60,143 bases of DNA, taken from positions 1 through 60,143 of the forward strand of contig CADCVF010000080.1 in the NCBI GenBank assembly GCA_902806095.1, read 5' to 3'. Below the pieces are notes generated by a model. The model did not search any database. It was not told where the DNA came from and worked only from the letters and a program-made list of their open reading frames with translations. Positions 1-60,143 of the stretch are shown here, in pieces. A program made the translations under genes and the position numbers. The number at the start of each line of letters is the position of its first letter. Position 1 is the stretch's first letter. Origin of the DNA: an uncultured Rubrobacteraceae bacterium. GTDB lineage: Bacteria; Actinomycetota; Rubrobacteria; Rubrobacterales; Rubrobacteraceae.

Positions 1-119
1 AAACGGTAATGAATGTGGAGTTGATCTCACCTATCGCAATGGATGAGGGTTTGAACTTTGCCATACGAGAGGGTGGAAGGACAGTAGGAGCAGGCGTCGT
101 CACAGAGATCGTGGAGTAA
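1..119 (+). CDS. tuf: Elongation factor Tu, C-terminal end (first tuf copy, 5' truncated by window)
   Basis: This is the last 38 codons of an EF-Tu gene, ending VVTEIVE-TAA. EF-Tu is the GTPase that delivers aminoacyl-tRNA to the ribosome, and the visible part is the end of beta-barrel domain 3. From base 3 to 118 the DNA is identical to the 3' end of the complete tuf gene at 14366-15568. The stop codons differ (TAA here, TAG there), and base 2 differs (a against c), which changes the last partial codon from Asn to something else. Such near-identity usually reflects gene conversion between duplicated tuf genes. The first two bases could also be a contig-edge artefact, because duplicated tuf genes often break assemblies. 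Confidence 0.95.
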
Positions 120-120
120 A

Positions 121-158
121 GCACCTTTGGTGCCCGGGGGTGGCGAAGACGCCGCCCC
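121..158 (+). terminator. Paired GC hairpins after tuf (weak terminator or processing site)
   Basis: Two hairpins follow the tuf stop codon. The first is GCACC-TTT-GGTGC (121-133). The second is GGGGTGGCG-AAGA-CGCCGCCCC (137-158), a 9-bp stem with one G-U pair. There is no U-tract, so complete termination is doubtful. They may process or partly attenuate read-through into rpmG, tRNA-Trp and secE. Confidence 0.4.
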
Positions 159-177
159 TGTGATTTGGAGGTAAGTT

Positions 178-327
178 GTGCGACAATTGGTAACGCTGGC
201 TTGCGACGAGTGCAAGCGCCGGAACTACCACAGCAGGAAGAACCGGCGGAACACTCCGGATCGCATCCAGCTACAGAAGTATTGCCCGTGGTGCCGCCAT
301 CATACGGCGCACCGGGAGACCCGGTAA
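178..327 (+). CDS. rpmG: 50S ribosomal protein L33
   Basis: This 49-residue protein is a small zinc-ribbon component of the large ribosomal subunit. It carries CxxC pairs at CDEC (residues 9-12) and CPWC (36-39), so it is the zinc-binding (C+) form. The GTG start lies 5 bases after a strong GGAGGT Shine-Dalgarno sequence (167-172). It sits between tuf and tRNA-Trp/secE, the usual place for rpmG in Gram-positive and actinobacterial genomes. Confidence 0.95.
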
Positions 328-341
328 GAATCGGCAGACAG

Positions 342-414
342 AGGGCAGTAGCTCAGTTGGAAGAGCAGCGGTCTCCAAAACCGCAGGTCGGGGGTTCGAG
401 TCCCTCCTGCCCTG
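342..414 (+). tRNA. trnW: tRNA-Trp (anticodon CCA)
   Basis: The cloverleaf folds fully. The acceptor stem is AGGGCAG/CTGCCCT with discriminator G414. The D-arm contains GCTCAGTTGG, the anticodon stem is GCGGT/ACCGC with loop CTCCAAA (anticodon CCA at 375-377), and the T-arm carries GGTTCGAGTCC. The CCA tail is not encoded and must be added by nucleotidyltransferase. It is embedded between rpmG and secE and is probably co-transcribed and processed out. Confidence 0.97.
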
Positions 415-444
415 CTTCGAGAGGTACGACCATGCGAGGACACA

Positions 445-702
445 ATGGGTAATAAGCGTGGGCCAGCGACGGCGAAGGGATCGAACAAGAAGCAGCCGCA
501 GAGCAAGGGGGGCGGTGTGCTGGCCGGTCCGAGGAGGTTTGCCAAGGATGTGCGGGGTGAGCTCAGGCGGGTCAGTTGGCCCGACCGTGACCAGCTGAGG
601 CAGAGCACGGCCGTGGTGCTCATCATCGTCATCGTCCTGGCTATCTACGTCGCCGCCGTTGACGTCGTGTTCCAGAGCCTGGTGCGCCTGGTCTTCTTAT
701 AG
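445..702 (+). CDS. secE: Preprotein translocase subunit SecE
   Basis: This 85-residue essential small subunit of the SecYEG channel clamps SecY in the cytoplasmic membrane. The first 30 residues are basic and low-complexity, then comes the conserved amphipathic segment FAKDVRGELRRVSWPDRDQL (about residues 32-51), then a single C-terminal transmembrane helix (about 55-78). A CGAGGA sequence precedes the ATG. It is followed 30 bp later by nusG, the standard secE-nusG-rplK order. Confidence 0.96.
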   Translation: MGNKRGPATAKGSNKKQPQSKGGGVLAGPRRFAKDVRGELRRVSWPDRDQLRQSTAVVLIIVIVLAIYVAAVDVVFQSLVRLVFL

Positions 703-732
703 TCCCCTTGTAGGTAGTAGGAGCGTTTCGTT

Positions 733-1263
733 TTGAAGAAGTGGTACGTCGTAAATACATACTCGGGGCACGAGAACAAGGTGCGCACGACGCTGGAGCG
801 CAGGATCGACTCGATGGGTCTCGACCGGAACTTCGGTGAGATCCGCATCCCGACCGAGAGCGTCATCGAGATCAAGGACGGCAAGAAGGTCCCGACGATC
901 CAGCGCCAGTTCCCCGGTTACGTCCTCGTGAACATGGACATGAACGACACGACCTGGCAGCTCGTGCGCCAGACGCCAGGAGTCACCCAGATCGTCGGCG
1001 CCGGGGATAAGCCGCTCGCGCTCAGCCGTGCCGAGGTCGAGAGACTCCTGCATCCTGGCGAGGTCGAGACGCGCGAGAAGGTCAAGACGACGGTTGACTA
1101 CCAGATCGGGGAGACGGTCAAGGTCATAGGTGGACCGCTCTCGGATTTCACGGGTTCGATCTCGGATATCAACGTGGACCAGTCGAGGTTGAAGGTTCTC
1201 GTCTCCATCTTCGGGCGTGAGACGCCGGTGGAGCTCTCCTTCAACCAGGTAGCGAAGCTCTAA
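733..1263 (+). CDS. nusG: Transcription termination/antitermination factor NusG
   Basis: This 176-residue factor binds the RNA polymerase clamp and links it to Rho or to ribosomal S10. The NGN domain begins [16 protein letters not shown], the hydrophobic core includes FPGYVLV, and a C-terminal KOW domain starts near [16 protein letters not shown] (about residue 124). The start is TTG, placed after a TAGGAG sequence; no ATG fits the conserved N terminus. The length is typical of the short bacterial form without an inserted domain. Confidence 0.96.
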
Positions 1264-1276
1264 CGAGAGGATTCTT

Positions 1277-1714
1277 ATGGGAAGAGGACGCGGGCGCCGC
1301 GTAGCGCGCAAGCTGAAGTTGCAGATTACAGGCGGGCAGGCGAACCCGGCTCCACCGGTAGGACCTGCCCTCGGCCAGGCGCAGGTGAACATCGGAGAGT
1401 TCGTGCGGCAGTTCAATGACGCCACACGCGACCAGATGGGCCAGATCGTCCCCGTGGAGATCACTGTCTACGAGGACCGCTCTTTCACCTTCATAACCAA
1501 GACGTCTCCGGCGGCGTTCTTGCTAAAGCAAGCCGCCGGGCTCGACAAGGGCAGCGGCGAGCCCAACCGGATGAAGGTGGGTACGGTGAGCAGGGCCCAG
1601 GTCGAGGAGATAGCACGCACCAAGATGCCCGACCTCAACGCCGCTGACATCGAGGGCGCGTCGAAGATCGTTGAGGGTACGGCCAGGAGCATGGGGATTA
1701 CGGTCAATGGGTAG
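1277..1714 (+). CDS. rplK: 50S ribosomal protein L11
   Basis: This 145-residue protein forms the GTPase-associated centre with L10 and L12 and binds 23S rRNA. It carries the conserved [16 protein letters not shown] segment (about residues 27-42), site of the prolines that contact thiopeptide antibiotics. The N terminus ([17 protein letters not shown]) is slightly longer and more basic than usual. Its last 8 bases overlap the start of rplA, which suggests translational coupling. Confidence 0.96.
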
Positions 1715-2396
1715 AAAGCTGCTGGAACAGAAGTCGAGGATAGATCCCGAACAGCGCTACACGCCGCGCGAAGCCTTAGAGCTACTGAAGGATCTCGAAG
1801 GCGCGAAGTTCGACGAGAGCGTCGAGGCTCACGTCCACCTGAACGTGGACCCTAGACGCGCCGACCAGATGGTGCGGGGCACCCTGATGCTGCCCAACGG
1901 CACGGGCAAGACGCGCAGGGTCGCGGTCTTCGCCGAGGGCGAGAAGGCCAGGGAGGCCGAGGAGGCGGGTGCCGACGTCGTCGGCTCGGACGACCTCGCG
2001 GCCCGCATCAAGGACGAGAACTTCATGGACTTCGACGTGGCCGTCGCCACCCCCGACCAGATGAGGGCCGTGGGCCAGCTAGGTCCCGTACTCGGTCCGC
2101 GCGGGCTCATGCCCAACCCGAAGAGCGGGACCGTAACGCAGGACGTAGGCCGGGCCATCGAGGAGATCAAACGCGGCAAGATCGAGTACCGCGTCGACCG
2201 TTACGGGATCATCCACGGCGTGATCGGCAAGAAGTCCTTCGACCTCGATAGCCTGGTCGAAAACTACTACGCGCTGCGCGAGGAGCTGCAGCGGGCAAGG
2301 CCCGCTCCCGTCAAGGGCCGCTACTTCAAGTCCGTTGCGCTCTCCACGACGATGGGGCCCTCCGTGAAGGTTGACCCCGCGGTGGAGAGAGATTAG
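1707..2396 (+). CDS. rplA: 50S ribosomal protein L1
   Basis: This 229-residue protein of the L1 stalk takes part in E-site tRNA release and often represses its own operon. The start is the ATG at 1707 ([14 protein letters not shown]), overlapping the rplK stop by 8 bases; longer in-frame starts would lie well inside rplK. The domain II hallmark [18 protein letters not shown] is at about residues 129-146. It closes the secE-nusG-rplKA unit. Confidence 0.96.
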
Positions 2397-2411
2397 TATC
2401 ACGCACGGACT

Positions 2412-2535
2412 TTAGTAACAGAGCATGCCGAAGACAGCCGGGGTCTTGAGAAGGACTTAATCATCCGGCCGAGGTTGCGGAAAGCTTTCGAGGGATCGAG
2501 CCCCGAGCGCCTCTGCGGCCTCGGGGCTTTCTAGT
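2412..2535 (+). promoter_or_regulatory. L10-type ribosomal leader with attenuator
   Basis: The 154-base gap before rplJ has the layout of the L10 leader, the 5' RNA where L10(L12)n represses rplJL. AGACAGCCGGGG (about 2433) faces CATCCGGCCGAGG (about 2463), able to form a long helix with an internal bulge. It is followed by a perfect 8-bp stem GCCCCGAG/CTCGGGGC (2500-2507 with 2520-2527) and a short T-rich run. The last hairpin looks like an intrinsic attenuator. The regulatory logic is inferred from the known family. Confidence 0.8.
2500..2531 (+). terminator. Intrinsic attenuator hairpin in the rplJ leader
   Basis: The stem GCCCCGAG/CTCGGGGC encloses a GC-rich 12-base loop and is followed by TTTCTAGTT. 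It lies 20 bases before the rplJ start, so it could stop transcription early when L10-L12 is in excess. Confidence 0.6.
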
Positions 2536-2550
2536 TGTAGAGGAGTCGGA

Positions 2551-3078
2551 GTGAACAGGGAAGAGAAAGTGCGGGTGATCGAGAGTCTCACCGCGAAGCT
2601 GCGGGTGGGCTCCGCGGTGCTCGTCGACTACCAGGGCATGGACGTCGCCAGGAGCACCGACCTGAGGCGGCGCAGCCGCGACTCAGGCGTGGACTTCGTG
2701 GTCGCGAAGAACACGCTCACCAGGCGGGCCGCAGACGAGGCGGGTGTCGAGGGGCTCGCTGAGTTCCTCGTCGGGCCGACAGCCCTGGCCTTCTCGGAGG
2801 ATCCGGTCGCCAGCGCGAAGCTGATGGCCGAGTTCGCCGACCAGGTCGAGTCTTTCGTCCTGAAGGGCGGCCTTCTCGAAGGCGGCCGCGTGCTCGACCA
2901 GGCCGACGTCGTAGCCCTGAGCAAGCTGCCCGGGCGCGAGCAGCTCCTCGCGCAGATAGTCGGCGGCATCTCATCCCCGCTCACGGGGCTGGTCACGGTG
3001 CTCAACAACACCGTCCAGGGACTGGTCGTGGCGCTGGGCCAGATCGCCGAGCAGAAACAGAACGCAGAACAGTCGTAG
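2551..3078 (+). CDS. rplJ: 50S ribosomal protein L10
   Basis: This 175-residue protein is the base of the L12 stalk. The N-terminal rRNA-binding part holds [19 protein letters not shown] and the conserved KNTL, and a helical C-terminal tail docks L12 dimers. The start is GTG preceded by AGGAG. The leader upstream and rplL immediately downstream complete the classic autoregulated pair. Confidence 0.96.
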
Positions 3079-3103
3079 CCAAGTAAAGACAGGAGGAAGA
3101 GAG

Positions 3104-3484
3104 ATGGCAGTCAACAAAGAAGAGCTGATGGAGTCGATCGAGAACATGACCGTTCTCGAGCTCTCGGAGCTGGTGAAGGCCCTGGAAGAGCGCTTCGGCG
3201 TCTCCGCGACGGCGGTAGCCGCGGGTCCGGCGGTCGCTGCGGGCGATGGCGCGGCGGAGGCCGAGGAGGAGCAGACCGAGTTCGACGTCGTGCTCCAGGG
3301 CCCCGGCGAGAAGAAGATCCAGGTAATAAAGGTCGTCAGGGCCGCGACAGGCCTCGGCCTGAAAGAGGCGAAGGCCCTCGTCGACGAGGCCCCGAACCCC
3401 GTCAAGGAAGCCCAGAGCCGCGAGGACGCCGAGGCTCTCAAGACCCAGCTCGAAGACGCAGGTGCCTCTGTGGAGTTGAAGTAG
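3104..3484 (+). CDS. rplL: 50S ribosomal protein L7/L12
   Basis: This 126-residue stalk protein recruits translational GTPases. An N-terminal dimerisation domain (residues 1-35) is joined by an Ala/Gly/Glu hinge (about 36-58) to a C-terminal domain with [20 protein letters not shown], the factor-binding helix. A strong AGGAGG Shine-Dalgarno lies upstream of the ATG. The final codons and the stop form one arm of a perfect palindrome (3470-3507). Confidence 0.97.
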
Positions 3485-3507
3485 GGCTCGCCCTACTTCA
3501 ACTCCAC
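3470..3507 (+). terminator. Perfect 17-bp palindrome spanning the rplL stop codon
   Basis: Bases 3470-3486 are exactly complementary to 3491-3507, with a 4-base CTCG loop. The left arm includes the last four and a half codons and the TAG stop of rplL. There is no T-tract after it. It could act as a 3' stabilising hairpin or a weak terminator ahead of the rpoB promoter. Confidence 0.65.
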
Positions 3508-3650
3508 GCTTGTCTGCACGCGCCCTATCGGGCGCTTGTCAGCATTTCAGCTTACACATGCCCGAGTCCTGGCTGACTTGCTGAGAGCCGCGAAGCGGCG
3601 GGCTGAAATGCTGACAAGCGGAGGCCGCAGGCCGGAGCGTGCTGACTAGC
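3508..3650 (+). repeat. Mosaic palindromic intergenic repeat, copy 1
   Basis: The core GCTTGTCAGCATTTCAGC (3534-3551) returns as its exact reverse complement at 3602-3619. Small GC hairpins are interspersed: GCGCCC-TATC-GGGCGC (3520-3535) and GCCGCGAAGCGGC (about 3588-3600), and the module GCGGAGGCCGCAGGCCGGAGCG, quoted here in two parts as GCGGAGGCCGC then AGGCCGGAGCG. Related mosaics lie at about 11.1, 34.3, 41.3, 45.5, 45.6, 58.5 and 59.2 kb. No coding potential is evident. Confidence 0.85.
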
Positions 3651-3677
3651 TCTCTTCGTGGCATGCCACGAAGAGCT
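3648..3677. repeat. Long palindrome upstream of the rpoBC promoter
   Basis: AGCTCTCTTCGTGGCA meets TGCCACGAAGAGCT with no loop; the stem is 14 bp with a 2-base bulge in the left arm. It could be a protein-binding site or a cruciform. It lies 58 bases before the -35 element, so regulation is possible but not shown. Confidence 0.5.
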
Positions 3678-3734
3678 ATGCTACACTCCTCGCGCCGGCT
3701 TCGGAGCGGCGACATAATTATCTGCGATCTTACC

Positions 3735-3763
3735 TTGACTTGCCCGTCTCGACGAGGTAAGAT
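3735..3763 (+). promoter_or_regulatory. Sigma-70-type promoter of rpoBC
   Basis: The -35 box TTGACT (3735-3740) and the -10 box TAAGAT (3758-3763) are separated by exactly 17 bases. The predicted transcription start near 3770 gives a leader of about 45 bases to the rpoB start. The spacer between rplL and rpoB thus carries its own strong promoter, in contrast to organisms where rpoBC depends on rplJL read-through. Confidence 0.8.
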
Positions 3764-3816
3764 ACTCGTTTGCGTGTTCGGCCATTCTTCAAACACCCAT
3801 GCGGAGGAGAGCTAAC

Positions 3817-7206
<3,390 letters not shown>

Positions 7207-7209
7207 AGC

Positions 7210-10200
7210 GTGCAGGGACTCGAGCGCGACATAGACATAAACAAACTGGAGAAGATCTCTATCGGCCTCGCCTCCGCCGATGAGATCAGGGAGTGGTCCA
7301 GGGGCGAGGTCACCAAGCCGGAGACCATCAACTACAGGACTCTGCGTCCTGAAAAAGACGGCCTCTTCGACGAGCGCATCTTCGGCCCGTCGAAGGACTG
7401 GGAGTGCTACTGCGGCAAGTACAAGAGAATAAGGTTCAAGGGCATCATCTGCGAGAGGTGCGGGGTCGAGGTGACCCGCGCCCGCGTACGCCGCGATAGG
7501 ATGGGCCACATCGAGCTAGCAGCCCCCGTGGCGCACGTGTGGTTTGTGAAGGGCGTGCCGAGCCGGATGGGCTATCTTCTGGACATAAGCCCGAAGGAGC
7601 TCGACCGGGTACTCTACTTCGCCAGCTCCATCGTCACGTGGGTCGACCGCGAGGAGCGGGCCAACGACATAGACGTGCTGCGGCGCCAGGTCGAGGATGA
7701 GATCGGCCAGCTCGAGCTCGACAGGGACGAGGAGATCGACCAGATCCAGGCCCTCAGGACCAAGCGCGAGAGCGTAATAAAGGGCGAGAGCTCTCCTGAT
7801 GAGCTGACCGAGGAGTACGCGGACATACCCGAGGACGACCGCAAGGCGTCCATAGCGAAGGTCCACAAGGAGGCCGAGGAGTCCATCGCTGACATAGGCC
7901 GCTCCGTGACCGAGCAGATAGGGCTCGTCAGGCGCGCCTGGGAAGAGTTCCAGACGCTCGAGCCGCGCCAGATCGTGGACGACGAGGAGCTCTTCCGCGA
8001 GATGAAGGACCGTTTCGGCGACGAGTACGGCTACGGCGTGTACTTCCGCGGCGGGATGGGCGCCGAGGCCGTAAGGGACCTCATTGCACAGGTCGACCTC
8101 GGTGATGAGGCCCAGGACCTCAGGGACACCGTGGCTTCCTCCAAGGGGCAGAAGCGCCAGAAGGCGATCAAACGCCTCAAGGTCGTCGACGCCTTCCGCG
8201 TGAGCGGCAACGGGCCCGAGTGGATGATCATGGAGGCCATCCCCGTGCTGCCGCCCGACCTGCGCCCGATGGTACAGCTCGACGGCGGGCGTTTCGCCAC
8301 GTCCGACCTGAACGACCTCTACCGCAGGGTCATAAACAGGAACAATAGGCTTCGTCGCCTGCTCGACCTCGGCGCTCCCGACGTGATCGTGAACAACGAG
8401 AAGCGGATGCTCCAGGAGGCCGTCGACGCCCTCTTCGATAACGGAAGAAGGGGCCGTGCTGTGACCGGCGCGGGGAACAGGGCTTTGAAGAGCCTTTCGG
8501 ACATGCTCAAGGGTAAGCAGGGGCGCTTCAGGCAGAACCTGCTCGGCAAGCGTGTAGATTATTCCGGCAGGTCGGTTATCGTGGTCGGTCCTGGCCTTAA
8601 GATGCACCAGTGCGGCCTGCCACGTCTGATGGCCGTCGAGCTCTTCAAGCCTTTCGTGATGAAGGTCCTCGTGGACAGGGCCCTGGCGCCTAACATCCGT
8701 AGCGCCAAGCAGATGGTGGAAAGGCTTCGTCCGGAAGTCTGGGACGTCCTCGAGGACGTCATCAAGGAGCACCCCGTGCTCTTGAACCGCGCGCCGACGC
8801 TTCACCGCCTCGGCATCCAGGCGTTCGAGCCCGTGCTCGTTGAGGGCAAGGCCATCCAGGTCCACCCGCTCGTCTGTTCCGCCTTCAACGCGGACTTCGA
8901 CGGCGACCAGATGGCGGTGCACGTGCCCCTTAGCCCCGAGGCGCAGGCCGAGGCCCGCGTCCTCATGCTCTCGACGCAGAACATACTTCTGCCGGCCAAC
9001 GGGTTCCCGATCGCCGTCCCCTCACAGGACATGGTTCTGGGGCTCTACTACATCACCTACGGCCCGGAGAACTTCGAGGAGGCTGAGGTCAAGGCCCTTA
9101 TCTCCTCCTACGACGAGGCCGAGGCTGCGTACAAGGAAGGGACGCTCAAGATCCACGACAAGGTCGTCACCCGCAGGGGCGGCGAACGGTTCGAGACGAC
9201 GCTAGGACGCGTACTCTTCAACGAGAACGTCGAGCAGACCCTCAGGGACTACCTCGGGGACGCCTACGACCCCGAGACCTATCCCTACATCAACCACACT
9301 TTGAAGAAGGGTGAGATCAAGGACCTCGTCGCAGGATACGTGGCCAATTACCCGACGGAGCTGGTCAGCCAGCTCCTCGACACCCTCAAGAGGGTCGGGT
9401 TCCACACGGCCACCAAGGCCGGCATCTCGGTCGGCAAGAACGACATCGTCGTGCCCGAGCAGAAAGAGGAGATACTCGAGCGCTACCAGGGCATAGTCGA
9501 TGAGATCGAGGACCAGTGGGACCAGGGCTTCATCTCCGACGACGAGAGGTTGGAGCGTGTGATCGGGCTGTGGACCCAGGCCAAGAACGAGGTCGAGCAG
9601 GCGATGAAGGACAACCTCTGGCGCCTGAACCCGATCTACATGATGGCCGACTCGGGCGCCCGCGGTAACTACAACAACTTCACCCAGCTCGCTGGCATGC
9701 GTGGCCTGATGACGAACACGAAGGGTGAGATCATCGAGGAGCCCGTGAAGAGCAACTTCATGGAGGGCCTCTCTGTGCTCGAGTACTTCACCTCGACCCA
9801 CGGCGCGAGGAAGGGCCAGGCCGACACGGCCCTGCGTACTGCCGACTCTGGCTACCTGACCCGTCGCCTAGTCGATGTCTCCCAGGATGTCGTCGTGAAC
9901 GACGAGGACTGCGGCTCGGACGGCTACGTCGACCTTCCGCTCTACCTGGAAGGCGGCAGGGGCGACGCTAACGACTCGGTCGCAGCCCGCTTCCTGGCCC
10001 GCGATCTGGTGAACCCCGAGACAGGTGAGGTCGTCGCCGCCGCAGGTGAGGACATCACCCCCGTCCTCCTCGCCTCCTGGCGCGAGGAGTTGCCGCGCGA
10101 GACGCTCGTCTCCGTGCGGACGCCGTCCAAGTGCGAGAGCCCGCACGGTGTCTGCCAGACGTGTTACGGCAGGGCGCTCTCGACTTACAGGCCCGTCGAC

Positions 10201-11094
10201 GTGGGCGAGGCCGTCGGCATCATCGCGGCCCAGTCTATCGGCGAGCCAGGCACCCAGCTTACGATGCGTACCTTCCACACCGGTGGTATCGCCGGCGAGG
10301 ACATCACAGCCGGCCTCCCCAGGGTCGTCGAGCTCTTCGAGGCCCGCCATCCCAAGGCCGAGGCGACTCTAGCCGAGATCGACGGTATCGTCTCCCTCGA
10401 GGAGGCCGACTCAGACAGGCACATAAAGGTCGTCATCGTCGCGCCCGATGGTGAGGAGAGCAAGTCGTACACGGTCGAGCGCCAACTCCTCAGACCCGAG
10501 TTCGTCGAGGGCGCCGAGGTCAGGGCGAACACCCCGATCACTGAGGGATCCATCTACCCGCACGCGATCCTCGAGAACGACCTCCGCTACGGCCGCGGGA
10601 GCACGACGACCGAGCGCTACCTGGTCGATGAGGTGCAGAAGGTCTATAGGGCCCAGGGCGTGGACATCCACGACAAGCACATCGAGGTCATCGTGCGCCA
10701 GATGCTCCGCAAGGTGGTCGTAGACGATCCCGGCGACACGAAGCTGCTCCCCGAGCAGGTCGCCGACCGCTTTACGGTACTCGCCGAGAACGCCCGCGTC
10801 GAGGAAGAGGAAGGCCGCCCAGCCACCTACCACACGGTATTGATGGGTATAACCAAGGCCTCGCTAGCCACCGACAGCTTTCTCTCGGCGGCCTCATTCC
10901 AAGAGACGGCCCGCGTCCTCACCGACGCTGCGATCGAGGGTAAGGTGGACGGCCTCGCAGGCCTCAAGGAGAACGTCATTATCGGCAAGCTCATCCCCGC
11001 GGCCACAGGACTGCCGCGTTACAGGCAGCTCACAGTGGCCGTCGAAGGCTACAGGACACAAGACATCGACGAGCTCGACATAGCAGCGTCTTAA
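7210..11094 (+). CDS. rpoC: DNA-directed RNA polymerase subunit beta'
   Basis: This 1294-residue catalytic subunit starts at GTG, 8 bases after GGAGGT at the end of rpoB. The N-terminal zinc finger uses Cys 66, 68, 81 and 84 (CYCGK...CERC). The Mg-binding NADFDGDQM is at about 560-568. A second zinc site is formed by C901 and the [11 protein letters not shown] cluster (975-985). The trigger loop includes [19 protein letters not shown]. The length and absence of a large insert match the actinobacterial type. Confidence 0.97.
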
Positions 11095-11100
11095 GAGCAA

Positions 11101-11204
11101 GTCAGCACGCTCAGGCCTTGCGGCCTTTGCTTGTCAGCACGGCGGCTGCGCCGCCTTGTTAGCATCTCAGCAAGCACCCGATAGGGCGCGTGCTGAGATG
11201 CTGG
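11101..11204 (+). repeat. Mosaic palindromic intergenic repeat, copy 2
   Basis: This copy begins 7 bases after the rpoC stop with GTCAGCACGC and includes hairpins AGGCC-TTGC-GGCCT and GGCGGC-TGC-GCCGCC. It also has GCTTGTCAGCA and the inverted pair AGCATCTCAGCA (11161-11172) with TGCTGAGATGCT (11191-11202). The same modules occur in copy 1 in a different order. It separates rpoC from the rpsL promoter. Confidence 0.85.
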
Positions 11205-11216
11205 CCGCACCACAGC

Positions 11217-11245
11217 TTGACATAGCGCTTCTCTGAGCATAAAAT
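11217..11245 (+). promoter_or_regulatory. Sigma-70-type promoter of the rpsL (str) operon
   Basis: A perfect TTGACA (11217-11222) is followed after 17 bases by TAAAAT (11240-11245). This is close to the ideal housekeeping promoter, as expected for a unit that may run through rpsL, rpsG, fusA, tuf and the S10 genes. Confidence 0.85.
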
Positions 11246-11251
11246 AGATCG

Positions 11252-11349
11252 CTGCGGTTACGAGCGGTTACCAATAGGGTAATCGGTCTTGGGACCGCGG
11301 CGTGACTTTGTAGTAGTCCCCTTTTCCATGTAGAGAGAGAGGCGCGGCC
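11252..11349 (+). promoter_or_regulatory. 5' leader of the rpsL operon with two hairpins
   Basis: The leader of about 100 bases between promoter and rpsL can form GGTTACC-AATAG-GGTAATC (7 bp, one G-U) and then CGGTC-TTGG-GACCG (5 bp), followed by an unstructured T-rich stretch (CCCCTTTTCC). It could be an autoregulatory site for a ribosomal protein or an early attenuator. I do not recognise a catalogued motif. Confidence 0.4.
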
Positions 11350-11718
11350 ATGCCGACGACCAACCAGCTTGTGCGCAACGAGCGGGAGAAACAGACGAAG
11401 AAGGCGGCGACGCCTGCCTTGCAGGGCTCGCCCCAGCGCCGCGGCGTGTGCACCCGCGTCTCGACCACGACGCCGAGGAAACCGAACTCGGCCCTGCGCA
11501 AGGTCGCCAGGGTCCGCCTGACGAACGGCCAGGAGGTCACGGCCTACGTTCCGGGTGAGGGGCACAACCTGCAGGAGCACTCCGTCGTGCTCGTGCGTGG
11601 CGGGCAGGTGAAGGACCTGCCAGGCGTGCGCTACAAGGTCGTGCGCGGTGCGCTCGACACCCTCGGGGTCAACAACCGCAAGCAGGGCCGTTCCAAGTAC
11701 GGGACCAAGAAGTCGTAG
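11350..11718 (+). CDS. rpsL: 30S ribosomal protein S12
   Basis: This 122-residue decoding-centre protein governs accuracy. The core [20 protein letters not shown] (residues 36-55) and [17 protein letters not shown] are intact. At position 43 the protein has Arg (TTTPRKPNS), where most bacteria have Lys; K43R is the classic streptomycin-resistance change. Position 86 is Gln in place of the usual Arg, while Lys88 is kept. It heads the str operon and is followed by rpsG after 11 bases. Confidence 0.97.
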
Positions 11719-11729
11719 GAGGATAGGAG

Positions 11730-12200
11730 ATGCCAAGGCGAGCAGCGCCACCAAAGAAGAAGGTAACCGGCGATCCCGTCTACGGGAGCGTGCTGGTGCA
11801 GCAGTTGGTCAACAAGATCATGCTCGACGGTAAGAAGAGCACCTCCGAGAAGATCATCTACGACGCCCTCTCTTTTATAGAGGAGCGTACTGGTACGAGT
11901 CCCGTCCAGGTACTGAACAACGCCCTCGACAACATCAGGCCACGCCTCGAGGTCAAGAGCCGCCGAGTCGGCGGCGCGACCTACCAGGTGCCCGTTGAGG
12001 TAGATGCTCGCAGGGCCAACACGCTGGCGCTGCGCTGGATGGTAGGCTTCGCCCGCTCCAGGCGCGAGAAGACGATGGGCCGCAGGCTGGCAGGGGAGAT
12101 CCTCGACGCCAAGGACAACATCGGCTCGAGCGTGAAGCGCAAGGAAGACACACATCGGATGGCAGAGGCCAACAGGGCCTTCGCCCATTACAGGTGGTGA
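11730..12200 (+). CDS. rpsG: 30S ribosomal protein S7
   Basis: This 156-residue primary rRNA-binding protein of the small-subunit head lies near the E site. It starts [11 protein letters not shown] and includes [20 protein letters not shown] (residues 14-33), with the C-terminal [20 protein letters not shown]-type end intact ([19 protein letters not shown]). An AGGAG sequence precedes the ATG. In many bacteria S7 represses the str operon; no S7 target could be identified here. Confidence 0.97.
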
Positions 12201-12212
12201 CGAGGAACTAAT

Positions 12213-14360
12213 ATGGCTGTACAAGTATCCAGAAAGATCCCGCTACAGCGGGTTAGAAATATCGGCATCATGGCCCACATCGACGCCGGTAAGACGACGA
12301 CGACGGAGCGTATCCTGCTCTACACGGGCCTTACCCATAAGCTCGGCGAAGTCCACGACGGTAACGCCGTGATGGACTGGATGGCCCAGGAGCGCGAGCG
12401 CGGCATCACCATAACCTCGGCGGCGACCACCGTCTTCTGGGGCGGTATCGAAGGCTCGAGCAAGAACGGAAAAGGTACCCGCGAAGGCGTCCATAGCCGC
12501 GTCGCCGATCAACATCGTATCAATATTATAGACACGCCCGGGCATGTGGACTTCACTGTAGAAGTGGAGCGCAGCCTGCGCGTGCTCGACGGTTCGATCG
12601 CGTTGTTCGACTCCGTCGCTGGGGTCGAGCCGCAGTCAGAGACGGTGTGGCGGCAGGCCGACAAGTACGGGGTACCGCGCATAGCGTTCGTCAACAAGAT
12701 GGACCGCATTGGCGCCGACTTCTACAAGGCCGTTGGCACGATGGTCGACAGGCTTGGGGCGAACGCCGTTCCCGTGCAGTTGCCTATAGGCGCGGAGAGT
12801 GAGTTCCAGGGTATAGTCGACCTCGTCGAGATGAGGGCTATCGTCTACACCGACGACCTCGGGGCGACGTGGGAGGTCACCGACATACCCGAGGAGATGC
12901 GCTCTCTCGCGGAAGAGTACAGAGAGAAGCTACTCGAGGCCGTCGCTGACCAGGACGAAGATCTCATGGTCATGTATCTGGAGGGCGAGGAGATGGAACC
13001 CGACCAGATCCGGGCCGCCATCCGTCAGGCCACCCTGAATATCAGGATGACCCCTGTTTTCGTCGGTTCGGCGTTCAAGAACAAGGGCGTGCAGCCCTTG
13101 CTCGACGGCGTGGTGGATTACCTGCCAAGCCCGCTCGATGTGCCGCCTGTAGAGGGCAGGACCCTCGACGGCGAGGAGATAATACGCGAGGCTGACGAGA
13201 ACGGCCCGCTGGCGGCGCTCGCCTTCAAGGTGCAGGCCGACCCGCACGTCGGGAAGTTGACTTACATGAGGGTGTACTCGGGTACGCTCAAGGCCGGCTC
13301 CTACATTATGAACACGACCAAGGGCAGGCGCGAACGCGTCGGTAGACTTCTGCAGCTCCACGCCAACAGCCGCGAGCAGCGCGATGAGGTATACGCCGGC
13401 GAGCTCGTAGCGGCCATCGGCCTCTCCAACACGGGAACGGGAGATACGCTCGTCTCGGTCGATGACCCCGAGCAGATCGTGCTGGAGGAGATGATCTTCC
13501 CCGAGCCCGTCATCAGGCAGGCCATCGAGCCCAAGACGAAGGCCGACCAGGAGAAGCTCTCCGTTGCGCTCCAGCGGCTCGCCGAGGAGGACCCGACCTT
13601 CACCGTGCGTAGCGACGAGGAGACCGGACAGACTATCGTAGCCGGCATGGGCGAGTTGCACCTCGAGATCATCGTCGACAGGCTCCTGCGCGAGTTCAGG
13701 GTCGATGCGAATATCGGCCGTCCGCAGGTCGCTTACCGCGAGACAATCCGCAAACGCGTCGATGGCATCGAGGGGAGATTCGTCAGGCAGACGGGTGGGC
13801 GGGGCCAGTACGGCCACGCGGTCATCAACGCCGAGCACAACGACGAGACCGGCTACGAGTTCGACAACAAGATCGTCGGCGGCGTCATACCGAGGGAGTA
13901 CATCCCGAGCGTGGACAAGGGCATCAAGGAGGCGCTCGATTCCGGCGTCATCGCAGGCTATCCTGTCGTCGATATCAGGGTCGAGCTCGTCGACGGCTCT
14001 TACCACGACGTCGACTCCTCGGAGATGGCGTTCCAGATCGCCGGCTCCATGGCTATCAAGGAAGCCCTCAAGAGGGCCAACCCGGTCCTTCTGGAGCCCG
14101 TGATGGACGTCGAGGTCGTCGTGCCCGAGGAGTTCATGGGCGACGTTATGGGCGACCTCTCGGCGAGGCGAGGCCAGATCCAGGGTATGGATTCCCGCGG
14201 TGGCGGACAGGTCATCCGCGCGATGGTGCCGCTGGCCGAGATGTTCGGTTACGCTACAACCGTGCGCTCCAAGACCCAGGGCCGCGCGACGTTCACCATG
14301 CAGTTCGATCATTACGCCGAGGTGCCGAAGAGCATAGCGGCCGAGATAGCAGAAAGGTAG
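12213..14360 (+). CDS. fusA: Elongation factor G
   Basis: This 715-residue translocation GTPase has G1 [15 protein letters not shown] (residues 22-36), G3 DTPGHVDF (107-114) and G4 NKMD. Domains II to V follow in standard order, with [18 protein letters not shown] in domain III and the domain [15 protein letters not shown] loop. Residues 77-100 form an insertion rich in Gly, Ser, Lys and Arg between the switch I region and G3, where other EF-Gs have a shorter variable loop (about 9 residues in E. coli). It lies in the standard str order before tuf. Confidence 0.97.
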
Positions 14361-14365
14361 GAGAG

Positions 14366-15568
14366 ATGTCAAGAGGCAGGTTCGAGCGCACCAAGCCGCA
14401 CCTAAACGTCGGCACTATAGGTCACGTTGACCACGGCAAGACCACCCTTACTGCAGCCATCACCAGAGTCCTTGCCAAGGAGGTCCCAAACGACCCGGCC
14501 AACCGCGAGGTCGCTTTCGACCAGATAGATAACGCCCCAGAAGAGAGGCAGAGGGGCATTACTATAGCTACTTCCCACCAGGAGTACGCAACCAACAATC
14601 GCCACTACGCACACGTTGACTGCCCAGGGCATGCTGACTACGTCAAGAACATGATAACGGGTGCTGCCCAGATGGATGGGGCCATACTCGTTGTCTCTGC
14701 TGCAGATGGTCCCATGCCACAGACCAGGGAGCACATTCTCTTGGCCAGGCAGGTAGGGGTCCCCTACATTGTAGTGTTCCTAAACAAGGCAGACATGGTC
14801 GATGACCCAGAGCTTTTGGAACTGGTTGAGATGGAGGTAAGGGAGCTACTTTCTGAGTATGAGTTCCCTGGCGATGACATCCCCGTAGTCATAGGATCTG
14901 CATTGAGGGCTTTGGAGGGGGACGATTCCGAGTATGGGGAGGGAGCCATACTCTCCTTGATGGAGTCGGTAGATGAGTATGTCCCTGAGCCTGAGCGAGA
15001 CATAGATCGCGACTTCCTTTTGGCAGTAGAGGATGTATTCACGATCCAGGGCAGGGGAACGGTAGCGACAGGTAGGGTTGAGACGGGACAGATAGGGCTC
15101 AATCAGGAGATAGAGGTAGTAGGCATACGTCCCACAAGAAAGACGGTAGTAACAGGGGTAGAGATGTTCAACAAGAGCATGGACTCAGCCCAGGCGGGAG
15201 ACAACATAGGAGCGTTGCTACGGGGAGTAAAGCGAGATGACATAGAGCGTGGACAGGTATTGGCCAAGCCAGGCACGATCACGCCCCACACGCGCTTCAA
15301 GGCAGAGGTGTATGTGCTGTCTAAGGAAGAGGGGGGTAGGCACACGCCATTTTTTAGTAACTACCGGCCGCAGTTCTACTTTAGGACGACGGATGTAACG
15401 GGAGAGATAAGGCTAGAAGAGGGCGTAGAGATGGTGATGCCGGGAGACAACACGGTAATGAATGTGGAGTTGATCTCACCTATCGCAATGGATGAGGGTT
15501 TGAACTTTGCCATACGAGAGGGTGGAAGGACAGTAGGAGCAGGCGTCGTCACAGAGATCGTGGAGTAG
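14366..15568 (+). CDS. tuf: Elongation factor Tu (second tuf copy, complete)
   Basis: This 400-residue GTPase delivers aminoacyl-tRNA. GHVDHGKTT (residues 19-27), DCPGHAD and NKAD are present, and domains 2 and 3 are complete. The gene is visibly less GC-rich than its neighbours (32 of 60 bases at 15421-15480 against 37 of 60 at 14281-14340) and uses many GTA, TTG and GGA/GGG codons avoided by fusA. Its 3' end matches the truncated copy at the window start base for base, except for the stop codon. Both facts suggest gene conversion, and possibly an older acquisition. Confidence 0.97.
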
Positions 15569-15571
15569 CCG

Positions 15572-15883
15572 GTGGCCGTCTCGAAGATAAGGATAAAGCT
15601 AAAGGCATACGACCACGAGGTCATAGACAAGACCGCCCGCTCGATAGTCGAGACGGCGGAGCGGACGGGGGCCTTCGTATTCGGCCCCATTCCGCTACCG
15701 ACCAAGCGCAGCCGCTACACGGTGATCCGGGGTCCTTACAGGCACAAAGACTCCCGCGAGCACTTCAAGCTGCACACGCACAAGCGTCTCATAGACATCC
15801 AGCAGCCCACGCCGCGCACGGTCGATTCGCTGCAGCGGCTGGACCTGCCCTCGGGCGTGAACATAGAGATAAAGGCGACGTAG
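15572..15883 (+). CDS. rpsJ: 30S ribosomal protein S10
   Basis: This 103-residue protein of the small-subunit head is also the NusE partner of NusG in antitermination. GTG start ([19 protein letters not shown]) only 3 bases after the tuf stop, so translation is probably coupled. [20 protein letters not shown] (about residues 38-57) is the conserved loop. It opens the S10 operon without a visible promoter of its own. Confidence 0.96.
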
Positions 15884-15887
15884 GGTT

Positions 15888-16505
15888 ATGGCAACAGCAG
15901 TATTCGGACGCAAGAAGCAGATGACCCAGGCGTTCCAGGACGACGGCACGCTCGTCGGCGTAACCGTAATCGAGGTCGAGCCTAACCTGATCACGGCCGT
16001 CCGCACCGCCGAAGAAGACGGCTATACGGCCGTACAGGTCGGCTTCGGGGTCGCAAGGTCAAGCCGGGTCGACAAGGCCAGGGCCGGCACGTTCGCCAAA
16101 CTGGATACGCCCCCGCGCAGGTACCTCAGGGAGCTGCGGGACGTTGGCGGCGAGGTCGGCGAGACCATCGGCGCCGATGTCTTCGAGGTGGGCGATAGGG
16201 TCCACGTCAGCGCCACATCCAAAGGCAAGGGCTTCCAGGGGACCATCAAGCGCCACGGTTTCGCCCGCGGCCCGATGAGCCACGGCTCCCACAACATCAG
16301 GCAGCCTGGCTCCGTCGGGGCTTCCGCGGACCCGGCCAGGATCTTCAAGGGCCAGAAGATGCCGGGCCAGATGGGTAACCAGACCGCTACGGTGCGCAAC
16401 ATCGAGGTCATCGCCGTCGACGCCGACAACAACGAGCTCTGGGTTCGCGGCGGCGTGCCCGGCGGCAAGAACGCTGTCGTCAGGATCCGGAAGGTCGGTG
16501 ATTAG
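15888..16505 (+). CDS. rplC: 50S ribosomal protein L3
   Basis: This 205-residue protein reaches the peptidyl-transferase centre. It begins [20 protein letters not shown] and contains [20 protein letters not shown] and the loop [16 protein letters not shown] near residues 160-175. The start is ATG, 4 bases after rpsJ. The order S10-L3-L4-L23-L2-S19-L22-S3-L16-L29-S17 is standard. Confidence 0.97.
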
Positions 16506-16506
16506 G

Positions 16507-17136
16507 ATGGCCGAAGCACAGGTTTTCGACGCCCGCAGCGGCGAGTCGTCCTCGCTCGACCTCGAAGGCCCGCGCTTTACGGCGGAGCCGAACGAGCACC
16601 TCATTCACAGGGCCGTCGTCGCCGAGCTCGATTCCAGGCGGCGTTATACGGCCTCCACCAAGGGGCGGACCGAGATCAGGGGCTCAGGCGCCAAGCTGTA
16701 CCGTCAGAAGGGGACGGGGCGCGCCCGCGTCGGCGATGCCAAGTCACCGATTCGCCAGGGCGGCGGCACCTGGGGCGGTCCCAAGGCCAAGCCTGCGCGT
16801 TACGGAAAGCGCATCAACCGCAAAGAGGCCACAGCCGCGTTCGACGGGGCGCTCTCGGCGAAGGCGCAGGACGGTGAGATCTTCGTTCTCGACTCACTGG
16901 CTTTTGATAAGCCCTCGACCAAGCGGGCGAAGGAGCTTCTGTCCAGGATGGAGCTTGAGGGACCCGTGCTTGTCGTCCTGACCGAGGAAGACGCGAATGC
17001 GGCTCTCTCCTTCAGGAACCTGCCCAGGGTCAGCGTAGTAGGGTCGCACGAGTACGGGATCTACGAGCTGCTCAGGGCGCGGGAGGTAGTCTTCTCGCGG
17101 GCAGCCTACGCGAGGCTCGCCGGAAGGGAGAGCTAG
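16507..17136 (+). CDS. rplD: 50S ribosomal protein L4
   Basis: This 209-residue protein lines the exit tunnel and is the usual repressor of the S10 operon in gamma-proteobacteria. The ATG at 16507 (MAEAQVFDARSG) lies one base after the rplC stop; an in-frame GTG at 16498 would start inside rplC and is less likely. The tunnel loop is seen as TEIRGSGAKLYRQKGTGRAR and the following SPIRQGGGTWGGPKA. Confidence 0.96.
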   Translation: MAEAQVFDARSGESSSLDLEGPRFTAEPNEHLIHRAVVAELDSRRRYTASTKGRTEIRGSGAKLYRQKGTGRARVGDAKSPIRQGGGTWGGPKAKPARYGKRINRKEATAAFDGALSAKAQDGEIFVLDSLAFDKPSTKRAKELLSRMELEGPVLVVLTEEDANAALSFRNLPRVSVVGSHEYGIYELLRAREVVFSRAAYARLAGRES

Positions 17137-17424
17137 ATGGACCCGCATCAGGTAATAGTCAGGCCGGTCATCTCCGAGAAGAGTTACAATCTCATCGAGA
17201 CCGAGGGGCAGTACACCTTCCACGTGGACCGGCGGGCGAACAAGAACCAGATAAAGCGGGCCGTTGAGGGCGCGTTCGATGTGAGCGTCCAGAAGGTGAA
17301 CACGGTCAACGTAAAGAGTAAGCCCAAGCGCCAGGGTCTCACCAGGGGCCGTACGCCGACCTGGAAGAAGGCCGTAGTCAAGCTGGCCGAGGGCGAGCGC
17401 ATAGAGTTGTTCGAGGGGGTCTAG
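17137..17424 (+). CDS. rplW: 50S ribosomal protein L23
   Basis: This 95-residue protein at the exit-tunnel mouth is the docking site for trigger factor and [19 protein letters not shown] is at the N terminus, [20 protein letters not shown] is the central helix and loop, and the loop around [20 protein letters not shown] is complete. The ATG overlaps no upstream gene and directly abuts the rplD stop. Confidence 0.96.
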
Positions 17425-17425
17425 T

Positions 17426-18265
<840 letters not shown>

Positions 18266-18547
18266 ATGACGCGGTCCTCTAAGAAAGAGCCGTTCGTGGA
18301 GGAGCGCCTTATGGAGCGTATCCTCCGGATGAACGAGAACAACGAGAAGCGGATGCTCAAGACGTGGAGCCGGGCTAGCGTGATCTACCCCGAGTTCGTC
18401 GGCCATACCATCGCCGTCCACGACGGGCGCAAGCACGTTCCCGTCTACTGTACGGAGTCGATGGTCGGCCACAAGCTCGGCGAGTTCGCCCCGACCCGTA
18501 CTTTCCGCACGCACCTCAAGGGTGACAGGACGGTGAGGCGCCGATGA
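18266..18547 (+). CDS. rpsS: 30S ribosomal protein S19
   Basis: This 93-residue protein of the small-subunit head contacts the A-site finger. It has [17 protein letters not shown], the conserved [20 protein letters not shown] (about residues 42-61) and [16 protein letters not shown]. The ATG directly abuts the rplB stop, and the stop overlaps the rplV start by four bases (ATGA). Confidence 0.96.
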
Positions 18548-18909
18548 AAGCGAAGGCCAAATACGTCCGTATCGCCCCGCGCAAGGCGCGCCTCGTGGCT
18601 GACGGGGTCAGGGGCAAGAGCCTCCCAGAAGCGGTCTCGCTCCTGCGCTTTACCAACAAGCGGGCAGCGAAGATTATCGGCGAGATAGTCCAGAGCGCCG
18701 CAGCGAACGCAGAGCACAACGACGATGCCGACCCCGACGAGTTGTTCGTCAGGGAGATCAGGGTCGACGACGGTCCGACCATCAAGCGTTACCGCGCGAG
18801 GGCTATGGGCCGGGCGACCATGATCCGCAAGCGTACGAGCCACATCAGCGTGGTGCTCGGCGCCCCCGCAGGCATATTCGTGGGCACGCCCGGAGACGAG
18901 GAGGAATAG
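18544..18909 (+). CDS. rplV: 50S ribosomal protein L22
   Basis: This 121-residue tunnel protein begins [20 protein letters not shown] and carries the extended beta-hairpin [20 protein letters not shown], whose tip is the macrolide-related region. Its start overlaps the rpsS stop by four bases. A slightly longer C-terminal tail ([14 protein letters not shown]) ends in acidic residues. Confidence 0.95.
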
Positions 18910-18911
18910 AG

Positions 18912-19580
18912 ATGGGCCAGAAAGTACATCCTGAAGGCTTCCGCCTCGGCGTCCAGCGCAAAGGCGAGAAGGTCGACTTCAAGAGCAGTTGGTATTCGGA
19001 CAGGGACTACGCCGAGCTCCTCGGCGAGGACCTCAAGATCAGGGGTCACATCGAGAAGAAGCTGACAAGGGCGGGTATAGCAGACATCCAGATAAGAAAG
19101 GCCGCCGAGCAGGGTGAGATAGCCGTCGACATCCACACGGCGAGGCCTGGGATCGTGATCGGCAAGGGTGGCAGCGAGGTCGACGCCCTGAGGGGCGATC
19201 TCGAGAGGCTTACAGGGAAGAAGGTTCAGGTCAACGTGCGTGAGGTCTCCCGTCCCGAGCTCAATGCGAGCCTCGTGGCCGAGTCTATCGCCGAACAGCT
19301 CGTCGGGCGCGCAGCGTTCCGGCGGACCATGAAGCGCGCCCTGACCAGCGCCATCCGCAGCGGTGCCGAAGGCGCCAGGATCCAGTGCGGCGGGAGGCTC
19401 GGTGGTATCGAGATGAGCCGGTCCGAGACCATCTCGGAGGGAAGAGTGCCACTGCACACACTCGATGCTGACATAGATTACGGTTTCAAGGAGGCCAAGA
19501 CCCAGATGGGACAGATAGGGGTCAAGGTCTGGATCAACCACGGCGTGCACGACGAGCAGCCAGAAGCGATCCGGCGGTAG
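18912..19580 (+). CDS. rpsC: 30S ribosomal protein S3
   Basis: This 222-residue protein is part of the mRNA entry tunnel and helicase site. It starts [17 protein letters not shown]. The KH type II motif [19 protein letters not shown] is near residues 78-96, and the C-terminal S3 domain has [20 protein letters not shown]. The ATG lies two bases after rplV. Confidence 0.97.
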
Positions 19581-19583
19581 AAG

Positions 19584-20003
19584 ATGCTTGTACCCAAGAA
19601 GCTCAAGTACAGGAAGCCCCACAGGGGCAGGATGCGCGGGAAGGCCAAGGGCGGGACCGACGTGCAGTTCGGTGAGTACGGGCTGCAGGCCCTTGAGCCG
19701 GCCTGGATCACCAACCGCCAGATAGAGGCCGCGCGTATCGCGATGACCAGGAAGATCCGTCGTGGGGGGAAGGTCTGGATCAACATCTTCCCGCACAAGC
19801 CGGTGACCAAGAAGCCGGCCGAGACGAGGATGGGTAGTGGCAAGGGGAGCCCAGAGTCGTACGTCGCTGTCGTCAAGCCGGGGCGCGTCATGTTCGAGAT
19901 GAGCGGCGTGGATGAGACGCTGGCCCGCGAGGCCATGCACCTCGCGGCCCAGAAGCTCCCCATAAAGACCCGTTTCCTCTCGCGAGGGGGTGCTCAGCAG
20001 TGA
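19584..20003 (+). CDS. rplP: 50S ribosomal protein L16
   Basis: This 139-residue protein near the A site helps position t[23 protein letters not shown] is the canonical start, and [20 protein letters not shown] and [20 protein letters not shown] follow. Its last four bases overlap the GTG start of rpmC. Confidence 0.97.
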
Positions 20004-20191
20004 AGGTAGCCGAAGTGCGTGAGCTGGATGTCGAGGAGCTCGAGCAGCGCCTCGCCGCCACGAGGCGCGAGCTCTTCAACCTGCGCTTCCAGCACGCAAC
20101 CGGGCAGTTGGAGAACACTGGACAGCTCAAAGAAGTCAGGAAGAACATCGCCAGGATCCTGACGGTCCTTAACCAGAAAACAGGAGAGTAG
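20000..20191 (+). CDS. rpmC: 50S ribosomal protein L29
   Basis: This 63-residue two-helix protein sits at the exit tunnel near L23. The conserved core is [20 protein letters not shown], then [14 protein letters not shown]. The start is GTG within the rplP stop (GTGA overlap), so translation is probably coupled. Confidence 0.95.
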
Positions 20192-20194
20192 GTA

Positions 20195-20605
20195 GTGGTA
20201 GAGGAAGAGAAAAACCAGACTCCTGAGACGACCGAGGAGCCCACGGCCGAGACGCCGCAGGATCTCATCGAGACCGGCGAGGCCGGCCTCGAGGCCGGTC
20301 CTGCCAAGGGCCCGGCGCTGGACCAGGACGAGGGCCAGGTCCAGACCGACACCGAGCGCAACAGGCGCAAGGAGCGGGTCGGGATCATCGTCTCGGACAA
20401 GGCCGAGAAGACGGTAACGGTCTCGGTAGAGGCGCTGGTGCGCCACCCGATGTACAAGAAGCGGGTGCGCCGTTCCAGGAAGTTCATGGTGCACGACGAG
20501 AACAACGAGGCGCGTTTGGGCGATACGGTGCGGATCGTAGAAACGAGGCCGCTCTCGGCGCGTAAGAGGTGGCGGCTCGCGAACATCATATCGAGGGCCC
20601 AGTAG
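20195..20605 (+). CDS. rpsQ: 30S ribosomal protein S17 with acidic N-terminal extension
   Basis: The S17 OB-fold occupies residues about 60-136 ([20 protein letters not shown], then [15 protein letters not shown] and [12 protein letters not shown]). It is preceded by about 55 residues rich in Glu, Thr, Pro and Gly that have no counterpart in the standard protein of about 85 residues. Mycobacterial S17 is also long, but from memory its extension is basic and rich in Ala, Lys and Pro. GTG start after AGGAGAGTAG. The extension is probably disordered. Confidence 0.95.
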
Positions 20606-20973
20606 TGATCCAGCAAGAGTCGAGGCTCAGGGTCGCGGACAACTCGGGTGCCAGGAGTATCCTGACCATCCGCGTGCTCGGCGGAAGCAAGCGGCGCACC
20701 GCGGGCGTAGGAGACGTGATCGTGGCCACCGTCAAGGAGGCCACGCCAGGCAGCGCCGTCAAGAAGGGTGAGGTGGTGCGGGCCGTCGTGGTCAGGACCA
20801 GGAAAGAGACGCGCCGCGACGACGGGTCATACATACGCTTTGGTGAGAACGCCGGTGTGATCATCAACCCCGATGGCGCCCCCCGTGGGACGCGCATCTT
20901 CGGGCCCGTCGCCCGCGAGCTCAGGGAGAAGGGTTACACCAGGATCATCTCGCTGGCACCGGAGGTGTTGTAG
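20605..20973 (+). CDS. rplN: 50S ribosomal protein L14
   Basis: This 122-residue protein is at the subunit interface. The GTG start at 20605 gives [20 protein letters not shown], matching the family N terminus exactly; it shares one base with the rpsQ stop TAG. A longer in-frame ATG at 20569 would lie inside rpsQ and add residues foreign to the family. [20 protein letters not shown] is the conserved C-terminal block. Confidence 0.96.
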
Positions 20974-20975
20974 TT

Positions 20976-21293
20976 ATGAGTCTCAAACTGAAGCGCGGGG
21001 ACACCGTCGTCGTGATCTCGGGCAAAGAGAAGGGCAAACGCGGAGAGATCGAACGGGTCATCCCGAAAGAGAACAGGGTCGTCGTAGGCGGAGTCAACGT
21101 CCGCACGCGCCACGCGAGGCCGAGCCAGCAGAACCAGCAGGGGCTCTACCACTTCGACGCTCCCATAGACGTCTCCAACGTGATGCTCATCGACCCCAAC
21201 TCCGGCGAGCCGACGAGGGTAGGCCACCGCTTTACGGACTCGGGGGAGAAGCTCAGGGTCTCAAAGAAGTCAGGGAAGGATATCGATGGCTAG
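20976..21293 (+). CDS. rplX: 50S ribosomal protein L24
   Basis: This 105-residue KOW-domain assembly protein begins [20 protein letters not shown], followed by [20 protein letters not shown] and [20 protein letters not shown]. Its last eight bases overlap the start of rplE. Confidence 0.96.
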
Positions 21294-21828
21294 GTTAAGA
21301 GACAGGTACGCCGAGAAGGTCGCACCTGAACTCGAGGAGAGGTTCGGCATCGAGAACCCCATGCGTATGCCCGGTCTGGAGAAGATCGTGGTGAACATGG
21401 GCGTAGGGGAGGCCGTGGTAAACAGCCGCGCCCTCGACGGCGCGATGGAGGACCTCGCAAGGATCACGGGCCAGAAGGCCCAGCTCAGGCGGGCCCGCAA
21501 GAGCATAGCAGGGTTCAAGATCAGGGAGGGCATGCCCGTCGGGGCGAGGGTCACGCTGCGCGGCGAGCGCATGTGGGAGTTCCTCGACCGCTTCATCTCG
21601 ATAGCCCTACCGCGCGTAAGAGACTTCAGGGGCATTAGCCCCGCCTCATTCGACGGGCGCGGGAACTACGCCATAGGCCTCAAGGAGCAGGTTATCTTCC
21701 CCGAGATCTCCTACGACTCCATAGACACGACCCGTGGGCTCGACGTGGCGATCGTGACGACGACGGAGAGCGACGATGAGGCGCGGGAGCTCTTGCGGCT
21801 CCTCGGGATGCCGTTCAGGCAGAGTTGA
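21286..21828 (+). CDS. rplE: 50S ribosomal protein L5
   Basis: This 180-residue protein binds 5S rRNA and contacts P-site tRNA. It includes [17 protein letters not shown] (residues 25-41), [20 protein letters not shown] and [19 protein letters not shown]. The ATG lies inside the end of rplX, with GGAAGG upstream. Confidence 0.97.
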
Positions 21829-21838
21829 GAGGTAGGAA

Positions 21839-22024
21839 ATGACGAGAAAGGCTTTGCTGGTAAAGCAGCAGAAAAAGCAGAAGTACGCGGTCAGGGAGTA
21901 CAACCGTTGCCAGAGGTGCGGCCGGGCGCAAGGCTACTACAGGAAGTTCGGGCTGTGCCGGATCTGCCTCAGGGAGCTGGCGCACGAAGGAAAGATCCCT
22001 GGCGTAACGAAAGCGAGTTGGTAG
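21839..22024 (+). CDS. rpsZ: 30S ribosomal protein S14 type Z
   Basis: This 61-residue zinc form of S14 has two CxxC pairs, CQRC and CRIC (about residues 24-27 and 40-43), with YYRKFGLC between them. The short zinc form is common in Gram-positive and actinobacterial spc operons, where the long zinc-free form lies elsewhere. A GAGGTAGGAA sequence precedes the ATG. Confidence 0.97.
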
Positions 22025-22030
22025 AAAATC

Positions 22031-22429
22031 ATGTCGGTTAACGATCCTATAGCGGATTTCCTGACACGTATCCGCAACGCGCATATGGCGAAGCAAGAGT
22101 CGGTCGAGATACCGCACTCGAAGATGAAAGCGGAGATCGCAAGGATTCTGCGGGAGGAAGGCTACGTTCGGGACGTCTCCGAGCGCGGGAGCGGGGTCGA
22201 GAGGAGGCTCGTCATAGCCTTGAAGTACGCCCCCGACGGCAGCCGCGGGATCGCCGGCCTCAGGCGAATGAGCCGTCCGGGACGCCGGGTCTACCGCAAG
22301 CAGACGAGCATCCCCCGCGTGCTCGACGGGCTCGGGGTGGCGATACTCTCGACCTCCCAGGGGATCCTGACAGACCACCAGGCCAGGCGCAGAGGCGTCG
22401 GCGGCGAAGTCCTTTGCTTCGTCTACTAG
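22031..22429 (+). CDS. rpsH: 30S ribosomal protein S8
   Basis: This 132-residue primary binding protein of 16S rRNA begins MSVNDPIADFLTRIRNAHMA. The RNA-binding C-terminal part has TSIPRVLDGLGVAILSTSQG and ends RRRGVGGEVLCFVY. S8 represses the spc operon in E. coli; no such site could be confirmed here. Confidence 0.97.
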   Translation: MSVNDPIADFLTRIRNAHMAKQESVEIPHSKMKAEIARILREEGYVRDVSERGSGVERRLVIALKYAPDGSRGIAGLRRMSRPGRRVYRKQTSIPRVLDGLGVAILSTSQGILTDHQARRRGVGGEVLCFVY

Positions 22430-22439
22430 GGAGGTAGCA

Positions 22440-22973
22440 GTGTCGAGAATCGGGAAGGCGCCTGTCGAGGTCCCCGGCGCGGTCAGCGTCGAGCTCTCGG
22501 GCCGCAGCGTAAAGGTGAACGGCCCGAAGGGCGAGCTCACGGTGCCGGTGGGCCGTGGGGTCGAGGTAAGGCAGGAGGACGGCAGCTTAATAGTCGAGCG
22601 GGCCACGGACTCGCCCGAGCATCGGGCGATGCACGGTCTTACGCGATCCCTGATCTACAACGCCGTAATGGGCGTGACGGACGGGTTTGCGAAGACGCTG
22701 AACATCGCCGGTGTCGGCTACAGGGCAGCCCTGCAGGGCAGCGACATCAACCTGCAGGTCGGCTACTCACATCCAGTCTCGATCTCACCCCGTGAGGGGA
22801 TAGAGTTCGAGGTTCCGAACGCCACGACCATTATCGTGCGCGGGATAGACAAGCAGAGGGTAGGCCAGACGGCAGCGGAGATCCGGATGGTCCGTCCGCC
22901 CGAGCCTTACAAGGGCAAGGGCATCCGCTACAGCGACGAGCAGATCCGGCGCAAGGTCGGCAAGGCCGGGTAG
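22440..22973 (+). CDS. rplF: 50S ribosomal protein L6
   Basis: This 177-residue protein near the sarcin-ricin loop starts at GTG ([17 protein letters not shown]) after GGGAGGT. Two L6 repeats are visible, and the second contains the end motif [20 protein letters not shown], followed by GKAG. Confidence 0.97.
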
Positions 22974-22984
22974 TAGGAGGATCT

Positions 22985-23335
22985 ATGGCTGTTCTAGAAA
23001 AGCGGATGCACAGGGAGAAGCGACGCAAGCGCGTCAGGCGCAAGTTGGCCGGCACGGCCGCCAGGCCACGCCTCTCCGTGTACCGCTCCAACGTGCACAT
23101 CTACGCCCAGCTCATCGACGATGACGCGGGAGAGACGCTCGCGGCTGCGGACTCCCGCCAGGTGGGAGAGGCAGAGAACCGCAAGGACGCAGCCCGCAAG
23201 GTCGGAGCCTTGATCGCGCGTGAGGCCTCCGAGGCCGGGATAGAGGCGGTCGTCTTCGACAGAGGCGGAAACAAATACCACGGACGCATAGCAGCGCTCG
23301 CCGAGGGCGCCCGCGAGGGCGGACTGAGGCTCTAA
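22985..23335 (+). CDS. rplR: 50S ribosomal protein L18
   Basis: This 116-residue 5S rRNA-binding protein has [20 protein letters not shown] and [20 protein letters not shown] near the N terminus, and [20 protein letters not shown] at the C terminus. AGGAGGATCT precedes the ATG. Spacing and order are standard for spc. Confidence 0.96.
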
Positions 23336-23353
23336 CCTTTAGGAGGAAGTATC

Positions 23354-23887
23354 TTGGGACGACCAAGAAGCGATAACAGACAGGGCGGAGGGCGCGGTGG
23401 CCGGCAGCGCGACGGGGCCTCGGATCTCCAGGACAGGGTCGTCGAGATCCGGCGCGTCGCCAAGGTCGTCAAGGGCGGCCGGCGCTTCAACTTCTCGGCC
23501 CTCGTGGTCGTGGGCGACGGTAAGGGCAGGGTCGGCACCGGCCTCGGGAAGGCAAATACTGTCCCCGCCGCCATCCAGAAGGGCCAGGACAGGGCCAAGC
23601 GCAACATGTTCGATGTACCGATGCGCAACACCACTATCCCTCACGAAGTCACGGGCAAGTTCGAGAGCTCTTTGGTGCTCCTCAAACCGGCCTCAGAGGG
23701 TACCGGCGTGATCGCGGGCGGCGGAGTAAGGGCCGTCTTAGAGCTCGCCGGCATAAAGGACGTGCTCACAAAGGCGCTCGGCTCGACGACCTCGGTGAAC
23801 CTCGTACAGGCTACGGTCGAGGGGCTTCAGAGGCTGCGCAGCAAGGCCGATATCGAGCAGACGCGAGGGGTGAAGATCACACAATGA
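23354..23887 (+). CDS. rpsE: 30S ribosomal protein S5
   Basis: This 177-residue protein acts in decoding fidelity and mRNA entry. TTG start after AGGAGGAAG. The N-terminal 20 residues are Gly/Arg-rich, then comes [20 protein letters not shown], which includes the spectinomycin loop VVKGGR in wild-type form, and [20 protein letters not shown]. The stop overlaps rpmD by four bases. Confidence 0.96.
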
Positions 23888-24066
23888 GCCCCCTCAAGGT
23901 CACGCAGGTAAGAAGCGTCGTAGGCTCCAAGCAGGGTCACAAGCGGACGGTGCGCGCCCTTGGTCTCAAGCGCATCAGGGACTCGAGGGTGCATGGGGAC
24001 ACACCCCAGATCAGGGGCATGGTCCACAAGGTGCAGCACCTCGTCAAGGCCGAGGAGGTGGATTAG
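23884..24066 (+). CDS. rpmD: 50S ribosomal protein L30
   Basis: This 60-residue protein has the ferredoxin-like L30 core: [40 protein letters not shown] and [14 protein letters not shown]. The ATG overlaps the rpsE stop (ATGA). Confidence 0.95.
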
Positions 24067-24068
24067 CG

Positions 24069-24530
24069 GTGAGGCTGAACGAACTGAAGGGTGCCCCAGG
24101 CTCGAAGAAGGCGCGCAAGCGCGTAGGGCGCGGCACGGGTTCTGGACGCGGCAAGACTTCAGGCCGCGGCCACAAGGGCGCTGGCGCCCGCTCCGGCGTC
24201 TCTGCGTTCGCAGGCTACGAGGGCGGGCAGATGCCGCTGCAGCGGCGGCTGCCGCGCCTGAAGGGCGAGGCCAGGGGTCGCCACACGGTCGCCCGAGCGA
24301 CCGTCTACGCGGCCGTCAACCTCAGCGAACTCGAGGGCGTCCCCGGTGATACGATAGGTCCTGACGAGCTGCGGGCCGCCGGGCTCGTCAGGAAGAAGGC
24401 CGAGCTCATCAAGATCCTCGGCGACGGGGACGCGGGGCGCGCCGTTGCGGTAAAGGCGCACGCGTTCTCCAAGTCGGCGAGGGAGAAGATAGAGGCTGGC
24501 GGCGGAAGCGTCGAGGTACTGGAGCGGTAG
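24069..24530 (+). CDS. rplO: 50S ribosomal protein L15
   Basis: This 153-residue protein is needed late in subunit assembly. GTG start (MRLNELKGAPGSKKARKRVG) and the Gly/Arg-rich GRGTGSGRGKTSGRGHKGAG (residues 20-39) are diagnostic. The C-terminal part has VKAHAFSKSAREKIEAGGGS. It is followed two bases later by secY. Confidence 0.97.
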   Translation: MRLNELKGAPGSKKARKRVGRGTGSGRGKTSGRGHKGAGARSGVSAFAGYEGGQMPLQRRLPRLKGEARGRHTVARATVYAAVNLSELEGVPGDTIGPDELRAAGLVRKKAELIKILGDGDAGRAVAVKAHAFSKSAREKIEAGGGSVEVLER

Positions 24531-24532
24531 AG

Positions 24533-25813
24533 ATGTTGGGATCCCTAGCCAACGCCTGGAAAATCCCGGAGCTACAGAGAAAGCTCCTGTTCACGTTCGC
24601 CATGTTGGCGGCGTACCGTCTCGGGGCCTACATACCCCTACCTGGGGTCGACCCAAGCGTCCTCGGTGGCGGTCTTCAGAGCAGCAACCCCATAACGGGA
24701 CTGTTCGGAACCTTCACGGGCGGGGCCTTCAACAACTTCGCGGTGTTCTCGCTGGGGATCATGCCTTATATAACGGCGGCGATCGTGATGCAGCTTATGA
24801 CAGTCGCCATCCCGCGTCTTCAGGAGCTCGCCAAAGAAGGTGAGACGGGGCAGCAGAAGATCACGCAGTACACCCGCTACTTCACGCTCGCGCTCGCGCT
24901 CATCCAGTCCGTCGCGATGGTCCTGTTCTTCCGTTCGGCGCAGGGCGGCGGGGCGCTCGCTGGGACGACCCCGATCCAGATTCTCGTCGCCATCGTTACC
25001 CTTACGGCCGGCGTGATGCTCACGATGTGGTTTGGGGAGCTCATAAGCCAGAGGGGCCTCGGCAACGGCATCTCGCTCATCATAACGGCCTCGATCCTCT
25101 CGCAGGCGCCGGTGGCCATCACGGCGCTAAGGGAGAACGGTGATGTGCTCACGGTGGTTATCCTCGGGCTTCTTGCCGTCATGATCGTCGCCGCCATCGT
25201 ATTCGTCAACGAAGGCCAGCGCAGGATCCCGATCACCTACGCCAAGCGGCAGGTCGGGCGCAGGATGAGCCAGGGCGGAACTACCTACCTGCCCCTCAAG
25301 GTCAACATGGCCGGCGTCATCCCGATCATCTTCGCTTCCTCCTTGTTGCTCTTCCCCGTCGTTCTCGCGCAACTGGCCTCCAGCGGGGACCCGAACTCTA
25401 TACTCGCTCGCCTCTCGGCCTTCTTCAACGCGGGGGGAGCGCCTTACCTCATCCTCTACGCTATGCTCATCATCATGTTTACCTACTTCTACACCGCCGT
25501 GCAGTTCAACCCCGTCGAGCACGCCGACAACCTCAAGAAGAGCGGCGGCTACGTCCCCGGCTACAGGCCTGGCCAGCCGACGGCCATCTATCTGAACAAC
25601 GTGCTGACCAGGATCACGCTCTTCGGCGCCCTGTTTCTGGCCGTCGTCGCCGTGCTGCCTTACTTGATCTCGGGCACCCTGAACCTCGGGAACTCGATCT
25701 TCCTCGGCGGCACCTCGATGCTTATCGTGGTCGGAGTCTCGCTCGACACGGTGCGCCAGCTCGAGAGCCAGCTGATGATGCGCAACTACGAAGGGTTCCT
25801 GAAGAAGCGATGA
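24533..25813 (+). CDS. secY: Preprotein translocase subunit SecY
   Basis: This 426-residue channel subunit has ten transmembrane helices. The first helix is RKLLFTFAMLAAYRLGAYIP (residues 16-35), the plug region follows, and YAKRQVGRRMSQGGTTYLPL marks the cytoplasmic C4-type loop. The C-terminal tail is MMRNYEGFLKKR. Its last four bases overlap adk. Position at the end of the spc operon is standard. Confidence 0.97.
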   Translation: MLGSLANAWKIPELQRKLLFTFAMLAAYRLGAYIPLPGVDPSVLGGGLQSSNPITGLFGTFTGGAFNNFAVFSLGIMPYITAAIVMQLMTVAIPRLQELAKEGETGQQKITQYTRYFTLALALIQSVAMVLFFRSAQGGGALAGTTPIQILVAIVTLTAGVMLTMWFGELISQRGLGNGISLIITASILSQAPVAITALRENGDVLTVVILGLLAVMIVAAIVFVNEGQRRIPITYAKRQVGRRMSQGGTTYLPLKVNMAGVIPIIFASSLLLFPVVLAQLASSGDPNSILARLSAFFNAGGAPYLILYAMLIIMFTYFYTAVQFNPVEHADNLKKSGGYVPGYRPGQPTAIYLNNVLTRITLFGALFLAVVAVLPYLISGTLNLGNSIFLGGTSMLIVVGVSLDTVRQLESQLMMRNYEGFLKKR

Positions 25814-26448
25814 AGGTGATCCTGCTTGGGCCCCAGGGAGCGGGCAAGGGAACGCAGGCACAGCGCCTCGCAGATAGGGTCGGCGCCACGCACATCTCCA
25901 CGGGAGACATAGTGCGCTCCGAGATAGAGTCGGGCTCCGAGCTCGGCAAGAAGGTGCAGGACTACAACGACAGGGGCGAGCTGGTGCCCGACGAGGTCAT
26001 CGTCGAGATGGCGAAGCCTTACCTGGACGATGCAGACTCCTGGCTGCTCGACGGCTTCCCCCGCAATGAGGCCCAGGCGAAAGCCCTGGACGGGGCGCTC
26101 GACGAGATTGGAGAGAAGCTCGACGCTGTCGTCGCCCTCGAAGCGCCCGACGATGATCTCGTGGAACGGCTCTCGGGGAGGCGCCAGAGCCAAGCTACGG
26201 GCAAGATCTACCACGTCGAGTACGACCCGCCGCCCGACGATGGAGACGATCCCGGCCCGTTCGTCCAGCGCGATGACGATGCTGAGGACGCGATCAGGCG
26301 CAGGCTCGAGATCTACCACGAACAGACCGAGCCCTTGAAGGACTTCTACGCCGAACGCGGCCTCCTGATCACGGTCGACGCCGAGCAGGAGATCCCGAAG
26401 GTCACCGAAGACATCCTCGGGGCCGTCGGGCGAGAGGAAGATGTTTGA
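25810..26448 (+). CDS. adk: Adenylate kinase
   Basis: This 212-residue enzyme interconverts 2 ADP with ATP and AMP. The P-loop GPQGAGKGTQAQRLA is at residues 7-21, AMP-binding HISTGDIVR follows, and WLLDGFPRNEAQAKALD is the DGFPR block. A long LID (about residues 120-160) starts SGRRQSQATGKIYHVEYDPP and lacks the zinc cysteines of many Gram-positive enzymes. ATG overlaps secY. Confidence 0.97.
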   Translation: MKVILLGPQGAGKGTQAQRLADRVGATHISTGDIVRSEIESGSELGKKVQDYNDRGELVPDEVIVEMAKPYLDDADSWLLDGFPRNEAQAKALDGALDEIGEKLDAVVALEAPDDDLVERLSGRRQSQATGKIYHVEYDPPPDDGDDPGPFVQRDDDAEDAIRRRLEIYHEQTEPLKDFYAERGLLITVDAEQEIPKVTEDILGAVGREEDV

Positions 26449-27209
26449 TCGTCCGCAAGAGCAAGACGGAGCTTGCGGCGATGGCCGAGGGCGGACGGAT
26501 AACAGCAGCGTGCCTGAAGCTGCTCGCGGAGAACGTCAGGCCTGGCGTGACGACGCGTGAGCTCGACCGCCTCGCCGAGGAGTTCATCTACGACCGCGGA
26601 GGCAAGCCCGAGTTCAAGGGGTATCAGGGGTTCCCGGCCTCGATCTGCGCCTCCCCAAACGCCATGATAGTGCACGGCATCCCTGGCTCCTACCGCCTGA
26701 AGACCGGCGACATAATCTCTCTCGACGTCGGCGTCCGCTACGAGGGCTTCGTAACCGACTCGGCGACCACCGTCCCTGTCGGGCATGTGCCCGATGAGGT
26801 CGTCAGGCTGCTCGGGACCACGAGAGAGTGTCTCGCCGCGGCGACGGATCAGATGCGGGCCGGCAACAGGCTCGGCGACGTCGGCCACGCGATACAATTT
26901 CTCGCCGAGTCGCGCGGTTACGGGGTCGTAAGGGACCTGGTCTCCCACGGGGTCGGGCGCCAGATGCATGAGGATCCCCAGATCCCGAACTACGGCTCTC
27001 CGGGTACTGGTCCGCGGCTGCTCCCCGGGATGACCTTCGCCATAGAGCCCATGATCACCCTGGGCGACTACGATATCCGCCTTAGCGAGTGGGACGGGTG
27101 GTCTATCTATACGGCCGACGGCTCCCTCTCGGCACACTTCGAGAACACCATAGCCGTTACCGAGAACGGCCCCCTCGTGTTGACGGAAAACGGGGGCTCA
27201 CGCGGATAG
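26445..27209 (+). CDS. map: Methionine aminopeptidase type I
   Basis: This 254-residue dinuclear metalloprotease removes the initiator Met. The ligands are visible as DVGV, DSATT, the SHGVGRQMHEDPQIPNYG block, FAIEPM and a C-terminal Glu. TTG start inside the adk stop region (TTGA overlap). The order secY-adk-map-infA-rpmJ is standard. Confidence 0.97.
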   Translation: MIVRKSKTELAAMAEGGRITAACLKLLAENVRPGVTTRELDRLAEEFIYDRGGKPEFKGYQGFPASICASPNAMIVHGIPGSYRLKTGDIISLDVGVRYEGFVTDSATTVPVGHVPDEVVRLLGTTRECLAAATDQMRAGNRLGDVGHAIQFLAESRGYGVVRDLVSHGVGRQMHEDPQIPNYGSPGTGPRLLPGMTFAIEPMITLGDYDIRLSEWDGWSIYTADGSLSAHFENTIAVTENGPLVLTENGGSRG

Positions 27210-27303
27210 CGGGCGGCGTCTGGCGGTGGGAGCGTCAACCCAGGCGTGGTAAGATATCCGTTTGGCTTCAGCCATCTTGTAACTACTCGAGAAGAGGAGG
27301 TCC

Positions 27304-27525
27304 TTGGCCAAAGAAGACGTCATAGAGGTTGAAGGCACCGTAACCGAGGCGCTGCCCAACACGCAGTTCCGGGTCGAGCTCGACAACGGGCACAACGTGC
27401 TGGCGCACATCTCAGGCAAGATGCGGATGAACTACATCAGGATCTTGCCTGGTGACAGGGTGAAGGTGGAGTTGAGCCCCTACGACTTGAGCCGGGGACG
27501 GATCACTTACAGGTTCAGGACATAA
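27304..27525 (+). CDS. infA: Translation initiation factor IF-1
   Basis: This 73-residue OB-fold factor blocks the A site during initiation. [20 protein letters not shown] and [20 protein letters not shown] match the family closely. TTG start after GAGGAGGTCC. The 94-base gap before it holds TAAGAT (27249-27254) that might serve as a -10 element, but no good -35 is visible. Confidence 0.97.
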
Positions 27526-27540
27526 GAAGAGGAGAGGGTC

Positions 27541-27654
27541 GTGAAAGTCAGGGCGAGCGTGAAACCGATATGCGAGCGGTGCAAGGTAATAAGGCGTCGA
27601 GGGGTGGTGCGGGTCATCTGCACGAACCCCCGCCACAAGCAGAGGCAGGGCTAG
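27541..27654 (+). CDS. rpmJ: 50S ribosomal protein L36
   Basis: This protein of 37 residues starts at GTG after [30 protein letters not shown] is followed by [17 protein letters not shown]. Three Cys and one His form the zinc site, so this is the C+ form. Confidence 0.97.
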
Positions 27655-27655
27655 C

Positions 27656-28027
27656 ATGGCGCGGATAGCAGGGGTAGACCTCCCGAGGGAGAAGAGGGTC
27701 GAAGTAGGGCTTACCTACATCTACGGCGTAGGCCGTTCGACGGCGAGGAAGATCTGCAGCGGCGCCGAGGTCGACCCTGACACGAAGGTGCGTGACCTGG
27801 CCGAGGGAGAGGTCGCCAGGGTCAGGACCTACATAGACCAGAACGTCGAGGTCGAGGGCGACCTGAGGCGTGAAACGCAGCAGAATATCAGGCGCCTCAT
27901 AGACATCGGAACATACAGGGGCATCAGGCACCGCAGGGGCCTTCCCGTGCGTGGGCAGCGTACGAAGACGAACGCCCGCCAGCGCAAGGGACCGAAGCCG
28001 TCGATAGGCGGGAGGAAGAAGAGGTAG
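27656..28027 (+). CDS. rpsM: 30S ribosomal protein S13
   Basis: This 123-residue head protein begins [20 protein letters not shown] and has the helix-turn-helix-like [40 protein letters not shown] and a basic C terminus reach the P-site tRNA. One base separates it from rpmJ; it abuts rpsK. Confidence 0.97.
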
Positions 28028-28444
28028 ATGGGCAGGCAGAGGCAACAGCGCCAACGCGCGCGCGGGGCGAGCAGGTCGCGCCGCAAGGTCCGCAGGAACG
28101 TAACGACCGGCGTGGTTCACATAAAGAGCTCCTTCAACAACACCATAGTCTCCGTCAGCGACCAGGAAGGCAACGTCATCGCCTGGGAATCGGCGGGGTC
28201 GCTCGGATTCAAGGGGAGCCGCAAGAGCACGCCGTTCGCGGCCCAGATGACGGCCGAGAGCGTCGCGAACAAGGCCATGGATCAAGGCGTGAGGCGTGCT
28301 GATATCGAGGTCAAGGGCCACGGCTCGGGTAGGGACATGGCAGCCCGTACCTTCCAGTCCATGGGCATAGAGGTGCTCTCCATAAAGGACGTGACGGGCC
28401 AGCCGCACAACGGGTGCAGGCCGCCCAAGAGGCGCAGGGGGTAG
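28028..28444 (+). CDS. rpsK: 30S ribosomal protein S11
   Basis: This 138-residue platform protein has a basic, glutamine-rich N terminus ([20 protein letters not shown]). The conserved core is [11 protein letters not shown]-like ([20 protein letters not shown]), and [18 protein letters not shown] is at the end. The ATG directly abuts the rpsM stop. Confidence 0.97.
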
Positions 28445-28448
28445 GTAT

Positions 28449-29051
28449 ATGGCGCGTTACACAGGACCGAGGGGCCGGAGAGACCGGCGGGCCGGGGTAA
28501 TGCTCTCGTCCATGCGGAAGAACCCGCTGGAGAAGAAGCCCTACCCTCCAGGAGAGCACGGACGTGGCAGGCACCGCCAGACCGAGTTCGGCCTGAGGCT
28601 CATGGAGAAGCAGAAGGCCCGCTGGTACTACGGGGTCTCCGAGAAGCAGTTCAGGCGGGCCTACGACAGGGCCACCAGGATGCAGGGCGTCTCGGGCGAG
28701 AACCTCCTCAGGCTCATGGAGCTTAGGATGGACAACGTCGTCTACAGGATGGGCTTCTCCACCAGCCGCCCGCAGGCGCGCCAACTCGTCGTGCACGGGC
28801 ACTTCCAGCTCAACGGGCGCAAGCACAACGTCCCTTCGGCCATACTCAAGCCCGGCGACGTCATTACGGTCAGGGAGAAGAGCAGGAACTTGGAGCCCAT
28901 CCAGAACGCCGTCGAGAACGTGGTCGCCGTTCCGCCCTGGCTCGAGGCCGACCACGACAACTTCACGGGCAGGCTCCTGCATACGCCGGGGCGCGACGAG
29001 ATCGACACGCCCGTCGAAGAGCAGCTGATCATCGAGTTCTACAGCCGGTAG
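28449..29051 (+). CDS. rpsD: 30S ribosomal protein S4
   Basis: This 200-residue primary assembly protein lacks the N-terminal zinc cysteines, so it is the C- form. MARYTGPRGRRDRRAGVMLS starts the protein, and the S4 RNA-binding domain MRMDNVVYRMGF-like (ELRMDNVVYRMGFSTSRPQA) followed by RQLVVHGHFQLNGRKHNVPS is present. It lies just upstream of rpoA, as in most actinobacteria and firmicutes. Confidence 0.96.
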   Translation: MARYTGPRGRRDRRAGVMLSSMRKNPLEKKPYPPGEHGRGRHRQTEFGLRLMEKQKARWYYGVSEKQFRRAYDRATRMQGVSGENLLRLMELRMDNVVYRMGFSTSRPQARQLVVHGHFQLNGRKHNVPSAILKPGDVITVREKSRNLEPIQNAVENVVAVPPWLEADHDNFTGRLLHTPGRDEIDTPVEEQLIIEFYSR

Positions 29052-29079
29052 CAACAAGACATTTCTAGCAGGTGATATT

Positions 29080-30030
29080 TTGACGATGTTGGACATAGCA
29101 CCACCCCGTTTCAGGGTGGAAGAAGAAGAGGGCAGGCGCGGTATCTTCGTCGCCGAGCCTTTGCCGCGAGGACTGGGCCACACTCTGGGCAACTCGCTCA
29201 GGCGCGTCATGCTCTCAGGGCTTACGGGGGCCGCGGTCACCAAGATCCGCATAGAGGGCGTCTCGCACGAGTTCTCTACGATCGAGGGCGTCAAAGAGGA
29301 CGTCGTCGATATCATCCTCAACATCAAGGGCTTGAAGTTTAGGCTCGAGCGTGAGGAGCCTATAGAGCTCACGATAGCGAAGGACGGCCCAGGAGACGTT
29401 ACGGCGGCCGACATAGAGCTGAAGGCCGACGTAGAGGTCGTCGACCCCGAGGCCTACATAGCGAGCGTCTCGGACGGCGGGCACCTCGACATGCGCCTGA
29501 CGGTCGAGAGGGGCCAGGGCTACGCGAGGGCTGAGCAGAACAAGAGCGAAGCAGACCCCATAGGGGTCATCGCCATCGACTCGCTGTTCTCGCCGGTGCA
29601 GAGGGTCAACTACACGGTCACGGAGACGCGGGCCGGCGCGAGGGCCGACCTCGACTCGCTGCGCATGGAGGTCTTCACGGACGGACGCATCGAGCCACAG
29701 GAGGCCCTGCAGGACGCCTCCAGGCAGCTCATGGACTTCCTTGGGCTGTTCACCGACGGCTACCAGGGGGCCGGCGCTACTGAAAACCGCCAGCGCGGCG
29801 GACGGCCCGTTATTACAGACGAGCGCCCGGTCGAGGACCTCGAGCTCACGGTCCGCTCCTACAACTGCCTCAAGCGCGAGGGAGTTGACACTATAGGCCA
29901 GCTCGCCACCATGACCGAGGAAGAGCTCATGAACATCCGCAACCTCGGGATGAAGAGCGTCGATGAGATACGCTCCAAGCTTCTGGAGTACGGATATTCG
30001 CTGGAGAGCGAGGGCAATGAGGCACGCTAA
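29080..30030 (+). CDS. rpoA: DNA-directed RNA polymerase subunit alpha
   Basis: This 316-residue subunit has an N-terminal assembly domain (RGLGHTLGNSLRRVMLSGLT) and a C-terminal domain (VRSYNCLKREGVDTIGQLAT) that binds UP elements and activators. I keep TTG 29080, four bases after AGGTGA; the in-frame ATG at 29086 would be two codons shorter and is equally plausible. The 3' end overlaps rplQ by 14 bases. Confidence 0.97.
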   Translation: MTMLDIAPPRFRVEEEEGRRGIFVAEPLPRGLGHTLGNSLRRVMLSGLTGAAVTKIRIEGVSHEFSTIEGVKEDVVDIILNIKGLKFRLEREEPIELTIAKDGPGDVTAADIELKADVEVVDPEAYIASVSDGGHLDMRLTVERGQGYARAEQNKSEADPIGVIAIDSLFSPVQRVNYTVTETRAGARADLDSLRMEVFTDGRIEPQEALQDASRQLMDFLGLFTDGYQGAGATENRQRGGRPVITDERPVEDLELTVRSYNCLKREGVDTIGQLATMTEEELMNIRNLGMKSVDEIRSKLLEYGYSLESEGNEAR

Positions 30031-30382
30031 ACGAGGCAGGAAGCTCGGCCGCAAGGCACAGCACCGCAACCTCATGCTGGGCACCATGGCGGGGCAGGTG
30101 ATCACCTACGGCCGCATCAAGACGACGGCCCCGAAGGCAAAGGAGCTCCGCGGGGTCGTCGACAAACTCATCAACACGGCCAAACGAGACGACCTCGCAT
30201 CCAGGCGCCAGGCTGTCAAAGTCCTCAAGGACAAGACTGTCGTCCGCCGCCTCTTCGAGGACGTGGCACCCGAGCTCGACGACCGTAACTCGGGCTACAC
30301 CCGCATCCTGAAGCTCGGTCCCAGGCTCGGCGACGGCGCCGAGACCGTCTACCTGGAGCTGGTCAACCACACAACGGAGTAG
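30017..30382 (+). CDS. rplQ: 50S ribosomal protein L17
   Basis: This 121-residue exit-tunnel-region protein starts at ATG 30017 (MRHAKRGRKLGRKAQHRNLM), the family N terminus. Further upstream in-frame starts would lie inside rpoA. FEDVAPELDDRNSGYTRILK is the conserved C-terminal block. It ends the alpha operon. Confidence 0.97.
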   Translation: MRHAKRGRKLGRKAQHRNLMLGTMAGQVITYGRIKTTAPKAKELRGVVDKLINTAKRDDLASRRQAVKVLKDKTVVRRLFEDVAPELDDRNSGYTRILKLGPRLGDGAETVYLELVNHTTE

Positions 30383-30390
30383 CACCACAT

Positions 30391-31251
30391 ATGAAGCACC
30401 CAGGCGAAGGGACCCGCGTTGGTGGGTCCCTCGCCGTCTCTTGCTACAGAGTAAGCTTCTCCTACCCAGGCTCCGAACAGCCCGCGCTCTCTGACGTTAG
30501 CTTCGAGCTTCGACCCGGTGAGTACGTCGGCGTTGTCGGCCCGAACGGCGGCGGCAAGTCCACACTCGTCCGCCTCTTGAACGGTCTCCTGAAGCCCGAC
30601 TCGGGCCGAGTGCTCGTGTCGGGCCGCGATCCGTCCACGGAACCCTTCGAGGTCCGCAAGCACCTCGGCATCCTCTTTCAGGACCCCGAGAACGGCCTCG
30701 TCGCCCCTTTCGTCGAGGACGACGTCGCCTTCGGCCTGGAGAACCTGGGCGTCCCTCGCCAGGAGATGCGCGATAGGGTCGCCAGGGCTATACGGGCCGT
30801 CGGCCTGGAAGGCTACGAGCGCCGCGAGCCAGGTACCCTCTCCGGCGGCGAGAAACAGCGCGTCGCCCTGGCAGGACTCCTGGCCGTCGAACCAGAGATA
30901 CTCGTCCTCGACGAACCCACCTCCATGCTCGATGCGTCTGGACGCAGGGAGGTCCTTGAGTACCTCGAGACCCTGAGGGCCGAAAAGACCGTCTTGCATG
31001 TGACCCACCACCTCGAAGAGCTCGTCCGGTCAGACCGCATTCTGGTCCTGAATGGGGGAGAGCTCGTCGCAGATAAAACGCCTGAACGACTGCTCTCTGA
31101 CGCCGACCTCCTGCGGGAGAACCGCCTCGTTTTGCCCGTCGTGCAGAGGCTCGCGCTGGAGCTCGGCCTCCCGCCGGCGAAACTACGTACGCCAGAAGAA
31201 CTCGCCGAGGCCATACTCGCCAGGACGGAGAGCGGGACGAGGGCGGGATGA
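30391..31251 (+). CDS. ecfA1: Energy-coupling factor transporter ATPase EcfA1
   Basis: This 286-residue ABC ATPase of a vitamin or micronutrient ECF transporter has Walker A GPNGGGKST (about residues 50-58), signature LSGGEKQRVALAGLLA, Walker B EILVLDEPTSMLD and the switch His in VTHHLEE. ATG 30391 has no clear Shine-Dalgarno, and codons 5-15 form a strong hairpin (30403-30435). The adjacent ecfA2 and ecfT without an S component mark a group II, shared-module ECF transporter, whose substrate-binding subunits are encoded elsewhere. Confidence 0.94.
   Translation: MKHPGEGTRVGGSLAVSCYRVSFSYPGSEQPALSDVSFELRPGEYVGVVGPNGGGKSTLVRLLNGLLKPDSGRVLVSGRDPSTEPFEVRKHLGILFQDPENGLVAPFVEDDVAFGLENLGVPRQEMRDRVARAIRAVGLEGYERREPGTLSGGEKQRVALAGLLAVEPEILVLDEPTSMLDASGRREVLEYLETLRAEKTVLHVTHHLEELVRSDRILVLNGGELVADKTPERLLSDADLLRENRLVLPVVQRLALELGLPPAKLRTPEELAEAILARTESGTRAG
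30403..30435 (+). terminator. Hairpin within the first codons of ecfA1
   Basis: GGCGA-a-GGGACCC (30403-30415) pairs with GGGTCCC-TCGCC (30424-30435), a 12-bp stem with one bulged A and an 8-base loop. It lies 12 bases into the reading frame, 21 bases after the rplQ stop. No T-tract follows. It may lower ecf expression relative to the ribosomal genes by attenuation or by blocking initiation. Confidence 0.55.
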
Positions 31252-32063
31252 GGCTGGAGCTCAGGGACGTCAGGTACGTCTACGCGCCAGGCACCCCCTT
31301 CGAGGTCGAGGCGTTGCGAGGCGTCTCGCTCGTCGTGGAGCCGGGAGAGGTACTCGGGATCGTCGGCGGCACGGGCTCGGGCAAGAGCACGCTCGTGCAG
31401 CACATGAATCTGCTGCTCACCCCGACGAGCGGCGAAGTGCTCGTCGACGGCGTTGACGCGACGACGCTCAAAAAGAGTGAGCTCAGGCGCAGGGTCGGGC
31501 TCGTCTTCCAGTTCCCGGAATCGGCGCTCTTCGCTGCGACCGTCGAGGAGGACGTGGCCTTCGCCCCGCGACAGCTCGCTCTTGACGAAAAGGAGGTTCG
31601 GGAGCGAGTGCTCGAGTCGCTGCGGGTGCTCGGGGCAGGGGAACTCGCGGCACGTTCACCGTTCGCGCTCTCAGGCGGCGAGAAGCGGCGGGCCGCAATC
31701 GCCGGGGTGCTCGCGATGAGACCTGAGATCCTCGTCCTCGACGAGCCGACAGCCGGCCTCGACCCGGCGACGAGGGAAGACTTTCTCGCCCTGATCCTCG
31801 GCCTGCGCAATGCTGGCATCTCCGTCGTGCTCGTCTCCCACGACCTGGACGAGGTCGCCGAAGTCGCAGACCGCGTGTGCGCCTTACAAGAAGGCAGGGT
31901 ACTCGCCGTCGGGACCCCGGCCGAAGTGTTCTACAGAGACCCCTCTCAGGCACCGGCGACGGTAAGGGTGGCATCCTTGCTAAGAGAGTCGAAACCGGAG
32001 ATCGGGGCCCCCGTGCCCTTCGGGGAGACGCTCGATGCGTTGAGGGCTTTGCGAGGGGCTTGA
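31248..32063 (+). CDS. ecfA2: Energy-coupling factor transporter ATPase EcfA2
   Basis: This 271-residue second ATPase forms a heterodimer with EcfA1. Walker A GGTGSGKST (residues 39-47), signature LSGGEKRRAAIAGVLA, Walker B EILVLDEPTAGLDP and SHDLDEVAEVADRV are intact. The Q-loop segment is VGLVFQFPESALFAATVEED. The ATG overlaps the ecfA1 stop by four bases. Confidence 0.95.
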   Translation: MRLELRDVRYVYAPGTPFEVEALRGVSLVVEPGEVLGIVGGTGSGKSTLVQHMNLLLTPTSGEVLVDGVDATTLKKSELRRRVGLVFQFPESALFAATVEEDVAFAPRQLALDEKEVRERVLESLRVLGAGELAARSPFALSGGEKRRAAIAGVLAMRPEILVLDEPTAGLDPATREDFLALILGLRNAGISVVLVSHDLDEVAEVADRVCALQEGRVLAVGTPAEVFYRDPSQAPATVRVASLLRESKPEIGAPVPFGETLDALRALRGA

Positions 32064-32064
32064 G

Positions 32065-32853
32065 GTGGCGAGCCGGAGCCTCGGCCAGTTCTATCCCGTG
32101 GCCTCGCCAGTGCACGATCTCGACCCGAGGGCCAAGATCCTGGCCACCGCCGTGTTCGTCGTCGGGCTGTTCCTCATAGACTCGACTGTGGGTCTCCTCT
32201 CCGTCGCCGCGGCGCTCGTGGCGCTCGTGGCGGTGAGCCGAATTCCAGCAGGCACGTTCTTGCTGCTCCTGCGGCCCGTGTTGTTTATCGTCGCACTGAC
32301 GGTCCTGTTCCAGGTCCTGTTCTCGCGGGAGGGCGTCACGCTCGTCGAGTGGGGCTTCTTCGAGGTCCGCTCCGGCGGCTTGAGCCTGGGATTTTTCCTG
32401 GCTTTGCGTATACTCTTGCTCGTCTCCTCGGCCGGATTGCTCACGTCGACGACGGCCCCCGTAGCGCTCGCTGATGGGATCGAGGATCTGCTATCACCCC
32501 TGAAGAGGGTGCGGTTTCCGGCGCACGAGGTCGCGATGATGATGACCATAGCGCTCCGTTTCATCCCGACGCTCGGGGAGGAGGCCGAGAAGATCAAAGG
32601 CGCCCAGGCAGCCCGCGGCGCGGACTTCTCCGAGGGAGGACCGCTTCGCAGGGCGCGCTCCCTCGTCCCCGTGCTCGTGCCGCTGACCGTCGGCGCCTTC
32701 CGCCGCGCCGACGAACTCGCCGAGGCGATGGAGAGCAGGGGCTACAGGGGCGGCGAAGGCCGCACCCGCTACCGCGAGCTGCGCTTCCGCAAGCGAGACG
32801 CCCTCGCACTGGTCCTCACCGCGCTCGTTCTTCTGGTCGGGGTCCTGCTTTGA
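32065..32853 (+). CDS. ecfT: Energy-coupling factor transporter transmembrane protein EcfT
   Basis: This 262-residue scaffold subunit links the ATPases to interchangeable S components. Several hydrophobic helices are present (for example KILATAVFVVGLFLIDSTVG). The two coupling motifs on the cytoplasmic helices are recognisable as AQAARGADF and AMESRGYRGG. GTG start one base after ecfA2; it overlaps truA by four bases. Confidence 0.94.
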   Translation: MASRSLGQFYPVASPVHDLDPRAKILATAVFVVGLFLIDSTVGLLSVAAALVALVAVSRIPAGTFLLLLRPVLFIVALTVLFQVLFSREGVTLVEWGFFEVRSGGLSLGFFLALRILLLVSSAGLLTSTTAPVALADGIEDLLSPLKRVRFPAHEVAMMMTIALRFIPTLGEEAEKIKGAQAARGADFSEGGPLRRARSLVPVLVPLTVGAFRRADELAEAMESRGYRGGEGRTRYRELRFRKRDALALVLTALVLLVGVLL

Positions 32854-33611
32854 AACTCGCTGGGCTCGTCGAGTACGAAGGCACCGACTTCGCAGGATGG
32901 GCCGCCCAACCAGGACGAAGGACGGTCGAGGGCGTGCTCTCCGAGGCGCTCTCTACCATTGTGCGCCAGCAGGTCAAGATGAGCGTCGCCGGCCGCACCG
33001 ACGCCGGGGTTCACGCGAGCGGGCAGGTCGTCTCCTTCCGTGCCGATACAGACCTCAGGCCGGCCTTGATCTCCTACAAGACCACGGCTGTCCTGCCCAG
33101 GGACGTGGCGCTCCGTCGCTGCGTCGCCGTACAGGACGATTTCGACGCCCGAAGGGACGCCATGAGCCGGACGTACGAGTACAGGTTGGTCAACGACGAG
33201 ATCAGGTCCCCCCTCGAGCGCCACCATGCCGGCTACGCGCCGCAGAACGTCGACCTGGATCTTCTCTCTAAAGCAGGAGAGCTGGTGGAAGGGACCCACG
33301 ACTTCAGGGCCTTCACCCCCCAGAAGAGCTACCACATCCGCTTCCGACGAATCGTTACCAGCTCGCGCTGGATCAGGCAAGACGACCTGCTAAGGTACCG
33401 CATAACCGCCGACTCGTTCCTGTACGGCATGGTCCGTGCCCTGGTCGGAACCATGCTGGAGGTCGCGGGCGGAAAGAGAGACCTGACGGAATTCGACCGG
33501 CTGCTCTCGGGAGGAAAACGCAGCGAGGCAGGACCCGCCGTAACCAGCCGCGGGCTCACGCTGGTCCGCGTGGGCTATGACTATCCGAACCTATGGAGGA
33601 GTGAACGATGA
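32850..33611 (+). CDS. truA: tRNA pseudouridine(38-40) synthase TruA
   Basis: This 253-residue enzyme modifies U38-U40 in the tRNA anticodon arm. The catalytic Asp lies in AGRTDAGVHASGQVVSF (about residues 48-64). DFRAFTPQKS and FLYGMVRALVGTMLEVAGGK are later family motifs. TTG start (MKLAGLVEYEGTDFAGWAAQ) within the ecfT stop. The ecfAAT-truA-rplM order is widespread in Gram-positives. Confidence 0.96.
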   Translation: MKLAGLVEYEGTDFAGWAAQPGRRTVEGVLSEALSTIVRQQVKMSVAGRTDAGVHASGQVVSFRADTDLRPALISYKTTAVLPRDVALRRCVAVQDDFDARRDAMSRTYEYRLVNDEIRSPLERHHAGYAPQNVDLDLLSKAGELVEGTHDFRAFTPQKSYHIRFRRIVTSSRWIRQDDLLRYRITADSFLYGMVRALVGTMLEVAGGKRDLTEFDRLLSGGKRSEAGPAVTSRGLTLVRVGYDYPNLWRSER

Positions 33612-34276
33612 ACACAGGCGATACGAGTGAGCTTCTGCGAGAGATCGACACCTACGTCGAGGATCTATTCTCCACATCGGATGAGACCCTCGAAGCCGCC
33701 CTGCGGGACTCGCGGCGGGCCGGGCTACCTGAGATAAGCGTCTCGCCCAACCAAGGAAGGCTGCTGCAGCTACTCGTCGAGATAGCCGGTGCGCGGCGCA
33801 TACTGGAGATAGGCACCCTTGGCGGCTACAGTGCCATCCACTTCGCCCGCGCCCTGCCCGACGACGGTGACATGATCTCCCTCGAGATAGACGAGCACCA
33901 TGCCACGGTCGCCCGCGACAACCTCGAACGGGCCGGACTCTCCGAAAAGGTCGAGGTCCGCGTCGGCGACGCCCACGATCTCCTCTCCGCTCTCATCGAA
34001 GACGACGAAGGCCCCTTCGACGTAATCTTCATAGACGCTGACAAAGAGAGCTATCCCGAGTACCTGGTAGCGTCCCTGCGCCTCGCGAGATCAGGCACCC
34101 TCATCCTCGGAGACAACACCATAAGGGGCGGCACCGTACTCGATCCCAAAGACTCAACGGCCCAGGCAACGCGCGAGTTCAACGAGCGTGTAGCCAGAGA
34201 CCCCAGGCTATTCAGCATCGCATTGCCCCTCATCAGGGAGCGCATAGACGGCCTCACGATAGCGCGGGTACTGTAA
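33608..34276 (+). CDS. SAM-dependent O-methyltransferase, catechol/caffeoyl-CoA type
   Basis: This 222-residue class I methyltransferase has the SAM-binding ILEIGTLGGYSAIHFARALP (about residues 61-80), the acidic end of the next strand in ISLEIDEHHATVARDNL, and the metal-binding DVIFIDADKESYPEYL. The start overlaps truA by four bases. The substrate is unknown; family members methylate catechols and flavonoids. Its presence at the end of the ribosomal run looks incidental. Confidence 0.9.
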   Translation: MNTGDTSELLREIDTYVEDLFSTSDETLEAALRDSRRAGLPEISVSPNQGRLLQLLVEIAGARRILEIGTLGGYSAIHFARALPDDGDMISLEIDEHHATVARDNLERAGLSEKVEVRVGDAHDLLSALIEDDEGPFDVIFIDADKESYPEYLVASLRLARSGTLILGDNTIRGGTVLDPKDSTAQATREFNERVARDPRLFSIALPLIRERIDGLTIARVL

Positions 34277-34279
34277 GGC

Positions 34280-34310
34280 AGTTTGCAAAGAGGGAACCTC
34301 TGTGCAAACT
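34280..34310 (+). terminator. Hairpin ending the rpsL-to-methyltransferase run
   Basis: AGTTTGCA-A-AGAGG (34280-34293) and CCTCT-G-TGCAAACT (34297-34310) form a 13-bp stem with one A-G mismatch and a GAA loop, 4 bases after the methyltransferase stop. The same motif, as a perfect 11-bp stem, recurs at 59222-59249. Confidence 0.6.
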
Positions 34311-34425
34311 CTCAGCAAGTCAGCAAAATATAAAGCTGAAGTGCTGAATTGCTGACAAGCGGAGGCGAAGCCGGAGCGTGCTAAAATGCTGCAAGCGCCC
34401 GCCAGGGCGCGTGCTGACTAGCTGC
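34311..34425 (+). repeat. Mosaic palindromic intergenic repeat, copy 3
   Basis: This copy holds CTCAGCAAGTCAGCA, GCTGAAGTGCTGAATTGCTG followed by ACAAGCGGAGGCGAAGCCGG, and AGCGTGCTAAAATGCTG. It ends with the hairpin GCGCCC-GCCA-GGGCGC and GTGCTGACTAGC. The module order resembles copy 1 and copy 5, but each module is shortened or varied. Confidence 0.85.
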
Positions 34426-34431
34426 ACTACA

Positions 34432-34460
34432 CTGGTCCTTTTGCCAATGTATGCTACTAT
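34432..34460 (+). promoter_or_regulatory. Probable rplM-rpsI promoter with extended -10
   Basis: TGCTACTAT (34452-34460) gives an extended -10 element (TGC-TACTAT). The matching -35 position, CTGGTC at 34432-34437, is weak, as allowed for extended -10 promoters. The predicted transcription start is about 40 bases before rplM. Confidence 0.45.
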
Positions 34461-34507
34461 TTGATCCGTCTAAAGGCCTTTGAAGTTCGCACAAGCTCCG
34501 GAGGATG

Positions 34508-34939
34508 ATGAAGAGTTACATGGCGCGGCCCTTGGAGGTCGAGCGTAAGTGGTATGTCGTTGACGCGGAGGGGAAACACCTCGGGCGTCTGGCGACCGAG
34601 ATCGTGCGCGTTTTGCGCGGCAAGAACAAGCCGCAGTACACGCCGCACGTCGACGTTGGCGACTTCGTTGTCGTGGTGAACGCAGACAGGGTGGCCGTCA
34701 CTGGCAGGAAGGCTGAGCAGAGGGTCTACAGGCGGCACTCGGGCTATCCTGGCGGCATGAAAGAGACCAGCTACGAGCAGATGCTCGCGCGCAAGCCGAC
34801 CGAGATCCTGCGCAAGGCCGTCTACGGGATGATGCCGAAGACCCGCCTCGCCCGTAAGCAGTTCAAGAAGTTGAAGATCTACGCGGGACCCGAGCACCCA
34901 CACGCCGCTCAGGAGCCGCAGAGGCTCGAGGTGAAATAG
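34508..34939 (+). CDS. rplM: 50S ribosomal protein L13
   Basis: This 143-residue early-assembly protein has [20 protein letters not shown] (residues 15-34) and [21 protein letters not shown] choose ATG 34508 ([10 protein letters not shown]), which matches the usual MKT/MKS start; ATG 34505 overlaps GGAGG and ATG 34520 is also in frame. rpsI follows directly. Confidence 0.96.
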
Positions 34940-35332
34940 ATGGCAGAGGCTCTGTACATCGGGACAGGACGGCGCAAGACCGCCGTTGCAAGGGTACGAC
35001 TGCTACCGGGTGAGGGTACGATTACCGTCAACGGCCGCGACGTGGACGAGTACTTCCCGCGTCCCGCCTACCGCACTGTGGTGCGCTCGCCACTCGAACT
35101 CCTCGGTTCGGCCGGTCGCTACGAGGTCATCGCCAAGATCGAAGGTGGCGGTCCAACGGGACAGGCGGAGGCCTTGCGCCACGGTATAGCGCGGGCGCTC
35201 GCCGAAGAATCGCAGGAGGCCCGTAGCGAGCTGAAGGCCGCCGGGATGCTCACCCGCGACTCCAGAGCCGTCGAGCGCAAGAAGTACGGCCTCAAAAAAG
35301 CTCGCAAGCGCCCGCAGTTCTCCAAGCGTTAG
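34940..35332 (+). CDS. rpsI: 30S ribosomal protein S9
   Basis: This 130-residue protein has a basic C-terminal tail ([18 protein letters not shown]-type end) that reaches P-site t[23 protein letters not shown] is at residues 8-27. The ATG directly abuts rplM. Confidence 0.97.
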
Positions 35333-35356
35333 AGTCACCAGAGCGGATCTTCATGT

Positions 35357-35387
35357 CGGGCTCCTTTCGCGCGGCGGAAGGGGCCCG
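35357..35387 (+). terminator. Terminator-like hairpin after rpsI
   Basis: CGGGCTCCTTTCGC and GCGGAAGGGGCCCG form a 14-bp stem with two G-U pairs and a GCG loop, followed by TTCTACG. It probably separates rplM-rpsI from glmM, at least partly. Confidence 0.6.
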
Positions 35388-35410
35388 TTCTACGTCGAGA
35401 GGGAGGCCGC

Positions 35411-36739
35411 CTGAAGAGAGGAACCATAACGTTCGGCACCGATGGGGTGCGCGGGGTCGCCAACAAGGGTCTCCTGCCTGAGGACGCTCTGGGTCTAGGC
35501 CTCGCCGCCTCCCGTGCCTTTGGGGGCAGGATCCTCATCGGACGCGACACGCGCCTCTCCGGAGAGATGCTAGCCCGCGCCCTGTCTGCCGGCGCAGCGA
35601 GCGGCGGCGCCGACGTCGTCGACCTCGGTGTCCTGCCAACGCCTGGCGTCGCGGCCCTCGCGCCGGGCCTGGGGGCTGCGGCCGCCGGCGTCGTGAGCGC
35701 CTCCCACAATCCCTACCCCGACAACGGCATAAAGTTCTTCTCAGGAGAAGGCCGCAAGCTCTCACCCGGGAAGGAGCGTGAGATCGAAGACCTGATCGAA
35801 GACGACATCCCACGCCCGACCGGGAGCGGGATCGGAAGTGTCGAAGTGCTCGACGACGTTGCGCAGATCTACGCGGAGTGGGTGCTCGGGCGGTTGCGTC
35901 CGGCTGCCGAGGGCGTCAAGGTGCTCCTCGACTGCGCTAACGGTGCGGCCTATGAGGCGGCGCCGCTGGTTTTCGGTGAGGTAGGAGCCGATCTCACCTT
36001 GACTGGGACCTGGCCCACGGGCACGAACATAAACCATGGCTGCGGCTCGACGCACGTCGAGGAACTCGACGCCTCGGGACAAGACGTAGCCTTCGCCTTC
36101 GACGGGGACGCAGACAGGGTGCTCGCCGTCGACGAGCGGGGGAACGTCGTCGACGGGGACAGGATCATCGCCATCCTCGCCAGCGACAAACAGGAGCGCG
36201 GAGTCCTGTCCGGCGAGGTCGTGGTAACGGTGATGAGCAACCTCGGCTTCTTCAAGGCCATGGAGGCGATGGAGATACCATACGAGGTGACTGACGTGGG
36301 GGACAGGCACGTCGCCGAGGCCATGGGCAGGCTCGGGGCTTCGCTGGGCGGGGAGCAATCAGGGCATGTGATCCTCCCCGAGTACGTAACGACAGGAGAC
36401 GGCATCGTTACGGCGCTCGCGCTCCTCGACGTGATGATCCGTAGTGGCAAACCACTCTCGGAGCTGGCCGGGGCGATGGAGGTGTATCCGCAGACACTGA
36501 TCAACGTGAGGGTCGAGGAGCCGGGGGCCGCGAAGGCCGTCGTGGCCTCGGGGGCGGTCGGGCTGTCCATCTCAGAGGCGGAGAAGCGGCTCGGAGATGA
36601 TGGCCGCGTCCTCTTGAGGCCGAGCGGGACAGAGCCGGTCGTGCGGGTGATGGTCGAGCATACTGACGAGACGGTGTGCAGGGAGGTCTGCGAGGAGGTC
36701 TCGCGGGCCGTAGCCGACGCCGGAGAGGGGGGAAGGTGA
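35411..36739 (+). CDS. glmM: Phosphoglucosamine mutase
   Basis: This 442-residue enzyme converts glucosamine-6-phosphate to glucosamine-1-phosphate for peptidoglycan. The catalytic Ser lies in VSASHNPYPDNGIKFFSGEG, the Mg site in DGDADRVLAVDERG, sugar binding in GGEQSGH and phosphate binding in RPSGTEPVVRVM. No ATG, GTG or TTG precedes the essential FGTDGVRG block in this frame. The only suitable start is CTG 35411 (KRGTITFGTDGVRG follows), four bases after GGAGG (35402-35406). The downstream GTG at 35447 would remove part of this motif. Confidence 0.93.
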   Translation: MKRGTITFGTDGVRGVANKGLLPEDALGLGLAASRAFGGRILIGRDTRLSGEMLARALSAGAASGGADVVDLGVLPTPGVAALAPGLGAAAAGVVSASHNPYPDNGIKFFSGEGRKLSPGKEREIEDLIEDDIPRPTGSGIGSVEVLDDVAQIYAEWVLGRLRPAAEGVKVLLDCANGAAYEAAPLVFGEVGADLTLTGTWPTGTNINHGCGSTHVEELDASGQDVAFAFDGDADRVLAVDERGNVVDGDRIIAILASDKQERGVLSGEVVVTVMSNLGFFKAMEAMEIPYEVTDVGDRHVAEAMGRLGASLGGEQSGHVILPEYVTTGDGIVTALALLDVMIRSGKPLSELAGAMEVYPQTLINVRVEEPGAAKAVVASGAVGLSISEAEKRLGDDGRVLLRPSGTEPVVRVMVEHTDETVCREVCEEVSRAVADAGEGGR

Positions 36740-37593
36740 GGTTTATAGGCTGCGCGCTGGCGTGGAGGCCTGGCGAGGCGCGGGAGAAGGTCTCGTGTCT
36801 GGTGGTGCTGGACGAGCGGGGGAGCATCATAGCCAACTCGTTCGCGGCGAACGCTGAGGATATAGCAGGCACGGTTGCGGGTTACGGCTCTGAGCGGCGG
36901 GGGACCCTAGTCGGCGTCGACGCGCCGCTCGCGGTCCCGAACGAGAGGGGGACGCGCAGGATCGAACGCATCCTCTCGAAGGTGGCGCTCCCTGCCTACT
37001 CGGCGAGCCGCAGGATGTTCGGCGGCAAACCTTACTCGGAGGAACTCCTCTCCGAGCTGGAGAAGGCCGGCGTGGAGTACACGGACTACCTTTTCCCGAG
37101 GGAGAGGGGCCAGAGCGTGGTCGTCGAGGTGGACTCGGCGGCGACGCTTAAGGTCCTCTCCCTGGAGCGCTCGGGTACTGCGGATAACGGCGACCTGGCG
37201 AAGCGGCTGCGCGCGATGGACGACCCCAAGTTCCGTAAAGGCAACAAAGAGAACAGGGCGGCGGATCTCAGGGGCGCGATCGAGGTACTCTGGGACACTC
37301 CGGGCCTCAGGCTCAGGACGGGCAACCTCGCCGCTGACATCTCCGCGCCCGAGAACGTGGACGTCTCCAAGCTCGACGTCTCCGCCTCGATGTCCCACGC
37401 GGAGCTAGACAGGACGGTCAGCCTTGTGGAAGGGACGCTCGCCGCCTATACGGTCCATCGCCACTGGAGGGGAAGGGACGGCTCCATAGTAGTCGGGGCG
37501 GGGGATGAGGGCTCCGTCCTGCTGCCGGCGAGGAACGCCCTGCGCGAGCGCCTGGCCGAGGAATGCGGCACCGCCGGTGTGCCCTACGTGTAG
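36736..37593 (+). CDS. DUF429 domain protein (predicted RNase H-like fold)
   Basis: This 285-residue protein starts at GTG 36736 (MRFIGCALAWRPGEAREKVS), four bases inside the glmM end and after GGGGGGAAGG. LVGVDAPLAVPNERGTRRIE (about residues 59-78) is the DUF429 signature with an Asp at the end of a strand. DUF429 proteins are predicted nuclease-like, with no settled role. Overlap with glmM suggests co-translation. Confidence 0.8.
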   Translation: MRFIGCALAWRPGEAREKVSCLVVLDERGSIIANSFAANAEDIAGTVAGYGSERRGTLVGVDAPLAVPNERGTRRIERILSKVALPAYSASRRMFGGKPYSEELLSELEKAGVEYTDYLFPRERGQSVVVEVDSAATLKVLSLERSGTADNGDLAKRLRAMDDPKFRKGNKENRAADLRGAIEVLWDTPGLRLRTGNLAADISAPENVDVSKLDVSASMSHAELDRTVSLVEGTLAAYTVHRHWRGRDGSIVVGAGDEGSVLLPARNALRERLAEECGTAGVPYV

Positions 37594-37666
37594 AGCCGGG
37601 ATCTGGCATGTTTGCCGACTGTACCTTACTCTGTAACGGAGCTACCCGGAAAGGATCAAGAACGCG

Positions 37667-38311
37667 GTGAAGGTCGTTTCGTTGAACGTAGCCTTGCCAT
37701 CGATGCAGCGCTACGGGCGAGAAGTGGTGAGAACAGCCGGGGCCAAAAGTCCCGTTCCGAACGCCCTGCTCCGCTCCTGTGGTTTCGACGGCGATGGACA
37801 GGCCGACCTGGTTAACCACGGCGGGGTGGATAAGGCTGTCTGCGTCTACCCGTTCGACCACTACGCGCACTGGGAGAGCGTGTTCGGCCGCACGCTCGAG
37901 CCCGGCGCTTTCTCCGAGAACCTGACCGTCTCGGGCGCCGTCGAGACCGGGGTCTGCATCGGCGACGTGTTCGGGGTCGGGGAGGCGGTACTACAGGTAA
38001 GCCAGCCAAGGACGCCATGCAGCAAGCTGGCCGGCAAGAACGGGCACAGGCTGCTGACGAAGTGGGTCGGGCAGACGGGCTACACAGGGTTCTACATGCG
38101 GGTGCTTTCGGAGGGGCTCATGAGCGCGGACGACGCCTTCGAGCTAGTCGAAGGCCATCCCGACCGCATCTTTGTAGCTGACGTGAACGACATCATCTTC
38201 GGGCGGTCGGAGGACGCTGCGTTGATCGCACGCTTGGCCAACCTCCCTGAGTTCGGCGGCGACGGACGTGCTCTATTCGCGGAGCGTCTTGGCCGCAGGA
38301 GCCCCCGGTGA
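37667..38311 (+). CDS. MOSC domain-containing protein
   Basis: This 214-residue protein resembles YiiM. The MOSC beta-barrel, also found in molybdenum cofactor sulfurases, is recognisable by [28 protein letters not shown] and the conserved cysteine in [14 protein letters not shown]-terminal helical region follows. GTG start. It overlaps hisF by four bases, although no functional link to histidine synthesis is known. Confidence 0.85.
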
Positions 38312-39093
38312 GCCTCAAAGTACGCATCATTCCGTGCCTCGACGTGGACGGCGGGAGGGTGGTAAAGGGGACGAACTTCACCAACCTGAGGGATGCTGGA
38401 GACCCGGTGGAGCTCGCGGCCCTCTACGACAGGGAGGGGGCGGATGAGATCGTCTTCTATGACATCACAGCCTCCCACGAACAGAGAAACACGGCTGCAA
38501 CGCTCGCCCGCCGCGCCGCCGAGGAAGTCTTCATACCATACACGATCGGCGGCGGCGTAAGGACGGCCGGCGACATGCGTGCCATGCTGCGCGCAGGGGC
38601 CGACAAGGTCTCCATAAACAGCGCCGCCGTGGGGAACCCTGACCTCATCACCGAAGGAGCCGAACGTTTCGGTAGCCAGTGCGTTGTCTTGAGCGTCGAC
38701 GTCAAGCGGCGGGACTTCTCCCCGGGCTGGGAGGTCTACCTCAACGGTGGGCGGGTGAACACGGGGATGGATGCCGTCGGGTGGCTCGTCGAGGGAGAGA
38801 GGCGGGGGGCAGGGGAGTTCGTGCTGAACAGCATGGACGCGGACGGGACGGAGAGCGGTTACGACCTCGATCTGATCTCAGCCGTCGCCGAGAAGACGAC
38901 CCTCCCCATTGTCGCTTCCGGCGGCGCGGGAGGCCCGGAGCATATGACCTCGGCCGTCAATGCGGGAGCAGGCGCGGTGCTCGCTGCGAGCATCTTCCAC
39001 TTCGGCGAGTACAGCATAGCCGAGGTCAAAGAGCACATGATGCAATCCGGTATCCCGGTCCGGCTCGTGGAACCCGAGCGGGAGATGAGATAG
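38308..39093 (+). CDS. hisF: Imidazole glycerol phosphate synthase cyclase subunit HisF
   Basis: This 261-residue TIM barrel makes imidazole glycerol phosphate and AICAR with ammonia from HisH. The catalytic acids are in [15 protein letters not shown] (residues 7-21) and [22 protein letters not shown] is the phosphate site. GTG start overlaps the MOSC gene by four bases. hisH and the other upstream his genes are not in the window. Confidence 0.96.
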
Positions 39094-39097
39094 AGGG

Positions 39098-39739
39098 ATG
39101 ACCTCAAGGCCAGACAGAGTGAAGTTCGACGAGAACGGTCTCGTCCCCGTTATCGCCCAGGACGTGGCGACGGGCGACGTGCTTACGCTGGCGTACGCGA
39201 ACCGCGAGGCTCTCGACATGACGCTCTCCAGCGGCGAGGCCCACTACTACTCCCGCTCCCGCTCCGAGCTCTGGCGCAAGGGCGCGACGAGCGGCAACAC
39301 GCAGAAGGTCGTCGAGGTAAGGCTGGACTGCGACGCAGACGCACTCCTCTACATGGTCGAGCCCCGAGGACCAGCTTGCCATACAGGACAGAAGAGTTGC
39401 TTCTTCACCACCCTGGCCGGTGAAGGAGTGGGGATTGCGCCAGCGGGCGATAGGGAGGTCCCTTTCGGGGCGATGGTCGACGGACTGGCGGCGACGATAG
39501 CGCAGCGCCACAGGGAGATGCCTGAGGGCTCTTATACCGTCTCCCTGATCCAGAGTGGAAAGGAGCGGCTGGCCCAGAAGGTTGGGGAGGAGGCGGTAGA
39601 GGTCGTCGTGGCCGCGCTCTCTGACGAGAGGCTACCTGAGGAAGCGGCCGACCTGATCTACCACCTGCTCGTGTTGCTCGAGGAGCGGGGCGTCGGGGTA
39701 GAAGACGTGGCCAAGGTACTGCATGACCGCCACGGCTAA
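39098..39739 (+). CDS. hisIE: Bifunctional phosphoribosyl-AMP cyclohydrolase/phosphoribosyl-ATP pyrophosphatase
   Basis: Of 213 residues, the first 115 form HisI, with [20 protein letters not shown] and the metal cysteines in DCDAD...[11 protein letters not shown]. Residues about 126-213 form HisE, with the MazG-like [13 protein letters not shown] and [14 protein letters not shown]. The fusion catalyses steps 2 and 3 of histidine synthesis. The 3' end overlaps trpE by 17 bases. Confidence 0.95.
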
Positions 39740-41234
39740 CCTCGTCCCTTCGCTCGGCGAGGCCCGCTCTCTCGCCCGCACCTACGACGTGGTGCCGCTC
39801 TACACCGAGTTCATAGGAGACCTCGAGACTCCGATCTCGGCGGTCCTCAGGTTCGCTGAGGAGGACACGGTATTCCTGCTCGAGAGCGCAGAGTCGGCCG
39901 AGAGGTTCGGCCGCTACTCTTTCCTCGGCTTCGACCCCAAGCGCACGCTCTCCTACAGGGACGGCCTCTACACGGTCGTCGACGCCGATGGTGTGCGGGA
40001 GGTTCCCGCAGCGGACCCTTTCAGAGGCCTGGCCGAGATCGTCGGCAAGAAGAGCGTGGCGCCTCTCCCCAACCTCCCTGCGTTCGTGGGGGGCGCCGTA
40101 GGGTACTTCTCCTACGACGCCGTGCGTTATCTCGAGCACCTTCCCCATGCTCCCAAAGACGACCTCGACATCCCCGAGGCCTACTTCGCCGTTACTGACA
40201 CTCTGATCGTCTTCGACCACCTAAGGCACAAGGTGCTAGTCGTCTCGCTGGTCGACGCCGCAGGCCTACGCGACGTGGAGGGCGATGGCTTCTCGGCCGC
40301 CTACAGGCGGGCCGCCGACGATATACGCAGGATCGCAGAGCGTCTCTCGGCCCCGCTGGTGCGCCGGGCACCGGCGTTCGGCACTGGGGTCGAGATCTCC
40401 TCGAACTTTACCAGAGAGCGCTACGAAGAGGCCGTAGAGAAGGCGAAAGAGTACATCAGGGCCGGGGACGCCTTCCAGATCGTCCCTTCCCAGAGGTTCG
40501 CGGCGGAGATAGGGGACCTCGACCCGCTCCTCCTCTACCGTGGCTTGCGCACGGTCAACCCATCCCCTTACATGACCTACCTCAAGCTCGGCGGCCTCTC
40601 TATCGTCGGCGCATCACCCGAGCCCCTGGTGCGGGTCGAGGGAAGGCGTGTGATGACCCGCCCCGTCGCGGGGACCAGCGGACGCGGCGGCACGCTGGAA
40701 GAAGACGCAGCCCTGGCCGAAGAGCTGCTCGCCGACGAGAAAGAGCGGGCCGAGCACGTCATGCTCGTAGACCTTGGTCGCAACGACCTCGGTCGCGTCA
40801 GCGAGGTCGGCTCTGTCGGGCTCGAGAGCTTCATGGAGATAGAGCGCTACTCGCACGTCATGCACATCGTCTCAACCGTCGAGGGGAACCTGCGCGAGGA
40901 CCTGACGGCCCTCGACGCCCTCGCGGCGGCCTTCCCCGCGGGGACCGTCTCAGGCGCGCCGAAGGTAAGGGCTATGGAGATCATCGACGAGCTCGAGAGC
41001 ACCCGCCGCGGACCCTACGCGGGCGCCACGGGCTACTACGGCGTCGACGGCCGTCTCGACACCTGCATAACGCTCCGCACGGCACTCCTCAAAGACGGCG
41101 TCGCCTACTTCCAGGCAGGAGGCGGCGTCGTCGCCGACTCAGTCCCGTCTCTGGAGTACGAGGAAACCCGTAACAAGGCCCGTGCCATGGAGCAAGCGCT
41201 CGAGGTCGCCCGCTCCCGCGAGATGTGGCTGTAG
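39723..41234 (+). CDS. trpE: Anthranilate synthase component I
   Basis: This 503-residue chorismate-utilising enzyme starts tryptophan synthesis. The feedback pocket LLES is near residue 51 ([20 protein letters not shown]). The catalytic core has [40 protein letters not shown] and the C-terminal [20 protein letters not shown]. It overlaps hisIE by 17 bases, which is a common actinobacterial arrangement. No trpG lies downstream in this window. Confidence 0.95.
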
Positions 41235-41256
41235 CGGCACGCCTGCGGCGTGCCGC
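41234..41256 (+). terminator. Perfect hairpin at the trpE stop
   Basis: GCGGCACGCC and GGCGTGCCGC form a 10-bp stem with a TGC loop, beginning at the last base of the trpE stop codon. No T-run follows, so it is either a Rho-assisted or a 3' stabilising structure. Confidence 0.55.
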
Positions 41257-41258
41257 GC

Positions 41259-41355
41259 TGGTCAGCACGCTCAGGCCTTCGCTTGTCAGCATTTCAGCTA
41301 GTCAGCTTTTTGTTTTGGCTGAAATGCTGAGAGTCGCGAAGCGGCGGGCTGAAGT
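41259..41355 (+). repeat. Mosaic palindromic intergenic repeat, copy 4
   Basis: It contains GTCAGCACGCTCAGGCCTTC, GCTTGTCAGCATTTCAGC (the exact core of copy 1), TAGTCAGCTTTTTGTTTTGG, and GCTGAAATGCTGAGAGTCGC followed by GAAGCGGCGGGCTGAAGTGC. The module AGTCGCGAAGCGGCGGGCTG is also in copy 1. Confidence 0.85.
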
Positions 41356-41397
41356 GCGGAATGAAGAAGGGTTGCCCCTTCCTCATTCCGCTATACT
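41356..41397 (+). promoter_or_regulatory. Hairpin and -10 element directly before plsY
   Basis: GCGGAATGAAGAAGGG (41356-41371) pairs with CCCTTCCTCATTCCGC (41376-41391), 16 positions with one A-C mismatch. TATACT (41392-41397) follows at once. Only 9 bases separate TATACT from the plsY ATG, and they contain no Shine-Dalgarno. If TATACT is the -10 element, the mRNA would be leaderless or nearly so. The -35 region would then lie in the hairpin loop (TTGCCC, 14 bases upstream, a short spacer). Confidence 0.45.
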
Positions 41398-41406
41398 TTC
41401 TCCGCC

Positions 41407-42006
41407 ATGTTAGGGATTTTTCTCGTGTTGTTCAGCTATATTCTCGGCTCCGTGCCGACCGGGTATCTGGTCGGGCGGGCCCTCGGGGTGGACGTTCGGA
41501 AGGTAGGGAGCGGGAACATAGGTACGGCGAACGTGCTGCGGGCCGCGGGGAAGTGGGCCGCCGTACTCACGCTCGCAGGCGACATGCTCAAGGGTCTCCT
41601 TCCCGTGGTGGTCGCCAGGCTCACCGTGCAGAACGAATGGCTCATCGCCACCGTCGCTTTCGCTGCGGTGATCGGTCACTGCTGGCCCGTCTTCCTGCGC
41701 TTCCAGGGTGGCAAAGCTGTGGCGACCGGCGCCGGTACGACCATAGGGCTAGCGCCATTGATCGGGCTCTGCCTCTTCGCCTTCTGGTGGGCTGTCGTGC
41801 TCCTTAGCCGCTACACTTCGCTCGGCGCGATAGCCGTCATGGTAGTGAGCCCCGTGGTGTTCTGGCTCTCGGGCCAGCCGCTCCCTTACTTGCTCTACAC
41901 CATAATCGGGGGGGCGCTCGTCCTGTGGAGGCACCGGGAGAACGCGCGGGCCCTCCTGAAGGGCACGGAGAGGAAGGTAGGCCAGCGGACGGAGGGGGAG
42001 AGCTAG
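41407..42006 (+). CDS. plsY: Acyl phosphate:glycerol-3-phosphate acyltransferase PlsY
   Basis: This 199-residue membrane enzyme makes lysophosphatidic acid from acyl phosphate and glycerol-3-phosphate. The three motifs are GSVPTGYLVGRALGVDVRKV with GSGNIGTANVLRAAGK, FRFQGGKAVATGAGTTIGL-like (FLRFQGGKAVATGAGTTIGL), and a C-terminal loop around WRHRENARALLKGTE. About five to seven hydrophobic helices are visible. It directly abuts the next gene, so a polycistronic unit is likely. Confidence 0.94.
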   Translation: MLGIFLVLFSYILGSVPTGYLVGRALGVDVRKVGSGNIGTANVLRAAGKWAAVLTLAGDMLKGLLPVVVARLTVQNEWLIATVAFAAVIGHCWPVFLRFQGGKAVATGAGTTIGLAPLIGLCLFAFWWAVVLLSRYTSLGAIAVMVVSPVVFWLSGQPLPYLLYTIIGGALVLWRHRENARALLKGTERKVGQRTEGES

Positions 42007-44274
42007 TTGCTTGGAGAGGCTTACAGCGGCAAGAAGATCCTGCTTACCGGGGGGACGGGCTTCCTCGGGACGGCGCTGGTCGAGAAGATGCTGCGCTCCC
42101 TCCCCGACCTCGGGCGCCTCTACCTCCTCGTCAGGTCCTCCCGCGGTAAGGGTGCAGCAGAGCGGCTCGAGAAGGACGTGCTCGGCGCCACAGCCTTCCG
42201 CGGTCTGCGCGAGAAGCTAGGCGACGACTTCGAGGAGCGCGTCTTGACGACGCTCCGCGTCCTCGAGGGAGACGTGCACGCGCCTTCACTGGGGCTCGCT
42301 GAGCAGGATCTCGCCGAGCTCTCGCGCGAGGTTGATGTCGTGATCCACTCCGCCGCTTCGGTCATCTTCGACGCGCCGCTCGACGCCGCGGTCGACTCGA
42401 ACGTCCGCGGGACTCTGGGGCTTCTGAAGCTAGCACGTACCTGGGAGAAGCGGCCGCTGTTCATGCACATCTCGACGGCTTACGTGGCCGGAACCAGCAA
42501 GGAGGACGCACCAGAAGCGCCGCCAGGCGCTACCTCGCCGAACGGGACGACCCTCGACGCGCGCGAGGAGGTCCTCGGCCTCGAGGCTGTCGTGGCGGAG
42601 GTGAATGAGGCTTCGCAGGAGCGGTCACTGCTGAGGCGCTTCGAGACGGAAGCGCGGCGAGAGCTCGGGATGGTCGGAGAGGAGGAGGAGGTCGCAGGGA
42701 GGGTAGACCAACTGAGGCGGGCCTGGATGCGCGAGCGGCTCGTCGAGCGGGGGACGCAGCGGGCGCGGGAGCTCGGGTGGAACGACGTGTACACCTTTAC
42801 CAAGTCGCTCGCAGAGCGGATGGTGGTCGCAGAACGGGGTGAGACGCCGCTCGTCATACTGAGGCCAGCCATCATAGAGAGCAGTCACAGAGAACCCTAC
42901 CCTGGTTGGATCCAGGGCACGAGGATGGCCGACCCCATAATCATGGCATTCGCGAAGGGCATTCTGCGCGAGTTTCCAGGCAACCCGAAAAGCTACGTCG
43001 ACATCGTCCCCGTCGACCATGTTGTGAACGCGATCCTCGCCGCCGGAGTGCGCCGCCCACAAGAGCCCGAGGTCTTCCAGATCGCCTCGGGAGAACGCAA
43101 CCCGATCCGTTACCGCGACCTCTACGATATCGTTCGCGACTACTTTATACAGCACCCCCTGCGGGATTCTGGCGGGCGTCCGATCCAGGTGCCCGAGTGG
43201 TCCTTCCCCGGTCGCAGGCGGGTCGAGGGACAGCTCAAGATAGAGCTTGCCGGCCTCAAGGTAGCAGGCATACTCGCCGCACGGATGCCTGAAGGCCACA
43301 TGGCCTCGGACGCGCGCCAGCGGATCGCACGCGCCGAGAAGCGCGCCAGAATGAGCCTCTACTACAGCCGCATCTACGGCGCCTACGCGACCATGACCTC
43401 GACGTTTGCGAGCTCCCGCACAGAGGCCCTCTACACAGCCCTGCCGCCGGAGGACCGCGAGGAGTTCCCGTTCGACATTGCCGAGGTCGACTGGCGGGCG
43501 TGGATGCAGGGGGCGCACCTGCCGGCGCTCACGACTCGCCCGAGCCGCAAGAAGCGCAAGAAGAGGACCGAGGAGAAGCCTGGCGAGGTAGCGGCGATCT
43601 TCGACGTTGACGGCACGCTCGTCGGTTCCAACGTAGTCTCCTACTTCGCGTGGCTCAGGATGAGGGAGCTTCCTGCGGCCGTGCGCCCGCTCTGGCTCGC
43701 CTGGTTTTTGACCAAGATCCCTTACTACTGGGGGCTGGATAAGATCAGCCGCGCCCACTTCAACCGCGCCTTCTACAAGAACTACGCGGGCTGGAAGCCC
43801 TCCCGCGCCAGGCACCTCGGACAGGAGAGTTTCGCCGGGTTTACCCTGGATCGCATCTTCCCTGAGGCGTTGCGGCAGCTAAGAGACCACAAGGCCGCTG
43901 GCCACCGCGTCGTCCTGCTCTCTGGCGCGCTGGACTTCCTCCTCGAGCCGATGAAGGACCTCGCCGACGACGTGCTCTGCTCCACCCTGGCCCAGGAGAA
44001 CGGCACCTACACGGGCGAACTGACGGGTGCCCCCGTGGCCGGCGACGCCCGCGCCAGGATGCTCGCCTCCTTCGCCAGGCGCCGCGGCCTCGACCTCTCC
44101 CGCTCCTACGCCTACGCCGATTCGATCTCAGACCTCCCCATGCTCGAGGCCGTCGGAAACCCCGTCGCCGTCAACCCTGACCGGCGGCTAGGGACGGCGG
44201 CGACGGACCGTGGATGGAAGGTCGAACACTGGGACAAGAACGGTGCCGCAGACGGCGTGGCCAAGAAGATCTAG
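42007..44274 (+). CDS. Fatty acyl-CoA reductase (SDR/male-sterility type) fused to HAD-IB phosphatase
   Basis: This 755-residue fusion starts at TTG directly after plsY. Residues 1 to about 370 form an extended-SDR acyl-CoA reductase: KKILLTGGTGFLGTALVEKM with TGGTGFLG at 14-21, the active-site Y262-x3-K266 in YTFTKSLAERM, and the FAR-like VPVDHVVNAI. A basic linker near residue 515 leads to a HAD-IB phosphatase with nucleophile D533 in FDVDGTLVGSN, VVLLSGALDFLLEP and the acidic motif YADSISDLPMLEAVG. The first part should make fatty aldehyde or alcohol from acyl-CoA or acyl-ACP; the HAD substrate may be a lipid phosphate, by inference. Confidence 0.85.
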   Translation: MLGEAYSGKKILLTGGTGFLGTALVEKMLRSLPDLGRLYLLVRSSRGKGAAERLEKDVLGATAFRGLREKLGDDFEERVLTTLRVLEGDVHAPSLGLAEQDLAELSREVDVVIHSAASVIFDAPLDAAVDSNVRGTLGLLKLARTWEKRPLFMHISTAYVAGTSKEDAPEAPPGATSPNGTTLDAREEVLGLEAVVAEVNEASQERSLLRRFETEARRELGMVGEEEEVAGRVDQLRRAWMRERLVERGTQRARELGWNDVYTFTKSLAERMVVAERGETPLVILRPAIIESSHREPYPGWIQGTRMADPIIMAFAKGILREFPGNPKSYVDIVPVDHVVNAILAAGVRRPQEPEVFQIASGERNPIRYRDLYDIVRDYFIQHPLRDSGGRPIQVPEWSFPGRRRVEGQLKIELAGLKVAGILAARMPEGHMASDARQRIARAEKRARMSLYYSRIYGAYATMTSTFASSRTEALYTALPPEDREEFPFDIAEVDWRAWMQGAHLPALTTRPSRKKRKKRTEEKPGEVAAIFDVDGTLVGSNVVSYFAWLRMRELPAAVRPLWLAWFLTKIPYYWGLDKISRAHFNRAFYKNYAGWKPSRARHLGQESFAGFTLDRIFPEALRQLRDHKAAGHRVVLLSGALDFLLEPMKDLADDVLCSTLAQENGTYTGELTGAPVAGDARARMLASFARRRGLDLSRSYAYADSISDLPMLEAVGNPVAVNPDRRLGTAATDRGWKVEHWDKNGAADGVAKKI

Positions 44275-44275
44275 G

Positions 44276-45508
44276 TTGCAAGCCCTCCTCTACCGAAAAT
44301 CCGTCCCACGCTACCTCCTGATGCGCGCCGGCTCACGGCGGATAAAGTCCCTCGAGACGAGCCGCTTCTCCCCACTCCAACTCGAAGACGTCCCCGAACC
44401 CAAACTCCCGACCCCGGAATGGGTACGCATAAGGCCGCTCCTCTCGGGTATCTGCGGCTCGGACCTCGGGACACTCTCCTCCGAAAACTCACCGTACTTC
44501 TCCCCTATAACCTCCCCTCCTTTTGTGATGGGCCACGAGGTTGTAGGTGAGACAGTCGAAGACAATTCCGGCTTCCGCGCGGGCGAGCGGGTCGTCCTCG
44601 AGCCAGCCCTCGGCTGCGCGGTCCGCGGCATAGACCCGCCTTGCTTCTACTGCGCCTCGGGCCGCCACGCCCTGTGCCTGAACGTCGCCAGAGGGGATAT
44701 CTCTGCGGGCATCCAGACGGGCTTCTGCCACGACACGGGTGGCGGCTGGTCGCACCAAACGCTCGTCGCCCACCCCTCGCAGCTCCACCGCGTACCCGAT
44801 GCCGTGCCCGACGAGGCCGCCGTAGCCATCGAGCCCCTCGCCTGCGCCGTACACGCCGCACTCGGGTCCCCCCCAGCCCCCGACGACACCACCCTGGTCA
44901 TCGGGGCTGGCAGCGTCGGCCTCCTTACCGTCGCGGCCCTGAGGCACCTCACACAAGCAGGCCGCATCATCTGCGTCGCCAAGCACGAGCGCCAGAAGAA
45001 CGAGGCGCTTCGTCTGGGGGCGACCGAAGTCATCCACCCGAAAGAGACCTATACGAAACTCCCCGAGATGCTAGGCACGGAGGCCTACAAGCCCGAGCTC
45101 GGCAAACCGGTCGTAGTGGGCGGAGCCGGCAAAGTCTTCGAGTGCGTAGGCGCTCCTGGCACCATGGAGGACGCCCTCCGCCTCGCTGCGCCAGGTGGCG
45201 AGGTCACGCTCGTCGGGATGCCAGGCGCGAAAAGCACACTCGACCTCACCGCCCTCTGGTACAAGGAAGTCCGTCTCACAGGAAGCTACGCCTACAGCGT
45301 CGAGGAGTACGAGGAAAACAAAACGAGCAGCTTCCAACTCGCACTCCGCATCGCCCCCGAGATAGACCTACAAACGCTCGTGGGCCCCGGCTACCCACTA
45401 GAGTCCTACAAGGAGGCCATAGCAGCCGCCCGCTCGGCAGGACACGAAGGGCACGTCAAGGTGGTCTTCGACCATAAGAGCACGTCAGCAAGTCAGCATG
45501 CGCCCTGA
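44276..45508 (+). CDS. Zinc-dependent medium-chain alcohol dehydrogenase
   Basis: This 410-residue protein has catalytic zinc ligands in CGSDLGTLS and MGHEVVGE, a structural-zinc cysteine cluster (CAVRGIDPPCFYCASGRHAL and the following C), and the Rossmann motif VIGAGSVGLLTVAAL. The start is TTG 44276 (MQALLYRKSVPRYLLM), two bases after the reductase stop; an ATG at 44210 would overlap the reductase by 65 bases. The last nine residues (STSASQHAP) and the stop are encoded by the intergenic repeat. Together with the preceding reductase it may interconvert long-chain alcohol and aldehyde, by inference. Confidence 0.88.
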   Translation: MQALLYRKSVPRYLLMRAGSRRIKSLETSRFSPLQLEDVPEPKLPTPEWVRIRPLLSGICGSDLGTLSSENSPYFSPITSPPFVMGHEVVGETVEDNSGFRAGERVVLEPALGCAVRGIDPPCFYCASGRHALCLNVARGDISAGIQTGFCHDTGGGWSHQTLVAHPSQLHRVPDAVPDEAAVAIEPLACAVHAALGSPPAPDDTTLVIGAGSVGLLTVAALRHLTQAGRIICVAKHERQKNEALRLGATEVIHPKETYTKLPEMLGTEAYKPELGKPVVVGGAGKVFECVGAPGTMEDALRLAAPGGEVTLVGMPGAKSTLDLTALWYKEVRLTGSYAYSVEEYEENKTSSFQLALRIAPEIDLQTLVGPGYPLESYKEAIAAARSAGHEGHVKVVFDHKSTSASQHAP

Positions 45509-45690
45509 CGGGCGCTTGTCAGCATGTCAGCTATGTAAGGTGTGGTGAGAGGCTCGTGCGCTTGAGATAATGACACAGGAGCACCCGATCATCGAGAGGC
45601 GTCTCCGACCGCGAGACCTGACCAGCTGAAATGCTGACAAGCGGAGGCCGCAGGCCGAGGCGTGCTGACTGGCTGACATGCTAAAACGAC
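45481..45690 (+). repeat. Mosaic palindromic intergenic repeat, copy 5 (two parts)
   Basis: Part a (45481-45532) has GTCAGCAAGTCAGCA, the hairpin GCGCCC-TGAC-GGGCGC, and CTTGTCAGCATGTCAGC. Part b (45623-45683) has AGCTGAAATGCTGACAAGCG followed by GAGGCCGCAGGCCGAGGCG and TGCTGACTGGCTGACATGC. Parts a and b form inverted arms around 90 bases of ordinary sequence, which holds GATAAT (45566-45571) as a possible -10 element. The first part runs into the 3' end of the alcohol dehydrogenase gene. Confidence 0.85.
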
Positions 45691-45703
45691 CGAAGGGAGC
45701 CCA

Positions 45704-47278
45704 ATGCGACCCGGCATTACGACCATCCTGGAGAAGAACAGCCCCCCCATGTGGTTCTACGCGGGGGACAGGTTTCACTACGAGAAGCTGCCTGAGGGGA
45801 CGCGTGTGATCTACCCGCCAGGACCTTCGGAACCGCTCGCCGAGCCCGGAGTTGCTATAGAGCGTGCACTGCTCGAGCCGATAGAGATGGAGCCGCTGCA
45901 CGAGCTCCTCACGCCAGGCATGAAGCTGACCATCGCCTTCGACGACCTATCGATACCGCTGCCGCCGATGCAGAAGCCGGACGTTCGTCAGCTGGTCATC
46001 GAGAAGGTACTCGAGAAAGCCGCCGCCAGGGGCGTCGAGGATATCCACCTCATCGCGGCCCTGGGTCTACACCGCAGGATGACGGAGGCCGAGCTCAGAC
46101 ATTGCCTCGGGAACAGGATCATGTCCCGCTACTACCCTGACCGGCTCTATAACTACGATGCCGAGGAGCCTGACGGGAACGTCATAATAGGTGAGACGGA
46201 CCTCGGCGAGGAGGTCAGCGTCAGCCGCCGCGTCGCCGAGAGCGACCTACTAGTCTACGTGAACGTGAACTTCATCCCCATGGACGGGGGCCACAAGTCC
46301 GTGCACACGGGCCTGGCCCCCTACTCCTCTATCCGCCACCATCACACCCCGAAGATGCTGGCTAACACCCGCTCCCTGATGGACCCACCGAACTCAGCCA
46401 TGCACGCCTCCATAAACCGGATGGGCAGGATCTTCGACGAGCACGTCAAGGTCTTCCACATAGAGAGCACCCTGAACAACCAGACCTACCCTTCCGTCTT
46501 CGACTTCATGGCGAAACCCGAGTACCAGTGGAACATGGTCACAAGGGCCAACTTCCTTGCCACCCACAGGGCCACGCAGACGATGCCGCTCGAGGCCGCA
46601 AGGCGCATCTCCCACTCCATAAACGCTCCGCACCGGATGACCAGCGTTCATGCCGGCGCCACCGAGCCCGTCCACGCCGAGACCCTGGCCGACAACTACA
46701 GGCAGATGGTCATCCCCGCCGAGGGCCAGTCTGACGTGCTTCTGTTGGGCATCCCTTACCTTGGGCCCTATAACGTCAACTCGATCATGAACCCCATCCT
46801 CGTCTTCAATATGTTGCTCGGCTACCTCTTCAACCTCTACAAGGGCAAACCACTCGTGCGCGAGGGAGGGGTCCTGATCGGCACCCACCCCATGCCGGCC
46901 AACTTCAACAAGGTCCACCACCCGAGCTACATAGACCTCTGGAACGAGGTCTTCCCCGAGACGAACGACGTCCATGAGATCCACCGCCGCTACGAGGAGA
47001 AGTACGCCAACGACCCCTGGTACCGTACCCTCTACCGAAACTCCTACGCCTACCACGGCGCACACCCTTTCACAGTCCTCTACTGGGCAGCCCACGCCCT
47101 CGACCACCTCGGCGGCGTCATACTCGTAGGCGGTGACCCCGAGAACACGAAGCGCATGGGACTCGGACGCGCCGACACCGTAGCCGATGCGCTCCAGATG
47201 GCCCAGGATACCGTGGGCCCGAACCCGAGCACGACCTACATGCACATCCCGCCACTCTTCCTGTGCGAGGTCACTTAG
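45704..47278 (+). CDS. LarA-like protein (lactate racemase/DUF2088 superfamily)
   Basis: This 524-residue protein is about 100 residues longer than typical LarA. The LarA N-domain is recognised by IAFDDLSIPLPPMQ and LGLHRRMTEAEL, where H123 matches the first nickel ligand. GGHKS (K198) matches the cofactor lysine, and an HHH cluster (212-214) lies where LarA has its last histidine. The other ligand, normally a His about ten residues before the lysine, seems to be Asn (VNVNF), so racemase activity is uncertain. No larB, larC or larE lies in the window. The real substrate is unknown. Confidence 0.7.
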   Translation: MRPGITTILEKNSPPMWFYAGDRFHYEKLPEGTRVIYPPGPSEPLAEPGVAIERALLEPIEMEPLHELLTPGMKLTIAFDDLSIPLPPMQKPDVRQLVIEKVLEKAAARGVEDIHLIAALGLHRRMTEAELRHCLGNRIMSRYYPDRLYNYDAEEPDGNVIIGETDLGEEVSVSRRVAESDLLVYVNVNFIPMDGGHKSVHTGLAPYSSIRHHHTPKMLANTRSLMDPPNSAMHASINRMGRIFDEHVKVFHIESTLNNQTYPSVFDFMAKPEYQWNMVTRANFLATHRATQTMPLEAARRISHSINAPHRMTSVHAGATEPVHAETLADNYRQMVIPAEGQSDVLLLGIPYLGPYNVNSIMNPILVFNMLLGYLFNLYKGKPLVREGGVLIGTHPMPANFNKVHHPSYIDLWNEVFPETNDVHEIHRRYEEKYANDPWYRTLYRNSYAYHGAHPFTVLYWAAHALDHLGGVILVGGDPENTKRMGLGRADTVADALQMAQDTVGPNPSTTYMHIPPLFLCEVT

Positions 47279-47279
47279 G

Positions 47280-47320
47280 TTTTGGCGTCGGAGTACCAGG
47301 CGGCGAGACCAACACCAAAA
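47280..47320. terminator. Possible bidirectional terminator between convergent genes
   Basis: TTTTGGCGT (47280-47288) can pair with ACACCAAAA (47312-47320) with one mismatch, around a 23-base loop. The T-run lies 3' of the stem on the minus strand and the A-run on the plus strand, so it suits the convergent LarA-like and LysE genes. The stem is short. Confidence 0.35.
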
Positions 47321-47332
47321 GGACCATCTATG

Positions 47333-47947
47333 TCACCGGTCCGTGAGGGCGAGCCTGGCGGCGAAGGCGATCAGGAACGCGCCGAGCGCCCGCTCCACCC
47401 ACCGGCGGACGACAGGTGCTGAGAGTATGAGGTCGCGGGCGGCGGCGCTCGCGAGCGCGTAGACGGCGAACACGGCAAGGGTCATGAGCATGAAGACACC
47501 GCCGAGCCAGATCAGTGCCGGGTCGAGCAAACCGGGCGAAGCTTCGAGGAACTGCGGCAGGAAAGCGAAGAAGAACAGGGTCAACTTCGGGTTCAGGACG
47601 TTCAGTAAGATCCCGCGCCAAACTATCGAACCCGCCGAATCTACAGGGGCGTTCCCGTCTTCCAGCGGCATGGCACCGGCCTCGCGGATCATCGAGAAGC
47701 CCAGGAAGACGAGGTAGGCGACCCCAGCCCACCTGACCACCTCGAAAACGGCCGATCCGGCCTGCATGATCCCCGAGAGGCCGAGCATCGCCGCCAGCAT
47801 GTGAGGGACGATGCCCAAAGTGCACCCGACGGCCGCGATCAACCCGCGCCGCCGACCGCCGCCGATGGAGCTTGAGACCGTGTAGATAACCCCGGTTCCA
47901 GGGATCAGAACGACGACGAGAGATGTGAGCAGGAACTCGACGGACAC
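47333..47947 (-). CDS. LysE/RhtB family amino-acid exporter
   Basis: This protein has about 204 residues with six hydrophobic helices. LTSLVVVLIPGTGVIYTVSS (about residues 5-24) is the family signature, followed by GGGRRRGLIAAVGCTLGIVP, and LLNVLNPKLTLFFFAFLPQF is the second conserved block. I take GTG 47947 as start; no strong Shine-Dalgarno sequence is seen and upstream GTG or TTG codons are possible. It exports an amino acid or similar small molecule, substrate unknown. It converges on the LarA-like gene. Confidence 0.85.
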   Translation of the reverse strand: MSVEFLLTSLVVVLIPGTGVIYTVSSSIGGGRRRGLIAAVGCTLGIVPHMLAAMLGLSGIMQAGSAVFEVVRWAGVAYLVFLGFSMIREAGAMPLEDGNAPVDSAGSIVWRGILLNVLNPKLTLFFFAFLPQFLEASPGLLDPALIWLGGVFMLMTLAVFAVYALASAAARDLILSAPVVRRWVERALGAFLIAFAARLALTDR

Positions 47948-48102
47948 ACCAGGCACACTAGCCGTTCCAAGGACGTCCGTCAAGAACCGTCGAAACGACG
48001 CCTCCCGGCGTTGCGTAATCCTCTTGCGCGTGTAGCCAGGGCGGGCAAAGTTGGGTTCACCTGCTGGCACAGGCCACAGTCCGCACTCCGATAGTGTTAT
48101 AC

Positions 48103-48123
48103 TTTGTGCACAATGTGAACAAA
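48103..48123. promoter_or_regulatory. Imperfect 21-bp palindromic operator
   Basis: Arms TTTGTGCACA and TGTGAACAAA flank a central A (9 of 10 positions match); the left arm overlaps an inner perfect palindrome, TTGTGCACAA. It begins at the end of a TATACT -10 box (48098-48103) and lies 30 bases before the RHH-DUF433 gene. Ribbon-helix-helix antitoxins typically autorepress by binding such sites. Confidence 0.6.
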
Positions 48124-48152
48124 ACGTGCTTACTACTCCAAAAAGAGGTGCG

Positions 48153-48599
48153 ATGCCGACCAGGGCGCGAGGGCTTCGTCTACCGGAGGACTTACAGGAG
48201 GAGATAGAGCGTGAGATGAGGCTGCGGGGGACGACGTTCTCTGAGGTAGCCTCTTCACTGCTGCGAGAAGCGGTGAGGATGCGTCGGGTTCCTGGGATAG
48301 TGTTCATGGATGGTCCGGTGGGGCGCAGAGCCTCTATTGCGGGGACGGGGCTCGACGTGTGGGAGGTAATCGCCACCTTCAAGGGCGTGGGGGAGGATCG
48401 TGGGCGGCTCGAGGCTTCCTACGGGTGGCTCTCTGGTCGGCAGCTTTCTGCGGCGCTCGCCTACTACGGGCTCTATCCGGAGGAGATAGACGCCCGGATC
48501 GAAGAAGAGGAGTACTGGACGCCCGAGAAGCTTTACGCGGAGTTCCCGTACCTCAGGCCGCGTAGCAGCGTTCGGTCCTCGGACGAACCCGAGGCTTGA
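48153..48599 (+). CDS. Antitoxin: ribbon-helix-helix N terminus plus DUF433
   Basis: This 148-residue protein starts at ATG 48153 after AAGAGGTGCG. Residues about 5-45 resemble an RHH DNA-binding fold (GLRLPEDLQEEIEREMRLRG followed by TTFSEVASSLLREAVRMR). Residues about 50-120 carry DUF433, a winged-helix-like domain (RRASIAGTGLDVWEVIATFK, then LSGRQLSAALAYYGLYPEEI). DUF433 proteins are typical antitoxins for DUF5615 toxins. The stop overlaps the toxin start by three bases. Confidence 0.85.
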   Translation: MPTRARGLRLPEDLQEEIEREMRLRGTTFSEVASSLLREAVRMRRVPGIVFMDGPVGRRASIAGTGLDVWEVIATFKGVGEDRGRLEASYGWLSGRQLSAALAYYGLYPEEIDARIEEEEYWTPEKLYAEFPYLRPRSSVRSSDEPEA

Positions 48600-48943
48600 G
48601 ATTTCTCCTGGACGAGGACCTGCCGCCCCTGGCGGCTGAGGTGGCGCGTGGGCTCGGCCTAGACGTGCTCAACGTGCACGAGTTGGGCCGCAGGGGCATC
48701 GCGGACCGCGATCAGCTCCGCTTCGCGTCAGAAGAGGGACGCATCTTCCTCACCCGCAATCACAGGGACTTCATCGAGCTTACCGTCGAGTTCTACCGGG
48801 CGGGAGAGGCGCATCCCGGAGTGCTACTCGTGCGCCGCCACCTGCCCAACGACCAACCGGCGAGGATCGCGCACGCGCTGAAGCGTTGGGCCGACGCCCG
48901 GGCGGCTATGCCTGCGGCGTTCGACGGCGTGGACTTCTTGTAG
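48596..48943 (+). CDS. Toxin: DUF5615 PIN-like protein
   Basis: This 115-residue putative ribonuclease of the PIN-like group has acidic residues in FLLDEDLPPLAAEVARGLGL, the HELGRRGIADRDQLRFASEE block and the RIFLTRNHRDFIELTVEFYR core. TTG start in the antitoxin stop (TTGA), so translation is coupled. Its stop lies only 3 bases from the stop of the convergent dual-OB gene. Confidence 0.85.
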   Translation: MRFLLDEDLPPLAAEVARGLGLDVLNVHELGRRGIADRDQLRFASEEGRIFLTRNHRDFIELTVEFYRAGEAHPGVLLVRRHLPNDQPARIAHALKRWADARAAMPAAFDGVDFL

Positions 48944-48946
48944 AGA

Positions 48947-49654
48947 TCATCTTTCTTCCCTCAACTGCCACAGCGGGTCGTCTTCGAGGTGGATGTTGTT
49001 GAGTTGCAACCAGTGTCTCTCAGCGGTGTCGCCCCTCTTCTGCCAGGGTCGCGTCAGGCCGACGCTCAGGATCACCTCGACGCCTGACTTGAGGCGCTTT
49101 TCTACGCCGGCGACGAGGTCCCGGCGTGGTGTTCGTCCATCCCTTTCGTACAGTCGCAGGTCGTTCACCGAAAGGTCTACGGAGGGTATCAGGTAGTCGA
49201 GGACCAGCCGGACCGTGCCCCTGTGGTCGATGTACAGCCACGGTTGTTTCTCCGGCTTCAGGCAGCCCAGTGAGCCGCGACCTTCCCCGACGTCCACCGT
49301 ACCGCTCTCGTCCCACAGCTCCAGTTCGGGGCCGAAGATCTCCGCCAGGCTCTCGCGTGCTACCTTGTGGAGGGTGTCCCAAAAATCAACCGGGTCGTCG
49401 TCGAAGAGCCAACGCGCCCTCGACGAATCGAAGCGTCGGTCTTCGAGCTCCGGAGGATGGCCGACGTTAGTCGTCGACCCAAGGTACACGACGGACCCGA
49501 CGTCGAAGGGGCCGCCGTTGGGACGGAGGAGATCGGTGGTGAGCCTGTCGCGCCGGAGGACCGGGCGGATGTGGCGCGGCGTGTTCACGTCCACGCCGGC
49601 CACGCAGAAGTAGCCAGGCTGCATCCGTGTCAGGTGGTTTACGAGTATCTGCAA
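48947..49654 (-). CDS. Dual OB-domain-like protein, third gene of a DUF488 cluster
   Basis: The protein has about 235 residues. The N terminus (MQILVNHLTRMQPGYFCVAG, then VDVNTPRHIRPVLR) resembles proteins annotated as dual OB-domain-containing, where a related opening precedes a WIRPV-type block. The C-terminal half has SLGCLKPEKQPWLYIDHRGT and a second beta-rich domain. I take TTG 49654 as start; it lies a few bases beyond the stop of the preceding gene, and ATG 49624 is an alternative. The function is unknown. No conserved catalytic motif could be recognised. Confidence 0.6.
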   Translation of the reverse strand: MQILVNHLTRMQPGYFCVAGVDVNTPRHIRPVLRRDRLTTDLLRPNGGPFDVGSVVYLGSTTNVGHPPELEDRRFDSSRARWLFDDDPVDFWDTLHKVARESLAEIFGPELELWDESGTVDVGEGRGSLGCLKPEKQPWLYIDHRGTVRLVLDYLIPSVDLSVNDLRLYERDGRTPRRDLVAGVEKRLKSGVEVILSVGLTRPWQKRGDTAERHWLQLNNIHLEDDPLWQLREER

Positions 49655-49659
49655 GATCC

Positions 49660-50094
49660 CTACAGATGAACGGCCCTGATACCGTCCCATTCCCGGTCCA
49701 GGTACTCGAGGACTAGGCGCCGGTGGCAATGCTCCGGCCCGGCCTCGCTGCACAGCAGCACCGTCGGAACTTCGAAGAGGTCTCTATCGAGCGTCTCCTC
49801 GACCCGGCGCTCCTGCAGGAGATCCAGGAACGCCCTCTCGTAGCTAGGCCATCCGCCGCCTTTTCTGTAGGCGTCGAGGATCTCGCGTGTCGGGGCAAGT
49901 CTGGGCTCGTGAAGGTACTCCGCGCCGCAGAGCCTCTCCAGGAAGAACGGAAGGTCGGCACGACGGGCGAACCCGGCGAGCCTGGACGCGTTGTTCAGCC
50001 GCACGTCGAGGAGACGCTCGATGCCGGCGTCATTCAGCGTCCCGAAGAACTCGGGCGCCGTCTTTTTCGTGAAACCGATCGTATAGACTTCCGT
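49660..50094 (-). CDS. DUF488 family protein with apparent ACG start
   Basis: The DUF488 core is clear: TEVYTIGFTKKTAPEFFGTL at the N terminus, then GIERLLDVRLNNASRLAGFA, and the signature LLCSEAGPEHCHRRLVLEYL at the C terminus (144 residues). In frame there is no ATG, GTG or TTG before the conserved start. ACG 50094 lies exactly where the start belongs, four bases after GGAGGTGA (50099-50106). Either ACG is used or an ATG-to-ACG change has weakened the gene; the later GTG at 50004 would delete the first strand. It overlaps the upstream DUF488 gene by about 60 bases. Confidence 0.75.
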   Translation of the reverse strand, partial: TEVYTIGFTKKTAPEFFGTLNDAGIERLLDVRLNNASRLAGFARRADLPFFLERLCGAEYLHEPRLAPTREILDAYRKGGGWPSYERAFLDLLQERRVEETLDRDLFEVPTVLLCSEAGPEHCHRRLVLEYLDREWDGIRAVHL

Positions 50095-50600
50095 GGGCTC
50101 ACCTCCGTCTCCGGGAACAGGACCGGTTGGCCTCCGTCCATCTCGCCCTCTATGTGAATGCTACCGTCGCCCCTGATGTGCCGCAGCGAGATCCCTCGTT
50201 CTTCCAGAACCCAACCGACCAGTAGCCTGCGGTGGCAACGGGCCGGGTCTTCCTCGCTGCAAAGCAGGGCGGTCGTGTGAGTCCGGAGCTCCTTCTCCAA
50301 CCTACTTATACCATCGAGGAACGGGCGGGAACACCCGACCAGCGCGTAGTCCACCCGTCCCTTCGCGTCGTAGAACTCCCCGCCTTCTGGCCTTCCGCCA
50401 AGCTCAACGCCCAGGAAAAGGTAACCGATGCCATCCTTCGACATTAACGCTTCGAGGGCGCTGGCGTTGAAGCGCGGCGCGTGCCTGGAGTACGGGTGCG
50501 AACGTACGTCCGCGACCGTCTCGATCCCGTGCCTCGTCAACAAGTCGGCGAACTTCTCCGCCGAATGATTGGAATGCCCGACCGTGAACACTGGGTTCAT
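50034..50600 (-). CDS. DUF488 domain-containing protein
   Basis: This 188-residue protein begins MNPVFTVGHSNHSAEKFADL and has IETVADVRSHPYSRHAPRFN, FLGVELGGRPEGGEFYDAKG and LLCSEEDPARCHRRLLVGWV. These are the classical DUF488 motifs with a conserved Cys, Glu, Cys and His-Arg. The last 20 residues are basic and read through the start of the second DUF488 gene, so the reading frame may once have stopped earlier. The biochemical role is unknown. It leads a minus-strand three-gene unit. Confidence 0.85.
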   Translation of the reverse strand: MNPVFTVGHSNHSAEKFADLLTRHGIETVADVRSHPYSRHAPRFNASALEALMSKDGIGYLFLGVELGGRPEGGEFYDAKGRVDYALVGCSRPFLDGISRLEKELRTHTTALLCSEEDPARCHRRLLVGWVLEERGISLRHIRGDGSIHIEGEMDGGQPVLFPETEVSPRKSIRSVSRKRRRPSSSGR

Positions 50601-50842
50601 CTGTGTCCCTTGATCTTCGATCGCAATTCCTTTCCGTCTTCCGAAAGCCTACGGCCGGTATCGAGCATAATCCCGAGACCACGCTCTCCCCAGCCCCTAT
50701 TTCACATTTTCGGCCGCGGGATAGCGGGCGACGGCCGGAGACCGGCAGCCACAGCCGTTGTAAACTTCCCCGCAACCCGCTATGGATGCGGGCTTCGGCG
50801 AAAGGCAGGTGAGGTCGAACGGGCTCCGCTCTCAGAGAGAAT

Positions 50843-51348
50843 TTGACCCGCGACGTGATGCTCGAGCTGGCAGGGGAGACGTACTTCGAGCGTGGCGAAG
50901 GCTATCATCGCGGCGGACACGTTCACGACCTCGTGGAGCATGCAGGGATAGTCGTGGCGAAGGTCGCGGGGACCGAGGATTATCGCGTGAGATTGTGGGC
51001 CAAAGATGGTCTCGACTTCTCTTGCGACTGCCCGCTCGGGCTGGATGGGGAGTTCTGCAAACACTGCGTGGCGGCCGTTGCTCCGATAGGCTGTGGTTAG
51101 ATCTCGCCTCCCTGCGCGAAGGAGATCATCCCGAAGACTCCCTCGCCATCTACCAGGAGAGGATCGAACCCCTCGTAAACCGTACGAACAACAAAGCATA
51201 CAGAAGGGCTTGCGAGCTGATACTGAAGGTGCGTATCCTGATGCGCCGCCTTGGCCGCGAGGCAGAGTTCGACGAGTACGTGGAGCTGTTCCGCCTGGAG
51301 TACAAACGCAAACGGAACTTTATGAAGCTGCTCGACAAAATGGAATAG
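50843..51348 (+). pseudogene. SWIM zinc-finger protein remnant (internal deletion and frame change)
   Basis: From TTG 50843 one frame encodes LTRDVMLELAGETYFERGEG and the SWIM finger DFSCDCPLGLDGEFCKHCVA, then stops at 51100. From about 51080 the next frame continues with SLREGDHPEDSLAIYQERIE, NRTNNKAYRRACELILKVR and ends YKRKRNFMKLLDKME, the usual C terminus of SWIM-finger proteins of several hundred residues. The central part is missing and the frames do not match, so an internal deletion has joined the two ends. SWIM fingers bind nucleic acid or protein. Confidence 0.8.
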
Positions 51349-51435
51349 GCGCGGCGCCTCCGGTAAGTTGCCGTGTACTCCTCCACCAGTCTACAATCTT
51401 ACTTAACGTCAACCTGTAAGAACGGAGCCCGAGTC

Positions 51436-51989
51436 GTGTCATCTGACCCCAGGACATTGCTGACCGAAGAAGAGTATCTCGTCGTCGAGCGCCGGGCCGA
51501 GTTCCATCGAGGCGAGACGTTCGCGGTGGCGGGAGTGAGCCGCCGGCACAACAGAATAGTGACCAACCTGCTGACCGCGCTGGATAACCAGTTGCGGGAG
51601 CGCCCTGCAACGTCTACTCGAACGACATGCGGGTGAAGATACCGGACACCGGGTTGTTTACCTACCCTGATCTCGTGTTGACCTGCGGGTCGGAGATGTT
51701 CGCTGATGACAAGCAAGATACCTTACTCAACCCACTGGTAATCTTCGAGGTCTTGTCCGATTCCACCAAAGCCTATGACCGGGGCAAGAAGTTCGAGCAC
51801 TACCAGAGTATCGGTTCCCTGGCGACGTATGGATTGCTGGCTCAAGACGCTCCGAAAATCGAGTGGTACGGGAGGCAAGAGGACTGCAGAGCCTGGATCT
51901 ACACCGAAGTCCACGGAACTGATGCGGTAGTCGAGATCGAAGCCATCACCTGTGACCTGAAGCTGGAAGATGTTTACGCGAAGGTTTAG
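51436..51989 (+). pseudogene. Uma2-family (DUF820) endonuclease-like gene with frameshift
   Basis: Part one (GTG 51436) encodes MSSDPRTLLTEEEYLVVERR to ERPATSTRTTCG-stop in one frame. Part two, from about 51604, reads CNVYSNDMRVKIPDTGLFTY, LLNPLVIFEVLSDSTKAYDR and GKKFEHYQSIGSLATYGLLA in the other frame. Loss of one base in the run CGCCCTGC near 51603 explains the shift. The region before RGETFAVAG also seems short by a few residues. Restoring the frame would give about 184 residues, the normal family length. Confidence 0.8.
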
Positions 51990-52013
51990 CGAACAACGGA
52001 AAGGACGAGAGCT

Positions 52014-52853
52014 ATGTCGAGTGGAGCTTTGCAACGGGAGGCTGCCGAGCAAGAGCAACGCATACCTACGATGTACCACATCCCTGTCTGTCCTTTCAGC
52101 CAGCGGTTGGAGATACTGCTGGCGCTAAAGGGACTCGAAGACCGCGTAGGCTTCCACATCGTAGACATCACGAAGCCGCGACCCGATTGGCTGCTCGAGA
52201 AGACACGGGGCACGACGGCGCTGCCGGCGCTCGAGACCGAGGACGGCCGTATCCTCAAAGAGAGCCTGGTTATCCTCAGATACCTCGAAGAGCTATTCCC
52301 TGAGCCCGCAGTCGCCCGGCAAGACCCCTACCGGCGCGCCGTGGAGGGCATGATGTCGGCGATGGAGGGAGAATTCGTCGCGCTGGGCTACCGCTACGTG
52401 ATGAACCAGGACGCGAACAAGCGCGATGTTTTCCGGCGGGGGATGCTGGATCTGTACGCCCGACTGAACGACTTCCTCGAGGAGCACAACCCGGAAGGCA
52501 CGTATCTCTTCGAGGACTTCGGGTGGGCGGAGACGGTGTTCACGCCGATGTTCATGCGTTTCTGGTTCCTGGAGTACTACGAGGACTTCGACCTGCCGGA
52601 CGAAGATGGGTACGCCCGCGTGCGGAGGTGGCGCGATGCTTGTCTCTCGCATCCCGCCGCCCGGCAAGTGACGAAGGAGAAGATCGTCAAGCTCTACTAC
52701 GACTACGCCAAGGGAGCGGGCAACGGCGCGCTGCTTCCCGGAAGGGCCTACTCTTCGTTCGTATTCGAGCCTGACTGGAAGAGCCGTCCGTGGCCGCCGA
52801 AAGACAAGTACGGGCATGACGCCACGGACGTGGAACTGGGGCTCGCGCGGTAG
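52014..52853 (+). CDS. Glutathione S-transferase-like protein with CPFSQR motif
   Basis: This 279-residue protein has a thioredoxin-like N domain with MYHIPVCPFSQRLEILLALK (active-site Cys in CPFS), FHIVDITKPRPDWLLEKTRG and LPALETEDGRILKESLVILR. The helical GST C domain follows (FGWAETVFTPMFMRFWFLEY). Such actinobacterial proteins often use a thiol other than glutathione, such as mycothiol; this is inference. It starts ATG 52014 after GGAAAGGACGAG. Confidence 0.85.
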   Translation: MSSGALQREAAEQEQRIPTMYHIPVCPFSQRLEILLALKGLEDRVGFHIVDITKPRPDWLLEKTRGTTALPALETEDGRILKESLVILRYLEELFPEPAVARQDPYRRAVEGMMSAMEGEFVALGYRYVMNQDANKRDVFRRGMLDLYARLNDFLEEHNPEGTYLFEDFGWAETVFTPMFMRFWFLEYYEDFDLPDEDGYARVRRWRDACLSHPAARQVTKEKIVKLYYDYAKGAGNGALLPGRAYSSFVFEPDWKSRPWPPKDKYGHDATDVELGLAR

Positions 52854-52932
52854 GCTTCCTCGAGCCGGTCGTTGGAGATCCCTGGCCGGCGGGCTAGAAT
52901 GACGGGCGTCAGCTGACTACGTGGGAGGACGC

Positions 52933-53967
52933 ATGGCTGAGGAGACGACGCCGGATATCCGGGAGTGGCGCGGACTCTATGAGGCGACTGTTCGGATCAA
53001 GGAGATATCGCCCTGGGAGTGGATGACCGAGGCGGACGTCTTCGGCGTGCAAAATCCCGAGACCGGCGAGCTCGGGTTCGTCAGTGTGATGGGGATGCTG
53101 GGCGAGCATTACGCGGTGAGCCTCTACCTCGGCTCCGAAGGCATCCACGGGTACCTGACCCTCCAGGAGATGGGACCCTTCGCGGACCCGGAAGACCTGA
53201 TCCAGATCCCCCAACTCCAGGCGTCGTTCGAGAACCGCGAACAACTGGACAAGAGAGACCGCGAGGTCATCAATAAACTGGGTCTGAAGTTCAGAGGACG
53301 AAACGCCTGGCCGTGGTTCCGCAGCTACCGTACGTCCTTCTTCCCATGGTTCCTCGAGCCCGGAGAGGCCTCTTTCCTGTCGGTCGCACTGGAGCAGTTG
53401 GCGGATGTGGCCCCGCGCTTCAGGGAGGACTCTTCCTTACTGGAGCCCCTCGATGGCGAGGGCTACCTACTCCGCGCGCCGCGCCGCGAAGGTGAGACGC
53501 TTCTCTGGGAAGACGCTTCGACGGGCATCCCACCGCTAGACGCTCCACCCATCGAAGTGGAGATGGGGCTGTCGAAGGTAGAGGCTCTGGGACAGTTGCC
53601 CCGAAGAGGGGTCCGTCTGGAGGTGGACTTCTTCATGTTCCCCGCACCCGTCCGGGACGAAGGAGACAGGCCGTACTTCCCGCACATGCTGTTGGCGGTC
53701 GATGCCGACAGTGGCATGGTCCTCGGCACCGAGCTTCTCAAACCGTTCCCCTCGCAGGAGGCAATGTGGGGTTCGGTCCCTGAGGATCTCGCCGATCAAC
53801 TCTCCGGAGTGGGCCTGCTGCCGGAAAAGGTCTCGGTAGACTCGGAGCTACTATTTCAGCTTCTGGAACCGTTGGCCGGGGAAGCAGGCTTCGAACTCGA
53901 ACTGGCACCATCCCTGCCGGGCCTGGAGACGGTTAGAGAGCATCTCCTCCAGGCTTTAGGTGAGTGA
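52933..53967 (+). CDS. Hypothetical protein, possible DUF7309/DUF6930 architecture
   Basis: This 344-residue soluble protein starts at ATG 52933 after GTGGGAGGACG. The N half has VMGMLGEHYAVSLYLGSEGI and repeated FENREQLDKRDREVINKLGL-like segments. The C half starts with GVRLEVDFFMFPAPVRDEGD and contains PHMLLAVDADSGMVLGTELL. I have a weak memory of two uncharacterised domains combined this way, but cannot confirm the names. There is no signal peptide, membrane segment or metal motif. Its role is unknown. Confidence 0.6.
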   Translation: MAEETTPDIREWRGLYEATVRIKEISPWEWMTEADVFGVQNPETGELGFVSVMGMLGEHYAVSLYLGSEGIHGYLTLQEMGPFADPEDLIQIPQLQASFENREQLDKRDREVINKLGLKFRGRNAWPWFRSYRTSFFPWFLEPGEASFLSVALEQLADVAPRFREDSSLLEPLDGEGYLLRAPRREGETLLWEDASTGIPPLDAPPIEVEMGLSKVEALGQLPRRGVRLEVDFFMFPAPVRDEGDRPYFPHMLLAVDADSGMVLGTELLKPFPSQEAMWGSVPEDLADQLSGVGLLPEKVSVDSELLFQLLEPLAGEAGFELELAPSLPGLETVREHLLQALGE

Positions 53968-54556
53968 ACGCGGGCTGATCGGACACCCATAGAGAGGCGG
54001 GGCTTGCTGGCAGAGCGGAGTCCGTTCGAACTCTACCGCGTCTGGACTGTGGCACACATGAAATACCCTCCCATACGTCTTTCCCGCGCAAGGGGAATCC
54101 ACCACTACGAGGCGGCAGCTGAAGCCTGCGGGAGATGGTTGACTCCGTCGTGCAGGTGGGGCATTCAATTGGGCTTGGTAATAGACCCTACGCAAAGGGC
54201 GTGAGTTCTTTCACTCTGGTGGGGTCTCAGGCAGCTACAAAGTCGGATTTGCGACTGGGCGTTTGCTACACTCTGTAGCGAAGGTTTTGAGAAACGTATA
54301 TCTGGAGTGAGAGTTTTCGAGCGTGGTCGGGAGGATATCAGGCGCTGGTTTGAGGGTGCCGGTAGCCTCTCTCATTTGCGCGGCCTGTAGGGTCGCGACT
54401 GTCTGGCGGCGTTCGCCGCGGCTCACGAGCCCCGGAGTATCCGGGAAGGAGAGTTACGCTACATAATGTTATAGGGCCGCCTGCTATGGCGGCCAGGCAC
54501 AGAGGCACATTTATTGACGTCCCCGGCCTCCGCTACCTTGCGGGAGGAGTCGGCGG
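53968..54556. other. Intergenic segment of about 590 bases with hairpins and no convincing gene
   Basis: No reading frame here has family-like sequence or a good ribosome site. Structures seen are TTTGCTACA-CTC-TGTAGCGAA (about 54260), CCCGG-AGTAT-CCGGG (about 54430) and GGCCGCC-TGCTAT-GGCGGCC (54475-54494). TACATAAT (about 54460) could be a -10 element. The last hairpin and this element are the most likely regulatory parts for the MFS gene downstream. Confidence 0.4.
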
Positions 54557-55777
54557 GTGAAGTCTCTGCGGGTCAACGGAAGGTTGTCTTTCATCGTCTT
54601 GCTCCTCTCGCAGCTCGCTGCGACGATGGGGTTCACGTTCGTTTTGCCTTTTACTCCGATCTACGTCCAGGCACTCGGCGTCGAGGACGCTGGTAGTGCG
54701 GCGGCATGGGCCGGCGTGATCAATAGCTCGACCGCCGTGACGATGGCACTTGCCGCGCCGCTGTGGGGCAGGCTGGGCGACCGCGTCGGGCTCAAACCGA
54801 TGCTACTAAGGGCGACGATTGCTGGCTCTATCGTCGTCGGGCTGATGGGACTCGTGGGCAGCCCTTGGCAGTTGCTCGCGCTCAAGACGCTGCAGGGATG
54901 CCTGACCGGCACGGTCGCGGCGGCGACGGTGCTCGTCTCGGCGACGGCCCCGCAAGAGAGGGCGGGGGAGAGGCTAGGGACCCTGCAGATGGTCATCTTC
55001 GTCGCAGCGGCGGCCGGGCCTTTCTTCGGTGGAACATTCGCCGACCTCGTCGGCATCAGGGCCTCTTTCGGGGTGACGGCCGCCTTGCTTGCGGTCTCTG
55101 CGGTTTTGATCTCCGCCTGGGTCAAGGAGGAGCGGCCTGCGGAAGACGAGACGGAGGAAGTGGACTCAGCCCAGGCCGAAGGTCCGCTGCCGCACAGGAG
55201 GCTAGCGCCGAGCCTCCTCGCGCTGTTTGTAGTGCAGGTCGCGATCATGAGCGCCGCGCCAGCATTGCCAGGTTTCCTCTCGACCCTGATGGAGGAGCCG
55301 GTGCGGGTCGCGACGCTTGCAGGTTGGATCATCGCGACCGGCGCCCTGGCCGCCTCGCTCGGCTCCGTCATCGGAGGAAAGCTCGCGGCGAGGTTCGGGG
55401 CGCGGAAGGTCATCATCTGGAGCCTGTTGCTGGCAGGCATCTCGGCCCTGCCGCAAGCTGAGGTAGACTCCGTAGCCCTGCTGTGGGCCTTGCGCCTGGT
55501 AACGGGACTCTTCGTCGGGATCGCTGTGCCCGTCGCCAACCTTGCGATCCGCGGTGCCGTACACCCGAGGCGCCAGGGCGAGGCGTTCGGCGTCGCAGCC
55601 ACCGCCACGTCGGCAGGCAACGCCGTCGGGCCAGCGGCCGGCGGTCTGCTGGCCTCGTCGTTCGGCTTCGGCGCGCCTTTCCTGGTTCCCGGCCTCTGCC
55701 TGGCCGCCGTATCCGCGATCATCTGGGGAGCGCCCCTGCTCGTCGTCGGATATCGCACCGCAGTGCGTGATCTCTAA
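54557..55777 (+). CDS. MFS transporter
   Basis: This 406-residue protein has about 12 hydrophobic helices. GTG start (MKSLRVNGRLSFIVLLLSQL) seven bases after GGAGGAG. The loop between helices 2 and 3 is LWGRLGDRVGLKPMLLRATI, the MFS signature. A polar central loop (KEERPAEDETEEVDSAQAEG) links the two halves, and KLAARFGARKVIIWS is the corresponding loop in the second half. The family resembles multidrug exporters; no substrate can be assigned. Confidence 0.88.
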   Translation: MKSLRVNGRLSFIVLLLSQLAATMGFTFVLPFTPIYVQALGVEDAGSAAAWAGVINSSTAVTMALAAPLWGRLGDRVGLKPMLLRATIAGSIVVGLMGLVGSPWQLLALKTLQGCLTGTVAAATVLVSATAPQERAGERLGTLQMVIFVAAAAGPFFGGTFADLVGIRASFGVTAALLAVSAVLISAWVKEERPAEDETEEVDSAQAEGPLPHRRLAPSLLALFVVQVAIMSAAPALPGFLSTLMEEPVRVATLAGWIIATGALAASLGSVIGGKLAARFGARKVIIWSLLLAGISALPQAEVDSVALLWALRLVTGLFVGIAVPVANLAIRGAVHPRRQGEAFGVAATATSAGNAVGPAAGGLLASSFGFGAPFLVPGLCLAAVSAIIWGAPLLVVGYRTAVRDL

Positions 55778-55813
55778 CCGGATCGGGTACGTAGATTATG
55801 CATGTGCATGTGG

Positions 55814-55831
55814 AGGGCGTCAGATCGCCCT
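55814..55831 (+). terminator. Short hairpin after the MFS gene
   Basis: AGGGCG-TCAGAT-CGCCCT forms a 6-bp stem, followed by TCGTAGACGG. It is a weak candidate for a terminator between the MFS transporter and the solute-binding-like gene. Confidence 0.35.
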
Positions 55832-55862
55832 TCGTAGACGGTAGAGCGAAAATAGGAGAAGC

Positions 55863-57488
55863 ATGTCCAGTCAGGTTTCGCAGCAAGACTCGGTCGAGCA
55901 GAGTGTACGCGCGCCCGCAGGCACCATCAACGTAGTCGATCCGAACCCCCTCAACTGGCTGTTCATTACCTGGAACACGATGGAGGAACCGGTCAGGACG
56001 GATGAGCGTGGCCACATCGTGGGAGCGGTGATGGAAGACTCTCGCTGGCTCGACGACACTACCTTCCAGGTGGATGTGCGGCGTGGTATACGCTACCAGG
56101 ACGGCGAGGATCTGACAGCACACAATGTCAAGCGCGCCTTCGACGAGGTGCAGCGTTGGAAGGTGCCGCATCCTCCTGGCACTTCCCTTAACTTCCACCC
56201 TGACGCCACGGCCGAAGTCGTGGACGATTACACGGTGCGTATATACTTCCCCGAGCCGGATGGACTGGTACTCGGCAAGTTCCGCGGGATGCACGTCCCG
56301 AGCACGCGGTTCTGGGAGGAAGAAGGCTTCGGCTACACAAAGAACGGCACCGGCGAGGGCCATTGGTGAGTGATCGACGCTCCGGGCCCGTGGGGCTCGG
56401 GACCGTTCACCCTCATCGAGGGATACTCCTCCCTGGAGAACGAGGTGGCCATGATCGACGACCGACCGCTTGCCGGCGTGTGGCTTGATACGAACCAGCC
56501 GCGCACCGACCGCCTCGTCCTCGAGGCCAACACGGATCACTGGAACAAAGAGCGCGGCCCTAGGCTCGAACGGGTCGTATTCCGCAACGACGTACCGTAC
56601 GGTAAGGCCCTGGATCTCCTATGCGATACGGAAGGCGAGATCGACATAGTAACCGAGGTTGACCCCTCCGACGCAGAGAGGGTCCAGGACTCCGAGCACG
56701 CCAGGCTACACGCCTTAGACGCGATGCGCATAGTGACCGGTGTGATCAACCGCTTCACCGACGAAGTTCCCCTGAATGACGTCCGCGCGCGCATGGCGCT
56801 GAACCTGGCCGTGGACCGCGATCGCCTGGTAAGGGAGGGGTTCGGCGGATACGCCCACGCTCTCTCTGGGCTCACCCCGCCCTACGCCGGTGGCTTCTCG
56901 GGTGCCGAGCCCTACCCGCACGATCAGGATGAGGCGAAGAGGCTCATGGGTGAGGCCGGCTGGCCTGCGGACAGGCCCTTGAGGCTCGCTGCGACGACCG
57001 ACGTCGAGCCGGTAGCCAACATGCTGGTCGAGGACTTTCGCGGCTCTCTGGGCATCGAAGTCGAGCTTACGGTTATCCCGGACGAGGATCTGCTCGTCGC
57101 GCAGCACGCGCTCGTGGAGAAAGTCATGCCGCTTCCTTTCGACGTGCTGGTGCACGCCTGGATCGACCTGAACTCCGACGCGCCGCCGGCGTTCATCCAC
57201 GGCGCGTACTTAGCCGCAGACGGACCGTTCCGGGCGGGGCCGCCGATAGGGGAGTTCGAGGACCTCATGGGCGCCTTCGCCACGGAGATCGACGCCGGGC
57301 GCCAGGCTGAGCTCGCCACGGAGATCGACCGCTACGTCTACGATGAGGCGCTCTCTGTGTTCCTGGTCGCCCCACAGGCCCTCTATGCCGTAAACCGTCA
57401 CGTAGATTTCGTGGGGTACGCGACGACGTTCGAACTGGCCGAGACGGGTGTGACCGATGATCACTGGTCGCGCCGGATCGGTGGGTAA
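55863..57488 (+). pseudogene. Family-5 (oligopeptide-type) solute-binding-like protein interrupted by in-frame TGA
   Basis: ATG 55863 follows AGGAGAAGC. A single frame runs to 57488 except for TGA at 56367-56369, after 168 codons, with the homology continuing as VIDAPGPWGSGPFTLIEGYS. Family features before the stop are FQVDVRRGIRYQDGEDLTAH and NVKRAFDEVQ; after it ALNLAVDRDRLVREGFGGYA and DEAKRLMGEAGWPADRPLRL. A GTG directly follows the TGA and could restart translation. There is no signal peptide or lipobox, and no permease genes adjoin. Nonsense mutation is the simplest reading. A 9-bp stem lies 11 bases after the TGA. Confidence 0.7.
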
Positions 57489-57525
57489 GGAGAGGACGGC
57501 GTAGACTACACGCCCGGTTATAGCC

Positions 57526-57548
57526 GCGGCCGAGCAGAATGCGGCCGC
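57526..57548. terminator. Hairpin between convergent genes
   Basis: GCGGCCG (57526-57532) and CGGCCGC (57542-57548) form a 7-bp stem around AGCAGAATG. It sits between the convergent solute-binding-like and GST genes and could act on both strands. Confidence 0.4.
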
Positions 57549-57551
57549 TCT

Positions 57552-58256
57552 CTAGTCCTTCTTCGGTCCTCCGCCGAAGAGTGCCTTGCGAGTTTCGTCG
57601 TCCATGTCATCCAGCGAGCGGCGTAACTCCTTGCCGACCTCGAGCGCGCGTCCGACGGCGGGGCGCGACTCCATGCCGATGTACCAGCGCTTCAGGTCGG
57701 GGTAGTCCTCCAGGTCCTGGCCCTGCCTCTCGTGCGAGACGAGCCAGGGGTAGATCGCCATGTCCGCAATGGTGTACTCGTCACCGGCGAAGTACTCGGC
57801 CTCGGAGAGACGCCGGTCCATGACCCCGTAGAGCCTGGTGGCCTCGTCTGTGTAGCGCTCTATGGCGTACGGTATCTTCTCGGGGGCGTAACCCCTGAAG
57901 TGATGAGCCTGCCCAAGCATCGGTCCAACGTGTCCCATCTGGAACATCAGCCACTGCAGTACCAGATACTTGTCGCGCGGGGTTTCTGGTAGGAACCTGC
58001 CCACCTTCTCGGCGAGGTAGATCAGGATGGCCCCAGACTCGGAGAGTGACATGGGCTCTCCGTCAGGACCTTCCGAGTCTACGATGGCAGGCATCTTGTT
58101 GTTCGGGCTTATCTCCAGGAACTCCTCCTCGAACTGGTCGCCCGAAGTTATGTCCACGGGTACCACGTTGTAAGGAAGTCCTACTTCTTCGAGTAAGATC
58201 GTAATCTTCCAGCCGTTGGGGGTCGGCCAGTAGTAGAGATCGATCGGCTGCGCCAT
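57552..58256 (-). CDS. Glutathione S-transferase family protein (YghU/YfcG-like)
   Basis: This 234-residue protein begins MAQPIDLYYWPTPNGWKITI, where the TPNG region corresponds to the active-site loop of the Nu-class disulfide-bond oxidoreductases. NNKMPAIVDSEGPDGEPMSL and ESGAILIYLAEKVGRFLPET form the thiol-binding domain. The start at 58256 lies six bases after AGGAGA; an in-frame ATG 15 bases earlier overlaps that site. A role in disulfide or peroxide metabolism is inferred. Confidence 0.9.
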   Translation of the reverse strand: MAQPIDLYYWPTPNGWKITILLEEVGLPYNVVPVDITSGDQFEEEFLEISPNNKMPAIVDSEGPDGEPMSLSESGAILIYLAEKVGRFLPETPRDKYLVLQWLMFQMGHVGPMLGQAHHFRGYAPEKIPYAIERYTDEATRLYGVMDRRLSEAEYFAGDEYTIADMAIYPWLVSHERQGQDLEDYPDLKRWYIGMESRPAVGRALEVGKELRRSLDDMDDETRKALFGGGPKKD

Positions 58257-58465
58257 TCGGCTTCTCCTCACTCTCGGCGAGTACAGTCAAGAGGTCTAGC
58301 ACATCTGTGACGGCATAGTATACGAGAAGCTTGGACCCTTCAGTGCACGCAGTAGAGAACGTTTCCACAATCTTCTCCGCTGTTGACTCAAGGCAATCCG
58401 CGGAGTTATGCCCCTACCGGGAATCGTGTGTTCGGCCTCTAGCTACCTGTAGTAGGCGAAACTAA

Positions 58466-58487
58466 CAAGCTGAAATGCTTGCAAGGC
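58466..58487 (+). repeat. Mosaic intergenic repeat, short copy 6
   Basis: AAGCTGAAATGCTTGCAAGG shares AGCTGAAATGCTTGCAA with the copy at 59210-59228. It is a fragment of the family seen in full at 3.5 and 45.6 kb. Confidence 0.55.
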
Positions 58488-58492
58488 GTCTG

Positions 58493-58693
58493 CTACCACA
58501 GCGGTTGCCAGGGCACGTACTCGCGAACCTCCCTCTCGCTCCTGGACTCCCTCACCAGTGCACGAAACACCGCAAGTACCTCTTCCTTCTGGTTCTCCTC
58601 ACTTGCGGTCGTGCTTGTGCCCTCCCACAGCGCCTCCATCCAGCGCAGGTTTCTTTCCCTGGTCCTGGCCTTCTCACCATTGGTCTCTCTCAT
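58493..58693 (-). CDS. Small hypothetical protein (66 residues)
   Basis: ATG 58693 follows a strong GGAGGAGGGAG site. The product starts MRETNGEKARTRERNLRWME and is highly charged, with a predicted helical centre (ENQKEEVLAVFRALVRESRS) and the end VREYVPWQPLW. I recognise no family. The gene is short and could be a chance frame; the ribosome site and residue pattern argue mildly for a real gene. It is convergent with a repeat fragment at its 3' side. Confidence 0.4.
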   Translation of the reverse strand: MRETNGEKARTRERNLRWMEALWEGTSTTASEENQKEEVLAVFRALVRESRSEREVREYVPWQPLW

Positions 58694-58895
58694 GCCTGGA
58701 CTCCCTCCTCCGGCTACACCGGTACTACCCGAAGACTCGCGAAGTATCCCTATCAGCCTAGCAGTTTGCACAGGTTCATGCATGAAACACGTTATGCATC
58801 ACACATCCCGGAAATGGCCACTAGATGTTGGTATTTCGCGCGTAAGGCAAATTTTGTCAGCTCCCGAGGTCCGAACTATCTCGGTTCGCTCATGC

Positions 58896-58926
58896 TTGCA
58901 ACTACCAGGACCGGGGAACGTATAAA
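58896..58926 (+). promoter_or_regulatory. Possible promoter of the YqaE gene
   Basis: TTGCAA (58896-58901) and TATAAA (58921-58926) are separated by 19 bases, longer than ideal. The predicted start would give a leader of about 28 bases. The 200 bases upstream hold no other feature I can support. Confidence 0.4.
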
Positions 58927-58959
58927 GTACAGAGTTCGACCAACAGAAAGAGGCTTTCG

Positions 58960-59118
58960 ATGGATCTGCTACGAATCATAATCGCTATACTTCTCCCGCC
59001 GCTAGGTGTGTTTCTGCAGGTGGGTATCGGCAAGCAGTTCTGGATCAACATATTACTGACCATCCTCGGTTACATCCCCGGCATAGTCCATGCCGTGTGG
59101 GTCATCGCGAAATACTAG
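58960..59118 (+). CDS. YqaE/Pmp3 family small membrane protein
   Basis: This 52-residue protein is MDLLRIIIAILLPPLGVFLQ followed by VGIGKQFWINILLTILGYIP and GIVHAVWVIAKY. Two transmembrane helices and the PPLGVFLQVG and GYIPGIVHAVWV blocks are diagnostic of the Pmp3/UPF0057 family, linked in plants, yeast and bacteria to salt, cold and membrane-potential stress. AAAGAGGC precedes the ATG. It is followed by two terminator-like hairpins. Confidence 0.93.
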   Translation: MDLLRIIIAILLPPLGVFLQVGIGKQFWINILLTILGYIPGIVHAVWVIAKY

Positions 59119-59120
59119 TG

Positions 59121-59153
59121 CGATTCCCAGAGGTAATGAGCCTCTGCGAATCG
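59121..59153 (+). terminator. Hairpin after the YqaE gene
   Basis: CGATTC-cc-AGAGG and CCTCT-gc-GAATCG form 6 and 5 bp separated by a symmetric 2x2 internal loop, with a TAATGAG loop. It begins three bases after the stop. No T-run follows. Confidence 0.55.
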
Positions 59154-59192
59154 CGCACTCTGCTACGGGCGATCGGACGATAGCGAAAACAA

Positions 59193-59228
59193 AGAGCTGA
59201 AATGCTGACTGGCTGAAATGCTTGCAAA
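59193..59228 (+). repeat. Mosaic intergenic repeat, copy 7
   Basis: It reads GAGCTGAAATGCTGACTGGC followed by TGAAATGCTTGCAAAG. It reuses AGCTGAAATGCTGAC of copy 5b and runs straight into the TTGCAAAGAGG hairpin. Confidence 0.7.
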
Positions 59229-59249
59229 GAGGTACAAACCTCTTTGCAA
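59222..59249. terminator. Perfect hairpin TTGCAAAGAGG/CCTCTTTGCAA
   Basis: The stem is 11 bp with a TACAAA loop. It lies six bases after the MFS stop on the minus strand, so it probably ends that gene. A near copy ends the methyltransferase gene at 34280-34310. Confidence 0.6.
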
Positions 59250-59255
59250 ATCGCT

Positions 59256-60143
59256 TCAGGCCGTGCGGCGAAGCAGGACGATCGTCAACAGGCAGACCAC
59301 CGTAAGCGAGAGGTAGGAGAGGGCATCTCCCCTGAGGTCAGCGAGGAAGCCTCCCACGGGGGCGCCAACAGCGTAACCCGAGGCCCAGGCGAAGTTCGTG
59401 ATCGCGAAGGCAACGGCCCTCTCCATCCCGGCCTTCTCGGTACCGCGTGAGAAGAGCGCCGTCCCTGGTACTAGCGTCGCGTTAAAGGCTCCGGCCGCGA
59501 GGACCACGAGAAGCCCGATCACCCACGGGTTCCCGACCCACGTCAGGAGGAGCAGGATGCCGATCGAGGCGAGCAACCCGGCGAAGATGGGCGGACGGTA
59601 GCCCGAGCGGTCGGACCAGCGGCCGAGCAGCGGATGGACGAAGGCCTCGAAGATGGCGCTTATTAGGAAGACCGTCCCCACAGCTGCGGCGCCCCATCCT
59701 AGCCTGTTCAGATCCAGCGGTACAAGGACGGCCAGCGCGCTGAAGAGCAGGGGGGAGAGCCCTATAAACCAGAGGCTGGTAAGGAGCAAGGGCTCTCGTA
59801 TCGTCCTGAGCGCCGGCAGCAAGGACACGTCTCCTGAGGAAGCCGGTGGCTGTTCCAGGACGGCCCAGACGGCGATGACCCCGCCCGCGATGGCGACCGT
59901 AGCGAACGCCGGCAAGAGACCGACGGCGGCGGCGACACTCCCGAGTACGGGTCCGAGGAGCGCCCCGACCACGGCTGCGCTGATCATCACCCCGATCAGC
60001 TCGGCCCGCCGCTCCTCTGGCGCCCGGTCGACGAGCCAGGTGAACGCTGCGACCCATGAGAGCGCGCTACCGAACCCGCCGATAAAGCGCGTCGCCACGA
60101 GCAGCCACGTCGTGTCCACGAGCGCGAACATCACGCTGGTTAT
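59256..60143 (-). CDS. MFS transporter, C-terminal part (5' end beyond window)
   Basis: At least 295 residues are visible, open at the window edge. The sequence contains LLVATRFIGGFGSALSWVAA, WLVDRAPEERRAELIGVMIS and the second-half loop PLLGRWSDRSGYRPPIFAGL, with about nine hydrophobic helices and the end LLTIVLLRRTA. It resembles the drug or sugar efflux group; the substrate is unknown. Confidence 0.88.
   Translation of the reverse strand: MTSVMFALVDTTWLLVATRFIGGFGSALSWVAAFTWLVDRAPEERRAELIGVMISAAVVGALLGPVLGSVAAAVGLLPAFATVAIAGGVIAVWAVLEQPPASSGDVSLLPALRTIREPLLLTSLWFIGLSPLLFSALAVLVPLDLNRLGWGAAAVGTVFLISAIFEAFVHPLLGRWSDRSGYRPPIFAGLLASIGILLLLTWVGNPWVIGLLVVLAAGAFNATLVPGTALFSRGTEKAGMERAVAFAITNFAWASGYAVGAPVGGFLADLRGDALSYLSLTVVCLLTIVLLRRTA

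Follow-up and report, generated by a model that had tools for sequence, protein, structure and literature searches.

The question raised by this locus was whether a fatty acyl reductase gene, lodged between plsY and the gene of a zinc-dependent dehydrogenase, belongs to a pathway for unusual membrane lipids. The locus lies in a stretch of 60,143 nucleotides (the window, meaning the whole of the DNA that was analysed) from an uncultured member of the Rubrobacteraceae; Rubrobacter and its kin are heat- and radiation-tolerant bacteria. In a preliminary description, the three genes had been put forward as a possible undescribed lipid operon, with fatty alcohols named as precursors of ether lipids and wax esters.

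The features of the locus are listed in Table 1. The abutment of plsY, the fusion and the dehydrogenase gene (ADH) was reproduced, with 0 bases at the first junction and 1 base at the second in the open reading frame calls, spacings that both depend on the TTG starts being right; the longest reading frame of the ADH begins upstream, at a GTG codon at 44210. The identities first given to the three proteins (PlsY, a FAR/HAD-IB fusion and a zinc-dependent MDR dehydrogenase) were upheld by Pfam and NCBIfam, and the motifs cited for the fusion, TGGTGFLG, Y262/K266 and FDVDGT, were all found. Along the fusion, the PF07993 stretch was followed by a weak PF03015 match and then by the HAD-IB domain, recognised by PF12710 and by TIGR01490, the latter over its cut-off in NCBIfam. 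The genome-wide search returned a single PlsY match, making this the sole PlsY of the genome.

Table 1. Positions of the features of the locus within the window
Feature	Position	Strand	Details
plsY, glycerol-3-phosphate acyltransferase	41407..42006	+	199 aa, ATG start; PF02660 E 2.2e-52, TIGR00023 above curated cut-off
FAR/HAD fusion (NADPH-type fatty acyl reductase + HAD-IB phosphatase)	42007..44274	+	755 aa, TTG start; PF07993, TIGR01490
FAR Rossmann/catalytic region of fusion	42043..43035	+	TGGTGFLG; Y262, K266; Pfam stretch 13-343
HAD-IB phosphatase domain of fusion	43591..44190	+	nucleophile D533; motif IV D705/D709; TIGR01490 stretch 529-728
Zinc-dependent MDR dehydrogenase (ADH), polyol/threonine dehydrogenase-like	44276..45508	+	PF08240 + PF00107; TTG start assumed
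LarAH, homologue of LarA-superfamily enzymes with a nickel-pincer-nucleotide (NPN) cofactor (group 14/15/16)	45704..47278	+	NF052592 E 2.7e-251
GTCAGCATTTCAGC sites	41285-41331, 45518-45638, 3538-3615, 34343, 59196		8 in window with at most 1 mismatch (0 expected)

A scan for promoter and terminator consensus sequences returned nothing above chance. A dispersed 14-mer, GTCAGCATTTCAGC, was observed upstream of plsY and within the gap between ADH and LarAH, often as inverted pairs. In the genome, the exact 14-mer occurs 191 times and its reversed control not once, a pattern that is REP- or MITE-like. Two adjoining small genes at 48051-48943, the second of them DUF5615/PIN-like, resemble a toxin-antitoxin unit. 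The TrpE encoded at 39723-41234 is 41% identical to a second TrpE-like protein of the genome (L045:10901-12421, G000:C70), whose gene is followed by an aminotransferase-like gene; these two perhaps encode an aminodeoxychorismate synthase and lyase.

Conservation within the class Rubrobacteria was assessed in 39 genomes from 13 genera, among which 22 were of good quality (completeness of 90% or more, contamination of 5% or less). A match to the fusion of some kind was found in all 39. The orthologous fusion, either whole or split at contig ends, was present in 34, representing all 13 genera, and in every one of the 22 good-quality genomes; the remaining five genomes were incomplete or draft, with weak matches or a fragment only. 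Among 30 class loci that were read, PlsY lay directly 5' of the fusion in 29, the other being situated at a contig end, while the ADH lay directly 3' in 28, the exceptions being one contig end and one locus without an ADH. Spacings were mostly of a few bases, and mostly below 12 bases between PlsY and the fusion (29 loci, many genera). Rubrobacter taiwanensis (locus L007) was among the named genomes with the block. Given such a distribution of the orthologous fusion, and given that plsY and the ADH flank it nearly everywhere, the block is not a chance arrangement. LarAH was located downstream on the same strand, 0.1–6 kb away, in most complete class loci; it had moved away from the block in one genome (G012).

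Outside the class, 357 actinobacterial genomes were sampled and 28 fusion loci were fetched. The fusion was present in 60 of these genomes, at about 37–47% identity and mostly at full length. It was followed by the ADH in 27 of the 28 loci, LarAH came next in all 25 loci where the contig continues, and a PlsC-type acyltransferase stood after LarAH in all 23 that had sequence left (four of which were confirmed by Pfam). Homologues of LarB and LarC, which serve cofactor synthesis, were encoded further downstream in four loci. PlsY was detected beside the fusion in none of the 28 loci (tblastn, E 1e-6, at which a more divergent PlsY could escape), and it was therefore rejected as the universal partner of the fusion. 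The acyltransferase of the unit is PlsY in the class Rubrobacteria and PlsC elsewhere.

The fusion and a close LarAH (at least 48% identity) occurred together in 58 of the 357 genomes, while two had the fusion only, one had LarAH only and 296 had neither (p = 3e-63, kinship ignored). The exceptions were incomplete genomes (G098, 62%; G291, 66%) or a contig end (G076). Carriers were spread over about 20 families, and three families (f2, f10 and f11) mixed members having both genes with members having neither. From the gene order outside the class and this co-occurrence, the conserved unit was taken to be FAR/HAD-ADH-LarAH-acyltransferase. The original three-gene extent is thus correct in that those genes abut, but the conserved unit takes in LarAH too. 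The proposed coupling of the FAR/HAD protein to PlsY, central to the preliminary description, holds inside the class but not beyond it, where plsY went undetected near the fusion.

These results bear on a reading in which plsY is a housekeeping gene that merely happens to lie upstream in the class, the pathway itself comprising the fusion, the ADH and LarAH. Such an arrangement would explain why plsY went undetected at the 28 other loci, and as the sole PlsY in its genome the protein must serve all phospholipids; the tight spacing between PlsY and the fusion in many genera of the class, and the presence of another glycerolipid acyltransferase in the other classes, weigh against it. It was given somewhat less than an even chance, and is compatible with an ether-lipid pathway.

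One Streptomyces plasmid encoded a full-length fusion (35%) with neither an ADH nor a LarAH match next to it; having the fusion therefore does not in itself mean having the module. Nor is LarAH a neighbour of such genes in general: in four loci with a more distant LarAH subgroup (38–42% identity), from genomes free of the fusion, nothing alongside matched FAR, ADH or PlsC. In two loci of genomes without the fusion (L152 and L154), a member of the distant subgroup (about 41%) was seen directly after a gene that looks, by eye, like a CoA-transferase.

The FAR domain displayed the features of alcohol-forming fatty acyl reductases, that is, NAD_binding_4, the FAR C-terminal region, the glycine-rich motif and YxxxK, although the C-terminal PF03015 region, at 29.6 bits, fell short of the curated threshold of 35.4 bits. 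Its best solved relative was rice DPW (7eoz, E = 5.6e-77), while reductase domains of NRPS and PKS gave values of about 1e-16 to 2e-16; the predicted fold (pLDDT 86.6) matched 7eoz with a TMt of 0.82. Judged by sequence and model, the domain is predicted to be a full fatty-alcohol-forming reductase of the plant and animal type. It is like DPW in having the full FAR domain, in sequence and fold, but it is bacterial and joined to a HAD-IB phosphatase. Across 36 aligned fusions, Y262, K266, D533, D705 and D709 were invariant, and the general acid of the HAD domain was Asp or Glu. The HAD-IB domain resembles phosphoserine and histidinol phosphatases in NCBIfam.

The fusion contains the only FAR of the genome. 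Two other genes gave strong PF07993 matches and were ruled out as lipid FARs, one being beside a PKS and the other being an NRPS-type adenylation-reductase. In this biosynthetic cluster (L042; G000:C82:38000-57900), the PKS, of about 2200 aa, precedes a stand-alone protein of the thioester-reductase type (PF07993), what may be a glycosyltransferase, and a membrane protein of large size. At L043:8777-12157 (G000:C39) there is a stand-alone, NRPS-like adenylation-carrier-reductase protein with the layout of a carboxylic-acid reductase; matches of comparable length, in open frames of about 1000–1130 aa, recur in many class genomes.

The zinc and active-site residues of the ADH (C60, H87, E88 and E186) were invariant in 27 sequences. 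Its nearest solved structures were xylitol, threonine and sorbitol dehydrogenases, and it also resembled threonine 3-dehydrogenase in NCBIfam. Polyol and threonine dehydrogenases act on secondary alcohols. For LarAH, the model had a pLDDT of 90 and its best fold matches were single-histidine LarA structures (9q3k, TMt 0.86). Four residues, D80, H123, K198 and H214, were invariant in 32 sequences and correspond by alignment to D72, H108, K184 and H200 of LarA; the NPN-binding lysine, the Ni-ligand histidine and one catalytic histidine are kept. The position of LarA H174 is not preserved; two asparagines close by, N187 and N189, are invariant, and the equivalent of R75 is unconserved. LarC is encoded in the genome, in agreement with the predicted use of NPN by LarAH. 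As a two-histidine LarA 2-hydroxyacid racemase LarAH was rejected, because H123 (H108 in LarA) is retained while the H174 position is not. LarAH, a relative of nickel-cofactor enzymes, is the best conserved of the cluster's unexplained members, and we know of no earlier tie between it and lipid synthesis.

Within the LarA lactate racemase superfamily, LarAH compares with groups 14, 15 and 16 and with the single-histidine LarA of Blautia and Streptococcus (PMC7583248, PMC12611868), having in common the fold, the NPN lysine, the Ni histidine and one catalytic histidine. It differs from LarA in the replacement of the second catalytic histidine and of Arg75, and in a context of lipid genes where LarA has one of carbohydrate genes. 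Groups 14 and 15 are without H174 (PMC12611868), and group 16 may not consist of NPN enzymes (PMC7583248); where such residues are missing from a group, its members may not be inverting a stereocentre but could carry out a different hydride-mediated reaction (PMC7583248). Characterised LarA homologues racemise 2-hydroxy acids (PMC11770544, PMC7583248), which favours a role in making or modifying a polar head group or hydroxy-acid lipid: LarAH and the MDR dehydrogenase would act on a 2-hydroxy acid, the HAD domain would dephosphorylate it and the FAR domain would reduce an activated carboxylate. The similarity of the HAD-IB domain to phosphoserine and histidinol phosphatases, and of the MDR enzyme to threonine 3-dehydrogenase, would fit such a scheme. 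It is distinctly improbable, however, as the FAR domain is nearer to long-chain alcohol-forming FARs than to amino-acid reductases, LarAH has lost the other catalytic histidine, without which inversion is not expected, and the acyltransferase neighbours indicate acyl-chain chemistry.

Alkylglycerone-phosphate synthase (AGPS) and wax synthase, both named in the preliminary description as enzymes to look for in the genome, were not found there; four FAD-oxidase_C matches were all similar to glycolate oxidase or D-2-hydroxyglutarate dehydrogenase. The animal FAR1-GNPAT-AGPS route has in common with the module FAR-type alcohol formation beside glycerolipid acyltransferases, and a dehydrogenase possibly acting at glycerol C2, but the genome has no AGPS, PlsY (using acyl phosphate and G3P) replaces the DHAP acyltransferase, and LarAH is present. 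No Ger-type DUF2229 protein was found in the genome, the Thermotoga maritima control being positive. The Ger/PlsA ester-to-ether reductase of anaerobic bacteria has the presumed end product, an sn-1 alkyl ether, in common with the module, but the enzymes are different.

The elb/ElbD system of Myxococcus xanthus has a FAR domain, a HAD hydrolase and an acyltransferase in common with the Rubrobacteria module (PMC9131029), and ether lipids are reported in the order Rubrobacterales. ElbD, which is required for the ether lipids of Myxococcus, combines FAR, ligase, ACP and acyltransferase, while ElbB is a HAD protein and ElbE an SDR (PMC9131029). In the module, by contrast, the FAR is fused to HAD rather than to ligase, ACP and acyltransferase; the acyltransferase, PlsY or PlsC, has a separate gene, an MDR dehydrogenase takes the place of the SDR, and LarAH is additional. 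Relatives of the FAR from outside the actinobacteria (34–38% identity) were sought with short query-derived patterns, by which nearer FARs of other function may be missed. Some were FAR-AMP-ligase-acyltransferase proteins, matched over residues 1–508, with the layout of ElbD apart from the ACP (by Pfam in L011 and L017; further members of L011-L023 are of comparable length). Others were FAR-acyltransferase proteins with an adjacent HAD-IB (L024, L026 and L028). The link to ElbD concerns the FAR domain only, M. xanthus ElbD having been matched by its described layout and the relatives by sequence.

WS/DGAT (PF03007) was absent from all 10 genomes sampled in the class, against 47 positives among 119 genomes of the phylum. 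Wax ester synthesis in the class was ruled out on this basis, and the wax-ester role suggested at first was abandoned. Many module-bearing genomes of other classes do also carry WS/DGAT, and wax esters are therefore possible there. This lends some weight to the view that the module makes a fatty alcohol for an alkyl glycolipid, an alcohol-containing cell-wall lipid or a storage lipid, with ether phospholipids arising from an unrelated enzyme; the FAR domain by itself predicts a fatty alcohol, and the MDR enzyme could be the aldehyde or alcohol step. We consider this unlikely, given the want of a wax synthase in the class, the tight coupling to PlsY or PlsC, the failure to find a further known ether route in the genome, and the fact that plain alcohol formation needs no LarAH.

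The operon was instead interpreted, with moderate confidence, as the route by which Rubrobacteria make sn-1 alkyl-ether glycerophospholipids, related to elb/ElbD but divergent and split up. This is based on the FAR-type reductase, the PlsY or PlsC neighbour, the ElbD-like character of the FAR, the lack of AGPS, Ger and wax synthase in the genome, and the ether lipids published for the order; the lipid role first proposed for the operon, with ether lipids as product, was accordingly retained. Rubrobacterales are reported to be dominated by mixed ether/ester lipids (title of reference 28 in PMC11150832). Against the ether-lipid pathway, the substrates for which MDR enzymes are chiefly known are polyols and threonine, and none of the operon genes encodes an enzyme with proven ether-forming chemistry.

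What was observed is the content and order of the genes, their conservation and co-occurrence, the intact active sites and the lack of other known routes in the genome; the following substrates and order of steps are those we infer for the ether-lipid pathway. The FAR domain, going by its family, would convert acyl-ACP or acyl-CoA to a fatty alcohol (or aldehyde), PlsY (or the PlsC-type enzyme in other actinobacteria) would supply or finish the acylated glycerol phosphate, and the HAD domain would, again going by its family, take the phosphate off an intermediate of the pathway. The MDR dehydrogenase and LarAH would act on a glycerol or hydroxy intermediate near the ether-forming step, probably through (hidden) redox at a secondary alcohol; more speculatively, their redox at glycerol C2 would permit ether formation and replace AGPS. 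It is also conceivable, if highly improbable, that LarAH is itself the ether-forming enzyme and a nickel hidden-redox counterpart of the flavin-dependent AGPS. The NPN cofactor would then accept the hydride at C2 of the glycerol in 1-acyl-G3P, the fatty alcohol made by the FAR would replace the acyl group on C1, and the hydride would be returned; as it would come back on the same face, one histidine would be enough.

The claim that the operon is undescribed is doubtful for its core. A lipidomics paper on Rubrobacterales from 2023 reportedly mentions in its abstract a putative operon similar to one for ether lipids in other aerobes among the bacteria, and if this is the operon described here, the core assignment has already been proposed. 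The link of LarAH and PlsC to the operon appears to be new. To our knowledge, this is the first strong context for a LarA group of undefined function that is missing one catalytic histidine: across about 20 of the sampled families of actinobacteria, LarAH and a fatty-acyl reductase are present together almost without exception, with glycerolipid acyltransferases as neighbours. The questions of ether-lipid synthesis and of LarAH function are both now open to simple deletions and assays. For Rubrobacterales, the locus points to specific genes with which an entire order of bacteria may make membranes rich in ether lipids while having no AGPS, Ger or full-length ElbD, and this gene set bears on the 'lipid divide'.
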